A DNA stretch of 64,000 nucleotides from contig NC_003063.2 in NCBI RefSeq assembly GCF_000092025.1, positions 1,238,501 through 1,302,500 on the forward strand, read 5' to 3'. This stretch comes from Agrobacterium fabrum str. C58. Its GTDB lineage: Bacteria; Pseudomonadota; Alphaproteobacteria; Rhizobiales; Rhizobiaceae. The position numbers were made by a program, and so were the translations under genes. Numbering within the stretch: position 1 is the first letter of the stretch; each line of letters starts with the position of its first letter. Below, in pieces: positions 1 to 64,000 of this stretch. Below the pieces are notes generated by a model. It made no database searches, had not been told where the DNA came from, and was given only the letters and a program-made list of their open reading frames with translations.

Positions 1-1
1 T

Positions 2-877
<876 letters not shown>

Positions 878-880
878 AAA

Positions 881-907
881 AAGGCGGCGCAGAGAATGCG
901 CCGCCTT
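881..907 (-). terminator. Rho-independent terminator of the flavin oxidoreductase gene
   Basis: A perfect 11-bp stem (AAGGCGGCGCA) with a GAGAA loop sits between two convergent genes. Read on the minus strand it is followed by a run of eight T, so it mainly serves the leftward gene ending at 929. Confidence 0.8.
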
Positions 908-928
908 ACTCATTTCGAGAACTAGCCG

Positions 929-1951
929 TTATCGCCAGCCGAGAGCCGGCGCTACCTGCTTCAGGATCGTCTCGATCACATGGGCGTTGTAATCGACGCC
1001 CAGCTGGTTCGGCACGGTCAGGAGCAGCGTGTCGGCCTCGGCGATCGCTTCGTCCGCCTTCAACTGTTCGATCAGCTTTTCGGGTTCGGCGGCATAACTG
1101 CGCCCGAAGATCGCGCGCGTCTTGTCGTCGATGTAACCAATTTTGTCGTCACCTTCATTGCCGTAACCGAAATAGGACCGGTCACGATCATTAACGAGCG
1201 CGAAGATGCTGCGGCTGACAGATACACGCGGCTCACGCGTATGACCGGCTTCTTTCCAGGCTTCCCTGAAAGTGCGGATCTGCTGCGCCTGCTGGACGTG
1301 GAAAGGCTCACCCGTTTCGTCCGTCTTCAGGGTGGAGCTTTGCAGGTTCATGCCAAGCTTTGCCGCCCAGACTGCCGTCGCATTGGAGCTCGAGCCCCAC
1401 CAGATGCGCTCGCGCAGACCTTCTGAATGCGGTTCCAGACGCAAAAGGCCGGGCGGGTTCGGGAACATCGGCCGTGGGTTCGGCTCAGCGAAGCCTTCAC
1501 CCTTCAGAAGCTCGAGGAACACCTCGGTATGCTGCCGCGCCATGTCCTCTTCGCTCTCACCTTCGGCCGGGCGATAACCGAAATAACGCCAGCCATCGAT
1601 CACCTGCTCCGGCGAACCGCGGCTGATGCCGAGCTGCAGGCGCCCACCGGCGATGAGGTCTGCCGAGCCGGCATCCTCCACCATGTAGAACGGGTTTTCA
1701 TAACGCATGTCGATGACGCCGGTGCCGATCTCGATCTTCTTCGTGCGGGCGCCGACGGCGGCCAGAAGCGGGAAGGGCGAGGCCAGCTGGCGGGCGAAAT
1801 GGTGCACGCGGAAATAGGCGCCATCGGCCCCCAGTTCTTCCGCAGCCACGGCGAGGTCGATCGATTGCAGCAGCGTGTCGGCCGCGGAGCGTGTCTGCGA
1901 CTGGGGCGAGGGCGTCCAGTGGCCGAAGGATAGGAATCCGATCTTTTTCAT
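929..1951 (-). CDS. LLM-class (luciferase-like) flavin-dependent oxidoreductase
   Basis: A 340-residue protein with the TIM-barrel layout of bacterial luciferase-like monooxygenases: an N-terminal strand (KKIGFLSFGHW), then AAEELGADGAYFRVHHFA, IEIGTGVIDMRYENP and a LQLGISRGSPEQV segment typical of the flavin-binding side. Members use reduced FMN or F420 on varied small molecules; in a rhizobial background FMN is the likely cofactor. It is a single leftward gene, with a LysR gene upstream in the same direction and a strong terminator behind it. Specific substrate not recognisable. Confidence 0.85.
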   Translation of the reverse strand: MKKIGFLSFGHWTPSPQSQTRSAADTLLQSIDLAVAAEELGADGAYFRVHHFARQLASPFPLLAAVGARTKKIEIGTGVIDMRYENPFYMVEDAGSADLIAGGRLQLGISRGSPEQVIDGWRYFGYRPAEGESEEDMARQHTEVFLELLKGEGFAEPNPRPMFPNPPGLLRLEPHSEGLRERIWWGSSSNATAVWAAKLGMNLQSSTLKTDETGEPFHVQQAQQIRTFREAWKEAGHTREPRVSVSRSIFALVNDRDRSYFGYGNEGDDKIGYIDDKTRAIFGRSYAAEPEKLIEQLKADEAIAEADTLLLTVPNQLGVDYNAHVIETILKQVAPALGWR

Positions 1952-2087
1952 GATGACCTTCCAGATGTCGGAGGATGCCGGCTTTCACAAACCGGCTTCG
2001 TTGTTGTCTGTCATATAAGCAGGGCCGGATTTCCTCCAACTGGTCATCCGGAGACACGGTGTCGCCGAAATGTGAACGATGGCCGTT

Positions 2088-3005
2088 TCAGGCGATCGAC
2101 TTGCGATCGAGGATGAAGAGATTTTCATGCGCACGCGCCGTTGTAAGGATGAAATCCATCAGCGAGCGCACACGCGGCACGTTGGCAAAATCTTGATGGC
2201 TGGTCAGCCAGTAACCGCGCCGCAGCTCGACATCGCCTGGTAGCACCATCTGCAAATCCGGAAAGCGCGCGGCGATGAAGTTCGGCAGGATGCAGAGACC
2301 ACGGCCGCTGAGCGTGGCGGTCAGCTGCGCGAAAATGCTCGAGGACTGGAAGTTGGGGCGCAGGCCGGGCCACACGTCGCGCATATAATCGAGGCCGGGC
2401 GAGAAGATCAAATCCTGCACGTAACCGATGAAGAAATGATTCGGCAGATCCTCGCGCCGGGTGATTTTCGGGTGGCCGGCAAGATAGGAGCGCGAGGCAT
2501 AGATATGCAGCGTGTAATCGATGATCTGTTCGTTGATGTATGGACCCGCTTTCGGCGGATCGAGTGTGACCGCCACATCCGCCTCTTTCCGGGACAAAGC
2601 CATGATCTGCTGGATCGTCACCATTTCCACCATGATGTGGGGATGGGTTGCGGCAAAGTCCTTCAGCCTTTCCACGAAGAAAAAATTGGAAAAACCTTCA
2701 GGAGCGCTCAGGCGCACCACGCCGCGCAGCAGGCTGCCGCTTTCGGAAATATCCGATTGCAGCCGTTCCGCTTCCGCCTCGATGCGCTCGACGGTATCCA
2801 CCAGCCGCCGTCCCACTGTCGTTAGTTCGTAACCGCGCGGATTTCGCTCGAACAGCTTGGTTTTAAGCGAGAATTCCAGCCGGTCGATATGGCGGGAGAC
2901 GGTGGCGTGACTGGTGCGCAGGCTGCGGGCGGCCGATGAGAGCTGTCCGGTGCGGGCCACCGCCAGAAAATATTGCAGGTCGTCCCAGGTGAAAGGGGTG
3001 GCCAT
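2088..3005 (-). CDS. LysR-family transcriptional regulator
   Basis: A 305-residue LysR-type regulator. The N-terminal winged helix-turn-helix (about residues 5-65, with LQYFLAVARTGQLSSAARSL) is followed by a two-lobed inducer-binding domain. It is transcribed divergently from the ABC substrate-binding gene at 3219 across 213 bp, the usual arrangement for a LysR protein that controls its neighbour. An inverted repeat at 3027-3044, just upstream of its own start, is a candidate operator. The inducer is unknown. It may regulate the importer and catabolic array, the flavin oxidoreductase downstream, or both. Confidence 0.9.
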   Translation of the reverse strand: MATPFTWDDLQYFLAVARTGQLSSAARSLRTSHATVSRHIDRLEFSLKTKLFERNPRGYELTTVGRRLVDTVERIEAEAERLQSDISESGSLLRGVVRLSAPEGFSNFFFVERLKDFAATHPHIMVEMVTIQQIMALSRKEADVAVTLDPPKAGPYINEQIIDYTLHIYASRSYLAGHPKITRREDLPNHFFIGYVQDLIFSPGLDYMRDVWPGLRPNFQSSSIFAQLTATLSGRGLCILPNFIAARFPDLQMVLPGDVELRRGYWLTSHQDFANVPRVRSLMDFILTTARAHENLFILDRKSIA

Positions 3006-3026
3006 TTCCGTCTCCCGTCAAGAGTT

Positions 3027-3044
3027 CTGTTCAAAAATGAACAG
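3027..3044. promoter_or_regulatory. Inverted repeat, candidate LysR operator
   Basis: Perfect 6-bp arms CTGTTC and GAACAG are separated by AAAAAT. It lies 22 bp upstream of the LysR start codon and about 175 bp upstream of the divergent ABC gene, where an autoregulatory LysR site would be expected. Role is inferred from position and symmetry only. Confidence 0.5.
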
Positions 3045-3218
3045 TTCCTGTTCGCAATTTGATGATGCCCGGCTCTTGTGTCAACGGCCGAATTCGAGAA
3101 GTCTAAGCTCAGGATGCATCGCTTTGAGGAGGGCGGTGCAGCCATTCGGGTGCAACGGTTTCGGTTCACCGCTGCACAGACAATCTGAGGCTCGCAATCA
3201 TCTCTGGGAGGAGAAGTC

Positions 3219-4427
3219 ATGCGCAAGAGTATCGTTTTATCCACGGCCATGGCACTGGCCGCCGGCACTGCCGCTTATGCCGCCGAGATTTCGGACGGCA
3301 AGGTCAAGATCGGTATCCTGAACGACCAGTCGGGCGTCTACGCCAACTTCGGCGGCAAATACTCTTATGAAGCCGCGAAGATGGCGGTCGAGGATTTCGG
3401 CGGCAAGGTGCTTGGCGCACCGGTTGAGGTGGTGACAGCCGATCACCAGAACAAGGCGGACGTCGCCTCCAACATTGCCCGGCAATGGTACGACACGGAG
3501 CAGGTCGATTCGATCATGGAACTGACCTCGTCGTCGGTAGGTCTTGCCGTGCAGGCGCTCTCCAAGGACAAGAAGAAAATCACCGTCAACACCGGCGCGG
3601 CAACCACCGAGCTGACCGGCAAGCAGTGCAGCCCCTATGGTTTCCATTGGGCCTATGACACCTATTCGCTGGCAGTCGGCACCGGCGGCGCGCTCGTCAA
3701 GCAGGGCGGCGACAGCTGGTTCTTCCTGACTGCTGACTATGCTTTCGGTTATTCGCTGGAAGAAAACACCAGCAATTTCGTCAAGGCGAATGGCGGTAAG
3801 GTACTTGGCTCGGTGCGCCATCCTCTGGCGACGACGGATTATTCTTCCTTCCTGCTGCAGGCGCAGTCCTCGGGTGCGAAGGTCATCGGCCTCGCCAATG
3901 CCGGTCTCGATACCTCCAACGCCATCAAGCAGGCGTCCGAATTCGGCATCGTCGCCGGCGGCCAGCGGCTTGCAGCGCTCCTCTTCACGCTTGCGGAAGT
4001 GCATGGCCTCGGTCTTGAGGCAGCGCAGGGTCTGACGCTGACGGAAGGGTTCTATTGGGACCGCGACGATGAATCGCGCAAATTCGGTGAGCGCTTCAAG
4101 GAACGCACCGGCGCCATGCCCAACATGATCCATACCGGCACCTATTCCGCCGTGCTGCATTATCTGAAGGCCATCGAAAAGGCCGGCACTGACGATGCCG
4201 ATGCCGTCGCCAAGGCCATGAAGGAAATGCCTGTTAACGACGTCTTCGCCAAGGACGGCCATGTGGCCGCAAACGGCCGCATGATCCACGACATGTATCT
4301 CATGGAAGTGAAGAAGCCGGATGAGAGCAAGCAGCCCTGGGATTATTACAAGGTGCTCGCCACCATCCCCGGCAAGGAAGCCTTCATGGACCCCACAAAA
4401 AGCGGTTGCCCGCTGGTGAAACAATAA
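3219..4427 (+). CDS. Liv-type ABC transporter substrate-binding protein
   Basis: A 402-residue periplasmic binding protein of the leucine/amide type (peripla_BP_6). It opens with a clear signal peptide (positive MRK, then an Ala/Leu-rich core, likely cleaved after AAYA near residue 22), followed by KVKIGILNDQSGVYA, the standard first strand of the family. A ribosome site (GGGAGGAG) lies just ahead of the ATG. It heads a rightward array with two ATPases and two permeases of the same importer. The ligand need not be an amino acid: this subfamily also takes up amides, urea and aromatic or aliphatic acids, and the downstream enzymes suggest an organic acid or alcohol derivative. Confidence 0.92.
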   Translation: MRKSIVLSTAMALAAGTAAYAAEISDGKVKIGILNDQSGVYANFGGKYSYEAAKMAVEDFGGKVLGAPVEVVTADHQNKADVASNIARQWYDTEQVDSIMELTSSSVGLAVQALSKDKKKITVNTGAATTELTGKQCSPYGFHWAYDTYSLAVGTGGALVKQGGDSWFFLTADYAFGYSLEENTSNFVKANGGKVLGSVRHPLATTDYSSFLLQAQSSGAKVIGLANAGLDTSNAIKQASEFGIVAGGQRLAALLFTLAEVHGLGLEAAQGLTLTEGFYWDRDDESRKFGERFKERTGAMPNMIHTGTYSAVLHYLKAIEKAGTDDADAVAKAMKEMPVNDVFAKDGHVAANGRMIHDMYLMEVKKPDESKQPWDYYKVLATIPGKEAFMDPTKSGCPLVKQ

Positions 4428-4455
4428 AAGACTGACATAATAAGGGGAAAGTTTC

Positions 4456-5262
4456 ATGATGATCGCTACCGCCCCCGCCGGGCAGGCCGAACCCCCTGCC
4501 GGGCAGGCTGAACCTCGTGTCGTTCTTTCGGCGCGTGGTCTCACCAAAACCTTCGGTGCATTCGCGGCCGTGAAAAACGTCGATCTCGACGTCCATCATG
4601 CCCGCGTGCATGCGCTGATCGGTCCGAACGGCGCCGGCAAGACGACGGTCTTTAATCTATTGACCAAGTTTCTCCAGCCGACGGGCGGGGCGATCACCTT
4701 CATGGGAACGGACATAACAAAGACGCCGCCGGACAAGGTGGCGCGTCTCGGCCTCGTGCGCTCTTTTCAGATATCGGCAGTGTTTCCGCATCTGACGGTT
4801 CTCGAGAACGTGCGGGTGGCGTTGCAGCGGCCCAATAGTCTTGCAACGCAATTCTGGCTGCCGCTCTCCTCACTCGACAGGCTGAACGCCCGTGCCGAGG
4901 AGCTGATCTCCATGGTCGGCCTCACGCGGGAAAAAAATGCGCTTGCGGCCGATCTGTCTTACGGTCGCAAGCGGGTTCTCGAAATCGCCACCACGCTGGC
5001 GCTCGATCCAAAGGTTCTGCTGCTGGACGAGCCCATGGCTGGCATGGGTGGGGAAGATGTCTCCCATGTCGCCGAACTCATCCGCGAGGTGGCCAAAACC
5101 CGCGCGGTGCTGATGGTCGAACACAATCTGAAGGTCGTGGCCGATATCTGTCACCATGTCACGGTGCTGCAGCGCGGTGAAATTCTGGCGGAGGGCGATT
5201 ACGCCGCCGTTTCCGCCGATCCGCGCGTGCGCACGGCCTATATGGGCACGGAGGAGGCTTGA
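4456..5262 (+). CDS. Liv-type ABC transporter ATP-binding protein (LivG-like)
   Basis: A 268-residue ATPase of the branched-chain amino-acid type importer. Walker A (GPNGAGKTT) is at residues 56-64, the signature is LSYGRKR and Walker B is VLLLDEPMAG. It begins 28 bp after the binding-protein gene. Its N-terminus is odd: residues 7-20 are PAGQAEP twice, encoded by a 21-bp tandem duplication, giving a Pro/Ala-rich extension ahead of the first ABC strand. An alternative ATG at codon 2 would not remove the repeat. Confidence 0.93.
   Translation: MMIATAPAGQAEPPAGQAEPRVVLSARGLTKTFGAFAAVKNVDLDVHHARVHALIGPNGAGKTTVFNLLTKFLQPTGGAITFMGTDITKTPPDKVARLGLVRSFQISAVFPHLTVLENVRVALQRPNSLATQFWLPLSSLDRLNARAEELISMVGLTREKNALAADLSYGRKRVLEIATTLALDPKVLLLDEPMAGMGGEDVSHVAELIREVAKTRAVLMVEHNLKVVADICHHVTVLQRGEILAEGDYAAVSADPRVRTAYMGTEEA
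4474..4515 (+). repeat. 21-bp tandem duplication inside the LivG-like gene
   Basis: Two adjacent copies of a 21-bp unit differing by about three bases encode PAGQAEP twice in frame. The near identity suggests a fairly recent slippage event in the unstructured N-terminus of the ATPase. Confidence 0.8.
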
Positions 5263-5263
5263 T

Positions 5264-5965
5264 ATGGCGGCAATGCTGGAAGTCTCCAACCTGAAATCCT
5301 GGTATGGCGAAAGCCAGGCCCTGCACGGCGTCGATCTAACGGTCGGCGAGGGTGAAACAATCACCATTCTCGGCCGCAATGGCGTGGGCAAGACCACGAC
5401 GCTGCGCACCATCATGGGCATCATCCGCAACCGCAAGGGCGTCATCAAGCTTGGTGGCAAAGATATGATGCCGGTGCCGCTGCATCGCACGGCAAAATAC
5501 GGCATTGGTTTCGTGCCGGAAGAGCGCGGCATCTTCGCGACGCTGAGTGTCGAGGAAAATCTGATGCTGCCGCCCGTGGTCGCCTCCGGCGGCATGACGC
5601 TTGATGAAATCTATGAATTGTTCCCCAACCTCCATGAGCGCCGCACCAGCCCCGGAACCAAGCTTTCCGGCGGTGAACAGCAGATGCTCGCCATGGCGCG
5701 CATCCTGCGCACCGGCGTGAAGGTGCTGCTGCTCGATGAACCGACCGAGGGGCTTGCGCCTGTCATCGTCCAACGCATCGGCGAAGTGCTGCAAAAGCTG
5801 AAGAGCCGCGGCATGACCGTGGTTCTGGTCGAGCAGAATTTCCGGTTCGCCAGCCGTATCGCTGATCGCTTCTACCTGATGGATCATGGCCAGATGGTCA
5901 GCAATTTCCCGGTGGGCGAGCTTTCGGCCCGCATGGGCGAACTCAATAAAGTGCTGGGGGTTTAA
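5264..5965 (+). CDS. Liv-type ABC transporter ATP-binding protein (LivF-like)
   Basis: A 233-residue second ATPase. Walker A (GRNGVGKT) is at residues 37-44, the signature is LSGGEQQM and Walker B is VLLLDEPTEG. The ATG at 5264 was chosen because it follows the previous stop by one base and starts directly at the domain edge (MAAMLEVSNLKSWYG); the longer open frame upstream lies inside the LivG-like gene. It pairs with that ATPase to drive the two-permease importer, and translation is probably coupled. Confidence 0.93.
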   Translation: MAAMLEVSNLKSWYGESQALHGVDLTVGEGETITILGRNGVGKTTTLRTIMGIIRNRKGVIKLGGKDMMPVPLHRTAKYGIGFVPEERGIFATLSVEENLMLPPVVASGGMTLDEIYELFPNLHERRTSPGTKLSGGEQQMLAMARILRTGVKVLLLDEPTEGLAPVIVQRIGEVLQKLKSRGMTVVLVEQNFRFASRIADRFYLMDHGQMVSNFPVGELSARMGELNKVLGV

Positions 5966-5967
5966 CG

Positions 5968-6855
5968 ATGACGATGATCTTCGGCATTCCAATTCAGGCC
6001 CTGCTCGGGCAATTGCTGATCGGCCTGATCAACGGCTCGTTTTATGCGCTGCTGTCGCTCGGCCTTGCCGTCATTTTCGGCCTGCTGCGCGTCATCAATT
6101 TTGCCCATGGGGCGCAATATATGCTCGGGGCTTTTGTCGCCTTCCTCGGCCTGCAATATTTCGGCATCAATTTCTGGATGGCGCTCATCGTTACGCCGCT
6201 CGTCGTCGCGCTTTTCGGTGCGATCGTCGAACGTTTCATGCTGTCGCGGCTTTATGATCTCGATCCGCTTTACGGGCTGCTTTTCACCTTCGGTCTGGCG
6301 CTGGTGGTGGAAGGCACGTTCCGCTGGCTTTATGGTGCGGCGGGCCAGCCCTATTCGGTGCCGCGTGAGCTTGCCGGCGGCACCAATCTCGGCTTCATGT
6401 TCCTGCCGAATTATCGCGCCTTCGTTGTCGTCATTTCGCTGGTCGCCTGCATCGCCACCTGGGCGTTGATCGAAAAGACGCGGCTCGGCTCCTATCTGCG
6501 GGCGGCGACGGAAAATCCGACGCTGGTGCAGGCTTTCGGCATCAACGTGCCGGTGCTGCTGACGCTGACTTATGCGCTGGGTGCCGGCCTTGCCGGGTTC
6601 ACCGGCGTGCTGGCCGCACCCATCTATCAGGTCTCGCCGCTGATGGGCACCAACCTCATCATCGTCGTTTTCGCCGTGGTCGTCGTCGGCGGCATGGGGT
6701 CGATCATGGGTGCCATCGTCACCGGTTACATGCTGGGTATCGCCGAAGGCCTGACCAAGGTGTTTTACCCTGAGGCCTCCAATATCGTCATCTTCGTCAT
6801 CATGGCCTTTGTGCTGCTCATCCGCCCCGCCGGACTTTTCGGAAAGGACGCCTGA
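5968..6855 (+). CDS. Liv-type ABC transporter permease (LivH-like)
   Basis: A 295-residue integral membrane permease with about eight hydrophobic segments. It has the family start (LIGLINGSFYALLSLGLAVIF) and the EAA-like loop region LRAATENPTLVQAFGINV that contacts the ATPases. It begins two bases after the LivF-like stop and ends one base before the next permease, so the five importer genes form one tight unit. Confidence 0.93.
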   Translation: MTMIFGIPIQALLGQLLIGLINGSFYALLSLGLAVIFGLLRVINFAHGAQYMLGAFVAFLGLQYFGINFWMALIVTPLVVALFGAIVERFMLSRLYDLDPLYGLLFTFGLALVVEGTFRWLYGAAGQPYSVPRELAGGTNLGFMFLPNYRAFVVVISLVACIATWALIEKTRLGSYLRAATENPTLVQAFGINVPVLLTLTYALGAGLAGFTGVLAAPIYQVSPLMGTNLIIVVFAVVVVGGMGSIMGAIVTGYMLGIAEGLTKVFYPEASNIVIFVIMAFVLLIRPAGLFGKDA

Positions 6856-6856
6856 T

Positions 6857-7864
6857 ATGTCCAAAGCCACCCATAGCCCCACCGCCGGAGCGATGCCGCA
6901 GACGGAAGTTTCGACGACTGCCGGCACCATCAAGACCGTGCTCATTCTGGCGGGGCTTGCCGTCCTCATCGCCGCGCCGATGTTCGTCTATCCGATCTTT
7001 CTGATGAAGCTTCTGTGCTTTGCCCTGTTTGCCTGCGCCTTCAATCTGCTGATCGGTTACACCGGGCTGCTGTCCTTCGGCCATGCGGCATTTTTCGGCG
7101 GTGCTGCCTATTTTACCGCCTATTCGGTGAAGGAATGGGGCGTGACGCCGGAGATAGGTCTCATCATCGGCATGGCGGGTGCGGCGCTTCTTGGCCTCGT
7201 CATCGGCTTCTTCGCCATCCGTCGCCAGGGCATCTATTTCGCCATGATCACGCTGGCGCTGTCGCAGATGTTTTATTTCTTCTGCCTTCAGGCGCCGTTT
7301 ACCCATGGCGAGGACGGCTTGCAGGGCGTGCCGCGCGGCCATCTCTTCGGCCTTCTCGACCTTAATGCGCCGCTCAACATCTATTACACGGTGCTGGCCG
7401 CCTTCGTGCTCGCACTTTTGGTCATCTGGCGTTTCGTCAATTCACCCTTTGGCATGATCCTGAAATCCATCCGTGAAAACGAGCAGCGCGCCATTTCGCT
7501 CGGCTACAGCGTGCAGCGCTACAAGCTCGGTGCTTTCGTCATGTCGGCGGCGCTGGCCGGTCTTGCAGGCGGCCTGAAGGCGCTGGTCTTCCAGTTCGCG
7601 ACGCTGACGGATGTGACATGGCAGATGTCCGGCGAAGTCATTCTGATGACGTTGCTCGGCGGTATCGGCACCATGATTGGCCCGATTTTCGGCGCGGGCC
7701 TCGTGGTCACCTTGCAGAACTATCTTGCGACATCGGATTTCCCGGTCACCATCATTACCGGCCTTGTATTCATGGCCTGCGTCCTGGTGTTCCGGCGCGG
7801 TCTGATCGGCGAATTTTACGCGTCGCGGCTTGGGAGAAAACTCGGCTTCCAGCACCGCGGCTAG
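6857..7864 (+). CDS. Liv-type ABC transporter permease (LivM-like)
   Basis: A 335-residue second permease with multiple membrane segments. It has the LivM-type core LIGYTGLLSFGHAAFFGGAA and the coupling loop LKSIRENEQRAISLGYSV. The ATG at 6857 follows the LivH-like stop by one base; the longer frame from 6809 overlaps the previous gene and is not used. The N-terminal 30 or so residues are polar and extended before the first membrane helix. Confidence 0.92.
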   Translation: MSKATHSPTAGAMPQTEVSTTAGTIKTVLILAGLAVLIAAPMFVYPIFLMKLLCFALFACAFNLLIGYTGLLSFGHAAFFGGAAYFTAYSVKEWGVTPEIGLIIGMAGAALLGLVIGFFAIRRQGIYFAMITLALSQMFYFFCLQAPFTHGEDGLQGVPRGHLFGLLDLNAPLNIYYTVLAAFVLALLVIWRFVNSPFGMILKSIRENEQRAISLGYSVQRYKLGAFVMSAALAGLAGGLKALVFQFATLTDVTWQMSGEVILMTLLGGIGTMIGPIFGAGLVVTLQNYLATSDFPVTIITGLVFMACVLVFRRGLIGEFYASRLGRKLGFQHRG

Positions 7865-7926
7865 ATATTTTTGAAAACACTTGAAAAGCCTCCTCCGCGT
7901 CCGGGACGACGCGGCAAGGGTGGCGC

Positions 7927-9534
7927 ATGGAGAACGACATGGGCGAATATGACTATATTGTCATCGGGGCGGGGAGTGCCGGATGTGTCCTTGCCAACCG
8001 CCTTTCAAAGGATCCGAACAACCGTGTCCTGCTCTTGGAGGCGGGTGGCAATGACAATTACCACTGGATCCATATTCCCGTCGGTTATCTCTATTGTATC
8101 AACAATCCGCGCACCGACTGGTGTTTCAAGACGGCCGAAGAGCCGGGGCTCAATGGCCGCGCGCTGATCTATCCGCGCGGCAAGGTTCTGGGCGGCTGCT
8201 CCTCCATCAACGGCATGATCTACATGCGCGGCCAGGCGCGGGACTACGATGTCTGGCGCCAGCTTGGCTGCGAGGGCTGGGGCTGGAGCGACATCCTGCC
8301 CTATTTCATGAAGTCGGAAGATTTTTACCGCGGCAAGAGCGACCTGCATTCCGCCGGCGGTGAGTGGCGGGTGGAAAAAGCCCGCGTGCGCTGGGATGTG
8401 CTGGACGCCTTCCAGAAGGCGGCAGGCGAAGCCGGCATTCCCGCGACCGATGACTTCAATCGGGGCGACAATGAAGGTGCCGGGTATTTCGATGTGAACC
8501 AGCGCTCTGGCTGGCGCTGGAACACCGCCAAGGCATTTCTCAAGCCCGCACTTGGCCGCAAGAACCTCACGGTTCTGACCAAGGCGCATGTCAAGCGGTT
8601 GATCATCGAGGAGTGCCGGGTTACAGCCGTCGAGTTCCACCATGACGGCGTCCTGAAAAAGATGCGCGCACGGCGCGAGACGGTGCTATCAGCCGGCGCG
8701 ATCGGTTCGCCGCATATTCTGGAGCTTTCCGGTGTCGGCCGTGGCGATGTGTTGCAGGCCGCCGGTATCGACACGGTGGCGGAGGTTCATGGGGTGGGCG
8801 AAAACCTGCAGGACCATCTGCAATTGCGCATGGTCTATAAGGTTTCCGGCGTTCTGACGCTGAATGAACGGGCCTCCACCCTGTTCGGCAAGGCGAGGAT
8901 CGGGTTGGAATATGCGCTGACGCGCTCCGGGCCGATGTCGATGGCGCCGAGCCAGCTTGGCGTCTTCACCCGTTCCTCGCCGGAGAAGGAAACCGCCGAT
9001 CTGGAATATCATGTCCAGCCGGTTTCGCTCGACAAGTTCGGGGATCCGGTTCACACTTTTCCGGCCATTACCGCAAGTGTCTGTAATCTGCGGCCGGAAA
9101 GTCGCGGCTCAGTGCATGTTAAAGGACCGGATTTCGCCATGCAGCCGGAAATCCGCCCGAACTATCTTTCCACCGAAGGCGACCGTCAGGTGGCCATCGA
9201 CGCCATGCGGCTGACGCGCCGCATCGTCGCCCAGCCGGCGTTTTCCCGCTTCAACCCGCAGGAATACCGGCCCGGCCCGTCGTTCGAAAACGACAATGAT
9301 CTGGCCAAGGCGGCGGGCGATATCGGCACCACCATCTTCCACCCCGTCGGCACGTTGCGCATGGGCTCGGATGTGGAGAGCGTTGTCGATAACAGGCTGA
9401 AATTCCGAAGGCTCGCCGGGCTGCGCGTTGCCGACGCCTCGGTGATGCCGCGCATCACCTCCGGAAACACCAATTCCCCGACGATCATGATTGCCGAAAA
9501 GGCCGCCGACATGATCCTTGCGGATAATCGCTGA
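7927..9534 (+). CDS. GMC-family FAD-dependent alcohol oxidoreductase
   Basis: A 535-residue glucose-methanol-choline family flavoprotein. The FAD dinucleotide motif ([15 protein letters not shown]) lies at the N-terminus, GMC signature 1 ([14 protein letters not shown]) follows, and the C-terminal catalytic pair is seen in HPVGTLRMG and GNTNSP. Such enzymes oxidise primary alcohols to aldehydes; choline-dehydrogenase-like annotations are common but not diagnostic. It may start at 7927 or at the ATG four codons later. It sits 62 bp downstream of the importer, so its substrate is probably the imported compound or an early intermediate. Confidence 0.9.
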
Positions 9535-9547
9535 AAGGAACGCACCG

Positions 9548-10428
9548 ATGAAGACCGTCGCTTTTCTCGGGCTGGGACATATGGGCCTGCCGATGGCCGC
9601 CAATCTCGTCAAGGCGGGGTACGCCGTCAGGGGTTTTGATCTTTCCGAAGCCTGCCGCACGGCGGCGAGAGAGGCCGGAATTCCCGTTGCGGCGGATGCG
9701 ACTGAGGCCACGCACGCGGCGGACGTGGTCATCACCATGTTGCCGAAGGGCGAACATGTTGTGTCGGTCTATGGCGACCTGGTTCGAAAGGTATCCGCCG
9801 GAACGCTGCTCATCGATTGTTCGACGGTGGATATGGAAAGCGCGCTGAAGGCGCATGAACTGGCCGCTTCCGCCGGTTGCCCCTCGGTCGATGCGCCCGT
9901 TTCCGGCGGCACCAGCGGGGCGGCGGCCGGCACCCTGACCTTCATGTGCGGCGGCGAGCCGGACGCTTTTTCGGCGGCAAGGCCGGTGCTGGAGGCGATG
10001 GGCAAGAAGATCGTCCATTGCGGCAAGGGCGGCAATGGCCAGGCGGCGAAGATCTGCAACAACATGATTCTCGGCATTTCCATGATCGCGGTTTCCGAGG
10101 CCTTTGTGCTCGGCGAAAAACTCGGCCTTTCGCATCAGGCGCTGTTCGATGTTGCTTCCACCTCCTCGGGGCAATGCTGGTCGCTCACCACCTATTGCCC
10201 GGTGCCGGGGCCGGTGCCGACATCGCCTGCCAATAAGGACTACCAGCCGGGTTTTGCGGCGGCCTTGATGCTGAAGGATCTGAAGCTGTCGCAGGCAGCG
10301 GCCAATGGCACGGGTGTTTCCACCCCGCTTGGGGCTGCGGCATCGGCGCTTTATGAGAGCTTCGTCGGCGAGGGTGGCGGCGGGCGTGATTTTTCCGCCA
10401 TTGTCGAAATGCTGCGCGGAGGCGAAGC

Positions 10429-10432
<4 letters not shown>
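9548..10432 (+). CDS. 3-hydroxyisobutyrate-dehydrogenase-family NAD(P)-dependent oxidoreductase
   Basis: A 294-residue beta-hydroxyacid dehydrogenase. It shows the Rossmann glycine motif (GLGHMGLPMA), the substrate-site loop DAPVSGGTSGA, and the catalytic lysine in GQAAKICNNM. It follows the GMC gene by 13 bp, and its stop overlaps the start of the ligase gene by four bases (ATGA). Family members oxidise 3-hydroxyisobutyrate, tartronate semialdehyde, sulfolactaldehyde and similar 3-hydroxyacids; the exact substrate is open. Confidence 0.88.
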
Positions 10433-12384
<1,952 letters not shown>

Positions 12385-12388
12385 ACCG

Positions 12389-13174
12389 ATGGAGGATCAA
12401 CCAAAAACCGTGCTCGTTACGGGTTCCACCAGCGGCATCGGGCTCGCCATCGCCAAGCGTTTTGCCGAAGCCGGGTTTCTGGTCGCCGTCCACGGTGTGG
12501 AGACGGCGGCGGAGGGCGCGCAGGCCCTTGAAGCGGTTGCGACAGTGGCGCGCCACCGGCCGGTCTATTTTTCCGCCAATCTCGCCCATTACGACGAGAG
12601 CGCGCACCTTCCGGAAAAAGTCATCGCCGAGTTCGGCCATATCGATGTGCTGGTCAACAATGCCGGCATCCAGAAGGTCGCGCCGATCGACGAGTTCGAT
12701 TTTGCCGATTTCTCGCGCATCGTCGCGATCTCGCTCGACAGCGCTTTCCATACGATCCACGCAGCCCTGCCGGGCATGAAGGAAAGGGGCTGGGGCCGCA
12801 TCGTCAATATCGCGTCCGCGCATGGATTACGCGCCTCGCCCTTCAAGGCACCTTATGTGGCAACCAAACACGCCGTGGTTGGGCTGACGAAAAGCGTGGC
12901 GCTGGAAGTGGCCGAGCAGGGCATCACCTGCAACGCCATCTGCCCGGGTTATGTCTGGACCCCCCTGGTTGCAGCCCAGGTGGCCGATCAGGCGCGGGTG
13001 CATGGCATGAGCGAGGACGATGTGGTGAAGAAGGTGATGCTTGCGCCACAGCCGACCAGACGGTTCGTGCAGCCGGAGGAAGTGGCGGAAATGGCGCTTT
13101 ATCTTGCGGGCGATATGGCGCGCTCCATCACCGGCACGACCATTTCCATCGACGGCGGCTGGACGGCGAAATAA
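12389..13174 (+). CDS. 3-hydroxybutyrate-dehydrogenase-like short-chain dehydrogenase
   Basis: A 261-residue classical SDR. It has the cofactor glycine motif TGSTSGIGLAIAK, NNAG, the catalytic Ser in NIASAHG and YxxxK in YVATKHAV. The ending SITGTTISIDGGWTAK is typical of D-3-hydroxybutyrate dehydrogenases, which interconvert 3-hydroxybutyrate and acetoacetate with NAD. It is four bases after the CoA ligase, so oxidation followed by CoA activation is a natural pathway step. It is the last enzyme gene of the array. Confidence 0.88.
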   Translation: MEDQPKTVLVTGSTSGIGLAIAKRFAEAGFLVAVHGVETAAEGAQALEAVATVARHRPVYFSANLAHYDESAHLPEKVIAEFGHIDVLVNNAGIQKVAPIDEFDFADFSRIVAISLDSAFHTIHAALPGMKERGWGRIVNIASAHGLRASPFKAPYVATKHAVVGLTKSVALEVAEQGITCNAICPGYVWTPLVAAQVADQARVHGMSEDDVVKKVMLAPQPTRRFVQPEEVAEMALYLAGDMARSITGTTISIDGGWTAK

Positions 13175-13292
13175 TTTTTATGTGTCTGCCCTTTGCGAAC
13201 CGTCTCGCCACCTTCCGGCATTGTTAGGCGATTTCAATCCTGTATAGTTTTCGTGGACGGCGAGGTCAGCGCCGTGTTCACGGAAAAGCGGC

Positions 13293-14336
13293 ATGATGAA
13301 CACAGGGTCTTTTGAAGCGCCGCTGGCGCGATCGCGTTTCGATACGCGCCATGTGCCGAAGCGCGATGCGATGGGGTTGTGGCGGGATTCGATCAACGTG
13401 CTGTTCGATGCCCGGCTGCGTAGCTCGCAGGATGATGGTTTCTTCGCCAGTGTCGATGCCGCGTTCATCGGCAATGTCGCACTTGGCCGCACGCAATCCT
13501 CCGCGCAGGATTTCGACCGGTCGCGCAACAAGCTTGCCCGTGACGGCATGGACGGTTTTCTCCTGCAATTTTATGCCAGCGGCAAGAGCATGTCGCGGCG
13601 AGGCACGGGTGAAACAGCCGGCCCGGGAGACCTCTATATCATCGACATGGCGCAACCGCTCGCCACCGCGACGACCGATCACGATCATCTGAGCCTGGTG
13701 GTGCCGCGCCGGTTGCTGGAAGGCAGGCTTATCGGCTCCGGCAATCATCACGAACGTGTGCTGCCGGCCGGTCTGCCGCTGGTATCGCTCCTGCGGGAAA
13801 CGATGACGAGCATCTATCGCCATTTCGATGTCATGAATGCCAATGACGGCGCGGCCACGGTCTCGCCGCTTCTGGAGCTCGCGACCGCTGCCATCAACAA
13901 CCACGTCCGGGAAGACAATGCGCAGGGCGTGCAGCGGGCGCTACGGGCCTCCATCCGGCGTTATATCGACAATCACCTGCTCGATCCTGCCCTTTCGGTA
14001 GAAAAGGTGATGGGCGAATTCGGTGTGTCGCGCCGCACGGTCTATCGGCTGTTCGAGCCGCTTGGCGGCTTTTCGGCCTGTATCACCCATCGCCGTCTCG
14101 AACGCGCCATGGATTTTCTGCGGGCACCGCAATCATCACACATGACGATTGCCGATGTGGCGGCGGCTTACGGTTTCACCAATCCGGAAAATTTCAGCCG
14201 CGTCTTTAAAAAGACCTTCGGCCTCTCCCCGCGCCAGATCCGCCACTTCGCGTCGGAAAACCGTGATGTCACCTCGGAGATTCTGAAGCCGGACAGTGCG
14301 GAGTGGATGCGCTGGATCGTGCAGCTGGGGCGCTGA
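13293..14336 (+). CDS. AraC-family transcriptional regulator
   Basis: A 347-residue regulator with an N-terminal ligand-sensing domain of the AraC-binding-like/FeaR type and a C-terminal double helix-turn-helix (about residues 225-330: SVEKVMGEFGVSRRTVYRLF, then IADVAAAYGFTNPENFSRVF). It lies 118 bp after the dehydrogenase in the same direction and probably controls the array. With the LysR gene at its other end, the array would have two local regulators, which suggests input from two signals. Confidence 0.88.
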   Translation: MMNTGSFEAPLARSRFDTRHVPKRDAMGLWRDSINVLFDARLRSSQDDGFFASVDAAFIGNVALGRTQSSAQDFDRSRNKLARDGMDGFLLQFYASGKSMSRRGTGETAGPGDLYIIDMAQPLATATTDHDHLSLVVPRRLLEGRLIGSGNHHERVLPAGLPLVSLLRETMTSIYRHFDVMNANDGAATVSPLLELATAAINNHVREDNAQGVQRALRASIRRYIDNHLLDPALSVEKVMGEFGVSRRTVYRLFEPLGGFSACITHRRLERAMDFLRAPQSSHMTIADVAAAYGFTNPENFSRVFKKTFGLSPRQIRHFASENRDVTSEILKPDSAEWMRWIVQLGR

Positions 14337-14356
14337 TACCGATCAGTCGAATTTTA

Positions 14357-14385
14357 GCTGGCACTTTATGACGGTTCGCTGGCAC
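14357..14385. repeat. Direct repeat GCTGGCAC x2 with 21-bp period, possible AraC half-sites
   Basis: Two identical 8-bp copies start 21 bp apart (14357 and 14378), about two helical turns, the spacing used by many AraC-family half-sites. They lie 20 bp past the AraC gene stop, so the regulated promoter, if any, is not obvious. Confidence 0.4.
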
Positions 14386-14798
14386 AATTTAACCATTCGT
14401 CCCGGTTGCGTTGCAACAGGGGTGCAAATGCGCGTCCAACATGTCAAAATCTGCGGGTTATTTTTCATAGAAATATTGCCTGATGATCATGATGTTGAGA
14501 ATTCCTGTTTTTCTGGACCTGTTGATCCTGTGGCGCGGATGGCGCCGCGGGGTAAAAAAATACCTTTCCTTTGCCCGTTTCGGCTCGGACTTTCGAAGTG
14601 TGACGCCGCCCTTGCCGTTGGCGGGTTCCGGCAGTCCCGCAGACTGTTCGTGGGAAACGGATGAGGACGAAGCCCGGCAGCCGGTATCCTGGCTCGGCCT
14701 CGGGCAAAGCTTCAGCGCGGTGGAGGTGGCGGACTGTGACGGTTCAAACCGATCCCGTCTGCCGGTCGAGTGCGGTTAAGGTCGTTCTTCTGCCGTCT

Positions 14799-14824
14799 GG
14801 AACAAAACCCTATCCCGGAGGATT
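14799..14824 (+). promoter_or_regulatory. Weak EcfG-type promoter candidate for the small membrane protein
   Basis: GGAAC at 14799-14803 is followed by TT after 19 nt (GATT rather than CGTT). It fits only the relaxed pattern and is placed about 30 bp before the start codon at 14856. Confidence 0.3.
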
Positions 14825-14855
14825 AGGTCCCAAACGGTTACAGGGAGTGAAAGAC

Positions 14856-15197
14856 ATGGCCAGGGAAAACACCGGCTATCTCGACAGTCGGGATGCGCCA
14901 AAAAGCGAGACGGCAACGCGTGCGCGACAGGGATCCCGCGGGCGTCCCGTTCTCGTCATCTTGATTGTCAGCGTGTTGCTTGCGCTGGTTGTGTGGGCTG
15001 TCGTTGAATATTCGGTTTTCGAACCGGACGAGAACCTGCCGCAGAACCCGCAGACCGAGACCGCGCCGGTGCCGCAGCAGCCGTCAGGCTCGGGCACCTT
15101 CGACAACAATCCGGCCAATGGCCGCGCGGCACCGCCGGCATCGACCGAGACTAATCCGACGCCGCAGGATTCGACCGGGGCACCGCGTAATCCGTGA
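14856..15197 (+). CDS. Small single-pass membrane protein, function unknown
   Basis: A 113-residue protein. The ATG at 14856 is preceded by GGGAG at good spacing, so it is preferred to the longer upstream frame. A basic stretch (ARQGSRGRP) leads into one membrane helix (about residues 30-48, VLVILIVSVLLALVVWAVVE), then a tail rich in Pro, Gln, Asn and Thr that should be disordered and outside the cytoplasm. Proteins like this are common in rhizobia as short hypothetical proteins. It precedes gcd by 95 bp in the same direction; a functional link is not shown. Confidence 0.75.
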   Translation: MARENTGYLDSRDAPKSETATRARQGSRGRPVLVILIVSVLLALVVWAVVEYSVFEPDENLPQNPQTETAPVPQQPSGSGTFDNNPANGRAAPPASTETNPTPQDSTGAPRNP

Positions 15198-15292
15198 TTA
15201 CGGGGTGAAATCCCCATGATGATAATTTGTATGGAACCAGATTGCGCCCGATTCCATTTCACACAAAGTGACAGGAATCGGGGGTTTCATTT

Positions 15293-17629
15293 ATGGCAGT
15301 CACCGTCACTGCGGTCATTCTTACGCTGATCGGCCTTGCGCTGTTCGGCTTCGGCTCTCAGCTCGTCATGTTGGGCGGGAGCTTTTATTATCTTCTTTCC
15401 GGACTGGCCTTTCTGTTGACGGCCGTTCTGCTGTTCAAGCGCAATCGCGCCGCCCTTCACGTTTATGCCGTTTTCATTGTCGCGACGCTTGCCTGGGCAG
15501 TCTGGGAAGTCGGATTTGACTGGTGGCAGCTTGGACCGCGGGGCGGCGTCATTATTCTCATTGGTCTTTGGCTGCTGGTGCCGTGGGTCAGGAAACCGCT
15601 TGGCTTTTCAAGCCCGACCGGTCTGAGTTACAGCCCTAACGCTTGGCCGCTGGTGCTTTCCGTTCTCGCCTCCTTTGCAGTTGCCGGCTACTCCATGGCG
15701 CAGGACCCGCATGATCAGGCGGGTTCGTTACCGCAGGAGATCGCATCTGCGGCACCTGTCTATGGCGGCGAAGTGCCTGACGGTGACTGGCATCAATATG
15801 GCCGCACACCCTATGGCCAGCGTTATTCGCCGCTGACGCAGGTGAATGTGGACAATGTCTCGCAGTTGAAGGAAGCCTGGCGTTATCAGACGGGGGACGT
15901 GAAGCTGCCTGATGATGTGGGTGAGACCACCTATCAGGTCACGCCACTCAAGATCGGCAATACGCTTTATATCTGCACGCCGCATAATTGGGCGATCGCC
16001 ATCGATGCCGCCACCGGCAAGGAAAAATGGAAATACGACCCCAATGTCGGTCTCAATCCTGATCGCCAGCACCAGACGTGCCGTGGCGTTTCCTATTATG
16101 CCGAACCGAACGCCGCTGCCGGCACGGCCTGCGCCCAGCGCGTCTACCTGCCGACCTCGGACGCGCGGCTGATCGCGCTCGATGCGGCCACCGGCCAGGT
16201 CTGCACCTCCTTTGCCGATCAGGGTGTGCTGCATCTTGAACAGGGCATGAAGTACAATCCCGCCGGTTATTATTATTCGACCTCGCCGCCGGTCATCGCG
16301 GCTGGCAAAATCATCATCGGCGGCGCGGTGAACGACAATTATTCGACGCAGGAGCAGTCCGGCGTCATCCGCGCTTTCGATGTGAATAGCGGTGCTCTCA
16401 TCTGGAACTGGGATTCCGGCAACCCGCAGAAGACCGAGCCGATCGCGGCGGGTGAGACCTATACGACCAACTCACCCAACAGCTGGTCGGTGCTGAGTTA
16501 TGACGAAGGCCTCGGCCTCGTCTACGTGCCGCTTGGCAACCAGGTGCCGGACCAGCTTGGCATGGGCCGCAGCGAGAATGTCGAGAAATATTCCTCCTCG
16601 ATTGTCGCGCTCGATATCAATACGGGCAAGGACCGCTGGGTGCGCCAGACGGTACATCACGATCTCTGGGACATGGATGTGCCGGCCCAGCCGGTGCTGC
16701 TCGACATCACCAAGGATGGCCAGACGGTTCCGGCCCTCGTGGGTCCCACCAAGCAGGGCGACATCTACGTGCTCGACAGGCGCACCGGTGAGCCGCTTCT
16801 GCCGATTACCGAGGAACCGGCGCCGACCGGAGCCATCCCTGAAGACTTCACATCCCCGACGCAGCCAACCTCGGCGCTGTCGTTCAAGCCGGAACCGCTG
16901 CAGGAAAAGAACATGTGGGGCGTCTCCATGTTCGACCAGCTCGCCTGCCGCATCCGCTTCCATCAGCTGAATTACAAGGGCCGCTATACACCGCCTTCGC
17001 TCAACGGCTCGATCATCTATCCCGGCAATTTCGGCACGTTCAACTGGGGCAGCGTGGCGGTCGATCCCGAGCGTCAGGTGATGTTCGGGATGCCAACCTA
17101 TCTCGCCTTCACCTCGCAGCTCGTGCCGCGCGCCGACATTCCGCCGAAGGGACAGGATGAAAAGGGCAGCGAACAGGGCCTCAACCGCAATGACGGTGCG
17201 CCCTATGGCGTCTTTATGGGGCCATTCCTCGGTCCGCTAAAAATCCCCTGCCAGGCCCCGCCATGGGGTTATGTCGCGGGTGCCGATCTGCGGACCGGCG
17301 ATGTCGCCTACAAGCATAAGAACGGCACGGTCTATGACATGACGCCGCTGCCGCTACCCTTCAAGGTGGGGGTGCCGGGCATTGGCGGACCGATGATCAC
17401 CAAGGGCGGCGTCGCCTTCCTCGGTGCGGCCGTCGACAACTATCTGCGCGCCTATGATCTCACCACGGGCAAAGAGCTCTGGGAAGCGCGTCTGCCAGCC
17501 GGCGGTCAGGCAACGCCCATGACCTACTCGCTCGAAAACGGAAAACAATATGTAGTGATGGTCGCGGGCGGCCACGGTTCGGTTGGTACCAAGCCCGGTG
17601 ATTACGTCATCGCGTATACGCTGCCCTGA
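15293..17629 (+). CDS. gcd: Membrane-bound PQQ-dependent glucose dehydrogenase
   Basis: A 778-residue quinoprotein close to the usual length of about 790. The first 130 residues carry about five membrane helices, and the rest is the eight-bladed PQQ propeller facing the periplasm, with W-motif repeats such as AIDAATGKEKWKYDP and LRAYDLTTGKELWEARLP. It oxidises glucose and other aldoses to lactones and passes electrons to ubiquinone. No PQQ biosynthesis genes are in the window, so cofactor supply is open. It is closed by a strong bidirectional terminator. Confidence 0.93.
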   Translation: MAVTVTAVILTLIGLALFGFGSQLVMLGGSFYYLLSGLAFLLTAVLLFKRNRAALHVYAVFIVATLAWAVWEVGFDWWQLGPRGGVIILIGLWLLVPWVRKPLGFSSPTGLSYSPNAWPLVLSVLASFAVAGYSMAQDPHDQAGSLPQEIASAAPVYGGEVPDGDWHQYGRTPYGQRYSPLTQVNVDNVSQLKEAWRYQTGDVKLPDDVGETTYQVTPLKIGNTLYICTPHNWAIAIDAATGKEKWKYDPNVGLNPDRQHQTCRGVSYYAEPNAAAGTACAQRVYLPTSDARLIALDAATGQVCTSFADQGVLHLEQGMKYNPAGYYYSTSPPVIAAGKIIIGGAVNDNYSTQEQSGVIRAFDVNSGALIWNWDSGNPQKTEPIAAGETYTTNSPNSWSVLSYDEGLGLVYVPLGNQVPDQLGMGRSENVEKYSSSIVALDINTGKDRWVRQTVHHDLWDMDVPAQPVLLDITKDGQTVPALVGPTKQGDIYVLDRRTGEPLLPITEEPAPTGAIPEDFTSPTQPTSALSFKPEPLQEKNMWGVSMFDQLACRIRFHQLNYKGRYTPPSLNGSIIYPGNFGTFNWGSVAVDPERQVMFGMPTYLAFTSQLVPRADIPPKGQDEKGSEQGLNRNDGAPYGVFMGPFLGPLKIPCQAPPWGYVAGADLRTGDVAYKHKNGTVYDMTPLPLPFKVGVPGIGGPMITKGGVAFLGAAVDNYLRAYDLTTGKELWEARLPAGGQATPMTYSLENGKQYVVMVAGGHGSVGTKPGDYVIAYTLP

Positions 17630-17650
17630 GGTCCTCGCCTTTCACGCACA

Positions 17651-17684
17651 AAAAAACCGGAATGGGTGACCATTCCGGTTTTTT
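17651..17684. terminator. Bidirectional Rho-independent terminator
   Basis: A 15-bp perfect stem with GTGA loop, with an A run on the left arm and a T run on the right, lies between convergent gcd and the DUF892 gene and can end transcription from both sides. Confidence 0.9.
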
Positions 17685-17700
17685 GTTTTGGCTGTGCACC

Positions 17701-18201
17701 TTACGCCGCCTTTTTCTCAGCGGCGGCATTAACGGAGGTCTTGGCGAGTGCTGTCAGCGCCTCGTCGGTCTTTGATTCTTCCTTGAGCGTAGCGTCCAGC
17801 AGCGAGACCGCCTTGGTGTGGCCCAGCTTTTCCGCCCATGCTTTCAGCGTGCCATAGCGGGCGATTTCATAATGCTCGACCGCCTGTGCCGAGGACACCA
17901 GACCGGCATCGAGGGCGGGTGTGCCCTTGAAATCCTCGATGATCTCTTCACCTTCGGCGATGATGCCCTGAATGGCTTCGCAGGTCTTGCCCTGTGCCCG
18001 TTTGCCAATGATCTCGAACACTTCCTGCAGGCGTTCGACGTGGCCCTGGGTTTCTTCCTTGTGCTTTTCAAAAGCCTGTTTCAGCTTCGGATCGGTCGCT
18101 GCCCGCGCCATTTTCGGCAGGGCTTTCAGGATCTGCCTTTCGGCGAAATAGATATCCTTCAGCGTGTCATAAAACAGGTCGTCGAGTTTCTTCTCGGCCA
18201 T
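17701..18201 (-). CDS. Ferritin-like DUF892 (YciE/YciF-type) stress protein
   Basis: A 166-residue protein of the DUF892 family. The start at 18201 gives the standard N-terminus MAEKKLDDLFYDTLKDIYFA; the longer frame adds an unlikely extension. The four-helix ferritin-like fold is indicated by E/H-bearing helices (IYFAERQILKALPKMA, KHKEETQGHVERLQEVFE, QAVEHYEIARYGTLKAWA). Relatives in enterobacteria are induced by osmotic and stationary-phase stress. An EcfG-type promoter lies at 18260-18284, supporting membership of the general stress regulon. Biochemical role is unknown. Confidence 0.9.
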   Translation of the reverse strand: MAEKKLDDLFYDTLKDIYFAERQILKALPKMARAATDPKLKQAFEKHKEETQGHVERLQEVFEIIGKRAQGKTCEAIQGIIAEGEEIIEDFKGTPALDAGLVSSAQAVEHYEIARYGTLKAWAEKLGHTKAVSLLDATLKEESKTDEALTALAKTSVNAAAEKKAA

Positions 18202-18259
18202 CGTTTCTTCTCCCATGATAGTGAAACTGTGTGACGTGCGTCCATGCGCACGGGAAACA

Positions 18260-18284
18260 AACCTTTCGCCGCCGCAATGGTTCC
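18260..18284 (-). promoter_or_regulatory. EcfG-type promoter for the DUF892 gene
   Basis: On the minus strand GGAAC is followed after 16 nt by GGTT, so only the first base of the -10 core CGTT differs. It lies about 60 bp ahead of the start codon. Confidence 0.6.
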
Positions 18285-18318
18285 GGCTCCGTTGCGTGCA
18301 ACCTTTATATTGTCGCGC

Positions 18319-18343
18319 GGAACCAACGTCTCTCTGCACACTT
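18319..18343 (+). promoter_or_regulatory. Weak EcfG-type promoter candidate for the mgtC-like gene
   Basis: GGAAC at 18319-18323 is followed by TT after 18 nt (core ACTT). It meets the relaxed pattern GGAAC N18-19 TT only and lies about 30 bp before the start codon at 18375, opposite the DUF892 promoter. Confidence 0.4.
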
Positions 18344-18374
18344 AGTGTGAGACATTTCGGCAGGAGAGACGAGC

Positions 18375-18860
18375 ATGCCCCAAAGTCTGGCAGAAGAATT
18401 TTCCATGAATATTTCCATCCCCTTCGAGGTGCTGGTGGTGCGTGTGTTCGGCGCGGTCATCCTGTGCGGCCTGATCGGTCTGGAGCGGGAATTCCACAAG
18501 AATACCGCCGGCCTGCGTACCAACATGCTGATCGGCCTTGCCGCCGTTACCTTCTGCATCATCACTATCCACATGATGGAAACGATGGCGGAAGGCCATG
18601 AGGCGGCGCGGCTCGATCCCATTCGGCTGGTAGAGGCCGTGACCGCGGGCATCGCCTTTCTCGCGGCGGGCGTGGTCGTTTATACCCGGGGTGACGTCAA
18701 AGGCCTGACGACGGGCGCCAGCATGTGGCTATCTGCGGCGATCGGCCTTTCTGCCGGTCTCGGCATGTGGCCGCTCGCCCTTGTTGCCGCTAGCGCCGGT
18801 ATCGTTGTGTTGTGGGCGATCCGCCACCTGCAGGTGGCGGCCGGCATCAAGGAGGATTGA
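18375..18860 (+). CDS. MgtC/SapB-family membrane protein
   Basis: A 161-residue protein with four to five membrane helices and the MgtC signature region LCGLIGLEREFHKNTAGLRT near residues 34-55. The start at 18375 has AGGAGA at correct spacing; an internal ATG at codon 11 is possible. MgtC-like proteins are linked to growth in low magnesium and to acid or host stress, but the short forms have no defined transport activity. It is divergent from DUF892 and ends six bases before the convergent oxidoreductase gene. Confidence 0.85.
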   Translation: MPQSLAEEFSMNISIPFEVLVVRVFGAVILCGLIGLEREFHKNTAGLRTNMLIGLAAVTFCIITIHMMETMAEGHEAARLDPIRLVEAVTAGIAFLAAGVVVYTRGDVKGLTTGASMWLSAAIGLSAGLGMWPLALVAASAGIVVLWAIRHLQVAAGIKED

Positions 18861-18866
18861 CGGGCA

Positions 18867-20093
18867 TCAGCCGAAGCGGAAGAGATCGGCGTCCGGATCC
18901 TTGCCGCCATTGACGGCGGCTGCGACGATTTCGGCAGCGATCTGGCTAAAGGTAATGCCGTTGCCGCCGAAGCCCATCACAGCATAAACGTTTTTCATGC
19001 CCGGCACGGCGCCGATCAGCGGCAGACCGGTGGTAGTTGTGCCGAAGGCCGCCGCCCAGCGATAGTCCGGTGCACCCATATCGATGCCGATAAGCTTTTC
19101 GACCTTGCGGCGGATCGCCTCCGCCTTGGCGGTCAGTTTGCGCTCCGACTGGTAGGCGGTGGGGTTTTCCTCATCCTCTCCCCCAGCGATTACCCGCCCG
19201 TCACGGTCGGTGCGAAGGTAGAGATAGGGATCGGACGCCTCCCAGACGATATGGCTCTCCAGCCAGTCGGGCAGATCGAGCCCTTTTTTGCTCGCCAGCG
19301 CCCAGGTGGAAATGATCTGATGTTTCGGGCTTTCCAGCATTTTCAGGAATTCATAACCGGTGCAGAAGACGACGCTGCGGGCGGAAAGGATTTTGCCGTC
19401 GGCAGTGGCGAGAACAACCTCATCGCCGAGGTTTCTGAGGTCGGTAATCTCCAGCTTCGAGACGATTTCCGCGCCTGCGGCCGCCGTATGGCGCAGCAGG
19501 CCGGCCGTCAGCTGTGCTGGATTGGCCGAGGCCGAGATGTCGCTGAGGATGGCGGCGGTCCGGTCCAGCCCATATTGCTCCCGTAGTTCTCCCGTGGAGA
19601 GGAAGCGGGCTTCGATGCCGGCCTCTTCACGTGCAGCTGCTTCGGCTTTCAGTGCGCGTGAGCCCATTTCATCGCCGGCGAGATAAAGCGCCTGTTTGCG
19701 TTTCATGCTGCAGGAAATTCCGAGCGAAGAAACGATTTCCTCCAGACGCAGGACGGCGCGGGCGGAACGCTGCCATGCCCTGTCGGCGGCATCCTTGCCG
19801 ATCATCTTTCTGAGTTCCGTCAGCGGCGTGTCGATCTCGTGCTGTATCATCGCCGTGCTGGCCACGCTGCTGCCCATGACAGGTTCGCGCCGGTCGATGA
19901 TGAGCATCGTCTGTCCGGGCCTGTGCAGCGCATGGGATACCAGCGCGCCGCTGATGCCGGCCCCGACGACGATCGTGTCGTAATGGTTGGCAGCGGGTGT
20001 GTGCGTGCTGCGGATGCCGGTGCGTGGGGTATCGGCCCATATCGGCTTTGAATCCCTGAGATCGCGTTCTTTCGTCAGTTCCGATGTCGGCAT
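18867..20093 (-). CDS. FAD-dependent oxidoreductase (DAO family)
   Basis: A 408-residue D-amino-acid-oxidase-type flavoprotein. The start at 20093 (MPTSELTKERDL) avoids a low-quality extension running into the upstream gene. The FAD motif is YDTIVVGAGISGALVSHAL near residue 33, and the C-terminus holds the second FAD contact GAVPGMKNVYAVMGFGGNGI. It oxidises an amine or hydroxyacid, with the substrate unknown. It is 19 bp downstream of the TIGR02588 gene, so it is the third gene of an operon driven from the EcfG-type promoter at 21415-21439. Confidence 0.85.
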   Translation of the reverse strand: MPTSELTKERDLRDSKPIWADTPRTGIRSTHTPAANHYDTIVVGAGISGALVSHALHRPGQTMLIIDRREPVMGSSVASTAMIQHEIDTPLTELRKMIGKDAADRAWQRSARAVLRLEEIVSSLGISCSMKRKQALYLAGDEMGSRALKAEAAAREEAGIEARFLSTGELREQYGLDRTAAILSDISASANPAQLTAGLLRHTAAAGAEIVSKLEITDLRNLGDEVVLATADGKILSARSVVFCTGYEFLKMLESPKHQIISTWALASKKGLDLPDWLESHIVWEASDPYLYLRTDRDGRVIAGGEDEENPTAYQSERKLTAKAEAIRRKVEKLIGIDMGAPDYRWAAAFGTTTTGLPLIGAVPGMKNVYAVMGFGGNGITFSQIAAEIVAAAVNGGKDPDADLFRFG

Positions 20094-20112
20094 GGGGTGT
20101 GTCCTGGATGGG

Positions 20113-20523
20113 TCAAGGCTCGGTATAGCCGGCGACAGTGAGGGTGAGTGTTCCGTTGCGGGGGTCGCTGCGGAAGAAAAGCGTGCCGTTGTCCTTCGAT
20201 TCCGACGCGACATAATCGAAGGTGACGTCGGCGTTTTCAGGTGAGGCGCCGTTCTGCTCCAGATCGCCACGCACATTCACCTGCGCCGCGGTGGTCATGG
20301 AAAGATTATGAATGGCGAATTTCACTCTATATTGCCCGGTCTGCCCCTCCACGCCGGTGACGGCGATCTCGAAGCGGGCCTCTTCGGGTGAATAGCGATA
20401 GATGTCATAGGCGATCCAGCCGAACATGGCGGCGACGAGCAAGGTGGAGATGGTTCCAGTCACCCATTCGATCCAATGCGGATCGGCGCTTTCCGTCTGT
20501 TTTCCATCTTTCGATATCGTCAT
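20113..20523 (-). CDS. TIGR02588-family protein, membrane anchored, function unknown
   Basis: A 136-residue protein with one N-terminal membrane helix (about residues 22-42, TGTISTLLVAAMFGWIAYDI) and a periplasmic beta-rich domain (FEIAVTGVEGQTGQYRVKFA). It matches my knowledge of the TIGR02588 family, found next to TIGR02587 proteins. Here it lies seven bases after that gene. No reaction is known for either family. Confidence 0.8.
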   Translation of the reverse strand: MTISKDGKQTESADPHWIEWVTGTISTLLVAAMFGWIAYDIYRYSPEEARFEIAVTGVEGQTGQYRVKFAIHNLSMTTAAQVNVRGDLEQNGASPENADVTFDYVASESKDNGTLFFRSDPRNGTLTLTVAGYTEP

Positions 20524-20530
20524 CTTCTCC

Positions 20531-21391
20531 TCACAGGATCAGCCGGGCCGACGCCGCGCCGATAGAGGCTGGAACGCCGAGAATAACGGCGGCATTCATG
20601 ATCTGGGATAGCGAGGTGTGGTCGAGGCGCTCAAATGTCCAGAGCGTGTAGATGCTGATGGCGATGGCAACGACATAGCCGGGCAGGGTGAAGCGAATGA
20701 AAGCCTGCCACCATTGCTGCCCTTCATGCAGGCGATGCGAGCCCCTGAAGTGAAGCGCGTAGACAAAGCCATGCATGATGGCGATGGAGAGCAGGCATAA
20801 TGCCAGGATGTGATAGGGCGTCACTTTGTAGGCGATCAGGATCATTTCTTCCGTCGGAGCGACATTGAGGCTGAGGAAGAGCGCGCCGACCATCATCATG
20901 AACAGCTCGTGAAGATAACCCGTCTCGCCAGAATATTCGCCCTCCTCCTCGTCTTCCGCGTCCGAGCGCTGACCCAATTGGCTGCGGCCGAGCAGCGCAC
21001 CAATGCTGGCCGGCACCGACTGCAACGCGACCTTGGCGACGATATTCGAGGCGGTCAGTTGGTCGTTCAGAATGCCGAACAACAAAAGTACGGCTGCGCT
21101 CACCATGATGCCAAGCCCATAGGCGGTTAGCGTGTCGCGCCAGGCCTGGCGCCAGGAATCCGTCTTTTCGAAACCGATGCGGCGTGCGAGCAGAAAGAGC
21201 AGCGGCAGATTGAGGATACAGAGCAACAGAAGCCGCCATGGATTGACGTATAATCCAAGGAACCACATTTCCATGGTCATCAGCATGGGCAACGCAAACA
21301 GCAATGCGCCCGCCGTGCCGCGCGCCAGACCGGTCAGAAACTGTCTGACCTCGTCATCGTCTGCGTGTTTTCGACTGACTGCTACCGCCAT
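20531..21391 (-). CDS. TIGR02587-family integral membrane protein, function unknown
   Basis: A 286-residue polytopic protein with about seven hydrophobic segments, a short charged N-terminus and a central acidic loop (SDAEDEEEGEYSGE). It resembles the TIGR02587 family. It is the first gene of a three-gene leftward operon with TIGR02588 and a DAO-type oxidoreductase. A GAGGGG ribosome site precedes the start, and a consensus EcfG promoter lies 24 bp further up, which ties the unknown system to general stress. Confidence 0.82.
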   Translation of the reverse strand: MAVAVSRKHADDDEVRQFLTGLARGTAGALLFALPMLMTMEMWFLGLYVNPWRLLLLCILNLPLLFLLARRIGFEKTDSWRQAWRDTLTAYGLGIMVSAAVLLLFGILNDQLTASNIVAKVALQSVPASIGALLGRSQLGQRSDAEDEEEGEYSGETGYLHELFMMMVGALFLSLNVAPTEEMILIAYKVTPYHILALCLLSIAIMHGFVYALHFRGSHRLHEGQQWWQAFIRFTLPGYVVAIAISIYTLWTFERLDHTSLSQIMNAAVILGVPASIGAASARLIL

Positions 21392-21414
21392 CCCGACCCC
21401 TCATGCGAGGAGAT

Positions 21415-21439
21415 AACGCGATGGCGTTTTTCCGGTTCC
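21415..21439 (-). promoter_or_regulatory. Consensus EcfG promoter for the TIGR02587 operon
   Basis: On the minus strand GGAAC (21439-21435), exactly 16 nt, then CGTT (21418-21415): a full match to the alphaproteobacterial general stress promoter. It lies 24 bp before the start codon at 21391. Confidence 0.8.
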
Positions 21440-21446
21440 GTCCGGT

Positions 21447-21887
21447 TTATTTTGCAGGATCGATGAGAGCAATGCCGAATTCCCTGTTATAGCTGCGCCG
21501 GAGTTCTGCGGGCGTTTCGCGAATGACCACTTCCAGCGTAGGACGCACCAAGCCCTTCAGAAAATGTCCGCCTCTGGTGGACCCATCGGCAAAACCGAGA
21601 ACCACATGCAGATGCGGATTAGGCACGCCGTTCTCGTCCAGCGTGATATCACCGAGCAGGGTCAGGACCTCACTCTGCTCGGCGACCGGTATTTCCTGAT
21701 AATCCTGCGTCTTAAGATCGAAAAATGCGAGCGTCGCGGTTGCAAAGGCGCCGATCGCCGTGACTGAGGCAGCGTTTATATTTTCTGCCCTGGCAAAACG
21801 GCGGATAGCGTCAAAGGCCTCCTCCTCGGGATCCACGATAAGGATGAAGGTGCGCTCCGCTCCGCCTGCCAGTAATCTGCTTTTCAT
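21447..21887 (-). CDS. PPC/DUF296 domain protein
   Basis: A 146-residue protein made of one PPC (DUF296) domain, related to plant AT-hook nuclear proteins and bacterial stand-alone domains that form trimers. The start at 21887 (MKSRLLAGGAERTFILIVDP) follows GGGAG and excludes an extension reading through the terminator. The motif NPHLHVVLGFADGSTRGGHF carries conserved histidines that in relatives bind metal. Role unclear. It is downstream of DJ-1/PfpI but separated from it by a strong terminator-like hairpin, so its expression may depend on readthrough. Confidence 0.85.
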   Translation of the reverse strand: MKSRLLAGGAERTFILIVDPEEEAFDAIRRFARAENINAASVTAIGAFATATLAFFDLKTQDYQEIPVAEQSEVLTLLGDITLDENGVPNPHLHVVLGFADGSTRGGHFLKGLVRPTLEVVIRETPAELRRSYNREFGIALIDPAK

Positions 21888-21898
21888 ATCGTTCTCCC

Positions 21899-21928
21899 AA
21901 AAAAAGTGCCGCCGGAAGCCGGCGGCAC
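21899..21928 (-). terminator. Rho-independent terminator between DJ-1/PfpI and DUF296 genes
   Basis: A perfect 10-bp stem (GTGCCGCCGG) with AAG loop is followed on the minus strand by seven T. The ribosome site of the DUF296 gene begins immediately after the T run, so it works as an intra-operon attenuator or partial terminator. Confidence 0.75.
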
Positions 21929-21945
21929 GACAATGTGCTGGTATC

Positions 21946-22506
21946 TTAAGCGGCGCGTCGTTCGTGGCGGCCTTCTTCGACCTCTTCCACGATCTTTGCG
22001 ACGAATGCATCGAGATCGTCAGGGCTGCGAGAGGTGATGATCCCCTTGTCGGTCACCACTTTTTCGTCCTTCCAGTTGGCGCCCGCATTTTTGAGGTCTG
22101 TTTTGATCGACCAATAAGAGGTGGCGTCGCGGCCACGGAGCGCATCCGCTTCGATGAGAAGCCACGGCGCGTGGCAGATGGCGGCAACGACCTTGCCGGA
22201 CTTGACGAAATCTCGAACGACCCGCATTGCATCCTCATCGTGGCGGAGAATATCGGGGTTGATCTGGCCGCCGGGAAGAACCAGCGCGTCGAAATCATTC
22301 ACTTTCACTGTCTTGGCGGAAAGGTCGACGGCGATGCTGTCGCCCCAGTTCTTTTCATCCCAGCTCTTGATTTCGCCCTCCTTGATGGAGGCGATCTTCA
22401 CGTCGGCACCCCTGGCCTTCAGCTGTTCATAGGGCACGCGCAACTCAGAGCGCTCGTAGCCGTCTGTCGCGAGAATGAGAATCTTTGCAGCATTGATGGC
22501 AGTCAT
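21946..22506 (-). CDS. DJ-1/PfpI-family protein (type 1 glutamine amidotransferase-like)
   Basis: A 186-residue PfpI-type protein. The nucleophile elbow is VAAICHAPWLL (cysteine near residue 109), and the start KILILATDGYERSEL is the standard first strand with the active-site glutamate. Family members are reported as proteases, deglycases or chaperones under carbonyl and oxidative stress. It is the second gene after a 73-residue protein, 18 bp apart, behind the EcfG promoter at 22902-22926. Confidence 0.9.
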   Translation of the reverse strand: MTAINAAKILILATDGYERSELRVPYEQLKARGADVKIASIKEGEIKSWDEKNWGDSIAVDLSAKTVKVNDFDALVLPGGQINPDILRHDEDAMRVVRDFVKSGKVVAAICHAPWLLIEADALRGRDATSYWSIKTDLKNAGANWKDEKVVTDKGIITSRSPDDLDAFVAKIVEEVEEGRHERRAA

Positions 22507-22524
22507 GTCTGTCTCCTTCTGAAT

Positions 22525-22746
22525 TCAGTCTTCTTTGTCGGAATTGATGGATGGCAGGAAAAATTCCACGTCCTTGCGGCGCTCGGCATCGAGTTTCTCG
22601 ATATGCGCCTGCCAAAACTGTTCGGCGTCGGCAGGTTCGTTCTCCCATTGGCGCACGAATGTCTTGTTATCGTCGATCATCACCTGACGTGTGCCGCCAA
22701 GCCGCAGATATTCTTCCGCAAGTTTGCGCGTTTCGGTCTTTTCCAT
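22525..22746 (-). CDS. Small hypothetical protein
   Basis: A 73-residue, highly charged, soluble, probably helical protein (KLAEEYLRLGGTRQVMIDDN; KLDAERRKDVEFFLPSINSD). The start at 22746 was chosen because the frame upstream of it lacks coding character. No family recognised. It leads the DJ-1/PfpI gene and is the first gene after a consensus EcfG promoter, with a leader of about 150 nt. Confidence 0.7.
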   Translation of the reverse strand: MEKTETRKLAEEYLRLGGTRQVMIDDNKTFVRQWENEPADAEQFWQAHIEKLDAERRKDVEFFLPSINSDKED

Positions 22747-22901
22747 GTCGCGGCTCCTTAAGGGTGGAAATCGGACGGAGGGACGCCGGATGGGTAAGAA
22801 GCTCGGCTGCCATTTCGTTGGCCACCGGGAGAAAACGGAAAAATCCCGGTGTTCTTCAGCACCATCGTGTCCGTTTGACACGGCGGCCCTCCTGCCAGAA
22901 C

Positions 22902-22926
22902 AACGTGGGCTTTCCGGTATGGTTCC
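22902..22926 (-). promoter_or_regulatory. Consensus EcfG promoter for the DJ-1/PfpI operon
   Basis: On the minus strand GGAAC (22926-22922), 16 nt, CGTT (22905-22902), a full match. It is 155 bp upstream of the first start codon at 22746, so the transcript would have a long leader. Confidence 0.7.
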
Positions 22927-22983
22927 GCAGTTTTTCGAACGGCTTTATCGCCCCGCGCAAATGAATAGTGCGCAATTTTAACC

Positions 22984-23009
22984 GGAACAAACCGGTGTCT
23001 TCCATTGTT
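22984..23009 (+). promoter_or_regulatory. EcfG-type promoter for the DUF1704/ATP-grasp operon
   Basis: GGAAC (22984-22988), 17 nt, TGTT (23006-23009), one base off the CGTT core. It is 24 bp before the start at 23034 and back to back with the promoter at 22902-22926, so the two divergent operons would share one stress-responsive intergenic region. Confidence 0.6.
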
Positions 23010-23033
23010 TTACACCCCATGCAGGGAGGCAGC

Positions 23034-23858
23034 ATGGCAGCCAGAAACGACGACAAATATCGCGGCGATACCGAAAACAAAGGTTTCTGGACGATCGACT
23101 TCGGCCGGTCGCCAGTCATCGGTACGGCCATTCATGATGGTCATTTCATCCGTTCGGATATAGCCAGCCTGATGGCGCTTTCCCCGGAACAAAGATTGCG
23201 CGAGGAAGACCCTTTCACCGGCGAGATGATCGCGAGACTGACAAACCGCCTCGTCGTGCACCATTCGCGTTTCGAAATCGATCTCAATCGTGCGGCCGAT
23301 CAGGCGATCTATCTGAAGCCGGAGCAATCCTGGGGGCTTGAGGTGTGGAGCGAGGAGCCATCGCAAGACGCTGTTCGCCATTCACTCGATTTCCATGCGG
23401 ATTATTACGCGATGCTTGAGAGCGTTCTCTCGTCCGTCGAGCGGCGGCATGGGCCTTTCGTGGTGCTGGATGTGCACAGCTACAATCACCGCCGCCAGGG
23501 TGCCGGCGAGCCGCCGACTGCCCAGGCGGAAGCACCGGATATCAATATCGGCACGTTTTCCATGGATCGCAGCCGCTGGAACGATGTCGTCAGTGCGGTG
23601 GGAGAGCATTTCGCATCCGCGACCATTGGCGGCCGCCGCCTCGATGTGCGCGAGAACGTGGCCTTTCAGGGCAAGGGGGAACAGACCCGCTTCATCCATG
23701 AGCGCTTTGCCGAAAATGGCTGCGCCATCGCGATTGAATTCAAGAAATTTTTCATGGATGAATGGACCGGAGAGCCGGACAGACGTGTGGTATCGGACAT
23801 CAGAGAGACGATCGCTGCCCTTCAGCCGGTTCTCGAAGAATGTCTGAGGTCGCGGTGA
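23034..23858 (+). CDS. N-formylglutamate-amidohydrolase-family protein
   Basis: A 274-residue protein of the N-formylglutamate amidohydrolase family (HutG-type zinc amidohydrolases). The start at 23034 has GGGAGG at proper spacing. Candidate metal and substrate residues are in DVHSYNHRRQGAG and HHSRFEIDLNR. It is not in a histidine degradation context; its stop overlaps the next start by one base (TGATG). Together with the DUF1704 metallopeptidase and ATP-grasp ligase it forms a conserved-looking cassette, so its substrate is more likely an N-acyl amino acid or small peptide than N-formylglutamate. That is an inference. Confidence 0.82.
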   Translation: MAARNDDKYRGDTENKGFWTIDFGRSPVIGTAIHDGHFIRSDIASLMALSPEQRLREEDPFTGEMIARLTNRLVVHHSRFEIDLNRAADQAIYLKPEQSWGLEVWSEEPSQDAVRHSLDFHADYYAMLESVLSSVERRHGPFVVLDVHSYNHRRQGAGEPPTAQAEAPDINIGTFSMDRSRWNDVVSAVGEHFASATIGGRRLDVRENVAFQGKGEQTRFIHERFAENGCAIAIEFKKFFMDEWTGEPDRRVVSDIRETIAALQPVLEECLRSR

Positions 23859-25735
23859 TGGCCGGTTCCTCTGCCCGCCGCGAACTTTCACCCATCGCCG
23901 ATCTGGTGGATGACGTCGCCTCCTGTCTTGAGGCTGGCAAGGCGATCCGCCGTGATGTCGGCAAGGACGGCAGGCTCCACATCGACCGGCCGTTGCCGTT
24001 CCTCTGCCTGCACCTGACCGGGGGTACGAAAAATCTCGCCGCGCGCGATATCGCCGCCGCCCATGCCTCCTATCTCATCGCTTCAAATATTCAGGAGGCG
24101 GCACCACTGATCGAGGCTGTCGGCGCTGCCATGCGGCAGCGCTTCGGTGCTTTCATCGTGCTCGACATTGGTGAACTCGAACACGATATCCTGCTGGCTG
24201 ACGATTCCCCCTTCCTGCCGCATTACGAGGTTTCCGTCTCTGCGACTTCGGAACCGGAAACGCAAAAAGCCCGCCGGGTTTTCATCAAGGCGGTGTGTGA
24301 TGCCGAAGTGCGTTTTCGCACGCCACGCATTACCAGGCCGGAACCGGAAGCCGATCCGGTCCTCAGGTTTCACAATGCCGGACTGGATTTTCCCTGCATC
24401 AGCGTGCGCTTTGCGCCGATCTACCGCCAGCCGGAATCCGGTGCGGACTATCCCGGACTGCGTGAGACGATGATCGCCGATCTTTTCGACGCGGGTTTAC
24501 AGGCCTTCTCGTCATTTTCATCCGGTATGGATGCGCTGACGGTCACAAGCCACCGGGCGCTCGGCCGCAAGGCCTTTGTCGACGCCGTCCGGCGCGCCGA
24601 CCGTTCGGTTGACGAGATCGTGTCATCCTTCGATTTTCTTCTGTCCGTCACGCCGATCAATGCCCGCAGAGCCTTCGAGGAGTTTCGCGATGGCAGCTTC
24701 CAGTTTGCGCCGCGCCTGCTTTACCGGCCGCTGGGCGTCGATGTCGAAGAGCAGAAACGCAAGCTCTATTCCGTTGTTTTCGATCATCTGGAAGACCCGG
24801 TTCTCTATCATCTCTACCGGGAGAAACAGCAGGAGATCGACCTGCAACTGACGATGCTTGCAAGCCTGCACCATCGCACTTTTACCGATTTTTCGCGTGC
24901 CCTCTATGGCGCTGTCGAACCCGCTCTTCTAACCCTTGCACTTCGTGTGCTCGAGGATTGCCCGCGCGCGCAAGAAACCAGCGAAATCGCCATGGTGGAT
25001 TGTTACGCGGTCGCCAAGAAATCACGGGAGATGGTCGAGACCTATCTGGGAGAGGAACCAGAGTTCAAGGCCCGTGTCGAAATCCGGGACGACCTGCCGC
25101 CTGGCCTGATGGTGACGGGTGAGAAGCTGCTGATTTCTCGCCACACGGTCATGGAAGAGCGACGTGTCGAGGCGCTGTTGTCACATGAAATCGGCGTGCA
25201 TCTTCTCACCTATTTCAATGGCTCGTCCCAGGGCCTCAGGCTCTTCCGCACCGGCCTTTCCGGTTACGAGGGCGTGCAGGAGGGGCTGGCGGTGCTGGCG
25301 GAGCATCTGGCCGGTGGCATGACGCGGGAGCGCCTGCGGCTGATCGCCGGCCGCGTCGTTGGTTGCGCCGCCATGCTGGATGGCGCGACGTTCGTGGACA
25401 CCTTCCGCATCATGACCCGTGATCACGGCTTCGATGAGGCCGGCGCCTTTAACATGGTGCTGCGCATCTATCGTGGCGGCGGTCTTTCCAAGGATGCTAT
25501 TTATCTGCGCGGGCTGGCCGAGGTGCTGGACCATCTGCGCAGGGGTGGCGCGCTCGATCCCTTCTGGATGGGAAAGATCGCCGCCAAACATTTTCCGGTC
25601 ATGCAGGAGCTGGCCTTGCGCGGCCTGTTACGGCCGCCTGGGGTCAGGCCTGCATTTTTATTGCCCGCCAAGGCCAATGAGCGCCTGGAGAAAATCCGGG
25701 CGGGATTATCAATCGCCGAACTGGCGACATTATAG
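23858..25735 (+). CDS. DUF1704/TIGR02421 'QEGLA motif' putative zinc metallopeptidase
   Basis: A 625-residue protein of the DUF1704 family. From the start used here, HExxxH (HEIGVH) is at residues 443-448 and QEGLA at 474-478, with Glu475 (or Glu471) a candidate third zinc ligand. The same motifs define eukaryotic MATCAP tubulin tyrosine carboxypeptidases. The first 300 residues form a separate, less typical region. An upstream ATG at 23840 is possible, but the start overlapping the previous stop is preferred. The database name 'flavohemoglobin expression-modulating' is not supported by anything here. It may trim the C-terminal residue of a peptide made by the ATP-grasp partner. Confidence 0.85.
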   Translation: MAGSSARRELSPIADLVDDVASCLEAGKAIRRDVGKDGRLHIDRPLPFLCLHLTGGTKNLAARDIAAAHASYLIASNIQEAAPLIEAVGAAMRQRFGAFIVLDIGELEHDILLADDSPFLPHYEVSVSATSEPETQKARRVFIKAVCDAEVRFRTPRITRPEPEADPVLRFHNAGLDFPCISVRFAPIYRQPESGADYPGLRETMIADLFDAGLQAFSSFSSGMDALTVTSHRALGRKAFVDAVRRADRSVDEIVSSFDFLLSVTPINARRAFEEFRDGSFQFAPRLLYRPLGVDVEEQKRKLYSVVFDHLEDPVLYHLYREKQQEIDLQLTMLASLHHRTFTDFSRALYGAVEPALLTLALRVLEDCPRAQETSEIAMVDCYAVAKKSREMVETYLGEEPEFKARVEIRDDLPPGLMVTGEKLLISRHTVMEERRVEALLSHEIGVHLLTYFNGSSQGLRLFRTGLSGYEGVQEGLAVLAEHLAGGMTRERLRLIAGRVVGCAAMLDGATFVDTFRIMTRDHGFDEAGAFNMVLRIYRGGGLSKDAIYLRGLAEVLDHLRRGGALDPFWMGKIAAKHFPVMQELALRGLLRPPGVRPAFLLPAKANERLEKIRAGLSIAELATL

Positions 25736-25745
25736 GAGGGGCTTC

Positions 25746-26792
25746 ATGCGTATCGCATTTTTCGTCAATTCCATCGAAACCGAAGGGCCGACCTTCGCAA
25801 CGGGCCTGTTGGCCATGGCGGCCCTCAATCGCGGCCATGATGTGGTCTATCTGACACCGGGGGATTTTACCCTGCGCTCCGATGACACCCTGGCGGTTCA
25901 TGCCACTGTCATCCGCAAGGGAAAATACAAGAAGCCCGAGGCGTTCCATGCGGCACTCCAGGACAAGGCGCTTGAGCGCATCACCATGGATGTGGAGGAA
26001 ATCGACGCACTGATGCTGCGAAACGACCCTTCGCTCGACCAGACGACGCGGCCATGGGCCGTCCATGCGGGCATTCTTTTTGGCCGGCTTGCCGAGCAGC
26101 GCGGCGTCGTGGTGCTCAATGATCCCGAAGGCCTGGCGCTTGCGCAGAACAAGCTCTATTTCCAGAGCTTCCCGGAAATCGTTCGCCCGACGACGCTGAT
26201 TTCCCGCAATGTCGAAGAAATCCGCGCCTTTGCCGATACGCATCCCAAGGGCGTCATCGTCAAACCCCTGCAGGGTTCCGGCGGCAAGAACGTCTTCAAG
26301 ATCGGGTCGAGCAAGGAAACCAATCTCAACCAGATTTTCGAGGCGGTGAGCCTTGAGGGGTATCTGATCGCGCAGGCCTATCTGCCGGCCGCGAAAGAGG
26401 GCGATGTGCGGTTCTTCATGATGAACGGCAGGCCTTTAATGCGCGACGGGCAATATGCCGCGCTTCGCCGTGTGCCGGCCAAGGGCGACCTTCGTTCCAA
26501 TATTCACGCCAACGGCACGGCCGAAGCGGTGAAGGTGACGGATGAAATCGTTGAGCTTGCCGAAATGATGCGGCCGAAGCTGGTGGAAGACGGCATGTTC
26601 CTTGTCGGCCTCGATATCGTCGGTGACAAGATATTGGAGGTGAACGTGTTTTCGCCGGGCGGGCTGTCGAATATCCTTGAACTCACCAATGTCGATTTCA
26701 GCGATACGATCATCGAGGCGGTGGAAACCAAGGTGTCGATGCAGGCGGCGTCCGGCGGTGCCCTGTCGAACAGGCTGCTGGCGACGCTTTGA
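25746..26792 (+). CDS. ATP-grasp ligase, glutathione-synthetase-like (GshB/RimK fold)
   Basis: A 348-residue ATP-grasp protein. Its N-terminal part (MRIAFFVNSIETEGPTFATG, later LMLRNDPS) resembles GshB. The ATP-grasp core shows the lysine/glycine-rich loop VKPLQGSGGKNVFKI and the metal-binding end GLDIVGDKILEVNVFSPGGL. Such enzymes join a carboxylate to an amine through an acyl phosphate. Automatic annotation would be glutathione synthase, but the operon partners argue for a dedicated peptide or amide product. It starts ten bases after the metallopeptidase gene and ends directly against the convergent epimerase gene. Confidence 0.85.
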   Translation: MRIAFFVNSIETEGPTFATGLLAMAALNRGHDVVYLTPGDFTLRSDDTLAVHATVIRKGKYKKPEAFHAALQDKALERITMDVEEIDALMLRNDPSLDQTTRPWAVHAGILFGRLAEQRGVVVLNDPEGLALAQNKLYFQSFPEIVRPTTLISRNVEEIRAFADTHPKGVIVKPLQGSGGKNVFKIGSSKETNLNQIFEAVSLEGYLIAQAYLPAAKEGDVRFFMMNGRPLMRDGQYAALRRVPAKGDLRSNIHANGTAEAVKVTDEIVELAEMMRPKLVEDGMFLVGLDIVGDKILEVNVFSPGGLSNILELTNVDFSDTIIEAVETKVSMQAASGGALSNRLLATL

Positions 26793-27812
26793 CTATTCCG
26801 TGAGGTTTCCGTTTATCCCGCGATACCAGGCGACGAGGGCCTTGATGCCCTCTTCGACCGGGGTCTGCGGCACATAACCGGTCAATGCCCTCAGAAGATC
26901 CGGCGAGGCGAAGGTGCGCGGCACGTCGCCCTGCTGCATCGGCAGCATGTTGCGGATCGCCGGCTTGCCGACTGCCTTTTCGATCGTTTCGACAAAGTGC
27001 ATCAGCTCTACCGGCTGGCCGCCGCCGATATTGACGACACGGAAAGGTGCATGGTGCGAAAGCGTGTCGGTCACGCCTTCCTGTGTCACGCGGTTTTCCT
27101 CTGATGGGATCACGGCGCTCAGCCGGACGATGCCTTCGACCAAATCATCGATATAGGTGAAATCACGGCTCATATTGCCTTGCCCGTAAATATCGATCGG
27201 CTGGCCGTTGGAAACCGCGTCCACAAATTTGATCGGCGCCATGTCCGGCCGTCCCCACGGGCCATAGACCGTGAAGAAACGGAAGGCGGTGGTGGGCAGC
27301 TTGTGCAGATGCGCATAGCTGTGCGCCATCAATTCCATGGATTTTTTGGTGGCTGCGTAGAGCGTCATCGGCTCGTCGGCCTTGTCGCTTTCCGCAAAGG
27401 GGATTTTTTCATTGGCGCCGTAGATGGAGGAGGTCGATGCCAGCATCAGGTGCTTGACCTTAAGGCTTCTGGCAAGCTCCAGCATGTTGAACGAGCCGAT
27501 GAGATTGGAATCGATATAGGCGCGCGGATTTTCAAGGCTGTAACGAACACCGGCCTGTGCGGCGAGGTGGATGATGATTTCCGGTTCGGCGGCTTCTGCC
27601 GCCCGCTTCAGCGCATCGGTATCTTCGAGCATGCCGATCTCGGCCCGGAAGCCGTTGGAGCGGGCAAGGATGGCGTGGCGTTTTTCCTTCAGGCTGACAT
27701 CGTAATATTTCGTCATGCCATCGAAGCCGGTGACGAAGTGTCCGGCATCCAGCAGCCGTTTCGCAACGTAAAAACCGATGAAGCCTGCCGTGCCGGTAAC
27801 CAGATAACGCAT
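26793..27812 (-). CDS. lpsL: UDP-glucuronate 4-epimerase
   Basis: A 339-residue extended SDR. The cofactor motif is [14 protein letters not shown], and the catalytic Tyr and Lys lie in [10 protein letters not shown]. Length and sequence fit the LpsL type that converts UDP-glucuronate to UDP-galacturonate for LPS and other envelope polysaccharides. It is 86 bp downstream of the UDP-glucose dehydrogenase gene in the same direction, the rkpK-lpsL order known from Sinorhizobium, so the two make UDP-glucuronate and then UDP-galacturonate. Its stop codon abuts the stop of the ATP-grasp gene with no gap. Confidence 0.88.
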
Positions 27813-27898
27813 GATGACTATGTCCCGAATCCGTTGGTGCGTTTGCGGTCAGACCGAAGCGCGGAAAATCTCTTGATGAAATTGCGAAAGCGAAGCCT

Positions 27899-29230
27899 TC
27901 AGGTGTCGTTGCCCGAACTGCCTTCATGCGGGCGACCCACCGCGGCATAGATGAAGCCATGGCCGGCGACCTCGTCCGTGCGGTAGATATTGCGCAAATC
28001 CACGAGCACAGGACTTTTCATGATGGCTTTGAGGCGCGGCAGGTCTAGCGCGCGGAACTGGTTCCATTCCGTCACGATCACGACGGCGTCGGCGCCTTCC
28101 GCTGCCTCGTAAGGGCCTGCCGCATAGTCGATATCTTCCATCAGGTGCCGGGCATTCGCCATGCCTTCCGGATCGTAGCCGACCACCTTTGCGCCGCCAT
28201 CCTGCAGGGTCTGGATGATGGCGATGGCCGGGCTGTCGCGCATGTCGTCAGTGTTCGGCTTGAAGGTCAGGCCCAGCACGGCGATTTTCTTGCCGCGCAC
28301 GTCACCGCCCACCGCATTGATGACCTTGCGGCCCATGGCGCGCTTGCGCGTGTCGTTGACGGCGATGGTGGTTTCGATCAGCCGTACCGGCGCATCATAA
28401 TCCTGCGCGGTCTTGGCGAGCGCCAGCGTATCCTTCGGGAAACAGGAGCCACCATAACCGGGGCCGGCATGCAGGAATTTCGAGCCGATACGGCCATCGA
28501 GACCAATCCCGCGGGAAACATCCTGCACATTGGCGCCGACCTTTTCGCAGAGGTCAGCCATTTCGTTGATGAAGGTGATCTTCATCGCCAGAAAGGCGTT
28601 GGCGGCATATTTGATGAGTTCGGAAGCGCGCCTTGTGGTGAAGAGCAGCGGCGACTGGTTGAGGTAAAGCGGGCGGTAAACTTCGGTCATCACAGGGCGT
28701 GCGCGCTCATCCGAGAGGCCGACGACAATGCGGTCCGGCCGCTTGAAATCCTCGATGGCAGCCCCTTCGCGCAGGAATTCCGGGTTGGAAACCACGGCAA
28801 AATCGGCCGAGGGGTTTTCCTCGCGAATGATGCGCTCCACCTCGTCGCCGGTGCCAACGGGAACAGTGGATTTGGTGACGATGACGGTGAAACCATCAAG
28901 AGCATGGGCGATCTCTTTCGCTGCCGCGTAGACATAACCGAGATCGGCATGTCCATCCCCGCGCCGCGAAGGCGTACCGACCGCGATGAAGACGACATCG
29001 GCATTGGCGACAGCGGCGGAAAGATCTGTCGTGAAGCTCAACCGGCCAGCCTTGGCGTTGTTGGCGACGATGGTTTCCAGACCCGGCTCGAAGATCGGAA
29101 TATGGCCGCTTTTCAAAGCCTCGATTTTCTCCGGCATCTTGTCGACGCAGACCACATCATGGCCAAAATCTGCAAAACACGCGCCGGACACGAGGCCGAC
29201 ATAACCCGAACCGATCATCACAATCCGCAT
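27899..29230 (-). CDS. rkpK: UDP-glucose 6-dehydrogenase
   Basis: A 443-residue UDP-glucose/GDP-mannose dehydrogenase. The NAD motif is IGSGYVGLVSGACFADFGH, the catalytic cysteine lies in YGGSCFPKDT, and the C-terminal UDP-binding domain includes LGLTFKPNTDDMRDSP. It oxidises UDP-glucose to UDP-glucuronate with two NAD. It is the first gene of the pair with lpsL, which uses its product. The symbol follows rhizobial usage; ugd is the general name. Confidence 0.92.
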   Translation of the reverse strand: MRIVMIGSGYVGLVSGACFADFGHDVVCVDKMPEKIEALKSGHIPIFEPGLETIVANNAKAGRLSFTTDLSAAVANADVVFIAVGTPSRRGDGHADLGYVYAAAKEIAHALDGFTVIVTKSTVPVGTGDEVERIIREENPSADFAVVSNPEFLREGAAIEDFKRPDRIVVGLSDERARPVMTEVYRPLYLNQSPLLFTTRRASELIKYAANAFLAMKITFINEMADLCEKVGANVQDVSRGIGLDGRIGSKFLHAGPGYGGSCFPKDTLALAKTAQDYDAPVRLIETTIAVNDTRKRAMGRKVINAVGGDVRGKKIAVLGLTFKPNTDDMRDSPAIAIIQTLQDGGAKVVGYDPEGMANARHLMEDIDYAAGPYEAAEGADAVVIVTEWNQFRALDLPRLKAIMKSPVLVDLRNIYRTDEVAGHGFIYAAVGRPHEGSSGNDT

Positions 29231-29611
29231 TCTTTTTCCTTTCGGTTAGCGAGGCCATGTTAACGCGGCTGCACCGGCCGGGGAAATCGGCGGGTGAAAA
29301 ATCGCATAATGATGTTTAGCCGCCTTCATGTCCGTCGCCAAGCGCCACGATCAACACCGGCTAACCTCTTTCCATGACGGTGATGTGATGGCCTTGGCGG
29401 GACAAATTTGCCGCACCTTGCAGCCATTTGCACCAGCTGCGTCCAATCCGGCAATTTTGCCGTTTTTGCGGCTTGCACTCATAGGTAGCCGGGTCTAGCC
29501 ATAGGGTCGAGGATCAAATCTGCCAGACTGTCTGCCCTTTAATAGGGTGCTCGGGTCGCGCCACGCGGCCGGGGGATGCTTTGCGTTGCGGTCGATGTTC
29601 GGGGAAGTCAA
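29231..29611. other. 381-bp divergent gap with one terminator-like hairpin
   Basis: It separates rkpK from the exporter gene and should hold both promoters, none of which I can place firmly. At 29449-29467 a 6-bp stem (CGGCAA/TTGCCG) is followed by five T on the plus strand with no rightward gene before it, so a short plus-strand transcript is conceivable. Confidence 0.45.
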
Positions 29612-30499
29612 ATGCAAAAGGGTTTTCTGCTCGGTCTGTTCGCTTATGCGACCTTTTCCATGGGCGATGCCACGATCAAGTCGCTTGGGTCACAGATCAG
29701 CGTTTTCGAGATCGGCTTCTTCAGCATCCTCTTTTCCGGCATCTTCATCTTCTTCAGCAAGCCACGCGAGGAAAGGTGGCGCGAATTCTGGCGCATGAGC
29801 CGGCCCTTTGCTGTGCATGGGCGCGCGATTTCGGGTCTCTTCGCCGGTATTTTCGGCATCTATGCCTTCACCACCATTCCGCTGGCCGAAGCTTATGCGC
29901 TGATCTTTCTGTCGCCGCTTTTCGTGACCGTGCTTTCTGCCGTGGTGCTGAAGGAGAATATCGGCCCATGGCGCTGGGCGGCGGTTCTGGCCGGCATCGT
30001 CGGTGTCATCCTCGTCGTACGCCCGGGCTTCAAGACGCTGGAACTCGGCCATATCGCCGCCATCGGCGTGGCGTTCCTGGCGGCCATGACCATCGTGCTT
30101 TTGCGCTCGCTGGCGGGCAAGGAAAAACGCACCTCGATCATGGGTGTGCTGTTGATTTACGGGCTAACTTTCAATGGGATCGCTTCCATTCCCGATTTCG
30201 TCATGCCCAACCTGCACCAGCTTCTGGCCTTCGCCTTCATCGGCCTTTGCACGGCGACGGGACAGATCACCCTTCTGGTCGCCACCCGCATTGCGCCGGC
30301 AAGCCAGATTGCGCCCTCGCATTATTCGCAAATCCTCTGGGCCGTGGCGATCGGCATGACCTTCTTCCACGAATACCCTGACGCCATCGCGGCGCTGGGT
30401 CTCGCCGTCATCGCTGCATCGGGGCTTTTGACGATGATCCGCGAAAAAGTCAGGCTCGGCACCGTGCGCTGGAACCCGTTCTTCCGCAATCGACTTTGA
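29612..30499 (+). CDS. DMT-superfamily (EamA) transporter
   Basis: A 295-residue protein of about ten membrane helices in two EamA repeats; the repeat ends appear as AYALIFLSPLFVTVLSAVVL and APSHYSQILWAVAIGMTFFH. The ATG at 29612 follows GGGGA and begins at the first helix, so it is preferred to the ATG 12 codons earlier. These proteins export amino acids or other small metabolites by secondary transport. Substrate unknown. It stands alone and converges on a LysR gene. Confidence 0.88.
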   Translation: MQKGFLLGLFAYATFSMGDATIKSLGSQISVFEIGFFSILFSGIFIFFSKPREERWREFWRMSRPFAVHGRAISGLFAGIFGIYAFTTIPLAEAYALIFLSPLFVTVLSAVVLKENIGPWRWAAVLAGIVGVILVVRPGFKTLELGHIAAIGVAFLAAMTIVLLRSLAGKEKRTSIMGVLLIYGLTFNGIASIPDFVMPNLHQLLAFAFIGLCTATGQITLLVATRIAPASQIAPSHYSQILWAVAIGMTFFHEYPDAIAALGLAVIAASGLLTMIREKVRLGTVRWNPFFRNRL

Positions 30500-30532
30500 T
30501 TGTCGATTATCGACACAGGCGTACATAACGGC

Positions 30533-31435
30533 CTAGACCGGCTTGCCCACCTGATCGAGCAGCCACGCCTGAAAGGCGCGGGCAAGTACATTGTCCTGAC
30601 GTCCTTCCGGCAGGGCGACATAATAGCTCTTGTCGGTCTGCAAGGGGATGTCGAACACGATTTCGAGGCGGCTGGAGGCAAGCTCTGCCTCGATGAGATA
30701 TCGCGGCAGAAGGGCAAAACCGATGCCGCTTGCGGCGGCCTCGATGATCATCGAAAACTGGTCGAAACGGCTGCCCTGATAGGCATTGTCTGCCGTCACG
30801 CCGTTCATTTCCAGCCATTCCGTCCAGAGTTTCGGCCGGGTCGTGACATGCAGCAGCGGTTGCCCGGCCAGATCCTGCGCCCGGTTCACGCCTGCGCGGC
30901 GGAGCAAAGCAGGGCTGGCAACCGGCACGATCACCTCGTTGCATAAGAACGTACAGGTGCCATGCGCCCAGATTGGCTGGCCATAATGAATGGCGAGATC
31001 GAAACCTTCCTCGTCAAAATCGAAGGGGTGCGATCGTGAGCCGATTGTGATCGTCATATCGGGATTGGCGTCGATGAAGCGGGAGAGGCGCGGCATCAGC
31101 CAGCGGCTTCCGAATGTCGGCAGCGTTGCGACGGAGAGCGACGCATGCGACGTCCCGGCGGAAACCGCACGCACCATCAACTGTTCGGATTGCTGCAACA
31201 GGCGCCGCACATCGGGCAGGAATTTGCGCCCGGCTTCCGAAAGCACGACCCGTCTGCGGATGCGCTCGAAGAGTTGCATTCCCGTCTGGGCTTCCAGCTC
31301 GCCGATCTGCCGGCTGACGGCACTCTGCGTGAGGTTGAGTTCTTCGGCCGCACGCGTAAAATTGCCATGCCGTGCCGCGCATTCGAACGCTTGCAGGGTA
31401 ATGATATCAGGAACCAGTCTTCTGCGCGGATCCAT
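30533..31435 (-). CDS. LysR-family regulator (GcvA-like)
   Basis: A 300-residue LysR protein. The N-terminal HTH region reads LQAFECAARHGNFTRAAEEL then LTQSAVSRQIGELE, and the effector domain resembles the GcvA subgroup. It is divergent from the amaB-type aldehyde dehydrogenase across 206 bp and is its likely regulator, perhaps responding to a lysine catabolite. It also converges with the DMT exporter gene, leaving 33 bp between them. Confidence 0.9.
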   Translation of the reverse strand: MDPRRRLVPDIITLQAFECAARHGNFTRAAEELNLTQSAVSRQIGELEAQTGMQLFERIRRRVVLSEAGRKFLPDVRRLLQQSEQLMVRAVSAGTSHASLSVATLPTFGSRWLMPRLSRFIDANPDMTITIGSRSHPFDFDEEGFDLAIHYGQPIWAHGTCTFLCNEVIVPVASPALLRRAGVNRAQDLAGQPLLHVTTRPKLWTEWLEMNGVTADNAYQGSRFDQFSMIIEAAASGIGFALLPRYLIEAELASSRLEIVFDIPLQTDKSYYVALPEGRQDNVLARAFQAWLLDQVGKPV

Positions 31436-31641
31436 TCCATTCTCGCATCAACTTACCCGCTTTCCTCATTGGAAAAGGGTCGTTATGGCCATATATGATT
31501 ACGGGAAAGAATGGAACGGTGTTTTCCAGCGCTGCCGGCCCAGTTTCAAACAACGAAAGAAAAATTCGGGGAAAGATGAGTGACGGGAGTTGAAAGCGCC
31601 GTATCCAAACGGCCTTTCCTCCCCTTTCAACCACAAGGACG

Positions 31642-33177
31642 ATGGACATGGATGCGATGACGAAGCTTGACGTGAAACAGGAAGCCGCGGCTCTGCTCGA
31701 CAAGATGGGTGTTGCCCGCGATCTTTATACCGGCGGCGACATGGCGTCCTTCAGCCCCGTGACGGGTGAGCAGATAGCAAGCCTCAGGACCGTGTCGGTA
31801 GAGGGTGTCGCAGCCGTGGTCGACAAGGCTGATGCGGCGTTCAGGACCTGGCGTAATGTGCCGGCGCCGCGTCGTGGCGAGTTGATCCGCCTGCTTGGCG
31901 AAGAACTGCGCGCCTTCAAGACCGATCTCGGCCGTCTCGTCTCGCTGGAAGCGGGCAAGATCCCGTCCGAAGGTCTCGGTGAAGTGCAGGAGATGATCGA
32001 TATCTGCGATTTCGCTGTCGGTCTCTCCCGCCAGCTTTACGGTCTCACCATCGCCACCGAACGTCCCGGCCACCGCATGATGGAAACCTGGCATCCGCTT
32101 GGCGTCGTCGGCGTCATCTCGGCCTTCAATTTCCCCGTCGCCGTCTGGTCGTGGAATGCCGCACTTGCCCTCGTCTGCGGTAATTCGGTGGTCTGGAAGC
32201 CTTCGGAGAAGACCCCGCTTACGGCGCTTGCCGTGCAGGGCATCTTCGAGCGCGCCGCCGCCCGCTTTGGCGATGCGCCGGAAGGTCTGTCCCAACTGCT
32301 GATCGGTGACCGCGCCGTGGGTGAAGCCATGGTGGATTACCCCAAAGTGCCGCTCGTCTCCGCCACCGGCTCGACCCGTATGGGGCGCGATGTCGGTCCG
32401 CGTCTGGCCAAGCGCTTTGCCCGCGCCATTCTGGAACTTGGCGGCAACAATGCCGGCATCGTCTGCCCGTCTGCCGATCTCGACATGGCGCTGCGCGCCA
32501 TCGCCTTCGGCGCCATGGGCACCGCCGGCCAGCGCTGCACGACGCTTCGCCGGCTTTTCGTACATGACAGCGTTTATGAGGAGCTCGTGCCGCGCCTGAA
32601 AAAGGCTTACGCGTCTGTCTCCGTCGGCAATCCGCTGGAAAGTTCCGCACTCGTTGGCCCGCTGGTCGACAAGGCGGCCTTTGACGGCATGCAAAAGGCG
32701 ATTGAGGCTGCCAAGGCGGCCGGCGGCGTTGTGCATGGCGGCGACCGCGTCGATACCGGTGCGGCAGATGCCTATTACGTGAAACCTGCACTCGTCGAAA
32801 TGCCGAAGCAGGTTGGCCCCGTTCTGGAAGAGACCTTCGCGCCGATCCTCTATGTCATGAAGTATAGCGATCTCGATCAGGCGATCGACGCGCATAATGC
32901 CGTCGCCGCGGGTCTTTCCTCGTCCATCTTCACCCGTGACATTCAGGAATCGGAACGTTTCCTGTCGTCGGAAGGCTCGGATTGCGGCATTGCCAACGTC
33001 AATATCGGCACATCGGGTGCGGAAATCGGCGGCGCGTTTGGCGGCGAGAAGGAAACCGGTGGCGGCCGTGAATCCGGTTCGGATTCTTGGAAGGCCTATA
33101 TGCGCCGCGCCACCAACACCATCAACTATTCCAAGGCGCTGCCTTTGGCGCAGGGCGTTTCCTTCGATATCGAATAA
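31642..33177 (+). CDS. amaB: ALDH7-type aldehyde dehydrogenase (L-piperidine-6-carboxylate dehydrogenase)
   Basis: A 511-residue aldehyde dehydrogenase of the ALDH7/antiquitin type. The catalytic cysteine is Cys299 in TAGQRCTTLRRL, and the glutamate lies in LELGGNNAGI. The subfamily oxidises piperidine-6-carboxylate/aminoadipate semialdehyde in lysine catabolism. No other lysine catabolism gene is adjacent, so the assignment rests on subfamily likeness. It is preceded by AAGGACG, is divergent from a LysR gene, and is followed by a terminator. Confidence 0.82.
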   Translation: MDMDAMTKLDVKQEAAALLDKMGVARDLYTGGDMASFSPVTGEQIASLRTVSVEGVAAVVDKADAAFRTWRNVPAPRRGELIRLLGEELRAFKTDLGRLVSLEAGKIPSEGLGEVQEMIDICDFAVGLSRQLYGLTIATERPGHRMMETWHPLGVVGVISAFNFPVAVWSWNAALALVCGNSVVWKPSEKTPLTALAVQGIFERAAARFGDAPEGLSQLLIGDRAVGEAMVDYPKVPLVSATGSTRMGRDVGPRLAKRFARAILELGGNNAGIVCPSADLDMALRAIAFGAMGTAGQRCTTLRRLFVHDSVYEELVPRLKKAYASVSVGNPLESSALVGPLVDKAAFDGMQKAIEAAKAAGGVVHGGDRVDTGAADAYYVKPALVEMPKQVGPVLEETFAPILYVMKYSDLDQAIDAHNAVAAGLSSSIFTRDIQESERFLSSEGSDCGIANVNIGTSGAEIGGAFGGEKETGGGRESGSDSWKAYMRRATNTINYSKALPLAQGVSFDIE

Positions 33178-33204
33178 GCACATCCTAGGACGATTGATGT
33201 ATAT

Positions 33205-33229
33205 GCCGGCGCCGCGTGCGCCGGCGTTT
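33205..33229 (+). terminator. Rho-independent terminator after amaB
   Basis: An 8-bp GC stem (GCCGGCGC/GCGCCGGC) with a CGCGT loop is followed by GTTTTCGTTT on the plus strand, 28 bp past the stop. Confidence 0.7.
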
Positions 33230-33406
33230 TCGTTTGGGGCTAAAAATGAGCCGCCGCCAATATTTGCGGAGAAGCCTGATGGTGGCGGAATTTTATTCCT
33301 GCCATATCCGTTATATTGAATTATTGTCTCTCTATCGTTTTTATTGAAAACCCTAGCATTGCTCCATATCGCAGACCGGCCAGTGGGGCTGGTGATAGGA
33401 GATGAA

Positions 33407-34360
33407 ATGCCAGCCATTACCCGACGCGCTCTTTCCGCCGGTCTTATCGCCGCCGTCGCTCTTTCTGTTCTTCCTTTTGCCGCACAGGCTGCGGAAGAAC
33501 TGAAGATCGGTTATCAGAAAACCGGCCTGCCGGTTATCGCAAGGCAGCAGGGCGTCATCGAAAAGGCGCTCGAGGCCAAGGGCGTCAAGGTGTCCTGGGT
33601 GGAGTTCACGGCAGGCCCGCCGCTGGTGGAAGCCCTGAATGTCGGTTCCATCAATGTCGGCTGGACGGGTGATGCGCCGCCGATTTTCGGACAGGCGGCG
33701 GGTTCAGCCATCGTTTATGTCGCGGCGCTTCCTTCGAACGGCAAGGGCGAGGCGATCTTCACCAAGCCTGAAAGCGGCATCAAGTCGGTCGCCGATCTCA
33801 AGGGCAAGAAGGTCGGTGTCGGCAAGGGCACCAGTGCCCACAATCTGCTGGTGGCGGCTCTGGAGAAAAACGGCCTGAAACTCAGTGATATCGATGTGAC
33901 CTATCTCAGCCCCGCCGATGCCGCGGCTGCTTTTGCCAGCGACAAGATCGATGCCTGGGCCGTATGGGATCCATTCTACGCGATTGCCGAAACCCGCTAC
34001 AAGCCGGTCACTCTGGCTCGCACCAGTGATGTTCTTGACGTCAAGACCTATTTCCTCGCCAACCGCGATTATGCCAAATCCCATGCGGATACGATCAACA
34101 CCAACGTCGGTGCCTTGGGCGAAGCGGCGAAATGGTCTGCCGCCAACCGCGACAAGGTGGCGGCTGCCCTGCACGAGGTGACGGGCGTTCCATTGGAGGC
34201 GCAGACGCTTGCCGCCAACCGCTCGGAATTCGGCATCACCAGGATCGACGACAAGATCGTCGCCAGCCAGCAGGAAACCGCCGACCGCTTTTATCGTCTG
34301 GGCCTCATCCCGAAACAGATCAGCATCAAGGATGCCGTCTGGTCGGGTGCGACCAACTGA
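33407..34360 (+). CDS. ssuA: Aliphatic sulfonate ABC transporter substrate-binding protein (SsuA-like)
   Basis: A 317-residue binding protein of the SsuA/TauA/NitT group. The start at 33407 follows AGGAGATGA and opens a signal peptide with a double-arginine (MPAITRRALSAGLIAAVALS) cleaved near AAQAA; the longer upstream frame would spoil it. The mature N-terminus LKIGYQKTGLPVIARQQGVI is typical of sulfonate binders. No sulfonate monooxygenase is next to it, so the ligand (alkanesulfonate, taurine or similar) is not fixed. It heads the three-gene ssuACB set. Confidence 0.85.
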   Translation: MPAITRRALSAGLIAAVALSVLPFAAQAAEELKIGYQKTGLPVIARQQGVIEKALEAKGVKVSWVEFTAGPPLVEALNVGSINVGWTGDAPPIFGQAAGSAIVYVAALPSNGKGEAIFTKPESGIKSVADLKGKKVGVGKGTSAHNLLVAALEKNGLKLSDIDVTYLSPADAAAAFASDKIDAWAVWDPFYAIAETRYKPVTLARTSDVLDVKTYFLANRDYAKSHADTINTNVGALGEAAKWSAANRDKVAAALHEVTGVPLEAQTLAANRSEFGITRIDDKIVASQQETADRFYRLGLIPKQISIKDAVWSGATN

Positions 34361-34380
34361 GCCAGACTGGAGGGGATGCC

Positions 34381-35163
34381 ATGAGCACTGGAAAGCGTAT
34401 CGAGATAGGTGGCGTTGCCACCGGCTGGCTGCTTCCCGCCCTCATCCTTGCAGGATGGGAAGTGGCGGCGCGTGTTGGCTTGATTTCTGCCAATGTGTTG
34501 CCGGCCCCCTCCGCTGTCGCGGAAGCCTTCTGGCGGCTTCTGCTCTCGGGTGAGCTTATAGCCAATATCGGCGTCAGTTCCGCCCGCGCACTCGCCGGCT
34601 TTGCCATCGGCGGCTCCATCGGCTTCATCTTCGGGCTCGCCAATGGCCTGTCTAGATTTTCCCGCAGTTTCACCGATACGACGCTGCAGATGATACGCAA
34701 TATCCCACATCTGGCGCTCATTCCGCTCGTCATCCTCTGGTTCGGCATAGACGAGGAAGCGAAGCTCTTTCTCGTCGCGCTCGGCGTGTTTTTCCCTATC
34801 TACATCAACACGCTGCTCGGCATTCAGGGGGTCGATCCGCAACTGGTGGAGATGGGCCGCACCTACGGCATGTCGCCCTTCACGCTGTTCCGGCGGGTTA
34901 TCCTGCCCGGCGCTCTGCCATCCATCTTCACCGGCCTGCGCTATGCGCTCGGCATCATGTGGTTGACCTTGATCGTGGCGGAAACCATTTCCTCGTCCTC
35001 CGGCCTCGGCTATATGGCCATGCAGGCGCGCGAGTTCCTGCTGATCGATGTCGTTGTGCTGTCGATCCTCATCTATGCGCTTCTCGGCAAACTCGCCGAC
35101 AGTTTCGCCCGCTTCCTCGAAAGCATCTTCCTGCAATGGCATCCAGCCTTCAAGAAAGTCTGA
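34381..35163 (+). CDS. ssuC: Sulfonate-type ABC transporter permease (SsuC-like)
   Basis: A 260-residue permease with about six membrane helices and the EAA loop (EMGRTYGMSPFTLFRRVILP) that docks to the ATPase. It begins 20 bp after ssuA, and the stop is eight bases before ssuB. It belongs to the BPD_transp_1 family, as for sulfonate, taurine and nitrate uptake. Confidence 0.88.
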   Translation: MSTGKRIEIGGVATGWLLPALILAGWEVAARVGLISANVLPAPSAVAEAFWRLLLSGELIANIGVSSARALAGFAIGGSIGFIFGLANGLSRFSRSFTDTTLQMIRNIPHLALIPLVILWFGIDEEAKLFLVALGVFFPIYINTLLGIQGVDPQLVEMGRTYGMSPFTLFRRVILPGALPSIFTGLRYALGIMWLTLIVAETISSSSGLGYMAMQAREFLLIDVVVLSILIYALLGKLADSFARFLESIFLQWHPAFKKV

Positions 35164-35171
35164 GGTAACCC

Positions 35172-36002
35172 ATGTCGACCGGTAATGTGACGACGCTGAG
35201 ACGCCCCGAAGCCCCGCCATCCCTTCCGGCCGGAACCGAGGCGAAGATCGAACATCACGCAAGACCGGCTGAAGGCAAGGTCGCCTTCAGCTTCCGAAAC
35301 GTCACGAAAAGCTTCGGCGACAAGCCGGTTCTGCGCGGCATCGATCTCGACGTGCGGGAAGGCGAGTTTCTGGCTGTTATCGGCAAGAGCGGCTGTGGCA
35401 AGAGCACGCTTTTGCGCATTCTGGCGGGCCTCGACACGCCGACGACCGGCACCGTCTCGAAAGACCCATCGAACCGCACCCGCATGATGTTTCAGGAGCC
35501 GCGGCTTCTGCCGTGGGAGCGGATCGCAAACAATGTTTCGGTGGGACTGACCGGCATCGCCAAAGGCGAAGCGGCAAGGGAACAGGCGCTTGGCATTCTC
35601 GACGAGGTCGGTCTCAAGGACCGGGCGGGCGAGTGGCCCTATGTGCTCTCCGGTGGCCAGAAGCAACGCGTGGCGCTGGCCCGCGCCCTTGTCGCCCATC
35701 CGCAGATCCTGGCACTGGACGAGCCGCTCGGGGCGCTCGATGCGCTGACCCGCATCGAAATGCAGCTTCTGCTGGAGCGTATCTGGCGCAAGCAGAAATT
35801 CACTGCCGTGCTCGTCACCCATGATGTGTCGGAGGCCGTGGCGCTTGCCGATCGCATCGTCGTCATCGATGAGGGGCGCATCGCGCTCGATCTCGATGTA
35901 AAACTGCCGCGCCCGCGCCGCCACGGCACGCCGGAATTCGCAAGGCTGGAAGAACAGGTTCTGAACCAGCTCTTCGGCCGCGGCGACATTACCGGACAAT
36001 AG
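35172..36002 (+). CDS. ssuB: Sulfonate-type ABC transporter ATP-binding protein (SsuB-like)
   Basis: A 276-residue ATPase with Walker [10 protein letters not shown], signature LSGGQKQR and Walker [13 protein letters not shown]. The first 30 residues are a polar extension before the ABC domain begins at [13 protein letters not shown], a feature of SsuB proteins. It energises SsuA/SsuC. It converges with putA across 37 bp that contain a GC-rich hairpin. Confidence 0.88.
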
Positions 36003-36008
36003 GTGGTA

Positions 36009-36030
36009 CGGCAGGGCCGAGACCCTGCCG
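36009..36030. terminator. GC hairpin between ssuB and putA, weak terminator
   Basis: Perfect 8-bp stem CGGCAGGG/CCCTGCCG with a six-base loop between convergent genes. No clear T run on either strand, so intrinsic termination is only possible. Confidence 0.4.
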
Positions 36031-36039
36031 GGACCATGT

Positions 36040-39000
36040 TTAGCCAATGCTCATCAGGCTGGCATTGCCGCCGGCGGCCGTGGTGTTGACGCTGACTGAA
36101 ACCTCTTCCACCAGCCAGTCGAGAGTATAGGGCTGGCTTTCGCCGGAAAGTGCGTCCGTCGTCGCTGCCTGAAAGAGAACCAGCGGGCCGGGCAGGGCGG
36201 CGATCTTCCTGTTGATCGCAACCACGCGTTCCGCATCGCCCTCGACCAGCGCACCGGCGAAGGGTGCCGATTTTTCCCAGTCATCCGCCCAGACGATGCG
36301 CGAGGTCACGCTTGCCGGCAGGCCGTAGATCGCCTTTTCCAGTCCCGAAGCATTGTCGATGACAACAGAGTTGCCGGTAGATAGCGCTGCCGCAAGCTGA
36401 CGGTAAAGCCCCTGTTCGGTTGCCGGCACCAGCAGGATCTTGCCGCGCGGATGCAGCGCATAGACATTGCGCTCGCCGACGGGGCCGGCCAGCTCGGTCT
36501 CAAAGCCAAGGCCTGAAAGCGCAGCCGCCTGGCGTGCGGCTTCTGCCGCAACAGTCTGACCATTTTCATCCAGCCAGCGGGCGAGATCGACCGCAGCCTG
36601 ATCCTGCTGGCTGGCGATGCGGTCTATCTTTGGCGCTTTCTCCGTCATGCGGCCGAGATAAAGCGGACCGCCGGCCTTGGGGCCGGTGCCGGAAAGGCCG
36701 CGTCCGCCAAAGGGCTGCACACCGACCACCGCGCCGATGATGTTGCGGTTCACATAAAGATTGCCGGCCGCAACGCGGGAGAGCACATGCTGGATCGTAT
36801 CGTCGAGACGCGTATGCAGGCCGAAGGTCAGGCCGTAGCCGGTGGCGTTGATCTCATCGATCAGCCGGTCGAGATGATCGCGCTTGAAGCGGATGACGTG
36901 CAGCACCGGCCCGAAGACCTCGCGCTTCAGATCGGCGAGCGATTTCATCTCGATGATGGTTGGCGGTACGAAGGTGCCCTTGCCGGTTTCCCCCGCAAGC
37001 GCAATCTGCTCGATGCGGTGACCGAGCGACCGCATGCCGTCAATATGCTTTTCGATGATGCCCTTGGCCTCGGCGGTGATGACGGGGCCGACATCGACGG
37101 AGAGCTGATCCGTGCGGCCGATGCGCAATTCGTGCAGCGCGCCTTTCAGCATGGTCAGCGTGCGGTCCGCCACATCTTCCTGCAGGCAGAGGATGCGCAG
37201 TGCCGAGCAGCGCTGTCCGGCACTGTCGAAGGCAGACGCGATGACATCGGCGACAACCTGTTCGGCAAGCGCGGAGGAATCGACGATCATGGCGTTCTGA
37301 CCACCGGTCTCGGCAATCAGCGGCACCGGCTGGCCATTGGCCAGAACCCGGCCGGCAAGCTGCCCCTGAATGAGCCGCGCCACCTCAGTGGAGCCGGTGA
37401 ACATCACGCCCGCCGTCAGTGGTGAGCCGACCAGCGCCGCACCCGTCTTGCCATCGCCCGGCAGAAGCTGCACGGCGTCTTGCGGAACGCCCGCCTCATG
37501 GAGCAGGCGCACACCCTGCGCGGCGATCAGCGGAGTCTCCTCAGCGGGTTTTGCCAGAACCGGGTTGCCGGCGACCAGCGCTGCGGCCACCTGACCGATG
37601 AAGATGGCGAGCGGGAAGTTCCACGGGCTAATGCAGACGACGGGACCGAGCGATTTTTCATCCGATTTGAAATTCCTGCGGGCTTCTGCCGCGTAGTAAC
37701 GCAGGAAATCGATGGCTTCGCGCACCTCGGCAATGGCGTTGGGCATGGATTTTCCCGCCTCGCGCATGATGAGGCCGAGCAGTGTGGGCATTTCGGCCTG
37801 CATGGCGTCGGCCGCGCGCTCCAGGCAGGCGGCACGGTCTTCCACTGGCATAGAGGGCCAGCTTGAAGCCGCCGCCCGCTGCATGGCCGCTTCGACATCG
37901 GCCTCGGTGGGTTCCGTCACATGGCCGACGATATCGCTGTGGTCGCCGGGGTTGAGGACCGGGCGCGTCTGGCCGCCAGCCTGTGGCGCCGCAGCCTTCC
38001 ATTCCGTTGCTGCACCCGCCTTCAGTGTTTTGTCGAGGGCAGAGAGCGTTGTTTCATTGGAGAGGTCGACGCCGGCGGAGTTTTTCCGTTCCGGGCCGAA
38101 GAGATCGGCGGGGGCGGCGATACGGTCGTGCTGCGCACCGGGAACGGCATAGGCCTTCACCACCGCGACCGGGTCTTCCAGCAGGGAATCCACCGGCACG
38201 GCCGGATCGGCAATGCGATTGACGAAGGAGGAGTTCGCGCCGTTCTCCAGAAGGCGGCGCACGAGATAGGCCAGCAGCGTCTCATGCGTGCCGACAGGGG
38301 CATAGAAACGGCAGGGGCGGTCGAGTTTCTTTTTGCCGACGACTTCGCTGTAAAGCGGTTCGCCCATGCCGTGCAGGCACTGGAACTCGTAGTCGCCGAG
38401 TTTGAAATCGGGACCGGCGAGGTGATAGATGGTCGCCATGGACTGCGCATTGTGGGTCGCAAATTGCGGGAAGACCAGATCGCGCGCGTCGAGCAGCTTG
38501 CGGGCGCAGGCGATGTAGGAGACATCGGTATGCACTTTCCGGGTAAAGACCGGGAAGTCTTCCAGCCCCTCCACCTGCGCGCGCTTGATTTCCGCATCCC
38601 AATAAGCGCCCTTGACGAGGCGCACCATGATGCGGCGGCCCGAACGGCGGGCGAGGTCGATGATGTAGTCGAGAACGAAGGGGCAGCGGCGGCCATAGGC
38701 CTGCACCACGAAACCGAGGCCGTTCCAGCCAGCAAGGTCCTTGTCCAGCGCCAGTTCTTCGAGAAGATCGAGTGACAGTTCCAGCCGGTCGGCTTCTTCC
38801 GCATCGATATTGAGGCCGATATCGTATGTCTTGCTGAGCAGCATCAGCGATTTCACGCGCGGCAGAAGCTCCGCCATCACCCGCTCGGCCTGCGCGCGGG
38901 CGTAGCGTGGATGCAGCGCCGAAAGCTTGATGGAAATGCCCGGCCCGCCATAGATGCCGCGGCCGGCGGAGGCCTTGCCAATGGCGTGGATGGCGTTTTC

Positions 39001-39726
39001 ATAATCCTTGTAATAACGCTCGGCATCCTTTGCGGTGGTCGCGGCTTCGCCCAGCATGTCGTAGGAATATTGGAAGCCCTGCTCCTCAAGCGGCTTCGAC
39101 CGCTTGATCGCCTCACCGATGGTTTCGCCGGTCACGAACTGCTCGCCCATCATACGCATCGCCATGTCGACGCCACGGCGGATGACGGGTTCGCCGGCGC
39201 GGGCGATCAGCTTCGTCAGCGCCGCTGAAAGGCCGCTGTCATTGACGGTCGAAGTGAGCTTGCCTGTGATGACGAGACCCCAGGTGGCGGCATTGACGAA
39301 AAGCGAACGCCCGCCGCCAATATGGGACTTCCAGTCGCCACGCGCGATCTTGTCGCGGATCAGCGCGTCGCGGGTGGCGGTGTCAGGAATGCGCAGCAGC
39401 GCTTCGGCAAGGCACATCAGCGCCACGCCCTCATGGCTGGAAAGCGAATATTCCTGCACCAGCCCTTCGACGCCTGTGCCCTTGGTTTTGGCACGCAGCG
39501 CCTCGATCAGCTTGCGGGCGGTGTCGCGAATGGCTTTCGCCTGGTCAGCCGTCACCGTCGCCGCTTCGATCAAAGGCGCCATGCATTCTTCTTCTGCCCG
39601 GCGGTAGGCGGCAGTGACCGCCTTGCGCAGCAGGCTCTGTTCGCGCACCGGCGGCGCAAAATTCTGGAAGATACTGTTTCCCACCTGCTGGATAGTTACA
39701 CCGGCATTGCTTGCACCATCGGCCAT
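36040..39726 (-). CDS. putA: Bifunctional proline dehydrogenase / pyrroline-5-carboxylate dehydrogenase
   Basis: A 1228-residue PutA. The start at 39726 (MADGASNAGVTIQQ) excludes an unsupported extension. The proline dehydrogenase barrel lies at about residues 170-480 (AGRGIYGGPGISIKLSALHP), and the P5C dehydrogenase at about 550-1020, with catalytic Cys840 in SAGQRCSAL and the glutamate in IAETGGQNAM. It oxidises proline to glutamate with FAD then NAD, channelling the intermediate. It lacks the N-terminal ribbon-helix-helix of enterobacterial PutA, so it is not its own repressor; regulation falls to the divergent Lrp-type gene, as known in Agrobacterium. Confidence 0.95.
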   Translation of the reverse strand: MADGASNAGVTIQQVGNSIFQNFAPPVREQSLLRKAVTAAYRRAEEECMAPLIEAATVTADQAKAIRDTARKLIEALRAKTKGTGVEGLVQEYSLSSHEGVALMCLAEALLRIPDTATRDALIRDKIARGDWKSHIGGGRSLFVNAATWGLVITGKLTSTVNDSGLSAALTKLIARAGEPVIRRGVDMAMRMMGEQFVTGETIGEAIKRSKPLEEQGFQYSYDMLGEAATTAKDAERYYKDYENAIHAIGKASAGRGIYGGPGISIKLSALHPRYARAQAERVMAELLPRVKSLMLLSKTYDIGLNIDAEEADRLELSLDLLEELALDKDLAGWNGLGFVVQAYGRRCPFVLDYIIDLARRSGRRIMVRLVKGAYWDAEIKRAQVEGLEDFPVFTRKVHTDVSYIACARKLLDARDLVFPQFATHNAQSMATIYHLAGPDFKLGDYEFQCLHGMGEPLYSEVVGKKKLDRPCRFYAPVGTHETLLAYLVRRLLENGANSSFVNRIADPAVPVDSLLEDPVAVVKAYAVPGAQHDRIAAPADLFGPERKNSAGVDLSNETTLSALDKTLKAGAATEWKAAAPQAGGQTRPVLNPGDHSDIVGHVTEPTEADVEAAMQRAAASSWPSMPVEDRAACLERAADAMQAEMPTLLGLIMREAGKSMPNAIAEVREAIDFLRYYAAEARRNFKSDEKSLGPVVCISPWNFPLAIFIGQVAAALVAGNPVLAKPAEETPLIAAQGVRLLHEAGVPQDAVQLLPGDGKTGAALVGSPLTAGVMFTGSTEVARLIQGQLAGRVLANGQPVPLIAETGGQNAMIVDSSALAEQVVADVIASAFDSAGQRCSALRILCLQEDVADRTLTMLKGALHELRIGRTDQLSVDVGPVITAEAKGIIEKHIDGMRSLGHRIEQIALAGETGKGTFVPPTIIEMKSLADLKREVFGPVLHVIRFKRDHLDRLIDEINATGYGLTFGLHTRLDDTIQHVLSRVAAGNLYVNRNIIGAVVGVQPFGGRGLSGTGPKAGGPLYLGRMTEKAPKIDRIASQQDQAAVDLARWLDENGQTVAAEAARQAAALSGLGFETELAGPVGERNVYALHPRGKILLVPATEQGLYRQLAAALSTGNSVVIDNASGLEKAIYGLPASVTSRIVWADDWEKSAPFAGALVEGDAERVVAINRKIAALPGPLVLFQAATTDALSGESQPYTLDWLVEEVSVSVNTTAAGGNASLMSIG

Positions 39727-39901
39727 TCTGAAAATCCTGAAAACGCTGTTGAAGGCAGATCGTCGGCGGCAGCGTGTCCTCCGCCCGCCGCTTGTCATCC
39801 TGGTACTCACAATATCATTGCCGCAAAAATTGCTATGGCCTTATTTTCAGGATAAAACAGGCAATATGAACTTTTATGATGAGAAAACGGCGTAAAATCG
39901 C

Positions 39902-40372
39902 ATGGCAAACAGTCAAAAAACAGACGGTCTGGATCACTTCGATCTCAAGATTCTCGAGGTGCTCAGCGAAGACGGGCGCATGTCCGTATTGCAACTCTCA
40001 AAAACGGTCGGCCTTTCCAAGACGCCCTGCCAGACACGGCTGAAGCGGCTGGTGGATGAGGGCTATATTCTCGGCTTCAGGGCCATGCTCAATCCACAGA
40101 AGCTCGGCGTCGATCACATTGCCTTCGCCGAGGTCAAGCTTTCCGACACGCGGGAAAAGGCGCTGGAAGAGTTCAACACGGCGGTGCGCAAGATCAAGGA
40201 AGTGGAGGAGTGCCACATGATCGCAGGCGCCTTCGATTATCTCCTGAAGGTGCGCACCAGCGACATCCGCAAATACCGCAGGGTGCTCGGCGAAAAAATC
40301 TCGAGCCTGCCGTCGGTGGCCAATACCTCGACCTTCGTGGTCATGCAGTCCGTCAAGGAAACGGGTATTTGA
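39902..40372 (+). CDS. putR: Lrp/AsnC-family activator of putA
   Basis: A 156-residue Lrp-type protein. The N-terminal HTH (KILEVLSEDGRMSVLQLSKT then GLSKTPCQTRLKRL) is followed by the RAM ligand domain. Divergence from putA over 175 bp matches the PutR arrangement described in Agrobacterium tumefaciens, where it activates putA in response to proline. The shared gap is AT-rich near putR and is the expected binding region; I cannot define the exact sites. Confidence 0.9.
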   Translation: MANSQKTDGLDHFDLKILEVLSEDGRMSVLQLSKTVGLSKTPCQTRLKRLVDEGYILGFRAMLNPQKLGVDHIAFAEVKLSDTREKALEEFNTAVRKIKEVEECHMIAGAFDYLLKVRTSDIRKYRRVLGEKISSLPSVANTSTFVVMQSVKETGI

Positions 40373-40388
40373 AAAGCGGATATGGATA

Positions 40389-40414
40389 AACGGGCAGACG
40401 CAAGTCTGCCCGTT
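40389..40414. terminator. Hairpin between putR and ecfG
   Basis: Perfect 11-bp stem (AACGGGCAGAC) with GCAA loop in the short gap between convergent genes. The T run is poor, so efficiency is uncertain. Confidence 0.5.
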
Positions 40415-40439
40415 CATTGTCATTGCCAGTTTCGTTTTT

Positions 40440-41009
40440 TCAGCCCGCCGTGGCGGCGGCGGTGACCGCGCTCATCTGCGCATCCGGACCGAATTCGTTT
40501 TCGTTTTCGATACCCAGCAGTTCCTGCAGGCGAAGCCTCGCACGGCTCACACGGCTCTTGATCGTGCCGACCGGGCAACCGCAAATCTCGGCAGCTTCCT
40601 CATAGGCAAAACCGGAGGCGCCGATCAGCAGGATGGCTTCGCGCTGGTCGTCGGGCAATTTTGCGAGCGCGGTGCGGAAATCCTGAAGGTCGACGGAACC
40701 GTGCTGTTCCGGCGGCACGGAGAGGCGCGAGGTATAGACCCCGTCCGTATCCTGCACTTCACGGCCGGATTTACGAATCTGGCTGTAGAATTCGTTGCGC
40801 AGGATCGTCACCAGCCATGCCCGCATGTTGGTGCCGGGCTGAAAGCTGTCCTGTTTTGCCCAGGCCTTCATGATCGTGTCCTGCACGAGGTCGTCTGCAC
40901 GGTCCCTCGAACGGATAAGCGAAATCGCAAACGCGCGCAGGTTCGGCAACGCCGCCAGCATTTCCCGCTTGAAATTATATTCTGTCTGCTCCGGCTCTTT
41001 CGCCATCAT
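40440..41009 (-). CDS. ecfG: General stress response ECF sigma factor (EcfG/RpoE2 type)
   Basis: A 189-residue ECF sigma factor with region 2 (LIRSRDRADDLVQDTIMKAW) and region 4 (YEEAAEICGCPVGTIKSRVSRARLRLQ). It directs RNA polymerase to GGAAC...CGTT promoters. Its start overlaps the nepR stop by four bases (ATGA), so the two are translated together, and phyR is divergent: the standard alphaproteobacterial arrangement. At rest it is held by NepR and is freed when phosphorylated PhyR takes NepR away. Confidence 0.93.
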   Translation of the reverse strand: MMAKEPEQTEYNFKREMLAALPNLRAFAISLIRSRDRADDLVQDTIMKAWAKQDSFQPGTNMRAWLVTILRNEFYSQIRKSGREVQDTDGVYTSRLSVPPEQHGSVDLQDFRTALAKLPDDQREAILLIGASGFAYEEAAEICGCPVGTIKSRVSRARLRLQELLGIENENEFGPDAQMSAVTAAATAG

Positions 41010-41212
41010 TCCTCCGAAGCCTTCATGTTGGCCTTGCTTTCGGCTTCATCGAGTTTTTCGAGAAGATCGAGGAATTTGTCAGGGATGCCTTCTTCCTGAA
41101 CGGCATCATAGAGCTCCCTGAGCTTGCGGGAAATCACCGCCCGCCCGGAATGTGGAACCTGGGGGGGCGCCGAGTTGTCCGGCGAATCTTGGTCCGATTG
41201 AAACATGCTCAT
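41006..41212 (-). CDS. nepR: Anti-sigma factor NepR
   Basis: A 68-residue protein with the NepR core LRELYDAVQEEGIPDKFLDL near residues 32-51, flanked by short disordered ends. It binds EcfG to block it and switches to the sigma-like domain of PhyR under stress. It is the first gene of the nepR-ecfG operon, and its promoter region is shared with phyR. Confidence 0.93.
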   Translation of the reverse strand: MSMFQSDQDSPDNSAPPQVPHSGRAVISRKLRELYDAVQEEGIPDKFLDLLEKLDEAESKANMKASEE

Positions 41213-41244
41213 AACGTCCGGTATTCCTTTTGTGTCGTGGCAAG

Positions 41245-41269
41245 AATGCGCGGTTAAAAAAATAGTTCC
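41245..41269 (-). promoter_or_regulatory. EcfG-type promoter candidate for nepR-ecfG
   Basis: On the minus strand GGAAC (41269-41265) is followed by TT after 18 nt, with the core read as GCATT. It fits the relaxed pattern, resembles the promoter of the nearby small RNA, and would give autoregulation. Confidence 0.5.
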
Positions 41270-41277
41270 GGCGGTCC

Positions 41278-41303
41278 GGAACTTTTTTTGCGATACACAC
41301 GTT
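41278..41303 (+). promoter_or_regulatory. Consensus EcfG promoter for phyR
   Basis: GGAAC (41278-41282), 17 nt, CGTT (41300-41303), a full match, 46 bp upstream of the phyR start. EcfG control of phyR makes a positive loop, as known in other alphaproteobacteria. Confidence 0.85.
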
Positions 41304-41349
41304 GCTATCTTGGGTTTGCGTTGCAGACCGCATGAAAGGGGAGAATTCC

Positions 41350-42144
41350 ATGTCAGTTTCTACACGCATCGCACCGCACCTGCCATATCTTCGCAGGTTC
41401 GCGCGTGCCGTTTGCGGCTCACAATCAACGGGCGATGCCTATGTTGCGGCAACACTCGAAGCTCTGATCGCCGACATCAGCATTTTTCCGCAGACAAGCA
41501 GCGATCGCGTTTCGCTCTATCAATTGTTCGTATCGATCTTTAGTTCCGTCACGATCAATATTAAGACCGACGAAAACCTGTCCGGCTGGGAAAAACGCGC
41601 CTCCGCGAACCTCTCCGCCGTGCCGGCATTGGCCCGTCAGGCTTTCCTTTTGACGACGGTTGAAGAGTTCACGCCATCGGAAACCGCAGAGGTTCTGAGA
41701 GTGTCCGAAGATCAGGTCAGCAGACTGATCGACGAGGCGGCCTCTGAAATCGCAAGGCAGGTGGCAACCGATATCATGATCATCGAGGATGAACCTCTGA
41801 TCGCCATGGATATCGAGCAGATGGTGACCGATCTCGGCCATCGCGTCACGGGCATCGCCCGCACCCACACGGAAGCGCTCGATCTCTTCCATCGCACCCA
41901 GCCCAAGATGATACTTGCTGATATCCAGCTCGCCGACGGCAGCTCCGGTCTCGACGCGATGAAGGATATCCTGCAGATGACCACCCTCCCGGTGATCTTT
42001 ATCACGGCCTTCCCCGAGCGTCTTTTGACAGGCGAGCGACCGGAGCCGACCTTCCTCGTGACGAAGCCGTTTAATCCGGACATGGTGAAAGCGCTTATCA
42101 GCCAGGCCCTGTTTTTCAACGAAAGCTCACGCGTCGCGGCTTGA
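41350..42144 (+). CDS. phyR: Stress response regulator PhyR (sigma-like domain + receiver)
   Basis: A 264-residue protein. Residues 1-125 mimic an ECF sigma factor, and residues about 135-258 form a receiver with acidic pocket DIMIIEDEP, phospho-acceptor Asp191 in ILADIQLADG and the lysine in VTKPF. The FAT-GUY-type segment is PVIFITAFPE. The start at 41350 follows GGGGAG; the longer frame is not supported. When phosphorylated, the sigma-like domain binds NepR and frees EcfG. The two kinase genes that follow are the likely phosphodonors. Confidence 0.95.
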   Translation: MSVSTRIAPHLPYLRRFARAVCGSQSTGDAYVAATLEALIADISIFPQTSSDRVSLYQLFVSIFSSVTINIKTDENLSGWEKRASANLSAVPALARQAFLLTTVEEFTPSETAEVLRVSEDQVSRLIDEAASEIARQVATDIMIIEDEPLIAMDIEQMVTDLGHRVTGIARTHTEALDLFHRTQPKMILADIQLADGSSGLDAMKDILQMTTLPVIFITAFPERLLTGERPEPTFLVTKPFNPDMVKALISQALFFNESSRVAA

Positions 42145-42239
42145 AATTTGCCGAAACCGCAGCCTGACCGGGAACCGGTGTGGTGCCCGGGCGTTGGCGG
42201 TTATGGTCGTGGGGCTTTCCCGCGGCTTTCTGCAAGGAG

Positions 42240-43229
42240 ATGAATTTGCATCGGCTGGCATGGCATAACGCGGAGAGGGACGAAAGCGAGCTTCACGATT
42301 CGCTTGTCCTTGCCTTGCTCGATTCGGGTGAGACAGTCATGCTGCAGGACTGGAACCGCGACTATATATTCGTGGCCAATCTGCCGGATGTCTGGAAACT
42401 TCCGGCGGATTCGCACCCGACTGATGAAAATCTGTTTGGCAATGATCTCTCAGTCCGACTGGCTGAACTTAAGAGGGACATGAACACGGCAGGCAGCCGA
42501 GGGATGCTGGAAGTTAATGCCGGCAATGACCGCGTCTTCCAGTTTCAGGTCCACTCCACCTTCAACCAGTCGAACCAGGTGGTGATGAAGACCACCATCC
42601 GGGAGGTGACGGCGGAAAGGCGGCGCGAACAGCTTCTGCGCTCGCTGCTGCGCGAGGTCAGCCACCGCTCCAAGAACCTTCTGGCGATCATCCAGAGCCT
42701 TGCCGGCCAGACGGCCCGTTTCAGCCTCACCAAGGATGATTTCCTGCGCAAGTTCCGCGGCCGGCTGCATGCCCTTGCCCAGAGCCAGGATCTCATCACG
42801 GATTCGGACTGGCGCGGTGCGCGCATATTCGAGCTTCTGCGGCAGCAATTCGATCTATATGTGCCTGAGTATCCCAACCTCATCCATATTGAAGGCGAAA
42901 ACCTGCTGCTCAACCCGAATGGTGCGCTTTATATCGGGCTCGCCTTCCATGAGCTCGTCGTCAACACCGTCAGCCACAGCGGCAATCTCGCCTATCACCC
43001 GCCGATCTCTCTCCAGTGTCGCCAGGACGGTGATTTTTACATCGTCGAATGGAACGAGCCGATGATGCCATCGAAGGAACCGGCTGAGGCCAGGCGCGGC
43101 AGTTTCGGCAGCGTGGTGCTGGAAAAGGTGGTGCCTTCCGCTCTCGGTGGCGTTGCCGAATATAAGCTGACGCCGGAACGGATCGTCTATAGCCTCAAAT
43201 TCCCTTCGGGTGACGCAGCGGTCGCATGA
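42240..43229 (+). CDS. Soluble HWE-family sensor histidine kinase
   Basis: A 329-residue kinase without membrane segments. The phospho-accepting histidine is His142 in EVSHRSKNLLAIIQSLAGQT, the N-box is FHELVVNT and the W-x-E motif is VEWNEP, together marking the HWE/HisKA_2 group. The N-terminal 120 residues look like a PAS-type sensing domain. The start at 42240 follows AAGGAG. It is 95 bp after phyR in the same direction and is a prime candidate for cytoplasmic control of PhyR. The stop is followed by a hairpin whose plus-strand T run can end its transcript. Confidence 0.88.
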   Translation: MNLHRLAWHNAERDESELHDSLVLALLDSGETVMLQDWNRDYIFVANLPDVWKLPADSHPTDENLFGNDLSVRLAELKRDMNTAGSRGMLEVNAGNDRVFQFQVHSTFNQSNQVVMKTTIREVTAERRREQLLRSLLREVSHRSKNLLAIIQSLAGQTARFSLTKDDFLRKFRGRLHALAQSQDLITDSDWRGARIFELLRQQFDLYVPEYPNLIHIEGENLLLNPNGALYIGLAFHELVVNTVSHSGNLAYHPPISLQCRQDGDFYIVEWNEPMMPSKEPAEARRGSFGSVVLEKVVPSALGGVAEYKLTPERIVYSLKFPSGDAAVA

Positions 43230-43285
43230 CAACGATTGCGGAGGTGAGAGTGAGGCTGCGCGGTCGTTTCCACGCTCGAAATCAA

Positions 43286-43400
43286 CAAAAAAAGCACGGC
43301 CCATTACAGAGCCGTGCTATTTTTATGACGGGTTTTCAGGGGTGAAACCCGTTTATAGTCAGCCAAGCTTCAGGCGGGGACGGGGGAATTGCTTGGCCTG
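43286..43400 (-). ncRNA. gsrN: GsrN-like general stress small RNA (predicted)
   Basis: On the minus strand an EcfG-type promoter is followed by an RNA of about 114 nt with no reading frame. Its 5' hairpin (stem GCCAAGC/GCTTGGC, 43391-43397 with 43362-43368) has a 22-base loop rich in C (two runs, CCCCC and CCCC). A second hairpin (stem ACGGGTTT, 43328-43352) has a loop with CCCC. The 3' end is a perfect terminator (AGCACGGC stem, 43293-43318) followed by seven T. Location beside phyR/ecfG, promoter type, C-rich loops and length match Caulobacter GsrN. Ends are approximate. Confidence 0.75.
43293..43318. terminator. Bidirectional terminator of the HWE kinase gene and the small RNA
   Basis: Perfect 8-bp stem AGCACGGC/GCCGTGCT. 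The plus side continues ATTTTTA (kinase gene end), and the minus side continues with seven T (end of the small RNA). Confidence 0.85.
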
Positions 43401-43407
43401 CAGTAAA

Positions 43408-43432
43408 AATGCACACCGCCCCATTCGGTTCC
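43408..43432 (-). promoter_or_regulatory. EcfG-type promoter of the gsrN-like RNA
   Basis: On the minus strand GGAAC (43432-43428) is followed by TT after 18 nt, core GCATTT. The predicted transcript would start near 43400, at the foot of the first hairpin. The same GCATT core occurs in the nepR promoter candidate. Confidence 0.6.
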
Positions 43433-43489
43433 CACAAAATGCATTTTTTTTGACAGAGGCCAATTTTGGCTGTCCCGGGCGAAGACGGC

Positions 43490-45229
43490 TCAGTGTGTCT
43501 GCTCGGTTCGCTTGGGGATGAAATAGCGCATCGGCGCTTCCAGCGACCATTCAAAGCCGGTCTCGCGATATTCGGTGGTAACGTTTCCGCCGAAAGCGCC
43601 TTCCGCATGGCGTTTGATGACGGTGGTGCCGAAGCCCTTGCGGCTCGGCTCAGTTGCGGGCGGCCCGCCGGTCTCCGTCCAGACCAGATGGAGCATCTGC
43701 CGGCCGTCTTTTTCGAGCGCTTTCCAGCTTACGGTTATTTTTCCCGGCGGAACCGAAAGTGCGCCATATTTGATGGAGTTCGTCGTCAGCTCATGCACCA
43801 CGAGCCCGAAATTTTGCGCCGCTTCCGGAGACAGCATGAAATCGTCGCCCTCCAGCCTGAAGCGTTCCACGACCGTGCCGAAAACATCGAGATGGGTTTC
43901 GATCAGCTTGCGGATCGGCAGACCCTGCCATTGAACTTCCGCGAGAGCCCGGATCGACATCCCAAGGCCGCGCAGGCGGTGATCCACCTCCTTCTGAAAC
44001 TCCGGAATGCTTTTATTCTCCCTGCCCAGCTGTCGTATCATCGCCTGAACCAGGGTCAGAATGTTCTTGGAGCGGTGTACCAGTTCGTGCAACAGCAGCT
44101 GCAACCGCTCTTCCGACTGGCTTCTGTCGAAGGAGGCGTTGGAGAGTGCGATGGCGACCTGGTTGGCCTCCTTTATCTTGGTATCGACGGGGGCCACGAT
44201 TTCGCCTTCACCGATGCGCTCGGCCATGTGGGTCAGATCGCGGATGGAGCTGCGCAATTGCCGGCCGACGAGATAGGCGCCGCCGATGGCGATCAGCACC
44301 AGCACAAGGCTGCCGATCATCATCTGCCGCCAGGTGTCGATCAGCGCCGCCTGGCTCGCGGCAAGCGGTCCCCACATCACGGTCTTCCACTGCCAGCCTG
44401 GCAATTGCGCATAGGCGTAGAGATTGCCCTTGCCGTCGAAAAAATTGCCGCTGAAGGCTTGCATTTCCGAAAGTATGGCGGGGTTGACAAAGGGTTTGCC
44501 CACTTCCGCCTCATCCTGCGCACTGGAAACGACCACGCGGTTGGTGCCATCGATGATCGCGACCGCCCAGTGGCGCGGTAGGTTTTCCGTGGGAATGAGC
44601 CGGCTGAGATCACTGGCATTCTGCGTCAGGATCAACGCGTCTCCGGCCGATCCGAGTTCCGGATCGAGTGGCATGGTGATGTTGAATACCCATTCTTTGC
44701 TGGTGGAACCAAAAAACAGGTCCGAGACGGTGATGCGGCGGGATTCAATTGCCTTGGCGAGATTTGCTTCGGCCGGGATCTTGCCCAGCGGCTGGCCGTA
44801 GGGAACGCGCGTGTTAAGCCGCTGCTGACCATCTTTGGTGGCGAGAAGGGCATAGAGGCCCTCCCGTTTCAGGCTTTCGGCAACGCGTCCCTGAAACGCA
44901 GCGAGGTTGCCATTCTCAAGCTCGGGGAATTGCGACAGCAGATTGAGTGACGTGGCGATTTCCTGCAGGCGACGGTCGATGTTGCGGGAAACCACCCGCA
45001 CGTCCTCGATTGTTTCCCGTTGCAGGTCGTCGCGTTTTTCCGCCTCGAGGCGCAACATCAGATAACCGACGAAAAGGATAAGCGGCAGCGTAATGACGGT
45101 CGCCATCACCACCAGATAGGTGCCGATGGAGGCCGTCGGGAAAAAATTGGCGCTGCGCCGACGCAAAGCCGAAATCGTTTCTTTCAGTCTGTTGCCGGGT
45201 CGAGGCATATAAAAAACTCCGGCAGTCAT
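43490..45229 (-). CDS. Membrane-bound HWE-family sensor histidine kinase (PhyK-like)
   Basis: A 579-residue kinase. Membrane helices lie near residues 36-60 and 300-322 and enclose a periplasmic sensor of about 240 residues (dCACHE-like). A HAMP segment follows (IRDLTHMAERIGEGEIVAPV), then the kinase core: His385 in ELVHRSKNILTLVQAM, N-box HELTTNSIKYGAL and W-x-E in LVWTET. It belongs to the HWE/HisKA_2 group that feeds PhyR in alphaproteobacteria. Location two genes from phyR supports a PhyK-like role, sensing a periplasmic signal. The gsrN-like RNA lies immediately downstream on the same strand. Confidence 0.88.
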   Translation of the reverse strand: MTAGVFYMPRPGNRLKETISALRRRSANFFPTASIGTYLVVMATVITLPLILFVGYLMLRLEAEKRDDLQRETIEDVRVVSRNIDRRLQEIATSLNLLSQFPELENGNLAAFQGRVAESLKREGLYALLATKDGQQRLNTRVPYGQPLGKIPAEANLAKAIESRRITVSDLFFGSTSKEWVFNITMPLDPELGSAGDALILTQNASDLSRLIPTENLPRHWAVAIIDGTNRVVVSSAQDEAEVGKPFVNPAILSEMQAFSGNFFDGKGNLYAYAQLPGWQWKTVMWGPLAASQAALIDTWRQMMIGSLVLVLIAIGGAYLVGRQLRSSIRDLTHMAERIGEGEIVAPVDTKIKEANQVAIALSNASFDRSQSEERLQLLLHELVHRSKNILTLVQAMIRQLGRENKSIPEFQKEVDHRLRGLGMSIRALAEVQWQGLPIRKLIETHLDVFGTVVERFRLEGDDFMLSPEAAQNFGLVVHELTTNSIKYGALSVPPGKITVSWKALEKDGRQMLHLVWTETGGPPATEPSRKGFGTTVIKRHAEGAFGGNVTTEYRETGFEWSLEAPMRYFIPKRTEQTH

Positions 45230-45341
45230 GGCATTGTTACGGCAGGAATAATAGCGCGCTGTCGTCCGTTAGCAATGGCTGATTTTTTACCTTTGGTTGC
45301 TGCGGTTCACGGTATCTCCCAAAGCCGTGATCGAAAAAATC

Positions 45342-45367
45342 GGAACTATTTCCACAACCGTGCCGTT
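45342..45367 (+). promoter_or_regulatory. Consensus EcfG promoter for the PRC-barrel gene
   Basis: GGAAC (45342-45346), 17 nt, CGTT (45364-45367), a full match 76 bp ahead of the start at 45444. Confidence 0.8.
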
Positions 45368-45443
45368 TGCCAATCGAACCGGTCGAGGAGCGGGAGAAAT
45401 ATCACCGCCGGCCAGTTGAGAACGATGAAAGGAAGGTACGAAA

Positions 45444-46019
45444 ATGACTAGGAAACTCGCGACTATCTTTACCGCCGCACTGATGGGTACGACTGCTTTC
45501 GCGCCGCTCGCCATCGCTCAGGGAACCACACAGCCTGCACCGGCAAACCCGAGCGCGCAGGCCGAGCCGGCAAGCCCTTCTGCAACGCCGATGACACCGG
45601 CGGCCCCGACGGCAGCCGATAGCGCCGCGGCGACAACTGGTGGCGCTTACATCACCGAGCAGGGTGAAAATCAGGTCAGCGCCAATGATTACATCGGTAA
45701 ATCCGTCTATACCGGCGCTGACGAGAGCATCGGTAATGTCACCAACCTCATCATGGAACAGGACGGTGGTCTTGTCGCAGCCGTGATTGGTGTCGGCGGC
45801 TTCCTCGGCATCGGTGCCAAGGATGTGGCCGTTCCTATGGACAAGGTTACAATGACGCGTAACACGCAGGACGGCACTATCCGCCTGACCACGACTGAAA
45901 CGGCGGAAACGCTGAAGGCCGCGCCGGAATTCAAGACGCTGGAACAGAAGGCCAGCGAAAAGAATGCGGCAGTGCCGGCCGCCCCTGACAGCACGACCAC
46001 ATCGGCAACCAAGCCTTAA
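45444..46019 (+). CDS. Exported PRC-barrel domain protein
   Basis: A 191-residue protein with a signal peptide (MTRKLATIFTAALMGTTAFA, cleaved near AIAQG), a Pro/Ala-rich linker, and a PRC-barrel domain at about residues 75-150 (NDYIGKSVYTGADESIGNVT; GVGGFLGIGAKDVAVPMDKV). The tail is again low complexity. PRC-barrel proteins of this type are frequent stress-induced envelope proteins in rhizobia; no enzymatic role is known. The EcfG promoter upstream and the location beside the stress kinases fit that. A strong terminator follows. Confidence 0.88.
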   Translation: MTRKLATIFTAALMGTTAFAPLAIAQGTTQPAPANPSAQAEPASPSATPMTPAAPTAADSAAATTGGAYITEQGENQVSANDYIGKSVYTGADESIGNVTNLIMEQDGGLVAAVIGVGGFLGIGAKDVAVPMDKVTMTRNTQDGTIRLTTTETAETLKAAPEFKTLEQKASEKNAAVPAAPDSTTTSATKP

Positions 46020-46074
46020 TTCCCATACCTGGGAGGCAGGAGCGGGACAGGCGATTATCAGTCGTCCCGCGAAG

Positions 46075-46102
46075 GCACCGGCCATTTGGCCGGTGCTTTT
46101 TT
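46075..46102 (+). terminator. Rho-independent terminator after the PRC-barrel gene
   Basis: Perfect 10-bp stem (GCACCGGCCA/TGGCCGGTGC) with two-base loop followed by TTTTTT on the plus strand. Confidence 0.85.
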
Positions 46103-46120
46103 GTGTTGGCTTAAGCTTGT

Positions 46121-47107
46121 TCAGTCCCCGGCATTACGGGAGGAATGCCACGCCCAGGCAGATTTTATGATATCCGATAGAGAATAACGCGGTTCCCAGC
46201 CGAGAACCTCTCTGGCCTTGTCGTTATTGGCAACGAGGGTGGTGGAGTCGCCATCGCGCCGTCCGGTATATTCCACGGGGAAGGGGCGGCCGGAGACTTC
46301 CGAAATTGCCGCTAGCAGCTCCTTTACCGTGGTGCCGGTGCCGGTGCCGAGGTTGAGTTCGACAGTCTCGCCGCCATCCAGCAGGTAGTCCACTGCCCGC
46401 ACATGCGCATCGGCAAGATCGAGAATGTGGATATAGTCGCGCACGCAGGTGCCGTCGCGTGTGTCGTAATCCGTGCCGAACACCTTGAAGCCCTGGCGCC
46501 GTCCGAGTGCAGCTTCGATGGCAAGCGGGATCGCGTGGGTTTCCGGCTTGTGCCATTCGCCGATGCGGCCTTCGAAATCTGCGCCCGCAGCGTTGAAATA
46601 ACGCAGCATCACCGAGCGCAGCCCCTCATAGGTGCTGTAATCCTTCAGCGCCTGCTCCACCACCCATTTGGTGCGGCCATAGGGATTGATCGGCGCCTGC
46701 CGGTGTGTCTCGTCGATCGGCACCTGTTCCGGCAATCCGTAGGTCGCGCAAGTGGAGGAGAAAACGAACGACGTGACACCGGCATCGATGGCGGCGGAAA
46801 GCAGGTTGAGCGAGCCGATGACGTTATTGTCGTAAAAAGCGACCGGTTGCTTGACAGATTCGCCGACTTCGATAAGCGCGGCGAAGTGAAGGACGGCTTC
46901 CGGTCGGTGCTTGGCGAAGACCTCGTCCAGCCGCGCCCGGTCGCGAATATCGCCCTGTTCGAAAGGCCCCCAGCGGACAAATTCCTCATGCCCGTTGGAG
47001 AGATTGTCGAAAACAACCGGTTCATATCCTCGCTCAGACAGGAGAAGGCAGGTGTGAGAACCGATATAGCCGGCACCGCCGACGACAAGGACTTTCTTCT
47101 TCATCAA
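46121..47107 (-). CDS. galE: UDP-glucose 4-epimerase
   Basis: A 328-residue extended SDR. NAD motif GGAGYIGSHTCLL, catalytic Ser/Thr region SSTCATYG and YxxxK in YGRTKWVVEQ; the C-terminal RRDGDSTTLVANNDKAREVL is typical of GalE. It interconverts UDP-glucose and UDP-galactose for exopolysaccharide and LPS (the rhizobial version is also called exoB). The first two codons are both ATG, so the start is 47107 or 47104. No polysaccharide genes adjoin it here. Confidence 0.92.
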   Translation of the reverse strand: MMKKKVLVVGGAGYIGSHTCLLLSERGYEPVVFDNLSNGHEEFVRWGPFEQGDIRDRARLDEVFAKHRPEAVLHFAALIEVGESVKQPVAFYDNNVIGSLNLLSAAIDAGVTSFVFSSTCATYGLPEQVPIDETHRQAPINPYGRTKWVVEQALKDYSTYEGLRSVMLRYFNAAGADFEGRIGEWHKPETHAIPLAIEAALGRRQGFKVFGTDYDTRDGTCVRDYIHILDLADAHVRAVDYLLDGGETVELNLGTGTGTTVKELLAAISEVSGRPFPVEYTGRRDGDSTTLVANNDKAREVLGWEPRYSLSDIIKSAWAWHSSRNAGD

Positions 47108-47215
47108 TGGCCTTTCAGAAAATTACGGACGCGCCGAGACTGTATGTCACTTTGTTCAAATGAGGGCGGCGTGGCGCGGGATGCCATCAGCCAATCTATC
47201 CTTCGCCGGTAACAT

Positions 47216-47253
47216 AAAAAAAACCGCGCATCCATGGCCTGGATGCGCGGTTT
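47216..47253 (-). terminator. Rho-independent terminator of the DUF883/holin-like pair
   Basis: Perfect 14-bp stem (AAACCGCGCATCCA) with TGGCC loop followed by eight T on the minus strand, just past the stop at 47277. Confidence 0.9.
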
Positions 47254-47276
47254 GCCTTTTGCGTGCCGCCAAGAAA

Positions 47277-47714
47277 TTACTTGGTCTTTTTGGTACCGGC
47301 CCTCGTGGCCAGAAAACCGGCAGCGACAGCCACGGCGAGCGTCGCATAGGGACGCGCCTGAATGGCCAGCGTCAGCAGCGATTGCAGGGCGAGGGGGGCT
47401 GCCGCAAGCGGTGCCGCCGTCAAAGGCGCCAAGGCGGGCCTTGCAGCATATACTCTTGGCCGTTTGACGATGGTGAGTGCCACCAACATGATGACGCCGA
47501 GTAGGAAGGCAGCGCCGGCAACGACGAGTGCTGCAGGGCCTGCGCCGACATGTTTGGCGAGATAGATCGACCCTGCCACCACCGCGGCAATGAAGGCGAT
47601 CAGGAAGAAGATCGCGGTCAGAGCCGACAGGATTATCGTCGTGCGCAACCGTCGCGTAACGACGCGCCCTTCACGCTGGGTCTCCCCCAGATAGACCAGC
47701 AATGCTTCAAGCAT
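47277..47714 (-). CDS. Phage_holin_3_6 (DUF1469, YqjE-like) membrane protein
   Basis: A 145-residue protein with two central membrane helices (LSALTAIFFLIAFIAAVVAG and AALVVAGAAFLLGVIMLVAL) and a weaker third near the C-terminus. The family name holin is historical; YqjE-like proteins are cellular, occur with DUF883 (YqjD-like) proteins and are stress induced in enterobacteria. It is four bases downstream of the DUF883 gene, so it shares its EcfG promoter. Nothing around it is phage-like. Confidence 0.85.
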   Translation of the reverse strand: MLEALLVYLGETQREGRVVTRRLRTTIILSALTAIFFLIAFIAAVVAGSIYLAKHVGAGPAALVVAGAAFLLGVIMLVALTIVKRPRVYAARPALAPLTAAPLAAAPLALQSLLTLAIQARPYATLAVAVAAGFLATRAGTKKTK

Positions 47715-47718
47715 GGGC

Positions 47719-48060
47719 TTATCGGCGGGTCAGGAGAGCAAGAACGAAACCGACGCCGATCGCAATACCGAGCGACTGAAGCGGGTTCTTCTGAACCTGG
47801 TCCGTCAGATTGTCGTTGAGCGTGGAGATTTCGTTGCGGACCGTGTCGGCCATGTCGCTCGACGCCGAGATCGCGTCATCGGCAACGCGGGCAGCCTGTG
47901 CCTTCAACTCGTGCGACGCTCCGACGCCGAGAGCCTTCACGCTCTCGGCAAGATTTGCCAGATCTTCGCGAAGCTGGGCGAGCTGTGCCGCCACATCGGC
48001 TGCATCACCGTTTTCGAGGGATTGCTGGATCTTGTCGTTGACGTTGCGCACGCTTGCCAT
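47719..48060 (-). CDS. DUF883 (YqjD/ElaB-like) protein
   Basis: A 113-residue protein: a long amphipathic coiled helix (about residues 10-80, VAAQLAQLREDLANLAESVK) followed by a single C-terminal membrane helix (SLGIAIGVGFVLALLTRR), the usual tail-anchored design. The start at 48060 follows GGAAGGACT; the longer frame runs into the promoter. In E. coli relatives anchor ribosomes to the inner membrane in stationary phase; that function is not shown here. First gene of a two-gene stress operon. Confidence 0.88.
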   Translation of the reverse strand: MASVRNVNDKIQQSLENGDAADVAAQLAQLREDLANLAESVKALGVGASHELKAQAARVADDAISASSDMADTVRNEISTLNDNLTDQVQKNPLQSLGIAIGVGFVLALLTRR

Positions 48061-48168
48061 AAGGGAAGTCCTTCCTGAACATCGTTGATGGAACGAGGGC
48101 ATTTCACTGATTGCCACCGCCCCTAACCTTCGTTTCGGCGGGCGAGACACCCGTCTATCCGTCATTCA

Positions 48169-48193
48169 AACGCGCCCATGCCGGCTTGGTTCC
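48169..48193 (-). promoter_or_regulatory. Consensus EcfG promoter for the DUF883 operon
   Basis: On the minus strand GGAAC (48193-48189), 16 nt, CGTT (48172-48169), a full match 108 bp ahead of the start at 48060. Confidence 0.8.
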
Positions 48194-48341
48194 GCGCGAC
48201 CATATGTTTTCTTCACCGGCATTTCCGGTCGGGGGCGATTTTCGAGGAATTCGACCCCGAACATTTGTTTTCCTGTCACAAGCATCATATAAGGCCCATC
48301 ATCCAAGACCGACCTTGACTTCAATCAATATGTGAAACGAC

Positions 48342-49439
48342 ATGCTGCAGACGCCCTATTACCTCATCGATAAGACAAAACTTCTTCGCAACATGGAGAA
48401 GATTGCCTATGTGCGGGAAAAATCCGGCGCCAAGGCACTGTTGGCGCTGAAATGCTTCGCCACATGGTCGGTGTTCGATTTCATGTCGCAATATATGGAT
48501 GGCACCACCTCGTCCTCGCTCTACGAAGTGCGCCTCGGCCGCGAGAAATTCGGCGGCGAGACCCATGCTTATTCCGTTGCCTATGCTGATTACGAAATCG
48601 ACGACGTGATCGCCAATGCCGACAAGATCATCTTCAATTCGATCGGTCAGCTGGAGCGTTTTGCGGATAAAGCATCCGGCATCACCCGTGGTCTGCGCCT
48701 CAATCCGCAGGTCAGCTCCTCGAGCTTCGATCTGGCCGATCCTGCGCGTCCCTTCAGCCGTCTTGGCGAGTGGGATGTCGCGAAGGTCGATAAGATCATG
48801 GACCGTATTTCCGGTTTCATGATCCACAATAATTGCGAAAACGGTGATTTCTCGCTGTTCGACCGCATGCTGACGCAGATCGAGGAGAAATTCGGATCGC
48901 TGCTGTCGCGTGCCGAATGGGTGAGCCTGGGTGGTGGCATCCACTTTACCGGTGACGATTATCCGCTCGACCAGTTCTGCGACCGTCTGCGCGCCTTCTC
49001 CGAAAAATATGGCGTGCAGGTCTATCTGGAGCCGGGCGAAGCCTCGATCACCAAAAGCACGACGCTGGAGGTGACGGTTCTCGACACGCTGTTCAACGGC
49101 AAGAACCTCGCCATCGTCGACAGCTCCATCGAAGCGCATATGCTCGATCTGCTGATCTACCGCGAAACCGCCAAGGTCTCGCCGAACGAGGGCGAACATC
49201 CTTACATGGTCTGCGGCAAGTCCTGCCTCGCCGGCGATATTTTCGGCGATTTCCGCTTCGACAAGGAGCTGAAAGTCGGCGACCGTATCTCCTTCCAAGA
49301 TGCGGCCGGTTACACCATGGTCAAGAAGAACTGGTTCAATGGCGTGAAGATGCCGGCGATTGCCATCAAGGAACTGGACGGCACCGTGCGCGCCGTTCGT
49401 GAATTCGACTTTGCCGATTTCGAGCAAAGCCTGTCTTAA
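48342..49439 (+). CDS. nspC: Carboxynorspermidine/carboxyspermidine decarboxylase
   Basis: A 365-residue PLP enzyme of the alanine-racemase fold (group IV decarboxylases). The likely PLP lysine is Lys37 in LLALKCFATW, SLGGGIHFTGDDYP gives the phosphate-binding glycines, and the second active-site cysteine lies in GKSCLAGD. It removes CO2 from carboxy(nor)spermidine to give spermidine or norspermidine. The dehydrogenase that makes its substrate follows 60 bp later, so the two form the alternative spermidine pathway known to be used by Agrobacterium in place of S-adenosylmethionine decarboxylase. Confidence 0.93.
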   Translation: MLQTPYYLIDKTKLLRNMEKIAYVREKSGAKALLALKCFATWSVFDFMSQYMDGTTSSSLYEVRLGREKFGGETHAYSVAYADYEIDDVIANADKIIFNSIGQLERFADKASGITRGLRLNPQVSSSSFDLADPARPFSRLGEWDVAKVDKIMDRISGFMIHNNCENGDFSLFDRMLTQIEEKFGSLLSRAEWVSLGGGIHFTGDDYPLDQFCDRLRAFSEKYGVQVYLEPGEASITKSTTLEVTVLDTLFNGKNLAIVDSSIEAHMLDLLIYRETAKVSPNEGEHPYMVCGKSCLAGDIFGDFRFDKELKVGDRISFQDAAGYTMVKKNWFNGVKMPAIAIKELDGTVRAVREFDFADFEQSLS

Positions 49440-49499
49440 AACCCTGTTTCAACATCCAACGAAGCTTATCCCTGCGGGGAAAAGGAGGCATCACCTGAA

Positions 49500-50738
49500 A
49501 TGAAGAAGAACGTTCTGATCATCGGCGCCGGTGGCGTAGCACAGGTCGTGGCGCATAAATGCGCCCAGAACAGCGATGTATTGGGAGACATTCATATTGC
49601 GTCACGGACTTTGGGAAAGTGCCGCAAGATTGTCGAGTCCGTACGCGAAAAGAAAAGCCTCAAGACAGATGTGAAACTTGAGGCCCATGCGCTTGACGCT
49701 ATGGATATCGAGGCGACGAAAGCCTTGATTACGAAAACCGGCGTAGAGATCGTCATCAATGTCGGTTCGTCTTTCGTCAACATGTCCGTTCTTCGTGCCT
49801 GCATGGACACGGGTGTTGCCTATATGGATACGGCGATCCACGAGGATCCCACCAAGATTTGCGAGGCGCCGCCGTGGTACGGAAACTACGAGTGGAAGCG
49901 TGCGCAAGAATGCAAGGAAAAGGGCGTTACCGCCATTCTCGGCGTCGGTTTCGACCCCGGCGTGGTCAATGCCTATGCCCGCCTTGCCAAGGATGAGTAT
50001 TTCGACAAGGTCACCTCGGTCGATATCGTCGATATCAATGCTGGCAGCCACGGCCGCTGGTTCTCCACCAATTTCGATCCGGAAATCAACTTCCGCGAAT
50101 TCACCGGCGTCGTTTATTCCTGGCAGAAGGGTGAGTGGCAGACGAACCAGATGTTCGAAGTCGGCCAGGAATTCGATCTGCCTGTCGTCGGCAAGCAGAA
50201 GGCCTATATGACCGGCCATGACGAAGTGCATTCGCTGTCGAAAAATATGGACGGTGCCGATGTGCGCTTCTGGATGGGTTTCGGTGATCACTACATCAAC
50301 GTCTTCACCGTCCTGAAGAACCTCGGACTCCTATCCGAGAAGCCGGTCAAGACGGCCGAAGGTCTGGAAGTCGTGCCGCTGAAAGTGGTGAAGGCCGTGC
50401 TGCCCGATCCGTCGTCGCTGGCGCCTGACTATGTCGGCAAGACCTGCATCGGCGATATCGTCAAGGGTATCAAGGACGGCAAGGAACGCGAAGTCTTCAT
50501 CTACAACGTGGCCGACCACAAGGAAGCTTACGAAGAAGTTGGCTCGCAGGGCATTTCCTACACCGCCGGCGTTCCCCCGGTCGCCGCTGCCATGCTCATC
50601 GCGACCGGCGAATGGGACGTGAAGCAGATGGCCAATGTGGAAGAACTGCCGCCGAAGCCGTTCCTGAACATCCTGAACAAGATTGGTCTGCCGAACCGCA
50701 TCAAGGACGAAAACGGCGATCGCGCGCTGGAGTTCTAA
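49500..50738 (+). CDS. Carboxynorspermidine/carboxyspermidine dehydrogenase (saccharopine dehydrogenase family)
   Basis: A 412-residue saccharopine-dehydrogenase-family enzyme. The Rossmann start is KKNVLIIGAGGVAQVVAHKC, and the middle has GVTAILGVGFDPGVVNAYAR as in the carboxynorspermidine dehydrogenases. It condenses aspartate semialdehyde with putrescine (or diaminopropane) using NADPH. It pairs with nspC upstream. In the same region lysC supplies aspartyl phosphate, the precursor of aspartate semialdehyde. A strong terminator follows. Confidence 0.93.
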   Translation: MKKNVLIIGAGGVAQVVAHKCAQNSDVLGDIHIASRTLGKCRKIVESVREKKSLKTDVKLEAHALDAMDIEATKALITKTGVEIVINVGSSFVNMSVLRACMDTGVAYMDTAIHEDPTKICEAPPWYGNYEWKRAQECKEKGVTAILGVGFDPGVVNAYARLAKDEYFDKVTSVDIVDINAGSHGRWFSTNFDPEINFREFTGVVYSWQKGEWQTNQMFEVGQEFDLPVVGKQKAYMTGHDEVHSLSKNMDGADVRFWMGFGDHYINVFTVLKNLGLLSEKPVKTAEGLEVVPLKVVKAVLPDPSSLAPDYVGKTCIGDIVKGIKDGKEREVFIYNVADHKEAYEEVGSQGISYTAGVPPVAAAMLIATGEWDVKQMANVEELPPKPFLNILNKIGLPNRIKDENGDRALEF

Positions 50739-50764
50739 GCGCAGCATTCTTGACGGATAGAGAC

Positions 50765-50794
50765 AAAAAAGCCCCGCGAAAGCGGGGCTTTTTT
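50765..50794. terminator. Rho-independent terminator after the spermidine genes
   Basis: A 7-bp GC stem (GCCCCGC) with GAAA loop, flanked by six A on the left and six T on the right, so the full stem is 13 bp and can work from both sides. Confidence 0.92.
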
Positions 50795-50889
50795 CTTGGC
50801 TTTATCTATCACGCACTGGACGCAAAACGGGCGTAGTGCCAGTCGATGGAAAGAGGATCCAGTCGCGTTGAAAAACCAGTAGGTAGCAG

Positions 50890-50912
50890 ATCCTCGGGAC
50901 AAGCCCGAGGAT
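50890..50912. repeat. Dispersed intergenic palindrome (rhizobial RIME-like element)
   Basis: A 9-bp perfect stem (ATCCTCGGG/CCCGAGGAT) with ACAAG loop. The pattern CCTCGGG...CCCGAGGATGA is familiar to me as a repetitive intergenic palindrome in Rhizobiales genomes. Only one copy was noticed in this window, so repeat status is from memory, not shown here. It lies downstream of the terminator, between convergent genes. Confidence 0.55.
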
Positions 50913-50959
50913 GATGTTGAGAGCAGGTACGCCCCGTCGTCGTCAGTGGCAGAGTGATC

Positions 50960-52807
50960 TCAGCCTTTCGTCGGCTTCGGCCCACGCTTCTCGAAAGGCT
51001 TGTCCTTCTTGCCTTCGTATTTCGGCTTGTCGCCGAAGGCTTTTTTCTTTTTCCAGGGCTTGTCGTCAGCCTTGCGGTCGTCTCGGGGAGCGCCCGCATT
51101 GTCGGATTTCGTGAATTTGCGCTGCGCTGTGGCGGGCCTTGTGTCTTCACGGGCGTTGCCGGTCATTTCCGGCTTGCCTTCCATCTGCTTCAGGCGAATG
51201 CCCTTTTCGAGCATCATGTCCTTGCCGATGGCGGAGGTAAAACGGTCGACGGCGTCGGCCGCAAGTTCCACGAAGGTTTCCGTCTGCTGCATGCGGATCG
51301 CGCCGATATCCTGGCGGGTGATCTTGCCGAAGCGGCACAGCATCGGGATAAGCCAGCGCGGCTCGGCGCTTTGCTTTCGGCCAACGGACAGCGAGAACCA
51401 TGCGCTGTCGGAGAAATCGGAGCGGTCGCGGCGCGGCGCGTTGTTTTCGGTTGTTTCGAAGCTGTCGCGGCGGGGCTTGCGAGTGTTGTCGAGCGCGACT
51501 TCGAAAATGTCTTCCGGTGCCGAACGTCCCGAATGATAAAGGCGCACAAAGGCGGCGGCGACTTTTTCCGCGCCGTGCTGTTCAAGCAGCTTGTTGACGA
51601 AATCGCGTTCGTCATCTGTTACCGCTTCGCTGAGCGTCGGGTCGGCCAGAAGGCGTGCGCCATCGCGCTCCACGATCTCTTCAACCGAAGGCGGGCGCAC
51701 CCATGCGGCGCTGACCTTGGCGCCCTCAAGCAGGCGCTCGGCCTTGCGGCGCTGACTGACCGGTACCACGATGGCGCTGACGCCCTTTTGGCCGGCACGA
51801 CCGGTACGGCCTGAACGGTGCAGAAGCGTTTCGGAATTGGTCGGCAGGTCGGCATGGATAACGAGTTCCAGGCCGGGCAGGTCGATACCGCGGGCGGCTA
51901 CGTCGGTGGCCACGCAAACGCGGGCGCGGCCGTCACGCATGGCCTGCAGGGCATGTGTGCGCTCGTTCTGGGTCAGTTCGCCGGAGAGAGCCACGACGGA
52001 GAAGCCTCGATTGTTCAGGCGGGCCGTCAGGTGGTTCACCGCGGCGCGGGTGGAGCAGAACACAATGGCGTTGCGGGCTTCGTAAAAGCGCAGCGCGTTG
52101 ATGATGGCGTTCTCGCGATCGGAAGGCGACACCAGAAGCGCGCGATATTCGATATCGACATGCTGCTTCTGTTCGGAAGCGGTGGCAATGCGCACGGCGT
52201 TCTTCTGGTAGCTTTCGGCCAGCTTGGCGATGCTGCGCGGCACGGTGGCCGAGAACATCAGCGTGCGGCGATCGTCGGGCGATTCTTCCAGAATGAATTC
52301 CAGATCTTCGCGGAAGCCGAGATCGAGCATCTCGTCGGCCTCGTCAAGCACCACGGCGCGGATCGACGACAGATCGAGTGCATTGCGCTTGATATGGTCG
52401 CACAGGCGACCAGGCGTGCCGACGACGATATGGGCGCCGCGCTCCAGCGCCCGGCGCTCGTTGCGGATATCCATGCCGCCGACGCAGGATGCGATGGAGA
52501 CACCGGCGAATTCATAAAGCCATTCCAGCTCGCGCTTGACCTGCATGGCCAGTTCGCGGGTGGGTGCGATTGCCAGCGCCAGCGGTGCGGAAGCCTGACC
52601 GAAGCGTGTATTTTCCGACAGCAGCGTGGTCGCAAGCGCTATGCCGAAGGCAACCGTCTTGCCGGAGCCGGTCTGCGCGGAAACCAGCGCGTCCTTGTTG
52701 GCAAGTTCGGGCGCAAGCATGGCTTGCTGTACGGGGGTCAAGTCTTTGTAGCCGCGTTTTTCCAACGCCTGCGCGATCGCCGGGGCGATACCCTGGGTGT
52801 CTGTCAT
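50960..52807 (-). CDS. DEAD-box RNA helicase with DbpA-type RNA-binding domain
   Basis: A 615-residue helicase. Motif I AQTGSGKT is at residues 44-51, then PTRELA, TPGRL, DEAD in VLDEADEMLDLGF, SAT and HRSGRTGRAGQKG in order. After the two RecA domains there is a DbpA-like RNA-binding domain (about residues 470-540, LIPMLCRFGKITRQDIGAIR) and a Lys/Asp-rich tail. It remodels structured RNA, probably during ribosome assembly or cold stress. Single leftward gene. Confidence 0.92.
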   Translation of the reverse strand: MTDTQGIAPAIAQALEKRGYKDLTPVQQAMLAPELANKDALVSAQTGSGKTVAFGIALATTLLSENTRFGQASAPLALAIAPTRELAMQVKRELEWLYEFAGVSIASCVGGMDIRNERRALERGAHIVVGTPGRLCDHIKRNALDLSSIRAVVLDEADEMLDLGFREDLEFILEESPDDRRTLMFSATVPRSIAKLAESYQKNAVRIATASEQKQHVDIEYRALLVSPSDRENAIINALRFYEARNAIVFCSTRAAVNHLTARLNNRGFSVVALSGELTQNERTHALQAMRDGRARVCVATDVAARGIDLPGLELVIHADLPTNSETLLHRSGRTGRAGQKGVSAIVVPVSQRRKAERLLEGAKVSAAWVRPPSVEEIVERDGARLLADPTLSEAVTDDERDFVNKLLEQHGAEKVAAAFVRLYHSGRSAPEDIFEVALDNTRKPRRDSFETTENNAPRRDRSDFSDSAWFSLSVGRKQSAEPRWLIPMLCRFGKITRQDIGAIRMQQTETFVELAADAVDRFTSAIGKDMMLEKGIRLKQMEGKPEMTGNAREDTRPATAQRKFTKSDNAGAPRDDRKADDKPWKKKKAFGDKPKYEGKKDKPFEKRGPKPTKG

Positions 52808-53198
52808 CTACCGTCTTTCGGATATGAAGCTGCCCGCATCCGCCCGAAACCAATAGGTCCTAATGTCTCCGGGGCAGCCGATACAGGCCATTTCGGCCAT
52901 CTGGCCGGTTGCATTGCCGCGCTCATACTGCGAATAGGCCCGTTTGTACAGTGCACCGCGGTACGGTCTTTTACGGGTTTTTATCCTGTTAACGGTTCTG
53001 CGGTGTCTTCCTCCGTCTTGAAGGCGGCCTAAAAGGCGTACCGCATGGTTCATAAACGGCATTGCGTGCCCCCCTCCTTTTCGCTAAGAGACCCGCAACT
53101 TGAGGCTCTTTTTAAAGAAAGGGCCGACTGGGTTTGTTCTTATCCGTCCGTTTTCCTGAAGGAGCCGGCGGGAAAATGGGATGGTACTGGTCAAGGCT
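52808..53198. other. 391-bp divergent gap, no feature recognised
   Basis: It should hold the promoters of the helicase gene and lysC. I see no EcfG pattern, terminator or good structured RNA; the Thr/Lys-rich upstream frames are not coding. Confidence 0.5.
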
Positions 53199-54476
53199 AT
53201 GGCTCGCATTGTCATGAAATTCGGCGGCACGTCCGTCGCGAACCTCGAACGTATTCACAATGTCGCACGGCATGTGAAACGCGAAGTGGATGCCGGCCAT
53301 GAAGTGGCCGTGGTCGTTTCCGCCATGTCCGGCAAAACCAATGAGCTGGTGGACTGGGTGCAGAATGCTGCGAAGGTGGCCGGCACCAATGCCGCCTCCT
53401 TTTATGATGCGCGCGAATATGACGCGGTTGTCGCCTCCGGCGAGCAGGTGACCTCTGGCCTTCTGGCAATCACCCTGCAATCCATGGGCATCAACGCACG
53501 CTCCTGGCAGGGCTGGCAGATCCCGATCCGCACCGACAATGCGCATGGCGCCGCCCGCATCCTCGAGATCGACGGTTCGGATATCGTTCATCGCATGGGT
53601 GAGGGGCAGGTTGCCGTGGTTGCCGGTTTCCAGGGCATCGGCCCGGATAATCGCATCGCGACGCTCGGCCGCGGCGGCTCGGATACGTCGGCTGTCGCCA
53701 TCGCCGCTGCCGTCAAGGCGGATCGTTGCGATATCTATACCGATGTCGACGGCGTCTACACCACCGATCCGCGCATCGAGCCCAAGGCTCGCCGCATGAA
53801 GAAGATCGCCTTCGAGGAAATGCTCGAAATGGCGTCTCTCGGCGCGAAGGTTCTGCAGGTTCGCTCGGTCGAGCTTGCCATGGTACACAAGGTGCGCACC
53901 TTCGTTCGCTCCAGTTTCGAGGATCCCGATGCGCCGGGCATGGGCGACCTCATCAACCCGCCCGGTACTTTGATTTGTGACGAGGATGAAATCGTGGAAC
54001 AGGAAGTCGTAACCGGCATCGCCTATGCCAAGGATGAAGCACAGATTTCGCTGCGTCGCGTCGCCGACCGTCCGGGCGTCTCCGCCGCGATTTTCGGACC
54101 GCTCGCCGAAGCGCATATCAACGTCGACATGATCGTGCAGAACATCTCCGAAGATGGCTCGCGCACCGACATGACCTTCACAGTTCCTTCGGGCGACGTT
54201 GCCAAGGCTCTGCGCGTTCTGGACGAGAACAAGGGCCAGATCGGCTTCGACGTCGCGCAGAACGAAACGGGCCTCGCCAAGGTTTCGGTCATCGGTATCG
54301 GCATGCGCAGCCACGCCGGCGTTGCCGCCAGCGCGTTCAAGGCGCTGGCCGAGAAGAACATCAACATCAAGGCGATCACCACTTCCGAAATCAAAATTTC
54401 GATCCTGATCGACGGCGCCTATGCCGAACTTGCGGTTCGCACTTTGCATTCCGCTTACGGTCTCGATAAGGCTTGA
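53199..54476 (+). CDS. lysC: Aspartate kinase
   Basis: A 425-residue aspartokinase. The catalytic motif is KFGGTSV from Lys7, and the substrate loop is LGRGGSDTSAVAIAAAVKAD. Two C-terminal ACT domains (about residues 265-420; VRRVADRPG-like and ISVIGIGMRSHAGVAASAFK) bind lysine or threonine for feedback control. The start at 53199 gives MARIVMKFGG; an ATG six codons earlier is possible. It starts the lysine, threonine and methionine pathway and also supplies the spermidine route. An internal start for a beta subunit is common in the family but not evaluated. Confidence 0.95.
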   Translation: MARIVMKFGGTSVANLERIHNVARHVKREVDAGHEVAVVVSAMSGKTNELVDWVQNAAKVAGTNAASFYDAREYDAVVASGEQVTSGLLAITLQSMGINARSWQGWQIPIRTDNAHGAARILEIDGSDIVHRMGEGQVAVVAGFQGIGPDNRIATLGRGGSDTSAVAIAAAVKADRCDIYTDVDGVYTTDPRIEPKARRMKKIAFEEMLEMASLGAKVLQVRSVELAMVHKVRTFVRSSFEDPDAPGMGDLINPPGTLICDEDEIVEQEVVTGIAYAKDEAQISLRRVADRPGVSAAIFGPLAEAHINVDMIVQNISEDGSRTDMTFTVPSGDVAKALRVLDENKGQIGFDVAQNETGLAKVSVIGIGMRSHAGVAASAFKALAEKNINIKAITTSEIKISILIDGAYAELAVRTLHSAYGLDKA

Positions 54477-54484
54477 ACCCGAGA

Positions 54485-54570
54485 CATCGGTTCCCGATGC
54501 TCCGATTCTTCGGAGTTGCGTTCTTCCGATGTGGCGTTTCATGAAAGCGTGTCCCTTGCGGGACGCGCTT
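54485..54570 (+). repeat. Three successive perfect hairpins between lysC and ptsP
   Basis: Stems CATCGG/CCGATG (54485-54499), CTCCGA/TCGGAG (54500-54515) and an 11-bp stem AAGCGTGTCCC/GGGACGCGCTT (54545-54570). None has an ideal T run, though CTATAAATTTTT follows soon after. They could stabilise or end the lysC transcript or fold in the ptsP leader. Confidence 0.55.
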
Positions 54571-54651
54571 CTCGCGCTATAAATTTTTAAATGACGTTTT
54601 GATTCTCGAATATTATGACATTCGGATCGGAAGCGTCGGGGAGCAAACGCG

Positions 54652-56919
54652 ATGAGAGATCTTTCCGCAGGTCCGCGCGTCCTGCTCAAGCGGCTGCGCG
54701 AAATGATGGCGGAGCACCTTGAGCCGCAGGAGCGTCTGGACCAGATCGTCCGTCAGATAGCCAGCAACATGGTTGCGGAGGTTTGCTCGGTCTATGTGCT
54801 GCGCTCCGACAGCGTGCTGGAGCTTTATGCCACGGAAGGTCTCAACAAGGATGCCGTGCATCTTGCCCAGCTGAAAATGGGGCAGGGTCTTGTCGGCACC
54901 ATTGCCGCTTCCGCCCAGCCGCTCAATCTTTCCGATGCGCAGGCGCATCCCGCTTTCCGCTATCTTCCTGAAACCGGTGAGGAAATTTATCATTCCTTCC
55001 TCGGCGTGCCGATTTTGCGCTCCGGTCGCACTCTTGGCGTTCTTGTGGTCCAGAACAAGGCCAGCCGAACGTACCGGGAGGATGAGGTTGAAGCGCTCGA
55101 GACAACTGCGATGCTCATCGCTGAAATAGTGGCGAGCGGTGAATTGAAGAAGATCACCCGCCCCGGCGTGGAACTCGACCTGACGCGCGCCGTGTCCATC
55201 GATGGCGATGCCTACGGCGAAGGCATCGGCCTTGGTCATGTCGTGCTGCATGACCCCCGAATCGTCGTCACCAATCTTCTGAACGAGGATGCGGATACGG
55301 AAATCCGGCGTCTTGCCGATGCCATCGGTTCGCTGCGGCTCTCCATCGACGACATGTTGCAGCGCCGCGACGTGCCTACGGAAGGCGAACATCGCGAAGT
55401 TCTGGAAACCTACCGCATGTTCGCCCACGATCAGGGTTGGGTGCGGCGCATGGAAGAGGCGATCCGCAACGGCCTGACGGCGGAAGCCGCGGTCGAGAAG
55501 GTGCAGAGCGACACCAAGGCGCGCATGATGCGCCTGACCGATCCCTATCTGCGCGAGCGCATGCATGATTTCGACGATCTCGCCAACCGGCTGCTGCGCC
55601 AGTTGATCGGTTTCGGCGGTCATAATCCCGCGCAGGATTTTCCGCTCGATGCCATCGTGCTTGCCCGCGCCATGGGGGCTGCCGAACTGCTGGATTATCC
55701 GCGTGAGAAGTTGCGCGGACTGGTGCTCGAAGACGGCGCGGTGACGAGCCACGTCGTCATTGTCGCGCGCGCCATGGGTATCCCGATCATCGGGCAGGCG
55801 ACCGGCATCGTCGCACTTGCCGAAAATAACGATCCGATCATCATCGATGGCGATGACGGCCAGGTGCATTTGCGCCCGATGTCGGATTTGCAGCGCGCCT
55901 ATGAGGAAAAAGTTCGCCTGCGCGCCAAGCGCCAGGAGCAGTTCCGCGCGCTGCGCAATGTCGAGCCGATCACCAAGGATGGCCAGAAGGTCAATCTAAA
56001 GATGAATGCGGGCCTGCTGGTTGACCTGCCGCAGCTGGAGGAATCCGGCGCCGATGGCATTGGCCTGTTCCGCACCGAGCTGCAATTCATGATCGCCTCC
56101 AATATGCCGAAGGGCGAGGAGCAGGAAGCTTTCTACCGCTCCGTTCTGCGGCAGGCAAAGGGCAAGAGCGTTACCTTCCGCACGCTGGATATCGGCGGCG
56201 ACAAGGTCGTCTCCTATATGCGCGGCCAGGAAGAGGAAAACCCGGCACTCGGCTGGCGGGCGATCCGCCTGTCACTTGATCGTCCGGGCCTGATGCGCAC
56301 GCAGATGCGCGCGCTGTTGCGTGCCGCTTCAGGTGCTGAACTGCGCATGATGTTGCCGATGGTGACGGAAGTGTCCGAAATCCGCGCCGCGCGCGACCTG
56401 TTGCAGAAAGAAGTGCAGCATCTGTCGAAGTTCAGCCACGCGCTGCCGAAAAAGCTGCAATTCGGCGCGATGCTGGAAGTGCCGTCCCTGATGTGGCAGC
56501 TCGATGAGCTGATGCAGGAGGTGGATTTCGTTTCCGTCGGTTCGAACGACCTATTCCAGTTCTCGATGGCGGTCGATCGCGGCAATGCACGGGTGTCGGA
56601 TCGTTTTGACAATCTCGGCAAGCCGTTCCTGCGCATTCTGCGCGATATCGTGCGCGCCGGTGAGAAACACCACACCGCCGTCACGCTTTGCGGCGAAATG
56701 GCAAGCAAGCCACTTTCGGCCATGGCGTTGATCGGCCTTGGTTTCCGCTCGGTTTCTATGTCTCCGACGGCGATCGGTCCGGTCAAGGCGATGCTGCTCG
56801 GGCTCGATGCCGCCAACCTTGCCGAAGAGCTGAACGCGGCGCTGGACGATCACAATTCGCTGGAAAGTGCGCGCGAGGTGTTGTTACGCTTTGCCGCGAC
56901 GCATTCCATTCCCATTTAA
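54652..56919 (+). CDS. ptsP: Nitrogen-PTS enzyme I (phosphoenolpyruvate-protein phosphotransferase)
   Basis: A 755-residue EI-Ntr. An N-terminal GAF domain (residues about 20-160) is followed by the enzyme I core: phosphohistidine His367 in GAVTSHVVIVARAMG, then the PEP-binding barrel (GIGLFRTELQFM, RTLDIGGDK, SVGSNDLFQFSMAVDRGN). It phosphorylates NPr from PEP and feeds nitrogen- and stress-related control. It lies between lysC and prfA in the same direction, a common order in rhizobia. Confidence 0.95.
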   Translation: MRDLSAGPRVLLKRLREMMAEHLEPQERLDQIVRQIASNMVAEVCSVYVLRSDSVLELYATEGLNKDAVHLAQLKMGQGLVGTIAASAQPLNLSDAQAHPAFRYLPETGEEIYHSFLGVPILRSGRTLGVLVVQNKASRTYREDEVEALETTAMLIAEIVASGELKKITRPGVELDLTRAVSIDGDAYGEGIGLGHVVLHDPRIVVTNLLNEDADTEIRRLADAIGSLRLSIDDMLQRRDVPTEGEHREVLETYRMFAHDQGWVRRMEEAIRNGLTAEAAVEKVQSDTKARMMRLTDPYLRERMHDFDDLANRLLRQLIGFGGHNPAQDFPLDAIVLARAMGAAELLDYPREKLRGLVLEDGAVTSHVVIVARAMGIPIIGQATGIVALAENNDPIIIDGDDGQVHLRPMSDLQRAYEEKVRLRAKRQEQFRALRNVEPITKDGQKVNLKMNAGLLVDLPQLEESGADGIGLFRTELQFMIASNMPKGEEQEAFYRSVLRQAKGKSVTFRTLDIGGDKVVSYMRGQEEENPALGWRAIRLSLDRPGLMRTQMRALLRAASGAELRMMLPMVTEVSEIRAARDLLQKEVQHLSKFSHALPKKLQFGAMLEVPSLMWQLDELMQEVDFVSVGSNDLFQFSMAVDRGNARVSDRFDNLGKPFLRILRDIVRAGEKHHTAVTLCGEMASKPLSAMALIGLGFRSVSMSPTAIGPVKAMLLGLDAANLAEELNAALDDHNSLESAREVLLRFAATHSIPI

Positions 56920-56948
56920 AACGACCTGTTTCATTATTGGAGTGACTG

Positions 56949-58031
56949 GTGGCGAAGCTTCCCGTCGAAAAAATGCGCGAGTTGGAACGACGTTTCGGCG
57001 AGATCGAAGCGCGCATGTCGGCCGGCCCGGCAGCGGATGTCTATGTGAAGCTGGCTTCGGAATATTCCGAACTTGAGCCGGTGGTGAAGAAAATCCGCGA
57101 CTACGAAAAAGCGATTTCCGAGGCCGCTGATCTGGAAGCGCTGCTTGCCGATAAAACCACCGACAAGGACATGCGCGATCTGGCGGAAATGGAGTTGCCG
57201 GAGGTCGAGACGCGCATCCGTGAGCTTGAAAAGGACATGCAGGTCCTTTTGCTTCCCAAGGATGCGGCGGATGAAAAAAGCGCGATCCTTGAAATTCGCG
57301 CCGGCACCGGCGGGTCCGAGGCAGCTCTTTTCGCCGGCGATCTGTTCCGCATGTATGAGCGCTTCGCTGCGACCAAGGGCTGGAAGGTGGAAGTGCTTTC
57401 CGCCAGCGAAGGCGAAGCGGGCGGTTACAAGGAAATCATCGCCACGATCACCGGGCGAGGGGTGTTCTCCAAGCTGAAATTCGAATCCGGCGTGCACCGT
57501 GTGCAACGTGTGCCGGAAACGGAAGCGAGCGGCCGCATCCACACCTCTGCCGCCACCGTCGCAGTCCTTCCTGAAGCCGAAGACATCGACGTCGAAATCC
57601 GCCCGGAAGATATCCGCATCGACACGATGCGTGCTTCGGGCGCAGGTGGCCAGCACGTCAACACCACCGACTCCGCCGTTCGCATCACCCATCTTCCAAC
57701 GGGCCTGATCGTCACCAGCTCGGAAAAATCGCAGCACCAGAACCGTGCCAAAGCCATGCAGGTTCTTCGCTCCCGCCTTTACGACATCGAGCGTCAGAAG
57801 GTGGACAGCGAACGCTCCGCCGACCGCAAGAGCCAGGTCGGTTCCGGCGACCGTTCCGAACGTATCCGCACTTATAATTTTCCGCAGGGCCGTGTTACCG
57901 ATCACCGCATCAATCTCACGCTCTATAAGCTGGATCGCGTGATCGAAGGCGAGATCGATGAACTTGTGGATGCGCTGATCGCCGATTATCAGGCCGGCCA
58001 GCTGGCGCAACTTGGCGAACAACAGCTTTGA
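56949..58031 (+). CDS. prfA: Peptide chain release factor 1
   Basis: A 360-residue RF1. The start is GTG at 56949, and the peptide begins [16 protein letters not shown] is at residues 233-235 (SGAGGQHVN), the glutamine methylated by PrmC. It ends translation at UAA and UAG. Its stop overlaps the start of prmC by four bases, which couples RF1 to its methylase. Confidence 0.95.
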
Positions 58032-58897
58032 GCGGCGGCGGTGACGCAACGGTTTCGGCAGAGCTTATCGCCGCCCGCAAACGGCTGCAGGCGGCTGGTG
58101 TCGCCGATCCGCTCGTTGATGCCCGCCTGCTGATTGCTGATGTCACCGGTTTCTCACTGACAGATTTCGTGATGAAACCTGAGCATCCAGTCACGCAGGA
58201 CGAAAGCGCTCGTATTGCGGCTATGATCGAAAGGCGGGCTGAGGGTGAACCCGTGCATCGCATTCTCGGCCACCGCGAATTTCATGGCCTTGATCTTCTT
58301 CTGTCGAAGGAAACGCTCGAACCGCGCCCGGATACAGAGGTTCTCGTCGATACGCTGTTGCCGGCGTTAAAAGAGGCGGTTTCCCGAAAGGGTAGCGCCC
58401 GCATTCTGGATTTGGGCACGGGAACGGGTGCGATCTGTCTGGCGCTTTTAAAGGAATGTGCGCAGGCGTCCGGTATCGGTAGTGATATTTCAGCCGATGC
58501 GCTGGAAACGGCTGCTAAAAATGCCGCTCGAAATGGTCTCGATTCACGCTTCGAAACCATTCGCAGTAACTGGTTTGAAAAAATCTCTGGTCGCTTTGAC
58601 ATAATTGTGTCGAATCCGCCCTATATAAGAACGGATATCGTCGCAACGCTCGACCCAGAGGTTCGTAACCACGATCCGATGGCCGCGCTGGACGGAGGTC
58701 AGGACGGCCTTGCACCGTACCGCCTCATTGCTGCCGACGCAGGCCGCTTTCTTGTGGAAAACGGGACTGTCGGTGTGGAGATCGGTTTCGATCAAAGGCT
58801 TGATGTTTCCGCTATATTTGCTTCTCACGGCTTCTCTCTTCTGGATGCCGTGAAGGATTATGGCGGTAACGACAGAGTTTTGACCTTCCGGAGATAG
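58028..58897 (+). CDS. prmC: Release factor glutamine methyltransferase
   Basis: A 289-residue SAM-dependent methylase. SAM motif [15 protein letters not shown]; catalytic NPPY at residues 196-199 ([11 protein letters not shown]). It methylates the GGQ glutamine of RF1 and RF2. The start appears to be a rare TTG at 58028 that overlaps the prfA stop (TTGA), which should keep output low and coupled. A later start would cut into the N-terminal domain. Confidence 0.93.
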
Positions 58898-58991
58898 TTG
58901 TTCGCGATATGTCTGCGGATTTTTTGCAAGGATATTTTGCACAGCAAAAGAAAAGGCTTGGATTTCCGCGGGAAGCGGGATAGTTTGCGCC

Positions 58992-59096
58992 CACATGCCG
59001 GGTGGCTGAGGACGAATTTAGATTCGTCAGGGTATGGGTCTCAGTCCCGAAGCGGGTTCTTTTAGAACCCTGAAGGCTGGGCGTTTCCGGCATGTG
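58992..59096 (+). ncRNA. Strongly structured RNA candidate between prmC and the DUF4167 gene
   Basis: A 105-nt element closed by a perfect 10-bp stem (CACATGCCGG 58992-59001 with CCGGCATGTG 59087-59096). Inside are hairpin GACGAAT/ATTCGTC (59011-59028), a stem GGCTGAG/CTCAGTC around it (59004-59010 with 59040-59046), hairpin GGGTTCT/AGAACCC (59054-59070), and an unpaired 3' strand. Structure is as strong on either strand; plus is assumed because both flanking genes are plus. It may be a small RNA or a leader element of the gene at 59293. Family not identified. Confidence 0.6.
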
Positions 59097-59292
59097 AATC
59101 AGTAAACTTTGTTCGCAGGTGGCTCGTTGCAGCATTTTGCGCGACCGGTCGTCATACGCGAGGTCTTGTCTGGGGTTATCTTCAGCAGGGCGCGTAGTGC
59201 AGCAATTTCAGGAAAAATTTCCAGCGGTTTTCCGCCCGGAATTGCATGAAATAATCAGATTGTCAGCAAAACAGAATTCAGGTGAGCAATTG

Positions 59293-60078
59293 ATGAGGCC
59301 AGGACAGCAGAACAAGCGCGGCCGGGGGCGTGGAAGCAACAACAATAACAATGGTGGCGGTAACAACAACAACTTCAACCGCAAGGGCGGTAACCCGCTC
59401 ACCAGGACTTATGACAGCTCCGGCCCCGATGTTAAAATCCGTGGCACAGCCCAGCACATAGCGGAAAAATACACGGCTCTGGCGCGTGACGCGCAGAGTT
59501 CCGGCGACCGCGTGATCGCTGAGAACTATCTGCAGCACGCTGAACATTATAACCGCATCATCGCGTCGGCTCAGGCCCAGATGCAGGAACGCTTCCAGCG
59601 CGACGACCGTGGCGAGTACAATGCCGCCGATGGCGACGAGATGGATATGAACGACGGCGACGATAACTTCGTTGCACCGCAGCAGCAGGGCGAACAGGTC
59701 GAGCGCGCGCAGCAGCCGGAACGCCAGGAACGTACTGAGCGGAACGAGCCACGCCAAGAGCGTCGTGAGCGTCCCGAACGCCGCGAACGGCAGGAGCGTC
59801 AGCCGCGCCAGCCGCAGGTGGCCACTGACCAGCAACCGCCGGTCTACGACGCCAGCCAGGCGCCACAGCCCGTCATCGAAGGTACGCCCATGGAAGTGGC
59901 CGTCGAGGAAGAGCAGCAGCAGGTGGAAGCACCGGCCGCAGCACCCAAGACGCGTCGGGCAACCGGTCCGCGTCCGCGTCGCCCGCGTCGCACCGCCGCT
60001 GCGGAAGGTGCCGAAGGCGAAGAAGCGCCGGCTGGTGAAGATGCTGCAGCGACGACGCTTGAGAATGCTGCTGAATAA
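59293..60078 (+). CDS. DUF4167 domain protein, putative RNA-binding
   Basis: A 261-residue alphaproteobacterial protein. The N-terminus is basic and low complexity (QQNKRGRGRG then Asn/Gly runs), the DUF4167 domain is at about residues 35-105 (IRGTAQHIAEKYTALARDAQ; ENYLQHAEHYNRIIA), and the rest is a long disordered Glu/Arg/Gln/Pro tail ending in basic RPRRPRRTAAA. The start at 59293 follows AGGTGA. Composition suggests RNA binding or condensation. No function is established. Confidence 0.85.
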   Translation: MRPGQQNKRGRGRGSNNNNNGGGNNNNFNRKGGNPLTRTYDSSGPDVKIRGTAQHIAEKYTALARDAQSSGDRVIAENYLQHAEHYNRIIASAQAQMQERFQRDDRGEYNAADGDEMDMNDGDDNFVAPQQQGEQVERAQQPERQERTERNEPRQERRERPERRERQERQPRQPQVATDQQPPVYDASQAPQPVIEGTPMEVAVEEEQQQVEAPAAAPKTRRATGPRPRRPRRTAAAEGAEGEEAPAGEDAAATTLENAAE

Positions 60079-60107
60079 GCAGCGTCAGCAAACAAGCTCT
60101 GCAATTG

Positions 60108-60134
60108 AAAAACTCCGGCTTGCCGGAGTTTTTT
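60108..60134 (+). terminator. Rho-independent terminator after the DUF4167 gene
   Basis: Stem AACTCCGG/CCGGAGTT with a CTTG loop followed by TTTT and then GTTTTTT, 30 bp past the stop. Confidence 0.88.
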
Positions 60135-60240
60135 GTTTTTTGGCGATGGGTGCGAGACCGGCCGCCGCCCAAGTCTGATCGCAGGGCGGAATTGATGCCG
60201 GTCAAGTCAGGTGAAAATTTCCCGGGTAGCGGATTTTCGC

Positions 60241-60271
60241 CCCTTTAAACCCATGAAAATGCCTCCCATAT
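60241..60271 (+). promoter_or_regulatory. Possible sigma-32 (RpoH) promoter for clpB
   Basis: CCCTTTAA (60241-60248), 16 nt, CCCATAT (60265-60271). It resembles the heat-shock pattern CTTGAA / CCCATNT with one or two mismatches in the -35 box. Position about 170 bp before clpB fits. Confidence 0.4.
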
Positions 60272-60442
60272 TCGTGCAGGATGGACGGAAACCGCATTCG
60301 CGGGCGACCGGCCATCAAGAGGCGGCAATCGTGAAATCCTATGAACACGACTGTCGTAGCGGGGCTTGCCTTTGAGGGAGCCTCAACCCTAACACCCGGA
60401 GCCGTGCCGAAAGCGGGCGGGCCGGTCTATGGAGGTTCGACT

Positions 60443-63067
<2,625 letters not shown>

Positions 63068-63071
63068 AACG

Positions 63072-63098
63072 AAAGGGCTCCGGAAACGGAGCCCTTTT
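63072..63098. terminator. Bidirectional terminator between clpB and the M23 peptidase gene
   Basis: Stem AAAGGGCTCCG/CGGAGCCCTTT with GAAA loop and TTTT on the plus side, four bases past the clpB stop region. Confidence 0.88.
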
Positions 63099-63136
63099 CA
63101 TTTGGTCGGAACTGTCGGTCTGGAATTCGCCGGCGA

Positions 63137-64000
63137 TCAGCGGCTCGCCACCTGATTGGGCTTTTCATCGATGTTGAGCAGGTTGTCGATGCGTTTTCTC
63201 TCGTCGGAGAAACGGGCCAGCGCCACACCGGAAAGCGACTTGCCGCCCGGCAGGCGCACCTTCATCGCATCCACTTTGGTGCCGTTGACGATCAGCTCGT
63301 AATGCAGATGCGCACCGGTCGAAAGGCCCGTCGAACCGACATAACCGATTACCTGACCCTGCCGGACCTTGGAACCCTCGGTGACGCCCTTGGCGATCGC
63401 GCTCTGGTGGTTATAGGATGAGACATAGCCATTGGCATGGCGGATCAGGGTCTGGTTGCCGTAACCGGAGGCCCAGCCGGCCTTTTCAACGGTGCCGTTG
63501 CCGGTGGCGATGATCGGCGTTCCACGGGCTGCTGCCCAGTCGGTACCGGTATGCATGCGGCTGAATTTCAGGACGGGATGGCGGCGCATGCCGAAACCGG
63601 AGGTCATGCGGCCGTTCGGAACGGGGTTTCGCAACAGGAATTGCCGGATGCTCTTGCCGTTCTCGTCGAAATAATCGACGCTGTTATCTTCCGGGCTCTG
63701 GAACCGGTAAAAACGTGTTTCGTTGTCACCGAACTTGGCGTTGACGTAGAGCAGCTCGGATTTGTCCGTCGCTTTGCCGTCCGCATCTTCCACCGAAAAG
63801 AAGGCTTCCAGCGTATCGGTCGGTTTAAGCTGCGCCTGGAAATCGACGCTGCTGGCAAGAAGCTTGATCAGCTGCGAGACCATGCTCTGGTTCATGCCAT
63901 AAGCGAGAGCAGCACGGTAAACCCCGTCATAGACGCTGGGCAGATCGCGGCCGGCGGCCGGTGCCGGTGTGCTGTCGAAGGCGGTCGCCACCGCGTCGAG
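63137..64000 (-). CDS. M23-family metallopeptidase, N-terminus beyond the window
   Basis: The C-terminal 287 codons of a LytM-type peptidase; the frame stays open to the window edge. Zinc ligands appear as HTGTD (within RMHTGTDWAAARGTPI) and HLHYEL, the usual HxxxD and HxH set of active endopeptidases. A central SH3-like or CSD-like region (FYRFQSPEDNSVDYFDENGK) precedes it. It probably cleaves peptidoglycan cross-links in the periplasm. Converges with clpB. Confidence 0.9.
   Translation of the reverse strand, partial: LDAVATAFDSTPAPAAGRDLPSVYDGVYRAALAYGMNQSMVSQLIKLLASSVDFQAQLKPTDTLEAFFSVEDADGKATDKSELLYVNAKFGDNETRFYRFQSPEDNSVDYFDENGKSIRQFLLRNPVPNGRMTSGFGMRRHPVLKFSRMHTGTDWAAARGTPIIATGNGTVEKAGWASGYGNQTLIRHANGYVSSYNHQSAIAKGVTEGSKVRQGQVIGYVGSTGLSTGAHLHYELIVNGTKVDAMKVRLPGGKSLSGVALARFSDERKRIDNLLNIDEKPNQVASR

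Follow-up and report, generated by a model that had tools for sequence, protein, structure and literature searches.

A conserved small RNA gene with two C-rich loops beside the general stress switch of Agrobacterium fabrum

Beside the genes of the general stress response (GSR) switch of Agrobacterium fabrum str. C58 lies a gap between two convergent HWE kinase genes. It raises the question of whether its minus strand carries a small RNA gene, how such an RNA would act and to which known RNAs it is related. We analysed this gap within a window of 64,000 nucleotides (contig NC_003063.2, positions 1,238,501 to 1,302,500), and all window positions given here are counted from its first letter. The switch is composed of ecfG, the general stress sigma factor and presumed regulator of the RNA (40440..41009, minus strand; Pfam: Sigma70_r2 and r4_2), the anti-sigma factor gene nepR (41006..41212, minus strand; Pfam: NepR) and phyR (41350..42144, plus strand; Pfam: PhyR_sigma2 and Response_reg). 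HWE kinase 1 (42240..43229, plus strand), assigned by Pfam HWE_HK and by synteny, takes the position of tcrY in R. etli and is the conserved convergent neighbour of the RNA gene. HWE kinase 2 (43490..45229, minus strand; Pfam match) lies outside the RNA unit and adjoins the RNA in most Agrobacterium-group loci; it also has a Cache match under the Cache family cut-off. A preliminary description of this DNA had placed an RNA beside the general stress switch, and the Pfam assignments of EcfG, NepR, PhyR and the two HWE kinases bear this out. EcfG-like boxes were also seen elsewhere around these genes. One, of the form GGAAC-N16-CGTT, is positioned between phyR and HWE kinase 1 (42171-42195) and another, at 45342-45367, precedes a PRC-barrel gene (45444-46019, plus strand) by about 77 bases; this gene is perhaps another member of the stress regulon.

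The RNA gene is positioned at 43287..43402 on the minus strand (near 1,281,787-1,281,902 of the contig) and is drawn from sequence, fold and conservation, with a length of about 115 nt and a start predicted from the promoter. Its fold has a z of -6.17, and 0 of 200 shuffles were as good. Hairpin 1 (GCCAAGC...GCUUGGC, 43362..43397) presents the C-rich loop 1, CCCCCGUCCCC (43376..43386), which is proposed as seed 1. Hairpin 2 (ACGGGUUU...AAACCCGU, 43328..43352), which is backed by compensatory changes as well as by the fold, has the loop CACCCC; the C-rich loop 2, CCCC within CACCCCUGA (43339..43342), is proposed as seed 2. The two hairpins with C runs in their loops are thus present as first described. 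In the window copy the two runs of loop 1 are predicted to be unpaired with values of 0.64 and 0.80 and the CCCC of loop 2 with 1.0. The intrinsic terminator (43287..43318) combines a stem at 43318-43293 with seven T at 43293-43287. It had been called perfect; the seven T are there, but one of the 10 pairs of the stem is G-U. The terminator hairpin is possibly shared, on the plus strand, with the convergent kinase gene. A search of 40000-48000 against Rfam gave nothing above the gathering score, and the matches over the RNA region were at chance level.

The promoter has an EcfG-type -35 element GGAAC (43428..43432, minus strand), identified by sequence and conservation, and a -10 element CATT (43408..43411, minus strand), identified by sequence, which deviates from the consensus CGTT, so that the box has the form GGAAC-N16-CATT. 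Upstream of it an UP-element-like A/T tract was found in the sequence (43444..43451, minus strand), and across 65 named loci the A/T fraction at -19 to -11 from GGAAC is 0.75-0.97; the tract may act as an UP element. A single EcfG-type box is weak evidence on its own. The window holds 16 loose EcfG-type matches against 8.9 expected, a number reached by 3 of 100 shuffles. The promoter is nevertheless credible because the nepR-ecfG promoter of the window (41269-41245, minus strand) is likewise GGAAC-N16-CATT, because its position is kept in the genus, with a nearly constant distance from GGAAC to the loop (within 2 bases in all 30 genus loci aligned), and because the spacing is 16 throughout. 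Every one of the 65 named loci with a box has GGAAC-N16-xRTT, with the -10 element ending in GTT in 63 and being CATT in two, under a box-finding rule that allowed spacings of 15-17 and did not impose 16. The EcfG-type box on the minus strand, an earlier claim, is therefore seen in the window and kept across relatives.

Conservation settles what the box alone leaves weak, and the RNA gene is real. Taking blastn and a box-loop pattern together, we detected the RNA in all 39 genomes of the genus. blastn matches it in 38 of them, the own genome included, and the genome that it missed (G024) has the RNA at the same place beside phyR. The pattern, an EcfG box with CCCCGTCCCC, was found in 38 of the 39 genomes with 41 matches, compared to 15 for the reversed pattern in these genomes, and the genome missed here (G002) has a blastn match. 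CCCCGUCCCC stands under an EcfG-type box in 38 of the 39 genomes. The genus alignment (A1) comprises 26 of 30 loci, with four close duplicates left out; hairpin 1 of L022 is misaligned in it. Neither the cores of the two C-rich loops nor CCCCUGAA of loop 2 (26/26) change across the 26 sequences, and the length of loop 1 varies by one base among the genus loci. Covariation within the genus is thin: two-sided compensatory changes occur at 2 of the 10 pairs of hairpin 2 and at 4 of the 30 pairs of the whole structure (1/500 shuffles). Because the pairs of hairpin 1 hardly vary within the genus, the covariation evidence for this hairpin comes from another lineage.

A wider scan, for phyR, yielded 80 named loci; in 78 of them the kinase comes after phyR. 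One early scan took 23 of the 80 loci, and the later scans took all loci with kinase 1 beside phyR. Of the boxes lying over 150 bases from the kinase end, the one closest to the kinase was taken, and each transcript was cut at its first T run, which lets some stretches extend beyond the terminator. The RNA is found at 68 of the 78 loci with an HWE kinase after phyR, in 65 on the strand opposite the kinase and with the box, and in three inverted. All 13 Agrobacterium-group loci (L048-L060) carry it after phyR and the HWE kinase. No RNA copy was found at the other 10 of the 78 loci, a group that includes Ciceribacter, where nepR-ecfG lies elsewhere; the scan over the full length of these 10 loci gave boxed C-rich hairpin candidates in two, at 6664 in L091 and at 11117 in L099. 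L066 and L111, which have no kinase 1 beside phyR, contain no boxed C-rich hairpin, and L066 has two weak matches to the Agrobacterium model described below.

The RNAs fall into three sequence types: Agrobacterium (13 loci), Neorhizobium/Pseudorhizobium (33 loci) and Rhizobium tropici/mesosinicum (19 loci). The Neorhizobium/Pseudorhizobium type has CCCCCCGUCCCCCGCCC in loop 1 and AUCCCCCUC in loop 2; the Rhizobium type has an inner hairpin within hairpin 1, and GGUCCCCUCCC in loop 2. Between the types the stem sequences are replaced and the loops remain C-rich. The loop of hairpin 1 has a run of at least four C in 58 of the 65 named loci, with CCC in seven of the Rhizobium group, and the loop of hairpin 2 has such a run in 65 of 65, predicted to be unpaired (at least 0.8) in 63. 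Hairpin 2 is present in the best fold of 61 stretches out of 65 and broken in that of the other four.

The Neorhizobium-type alignment (A2, 27 of the 33 loci) carries most of the evidence for the stems, with two-sided compensatory changes at 13 of 25 pairs. In this alignment 99.3% of the cells pair, compared to 90.3% in shuffles, and 0 of 500 shuffles reach the observed value. Hairpin 2 gives no covariation there, since it is invariant in this type. The count of further pair types was not above shuffles in either the Neorhizobium-type or the genus alignment; the Rhizobium-type alignment (A3, 18 of 19 loci) was made without pair counts. The preliminary description had named compensatory changes in the stems and fixed C runs across the gap between phyR and the kinase as a check on the RNA, and both are found: stem pairs change on both sides in the Neorhizobium-type and genus alignments, and C-rich loops are kept in most relatives.

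Covariance models link the types. The Agrobacterium-only model, searched over 67 other loci (1.1 Mb) and leaving out the 13 Agrobacterium-group loci because it was built from that genus, gave 13 matches up to an E-value of 5, the best at 2.9e-5, and 10 of the 13 lie exactly at these RNAs, including the inverted copy of L081. The Neorhizobium-type model was searched over 52 sources, from which its own 27 rows and six more loci of that type were left out. It gave 41 matches, of which 32 lie at the RNAs or their paralogs, three on the reverse strand of inverted copies and six elsewhere; the window RNA scored an E-value of 0.59. The RNA thus appears to be homologous across lineages, with modest cross-lineage model scores. 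Whole-genome covariance searches match few genomes of the family, 13 of 199 in one search and 6 of 199 in another (C58 not among them), under filters that lose weak matches and make them insensitive outside the model's own lineage. Several of the weak whole-genome matches are probably terminators. Weak matches of the two RNA models are also seen repeatedly where ecfG stops, at its 3' end or immediately beyond it, on the minus strand in L086 (7025-7126), L106 (6926-7027), L113 (6929-7023) and L118 (6907-7037), and these are probably the ecfG terminator.

Besides the copies next to phyR, there are EcfG-boxed paralogs away from it, in L158 (4806-4893, minus strand), L178 (5532-5622, minus strand) and L179 (4686-4773, plus strand); G022 has one and G023 two. 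The paralogs in these two genomes have retained the terminator and hairpin 1, whose loop is still CCCCGUCCCC, but have no hairpin 2. The box-loop pattern found no paralog in the own genome. Broader motif scans were set aside. The exact motif CCCCGTCCCCGCCTG with one mismatch allowed is present in 105 of 199 family genomes and is too common to inform; the box-loop pattern across the family matched 21 of 297 genomes, with true copies and chance matches mixed; and the class-wide scan for the box-loop motif matched 21 of 385 genomes, which is comparable to the reversed control and chance-like. An EcfG-type box with a run like CAACTGCCGACACCCCGTCCCC was seen in four genomes of one other genus, g14 (G051 C1:933291, G153 C1:1353195, G222 C2:488567 and G279 C34:55742), and this is perhaps a further C-rich stress RNA.

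We consider it likely that the gene encodes a trans-acting small RNA that belongs to the general stress regulon and corresponds to ReC64 of R. etli. In stressed cells PhyR would release EcfG from NepR, EcfG would transcribe the RNA from GGAAC-N16-CATT, and the intrinsic terminator would end the transcript. The two C-rich loops, each on its own hairpin, would then most likely base-pair with G-rich mRNA segments, such as ribosome sites or leaders, probably with the assistance of Hfq. Such pairing would change translation during stress, and both the targets and the direction of regulation are suggested here by analogy: action by loop pairing with G-rich mRNA sites, as in GsrN, is what we infer.

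The katG leader, a proven GsrN target, was rejected as a target with a G4 tract, since 28 of 30 leaders lack G4. In these 30 genus loci, taken from 38 genomes with a katG match and with start codons chosen by rule, a G4 run was found within 250 nt upstream of the start in two and in none for the own genome; shorter seeds are possible. The exact 10-nt complement of loop 1 occurs at three genome sites besides the RNA gene itself, none of them at a clear leader. The loop-1 complement GGGGACGGGG occurs four times in the own genome, compared to 34 times for the reversed control. Most of 121 Rhizobiaceae genomes likewise contain fewer copies of GGGGACGGGG than of its reversed form, and the difference is often several-fold. 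Off-target avoidance was rejected as the cause of this rarity, as the imbalance is also present in genera without a box-loop match, and the rarity is compositional because most of the 121 family genomes show it.

Could the RNA instead work mainly as feedback within the switch, with loop 2 pairing with the phyR ribosome site (AAAGGGGAG in the window) and tuning PhyR? This site (41335-41343) is G-rich, AGGGGAG or near it in Agrobacterium and Neorhizobium-type loci, and CGGGAG-like in most loci of the Rhizobium type. By simple duplex energies that leave out accessibility, and with gene starts set by rule, 11 of 207 (Agrobacterium group) and 35 of 445 (Neorhizobium type) of the background genes match or beat the duplex of loop 2 with phyR, but 5 of 53 window genes are as good, as are 95 of 280 background genes in the Rhizobium group. 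Any C-rich loop pairs with G-rich ribosome sites. Furthermore, the Rhizobium-group RNA pairs better with the phyR of the Neorhizobium type than with its own, so there is no coevolution of loop 2 and phyR in this group, and for Caulobacter no feedback on sigma-T is reported (Tien 2018, PMC5869019). Feedback on phyR as the main job is thus improbable, and we keep the pairing as a weak lead. It also forms part of a broader picture that we hold to be rather unlikely, namely a two-handed regulator in which the two loops read two sets of G-rich mRNAs, loop 2 acts on the phyR ribosome site as feedback, and the paralogs without hairpin 2 have kept the other hand. Both C-rich loops are conserved; the idea of two separate target sites, raised in the preliminary description, found no support here.

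The RNA could also act in cis, as an antisense RNA or a shared terminator that controls the mRNA of the convergent HWE kinase 1. The two genes are convergent, the terminator hairpin can be read on both strands and 65 of the 68 RNA copies lie opposite the kinase. Yet the RNA unit is inverted onto the kinase's own strand at three Neorhizobium-type loci (plus-strand boxes; L062 at 10207, L071 at 6573 and L081 at 10207), all of which keep the box, both C-rich loops and the stems. A related RNA with two C-rich loops, one of the whole-genome covariance matches, immediately follows phyR in G177, where no kinase separates the two (L239, 1501-1624; no GGAAC was found in the 60 bases before it). The overlap with the kinase transcript would be limited to the last hairpin, and loops that are kept while stems change are unlike what selection for antisense complementarity would give. 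A role in cis is therefore very unlikely. The preliminary description had placed the RNA opposite the transcript of the HWE kinase, which is correct for the window but is no essential trait, because three relatives carry the gene inverted.

That the RNA is a processed 3' UTR of HWE kinase 2, with the EcfG box arising by chance, is a far-fetched reading. Kinase 2 and the RNA are on the same strand, the box begins 58 bases past the kinase 2 stop and there is no clear terminator between them; however, L058 and the loci of the Neorhizobium and Rhizobium types, where the box and the RNA persist, have no close homolog of kinase 2 next to the RNA, and the box spacing of 16 in 65 of 65 loci also speaks against chance. 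As three loci are inverted and kinase 2 is often absent, the RNA is an independent unit, neither an antisense RNA of the kinase nor a 3' UTR.

It is hardly credible that the transcript encodes a small protein: the window copy does have a TTG reading frame of 20 codons, whose start is kept because it lies within the conserved stem of hairpin 1, but across the 13 Agrobacterium-group loci (L048-L060) this frame is 12, 13, 14 or 21 codons long, reaches the transcript end with no stop codon in four or is absent (L052), and the one-base length changes in loop 1 and the compensatory changes in the stems also make a peptide product unlikely. The first statement that the stretch has no reading frame is therefore not literally true, but it holds in substance, and the RNA gene is conserved and non-coding.

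RNAs of this kind are already known, as ReC64 was published in 2010 and 2013. New are the two C-rich loops as a family feature, the turnover of the stems, the inversion and the paralogs without hairpin 2. Synteny, promoter and compensatory change connect the Agrobacterium copy with ReC64 and with a stretch of the Rhizobiaceae, and the alignment made here could found an Rfam family, as none matches at present. To the general idea of an sRNA that acts in the general stress response through a C-rich loop, the analysis adds a two-loop design that can be tested in the common laboratory strain C58, and it bears on a possible Caulobacter-like post-transcriptional arm in the GSR of plant-associated alphaproteobacteria.

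The closest known system is ReC64 of R. etli CFN42, which is reported to be intergenic, downstream of phyR-tcrY and to have an EcfG1 motif (Jans 2013, PMC3892343). Its start was mapped by 5' RACE, its expression is abolished in ecfG1 mutants, and EcfG1 and EcfG2 activate it directly in E. coli, according to the same report. On Northern blots it was seen in both exponential and stationary phase, together with an additional larger band (Vercruysse 2010, PMC2881028). A further study reports it to be raised under salt shock and predicts SigA and RpoH promoters for it, not EcfG (PMC4167512). The signal in exponential phase and these promoter predictions count against our main reading, as does the -10 element CATT of the window copy. 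The position after phyR and the kinase tcrY and the promoter of EcfG consensus are shared with the Agrobacterium RNA, and by synteny the two are the same gene. Compared through relatives of the Rhizobium group, the two differ in that the Rhizobium-group RNAs have an inner hairpin in hairpin 1 and CCCCUCCC instead of CACCCC in loop 2. The reported size of ReC64 is 88 nt plus the larger band. Its relatives read to a full length of about 120 nt, and a product of 88 nt would accommodate only hairpins 1 and 2.

Small RNAs of other bacteria that carry C-rich motifs use their C-rich loops as seeds. Their pairing with G-rich mRNA sites is noted in Tien 2018 (PMC5869019), and they differ from the present RNA in lineage, promoter and locus, which are unrelated. 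For strain C58 itself (A. tumefaciens C58 in that study), Table 4 and the Northern-validated RNAs of the main text of Lee 2013 (PMC3738593) contain no ncRNA at this locus; the RNA may already be detected in the full tables of that survey or in Wilms 2012. By title or start of abstract, none of the GsrN papers within our coverage, which has most subscription journals outside it, is about Agrobacterium.

With GsrN of C. crescentus, as described in Tien 2018 (PMC5869019), the RNA shares an EcfG-class promoter, a length of about 100 nt, an exposed C-rich 5' loop, an intrinsic terminator and the proximity to GSR genes; the targets of GsrN are G-rich. GsrN is described there with a C-rich loop only at the 5' side and a second exposed region on the 3' side; stabilisation by Hfq and cleavage to a stable 5' isoform are further GsrN traits. 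The preliminary description had called the RNA a GsrN-like Agrobacterium member: what we find is indeed small and non-coding, lies next to the GSR switch and has an EcfG-type promoter and a C-rich 5' loop, while the katG-leader mechanism of Caulobacter found no support, given the scarcity of G4 in the leaders. Common descent with GsrN of Caulobacter is conjectural. The exposed C-rich 5' loop, a GsrN trait, is present in the window RNA. The same paper files copies from R. etli, S. meliloti, B. abortus and 'Agrobacterium radiobacter' as GsrN homologs, reports that these usually lie beside GSR genes and has the BLASTn matches of GsrN end at the Caulobacteraceae (PMC5869019). Our comparison supports the RNA as the Agrobacterium member of the GsrN-like group proposed for the Rhizobiaceae and as the syntenic counterpart of R. 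etli ReC64. What Tien and colleagues list as 'A. radiobacter' we take to be K84, a Rhizobium-group strain. The predicted Rhizobiaceae homologs and the RNA of the window have in common the EcfG box, the place near the GSR locus and the exposed C-rich 5' loop (PMC5869019, legend of Fig. 9), but the predictions are drawn with one exposed loop and a small flanking hairpin, whereas the Agrobacterium RNA has two C-rich loops on separate hairpins.
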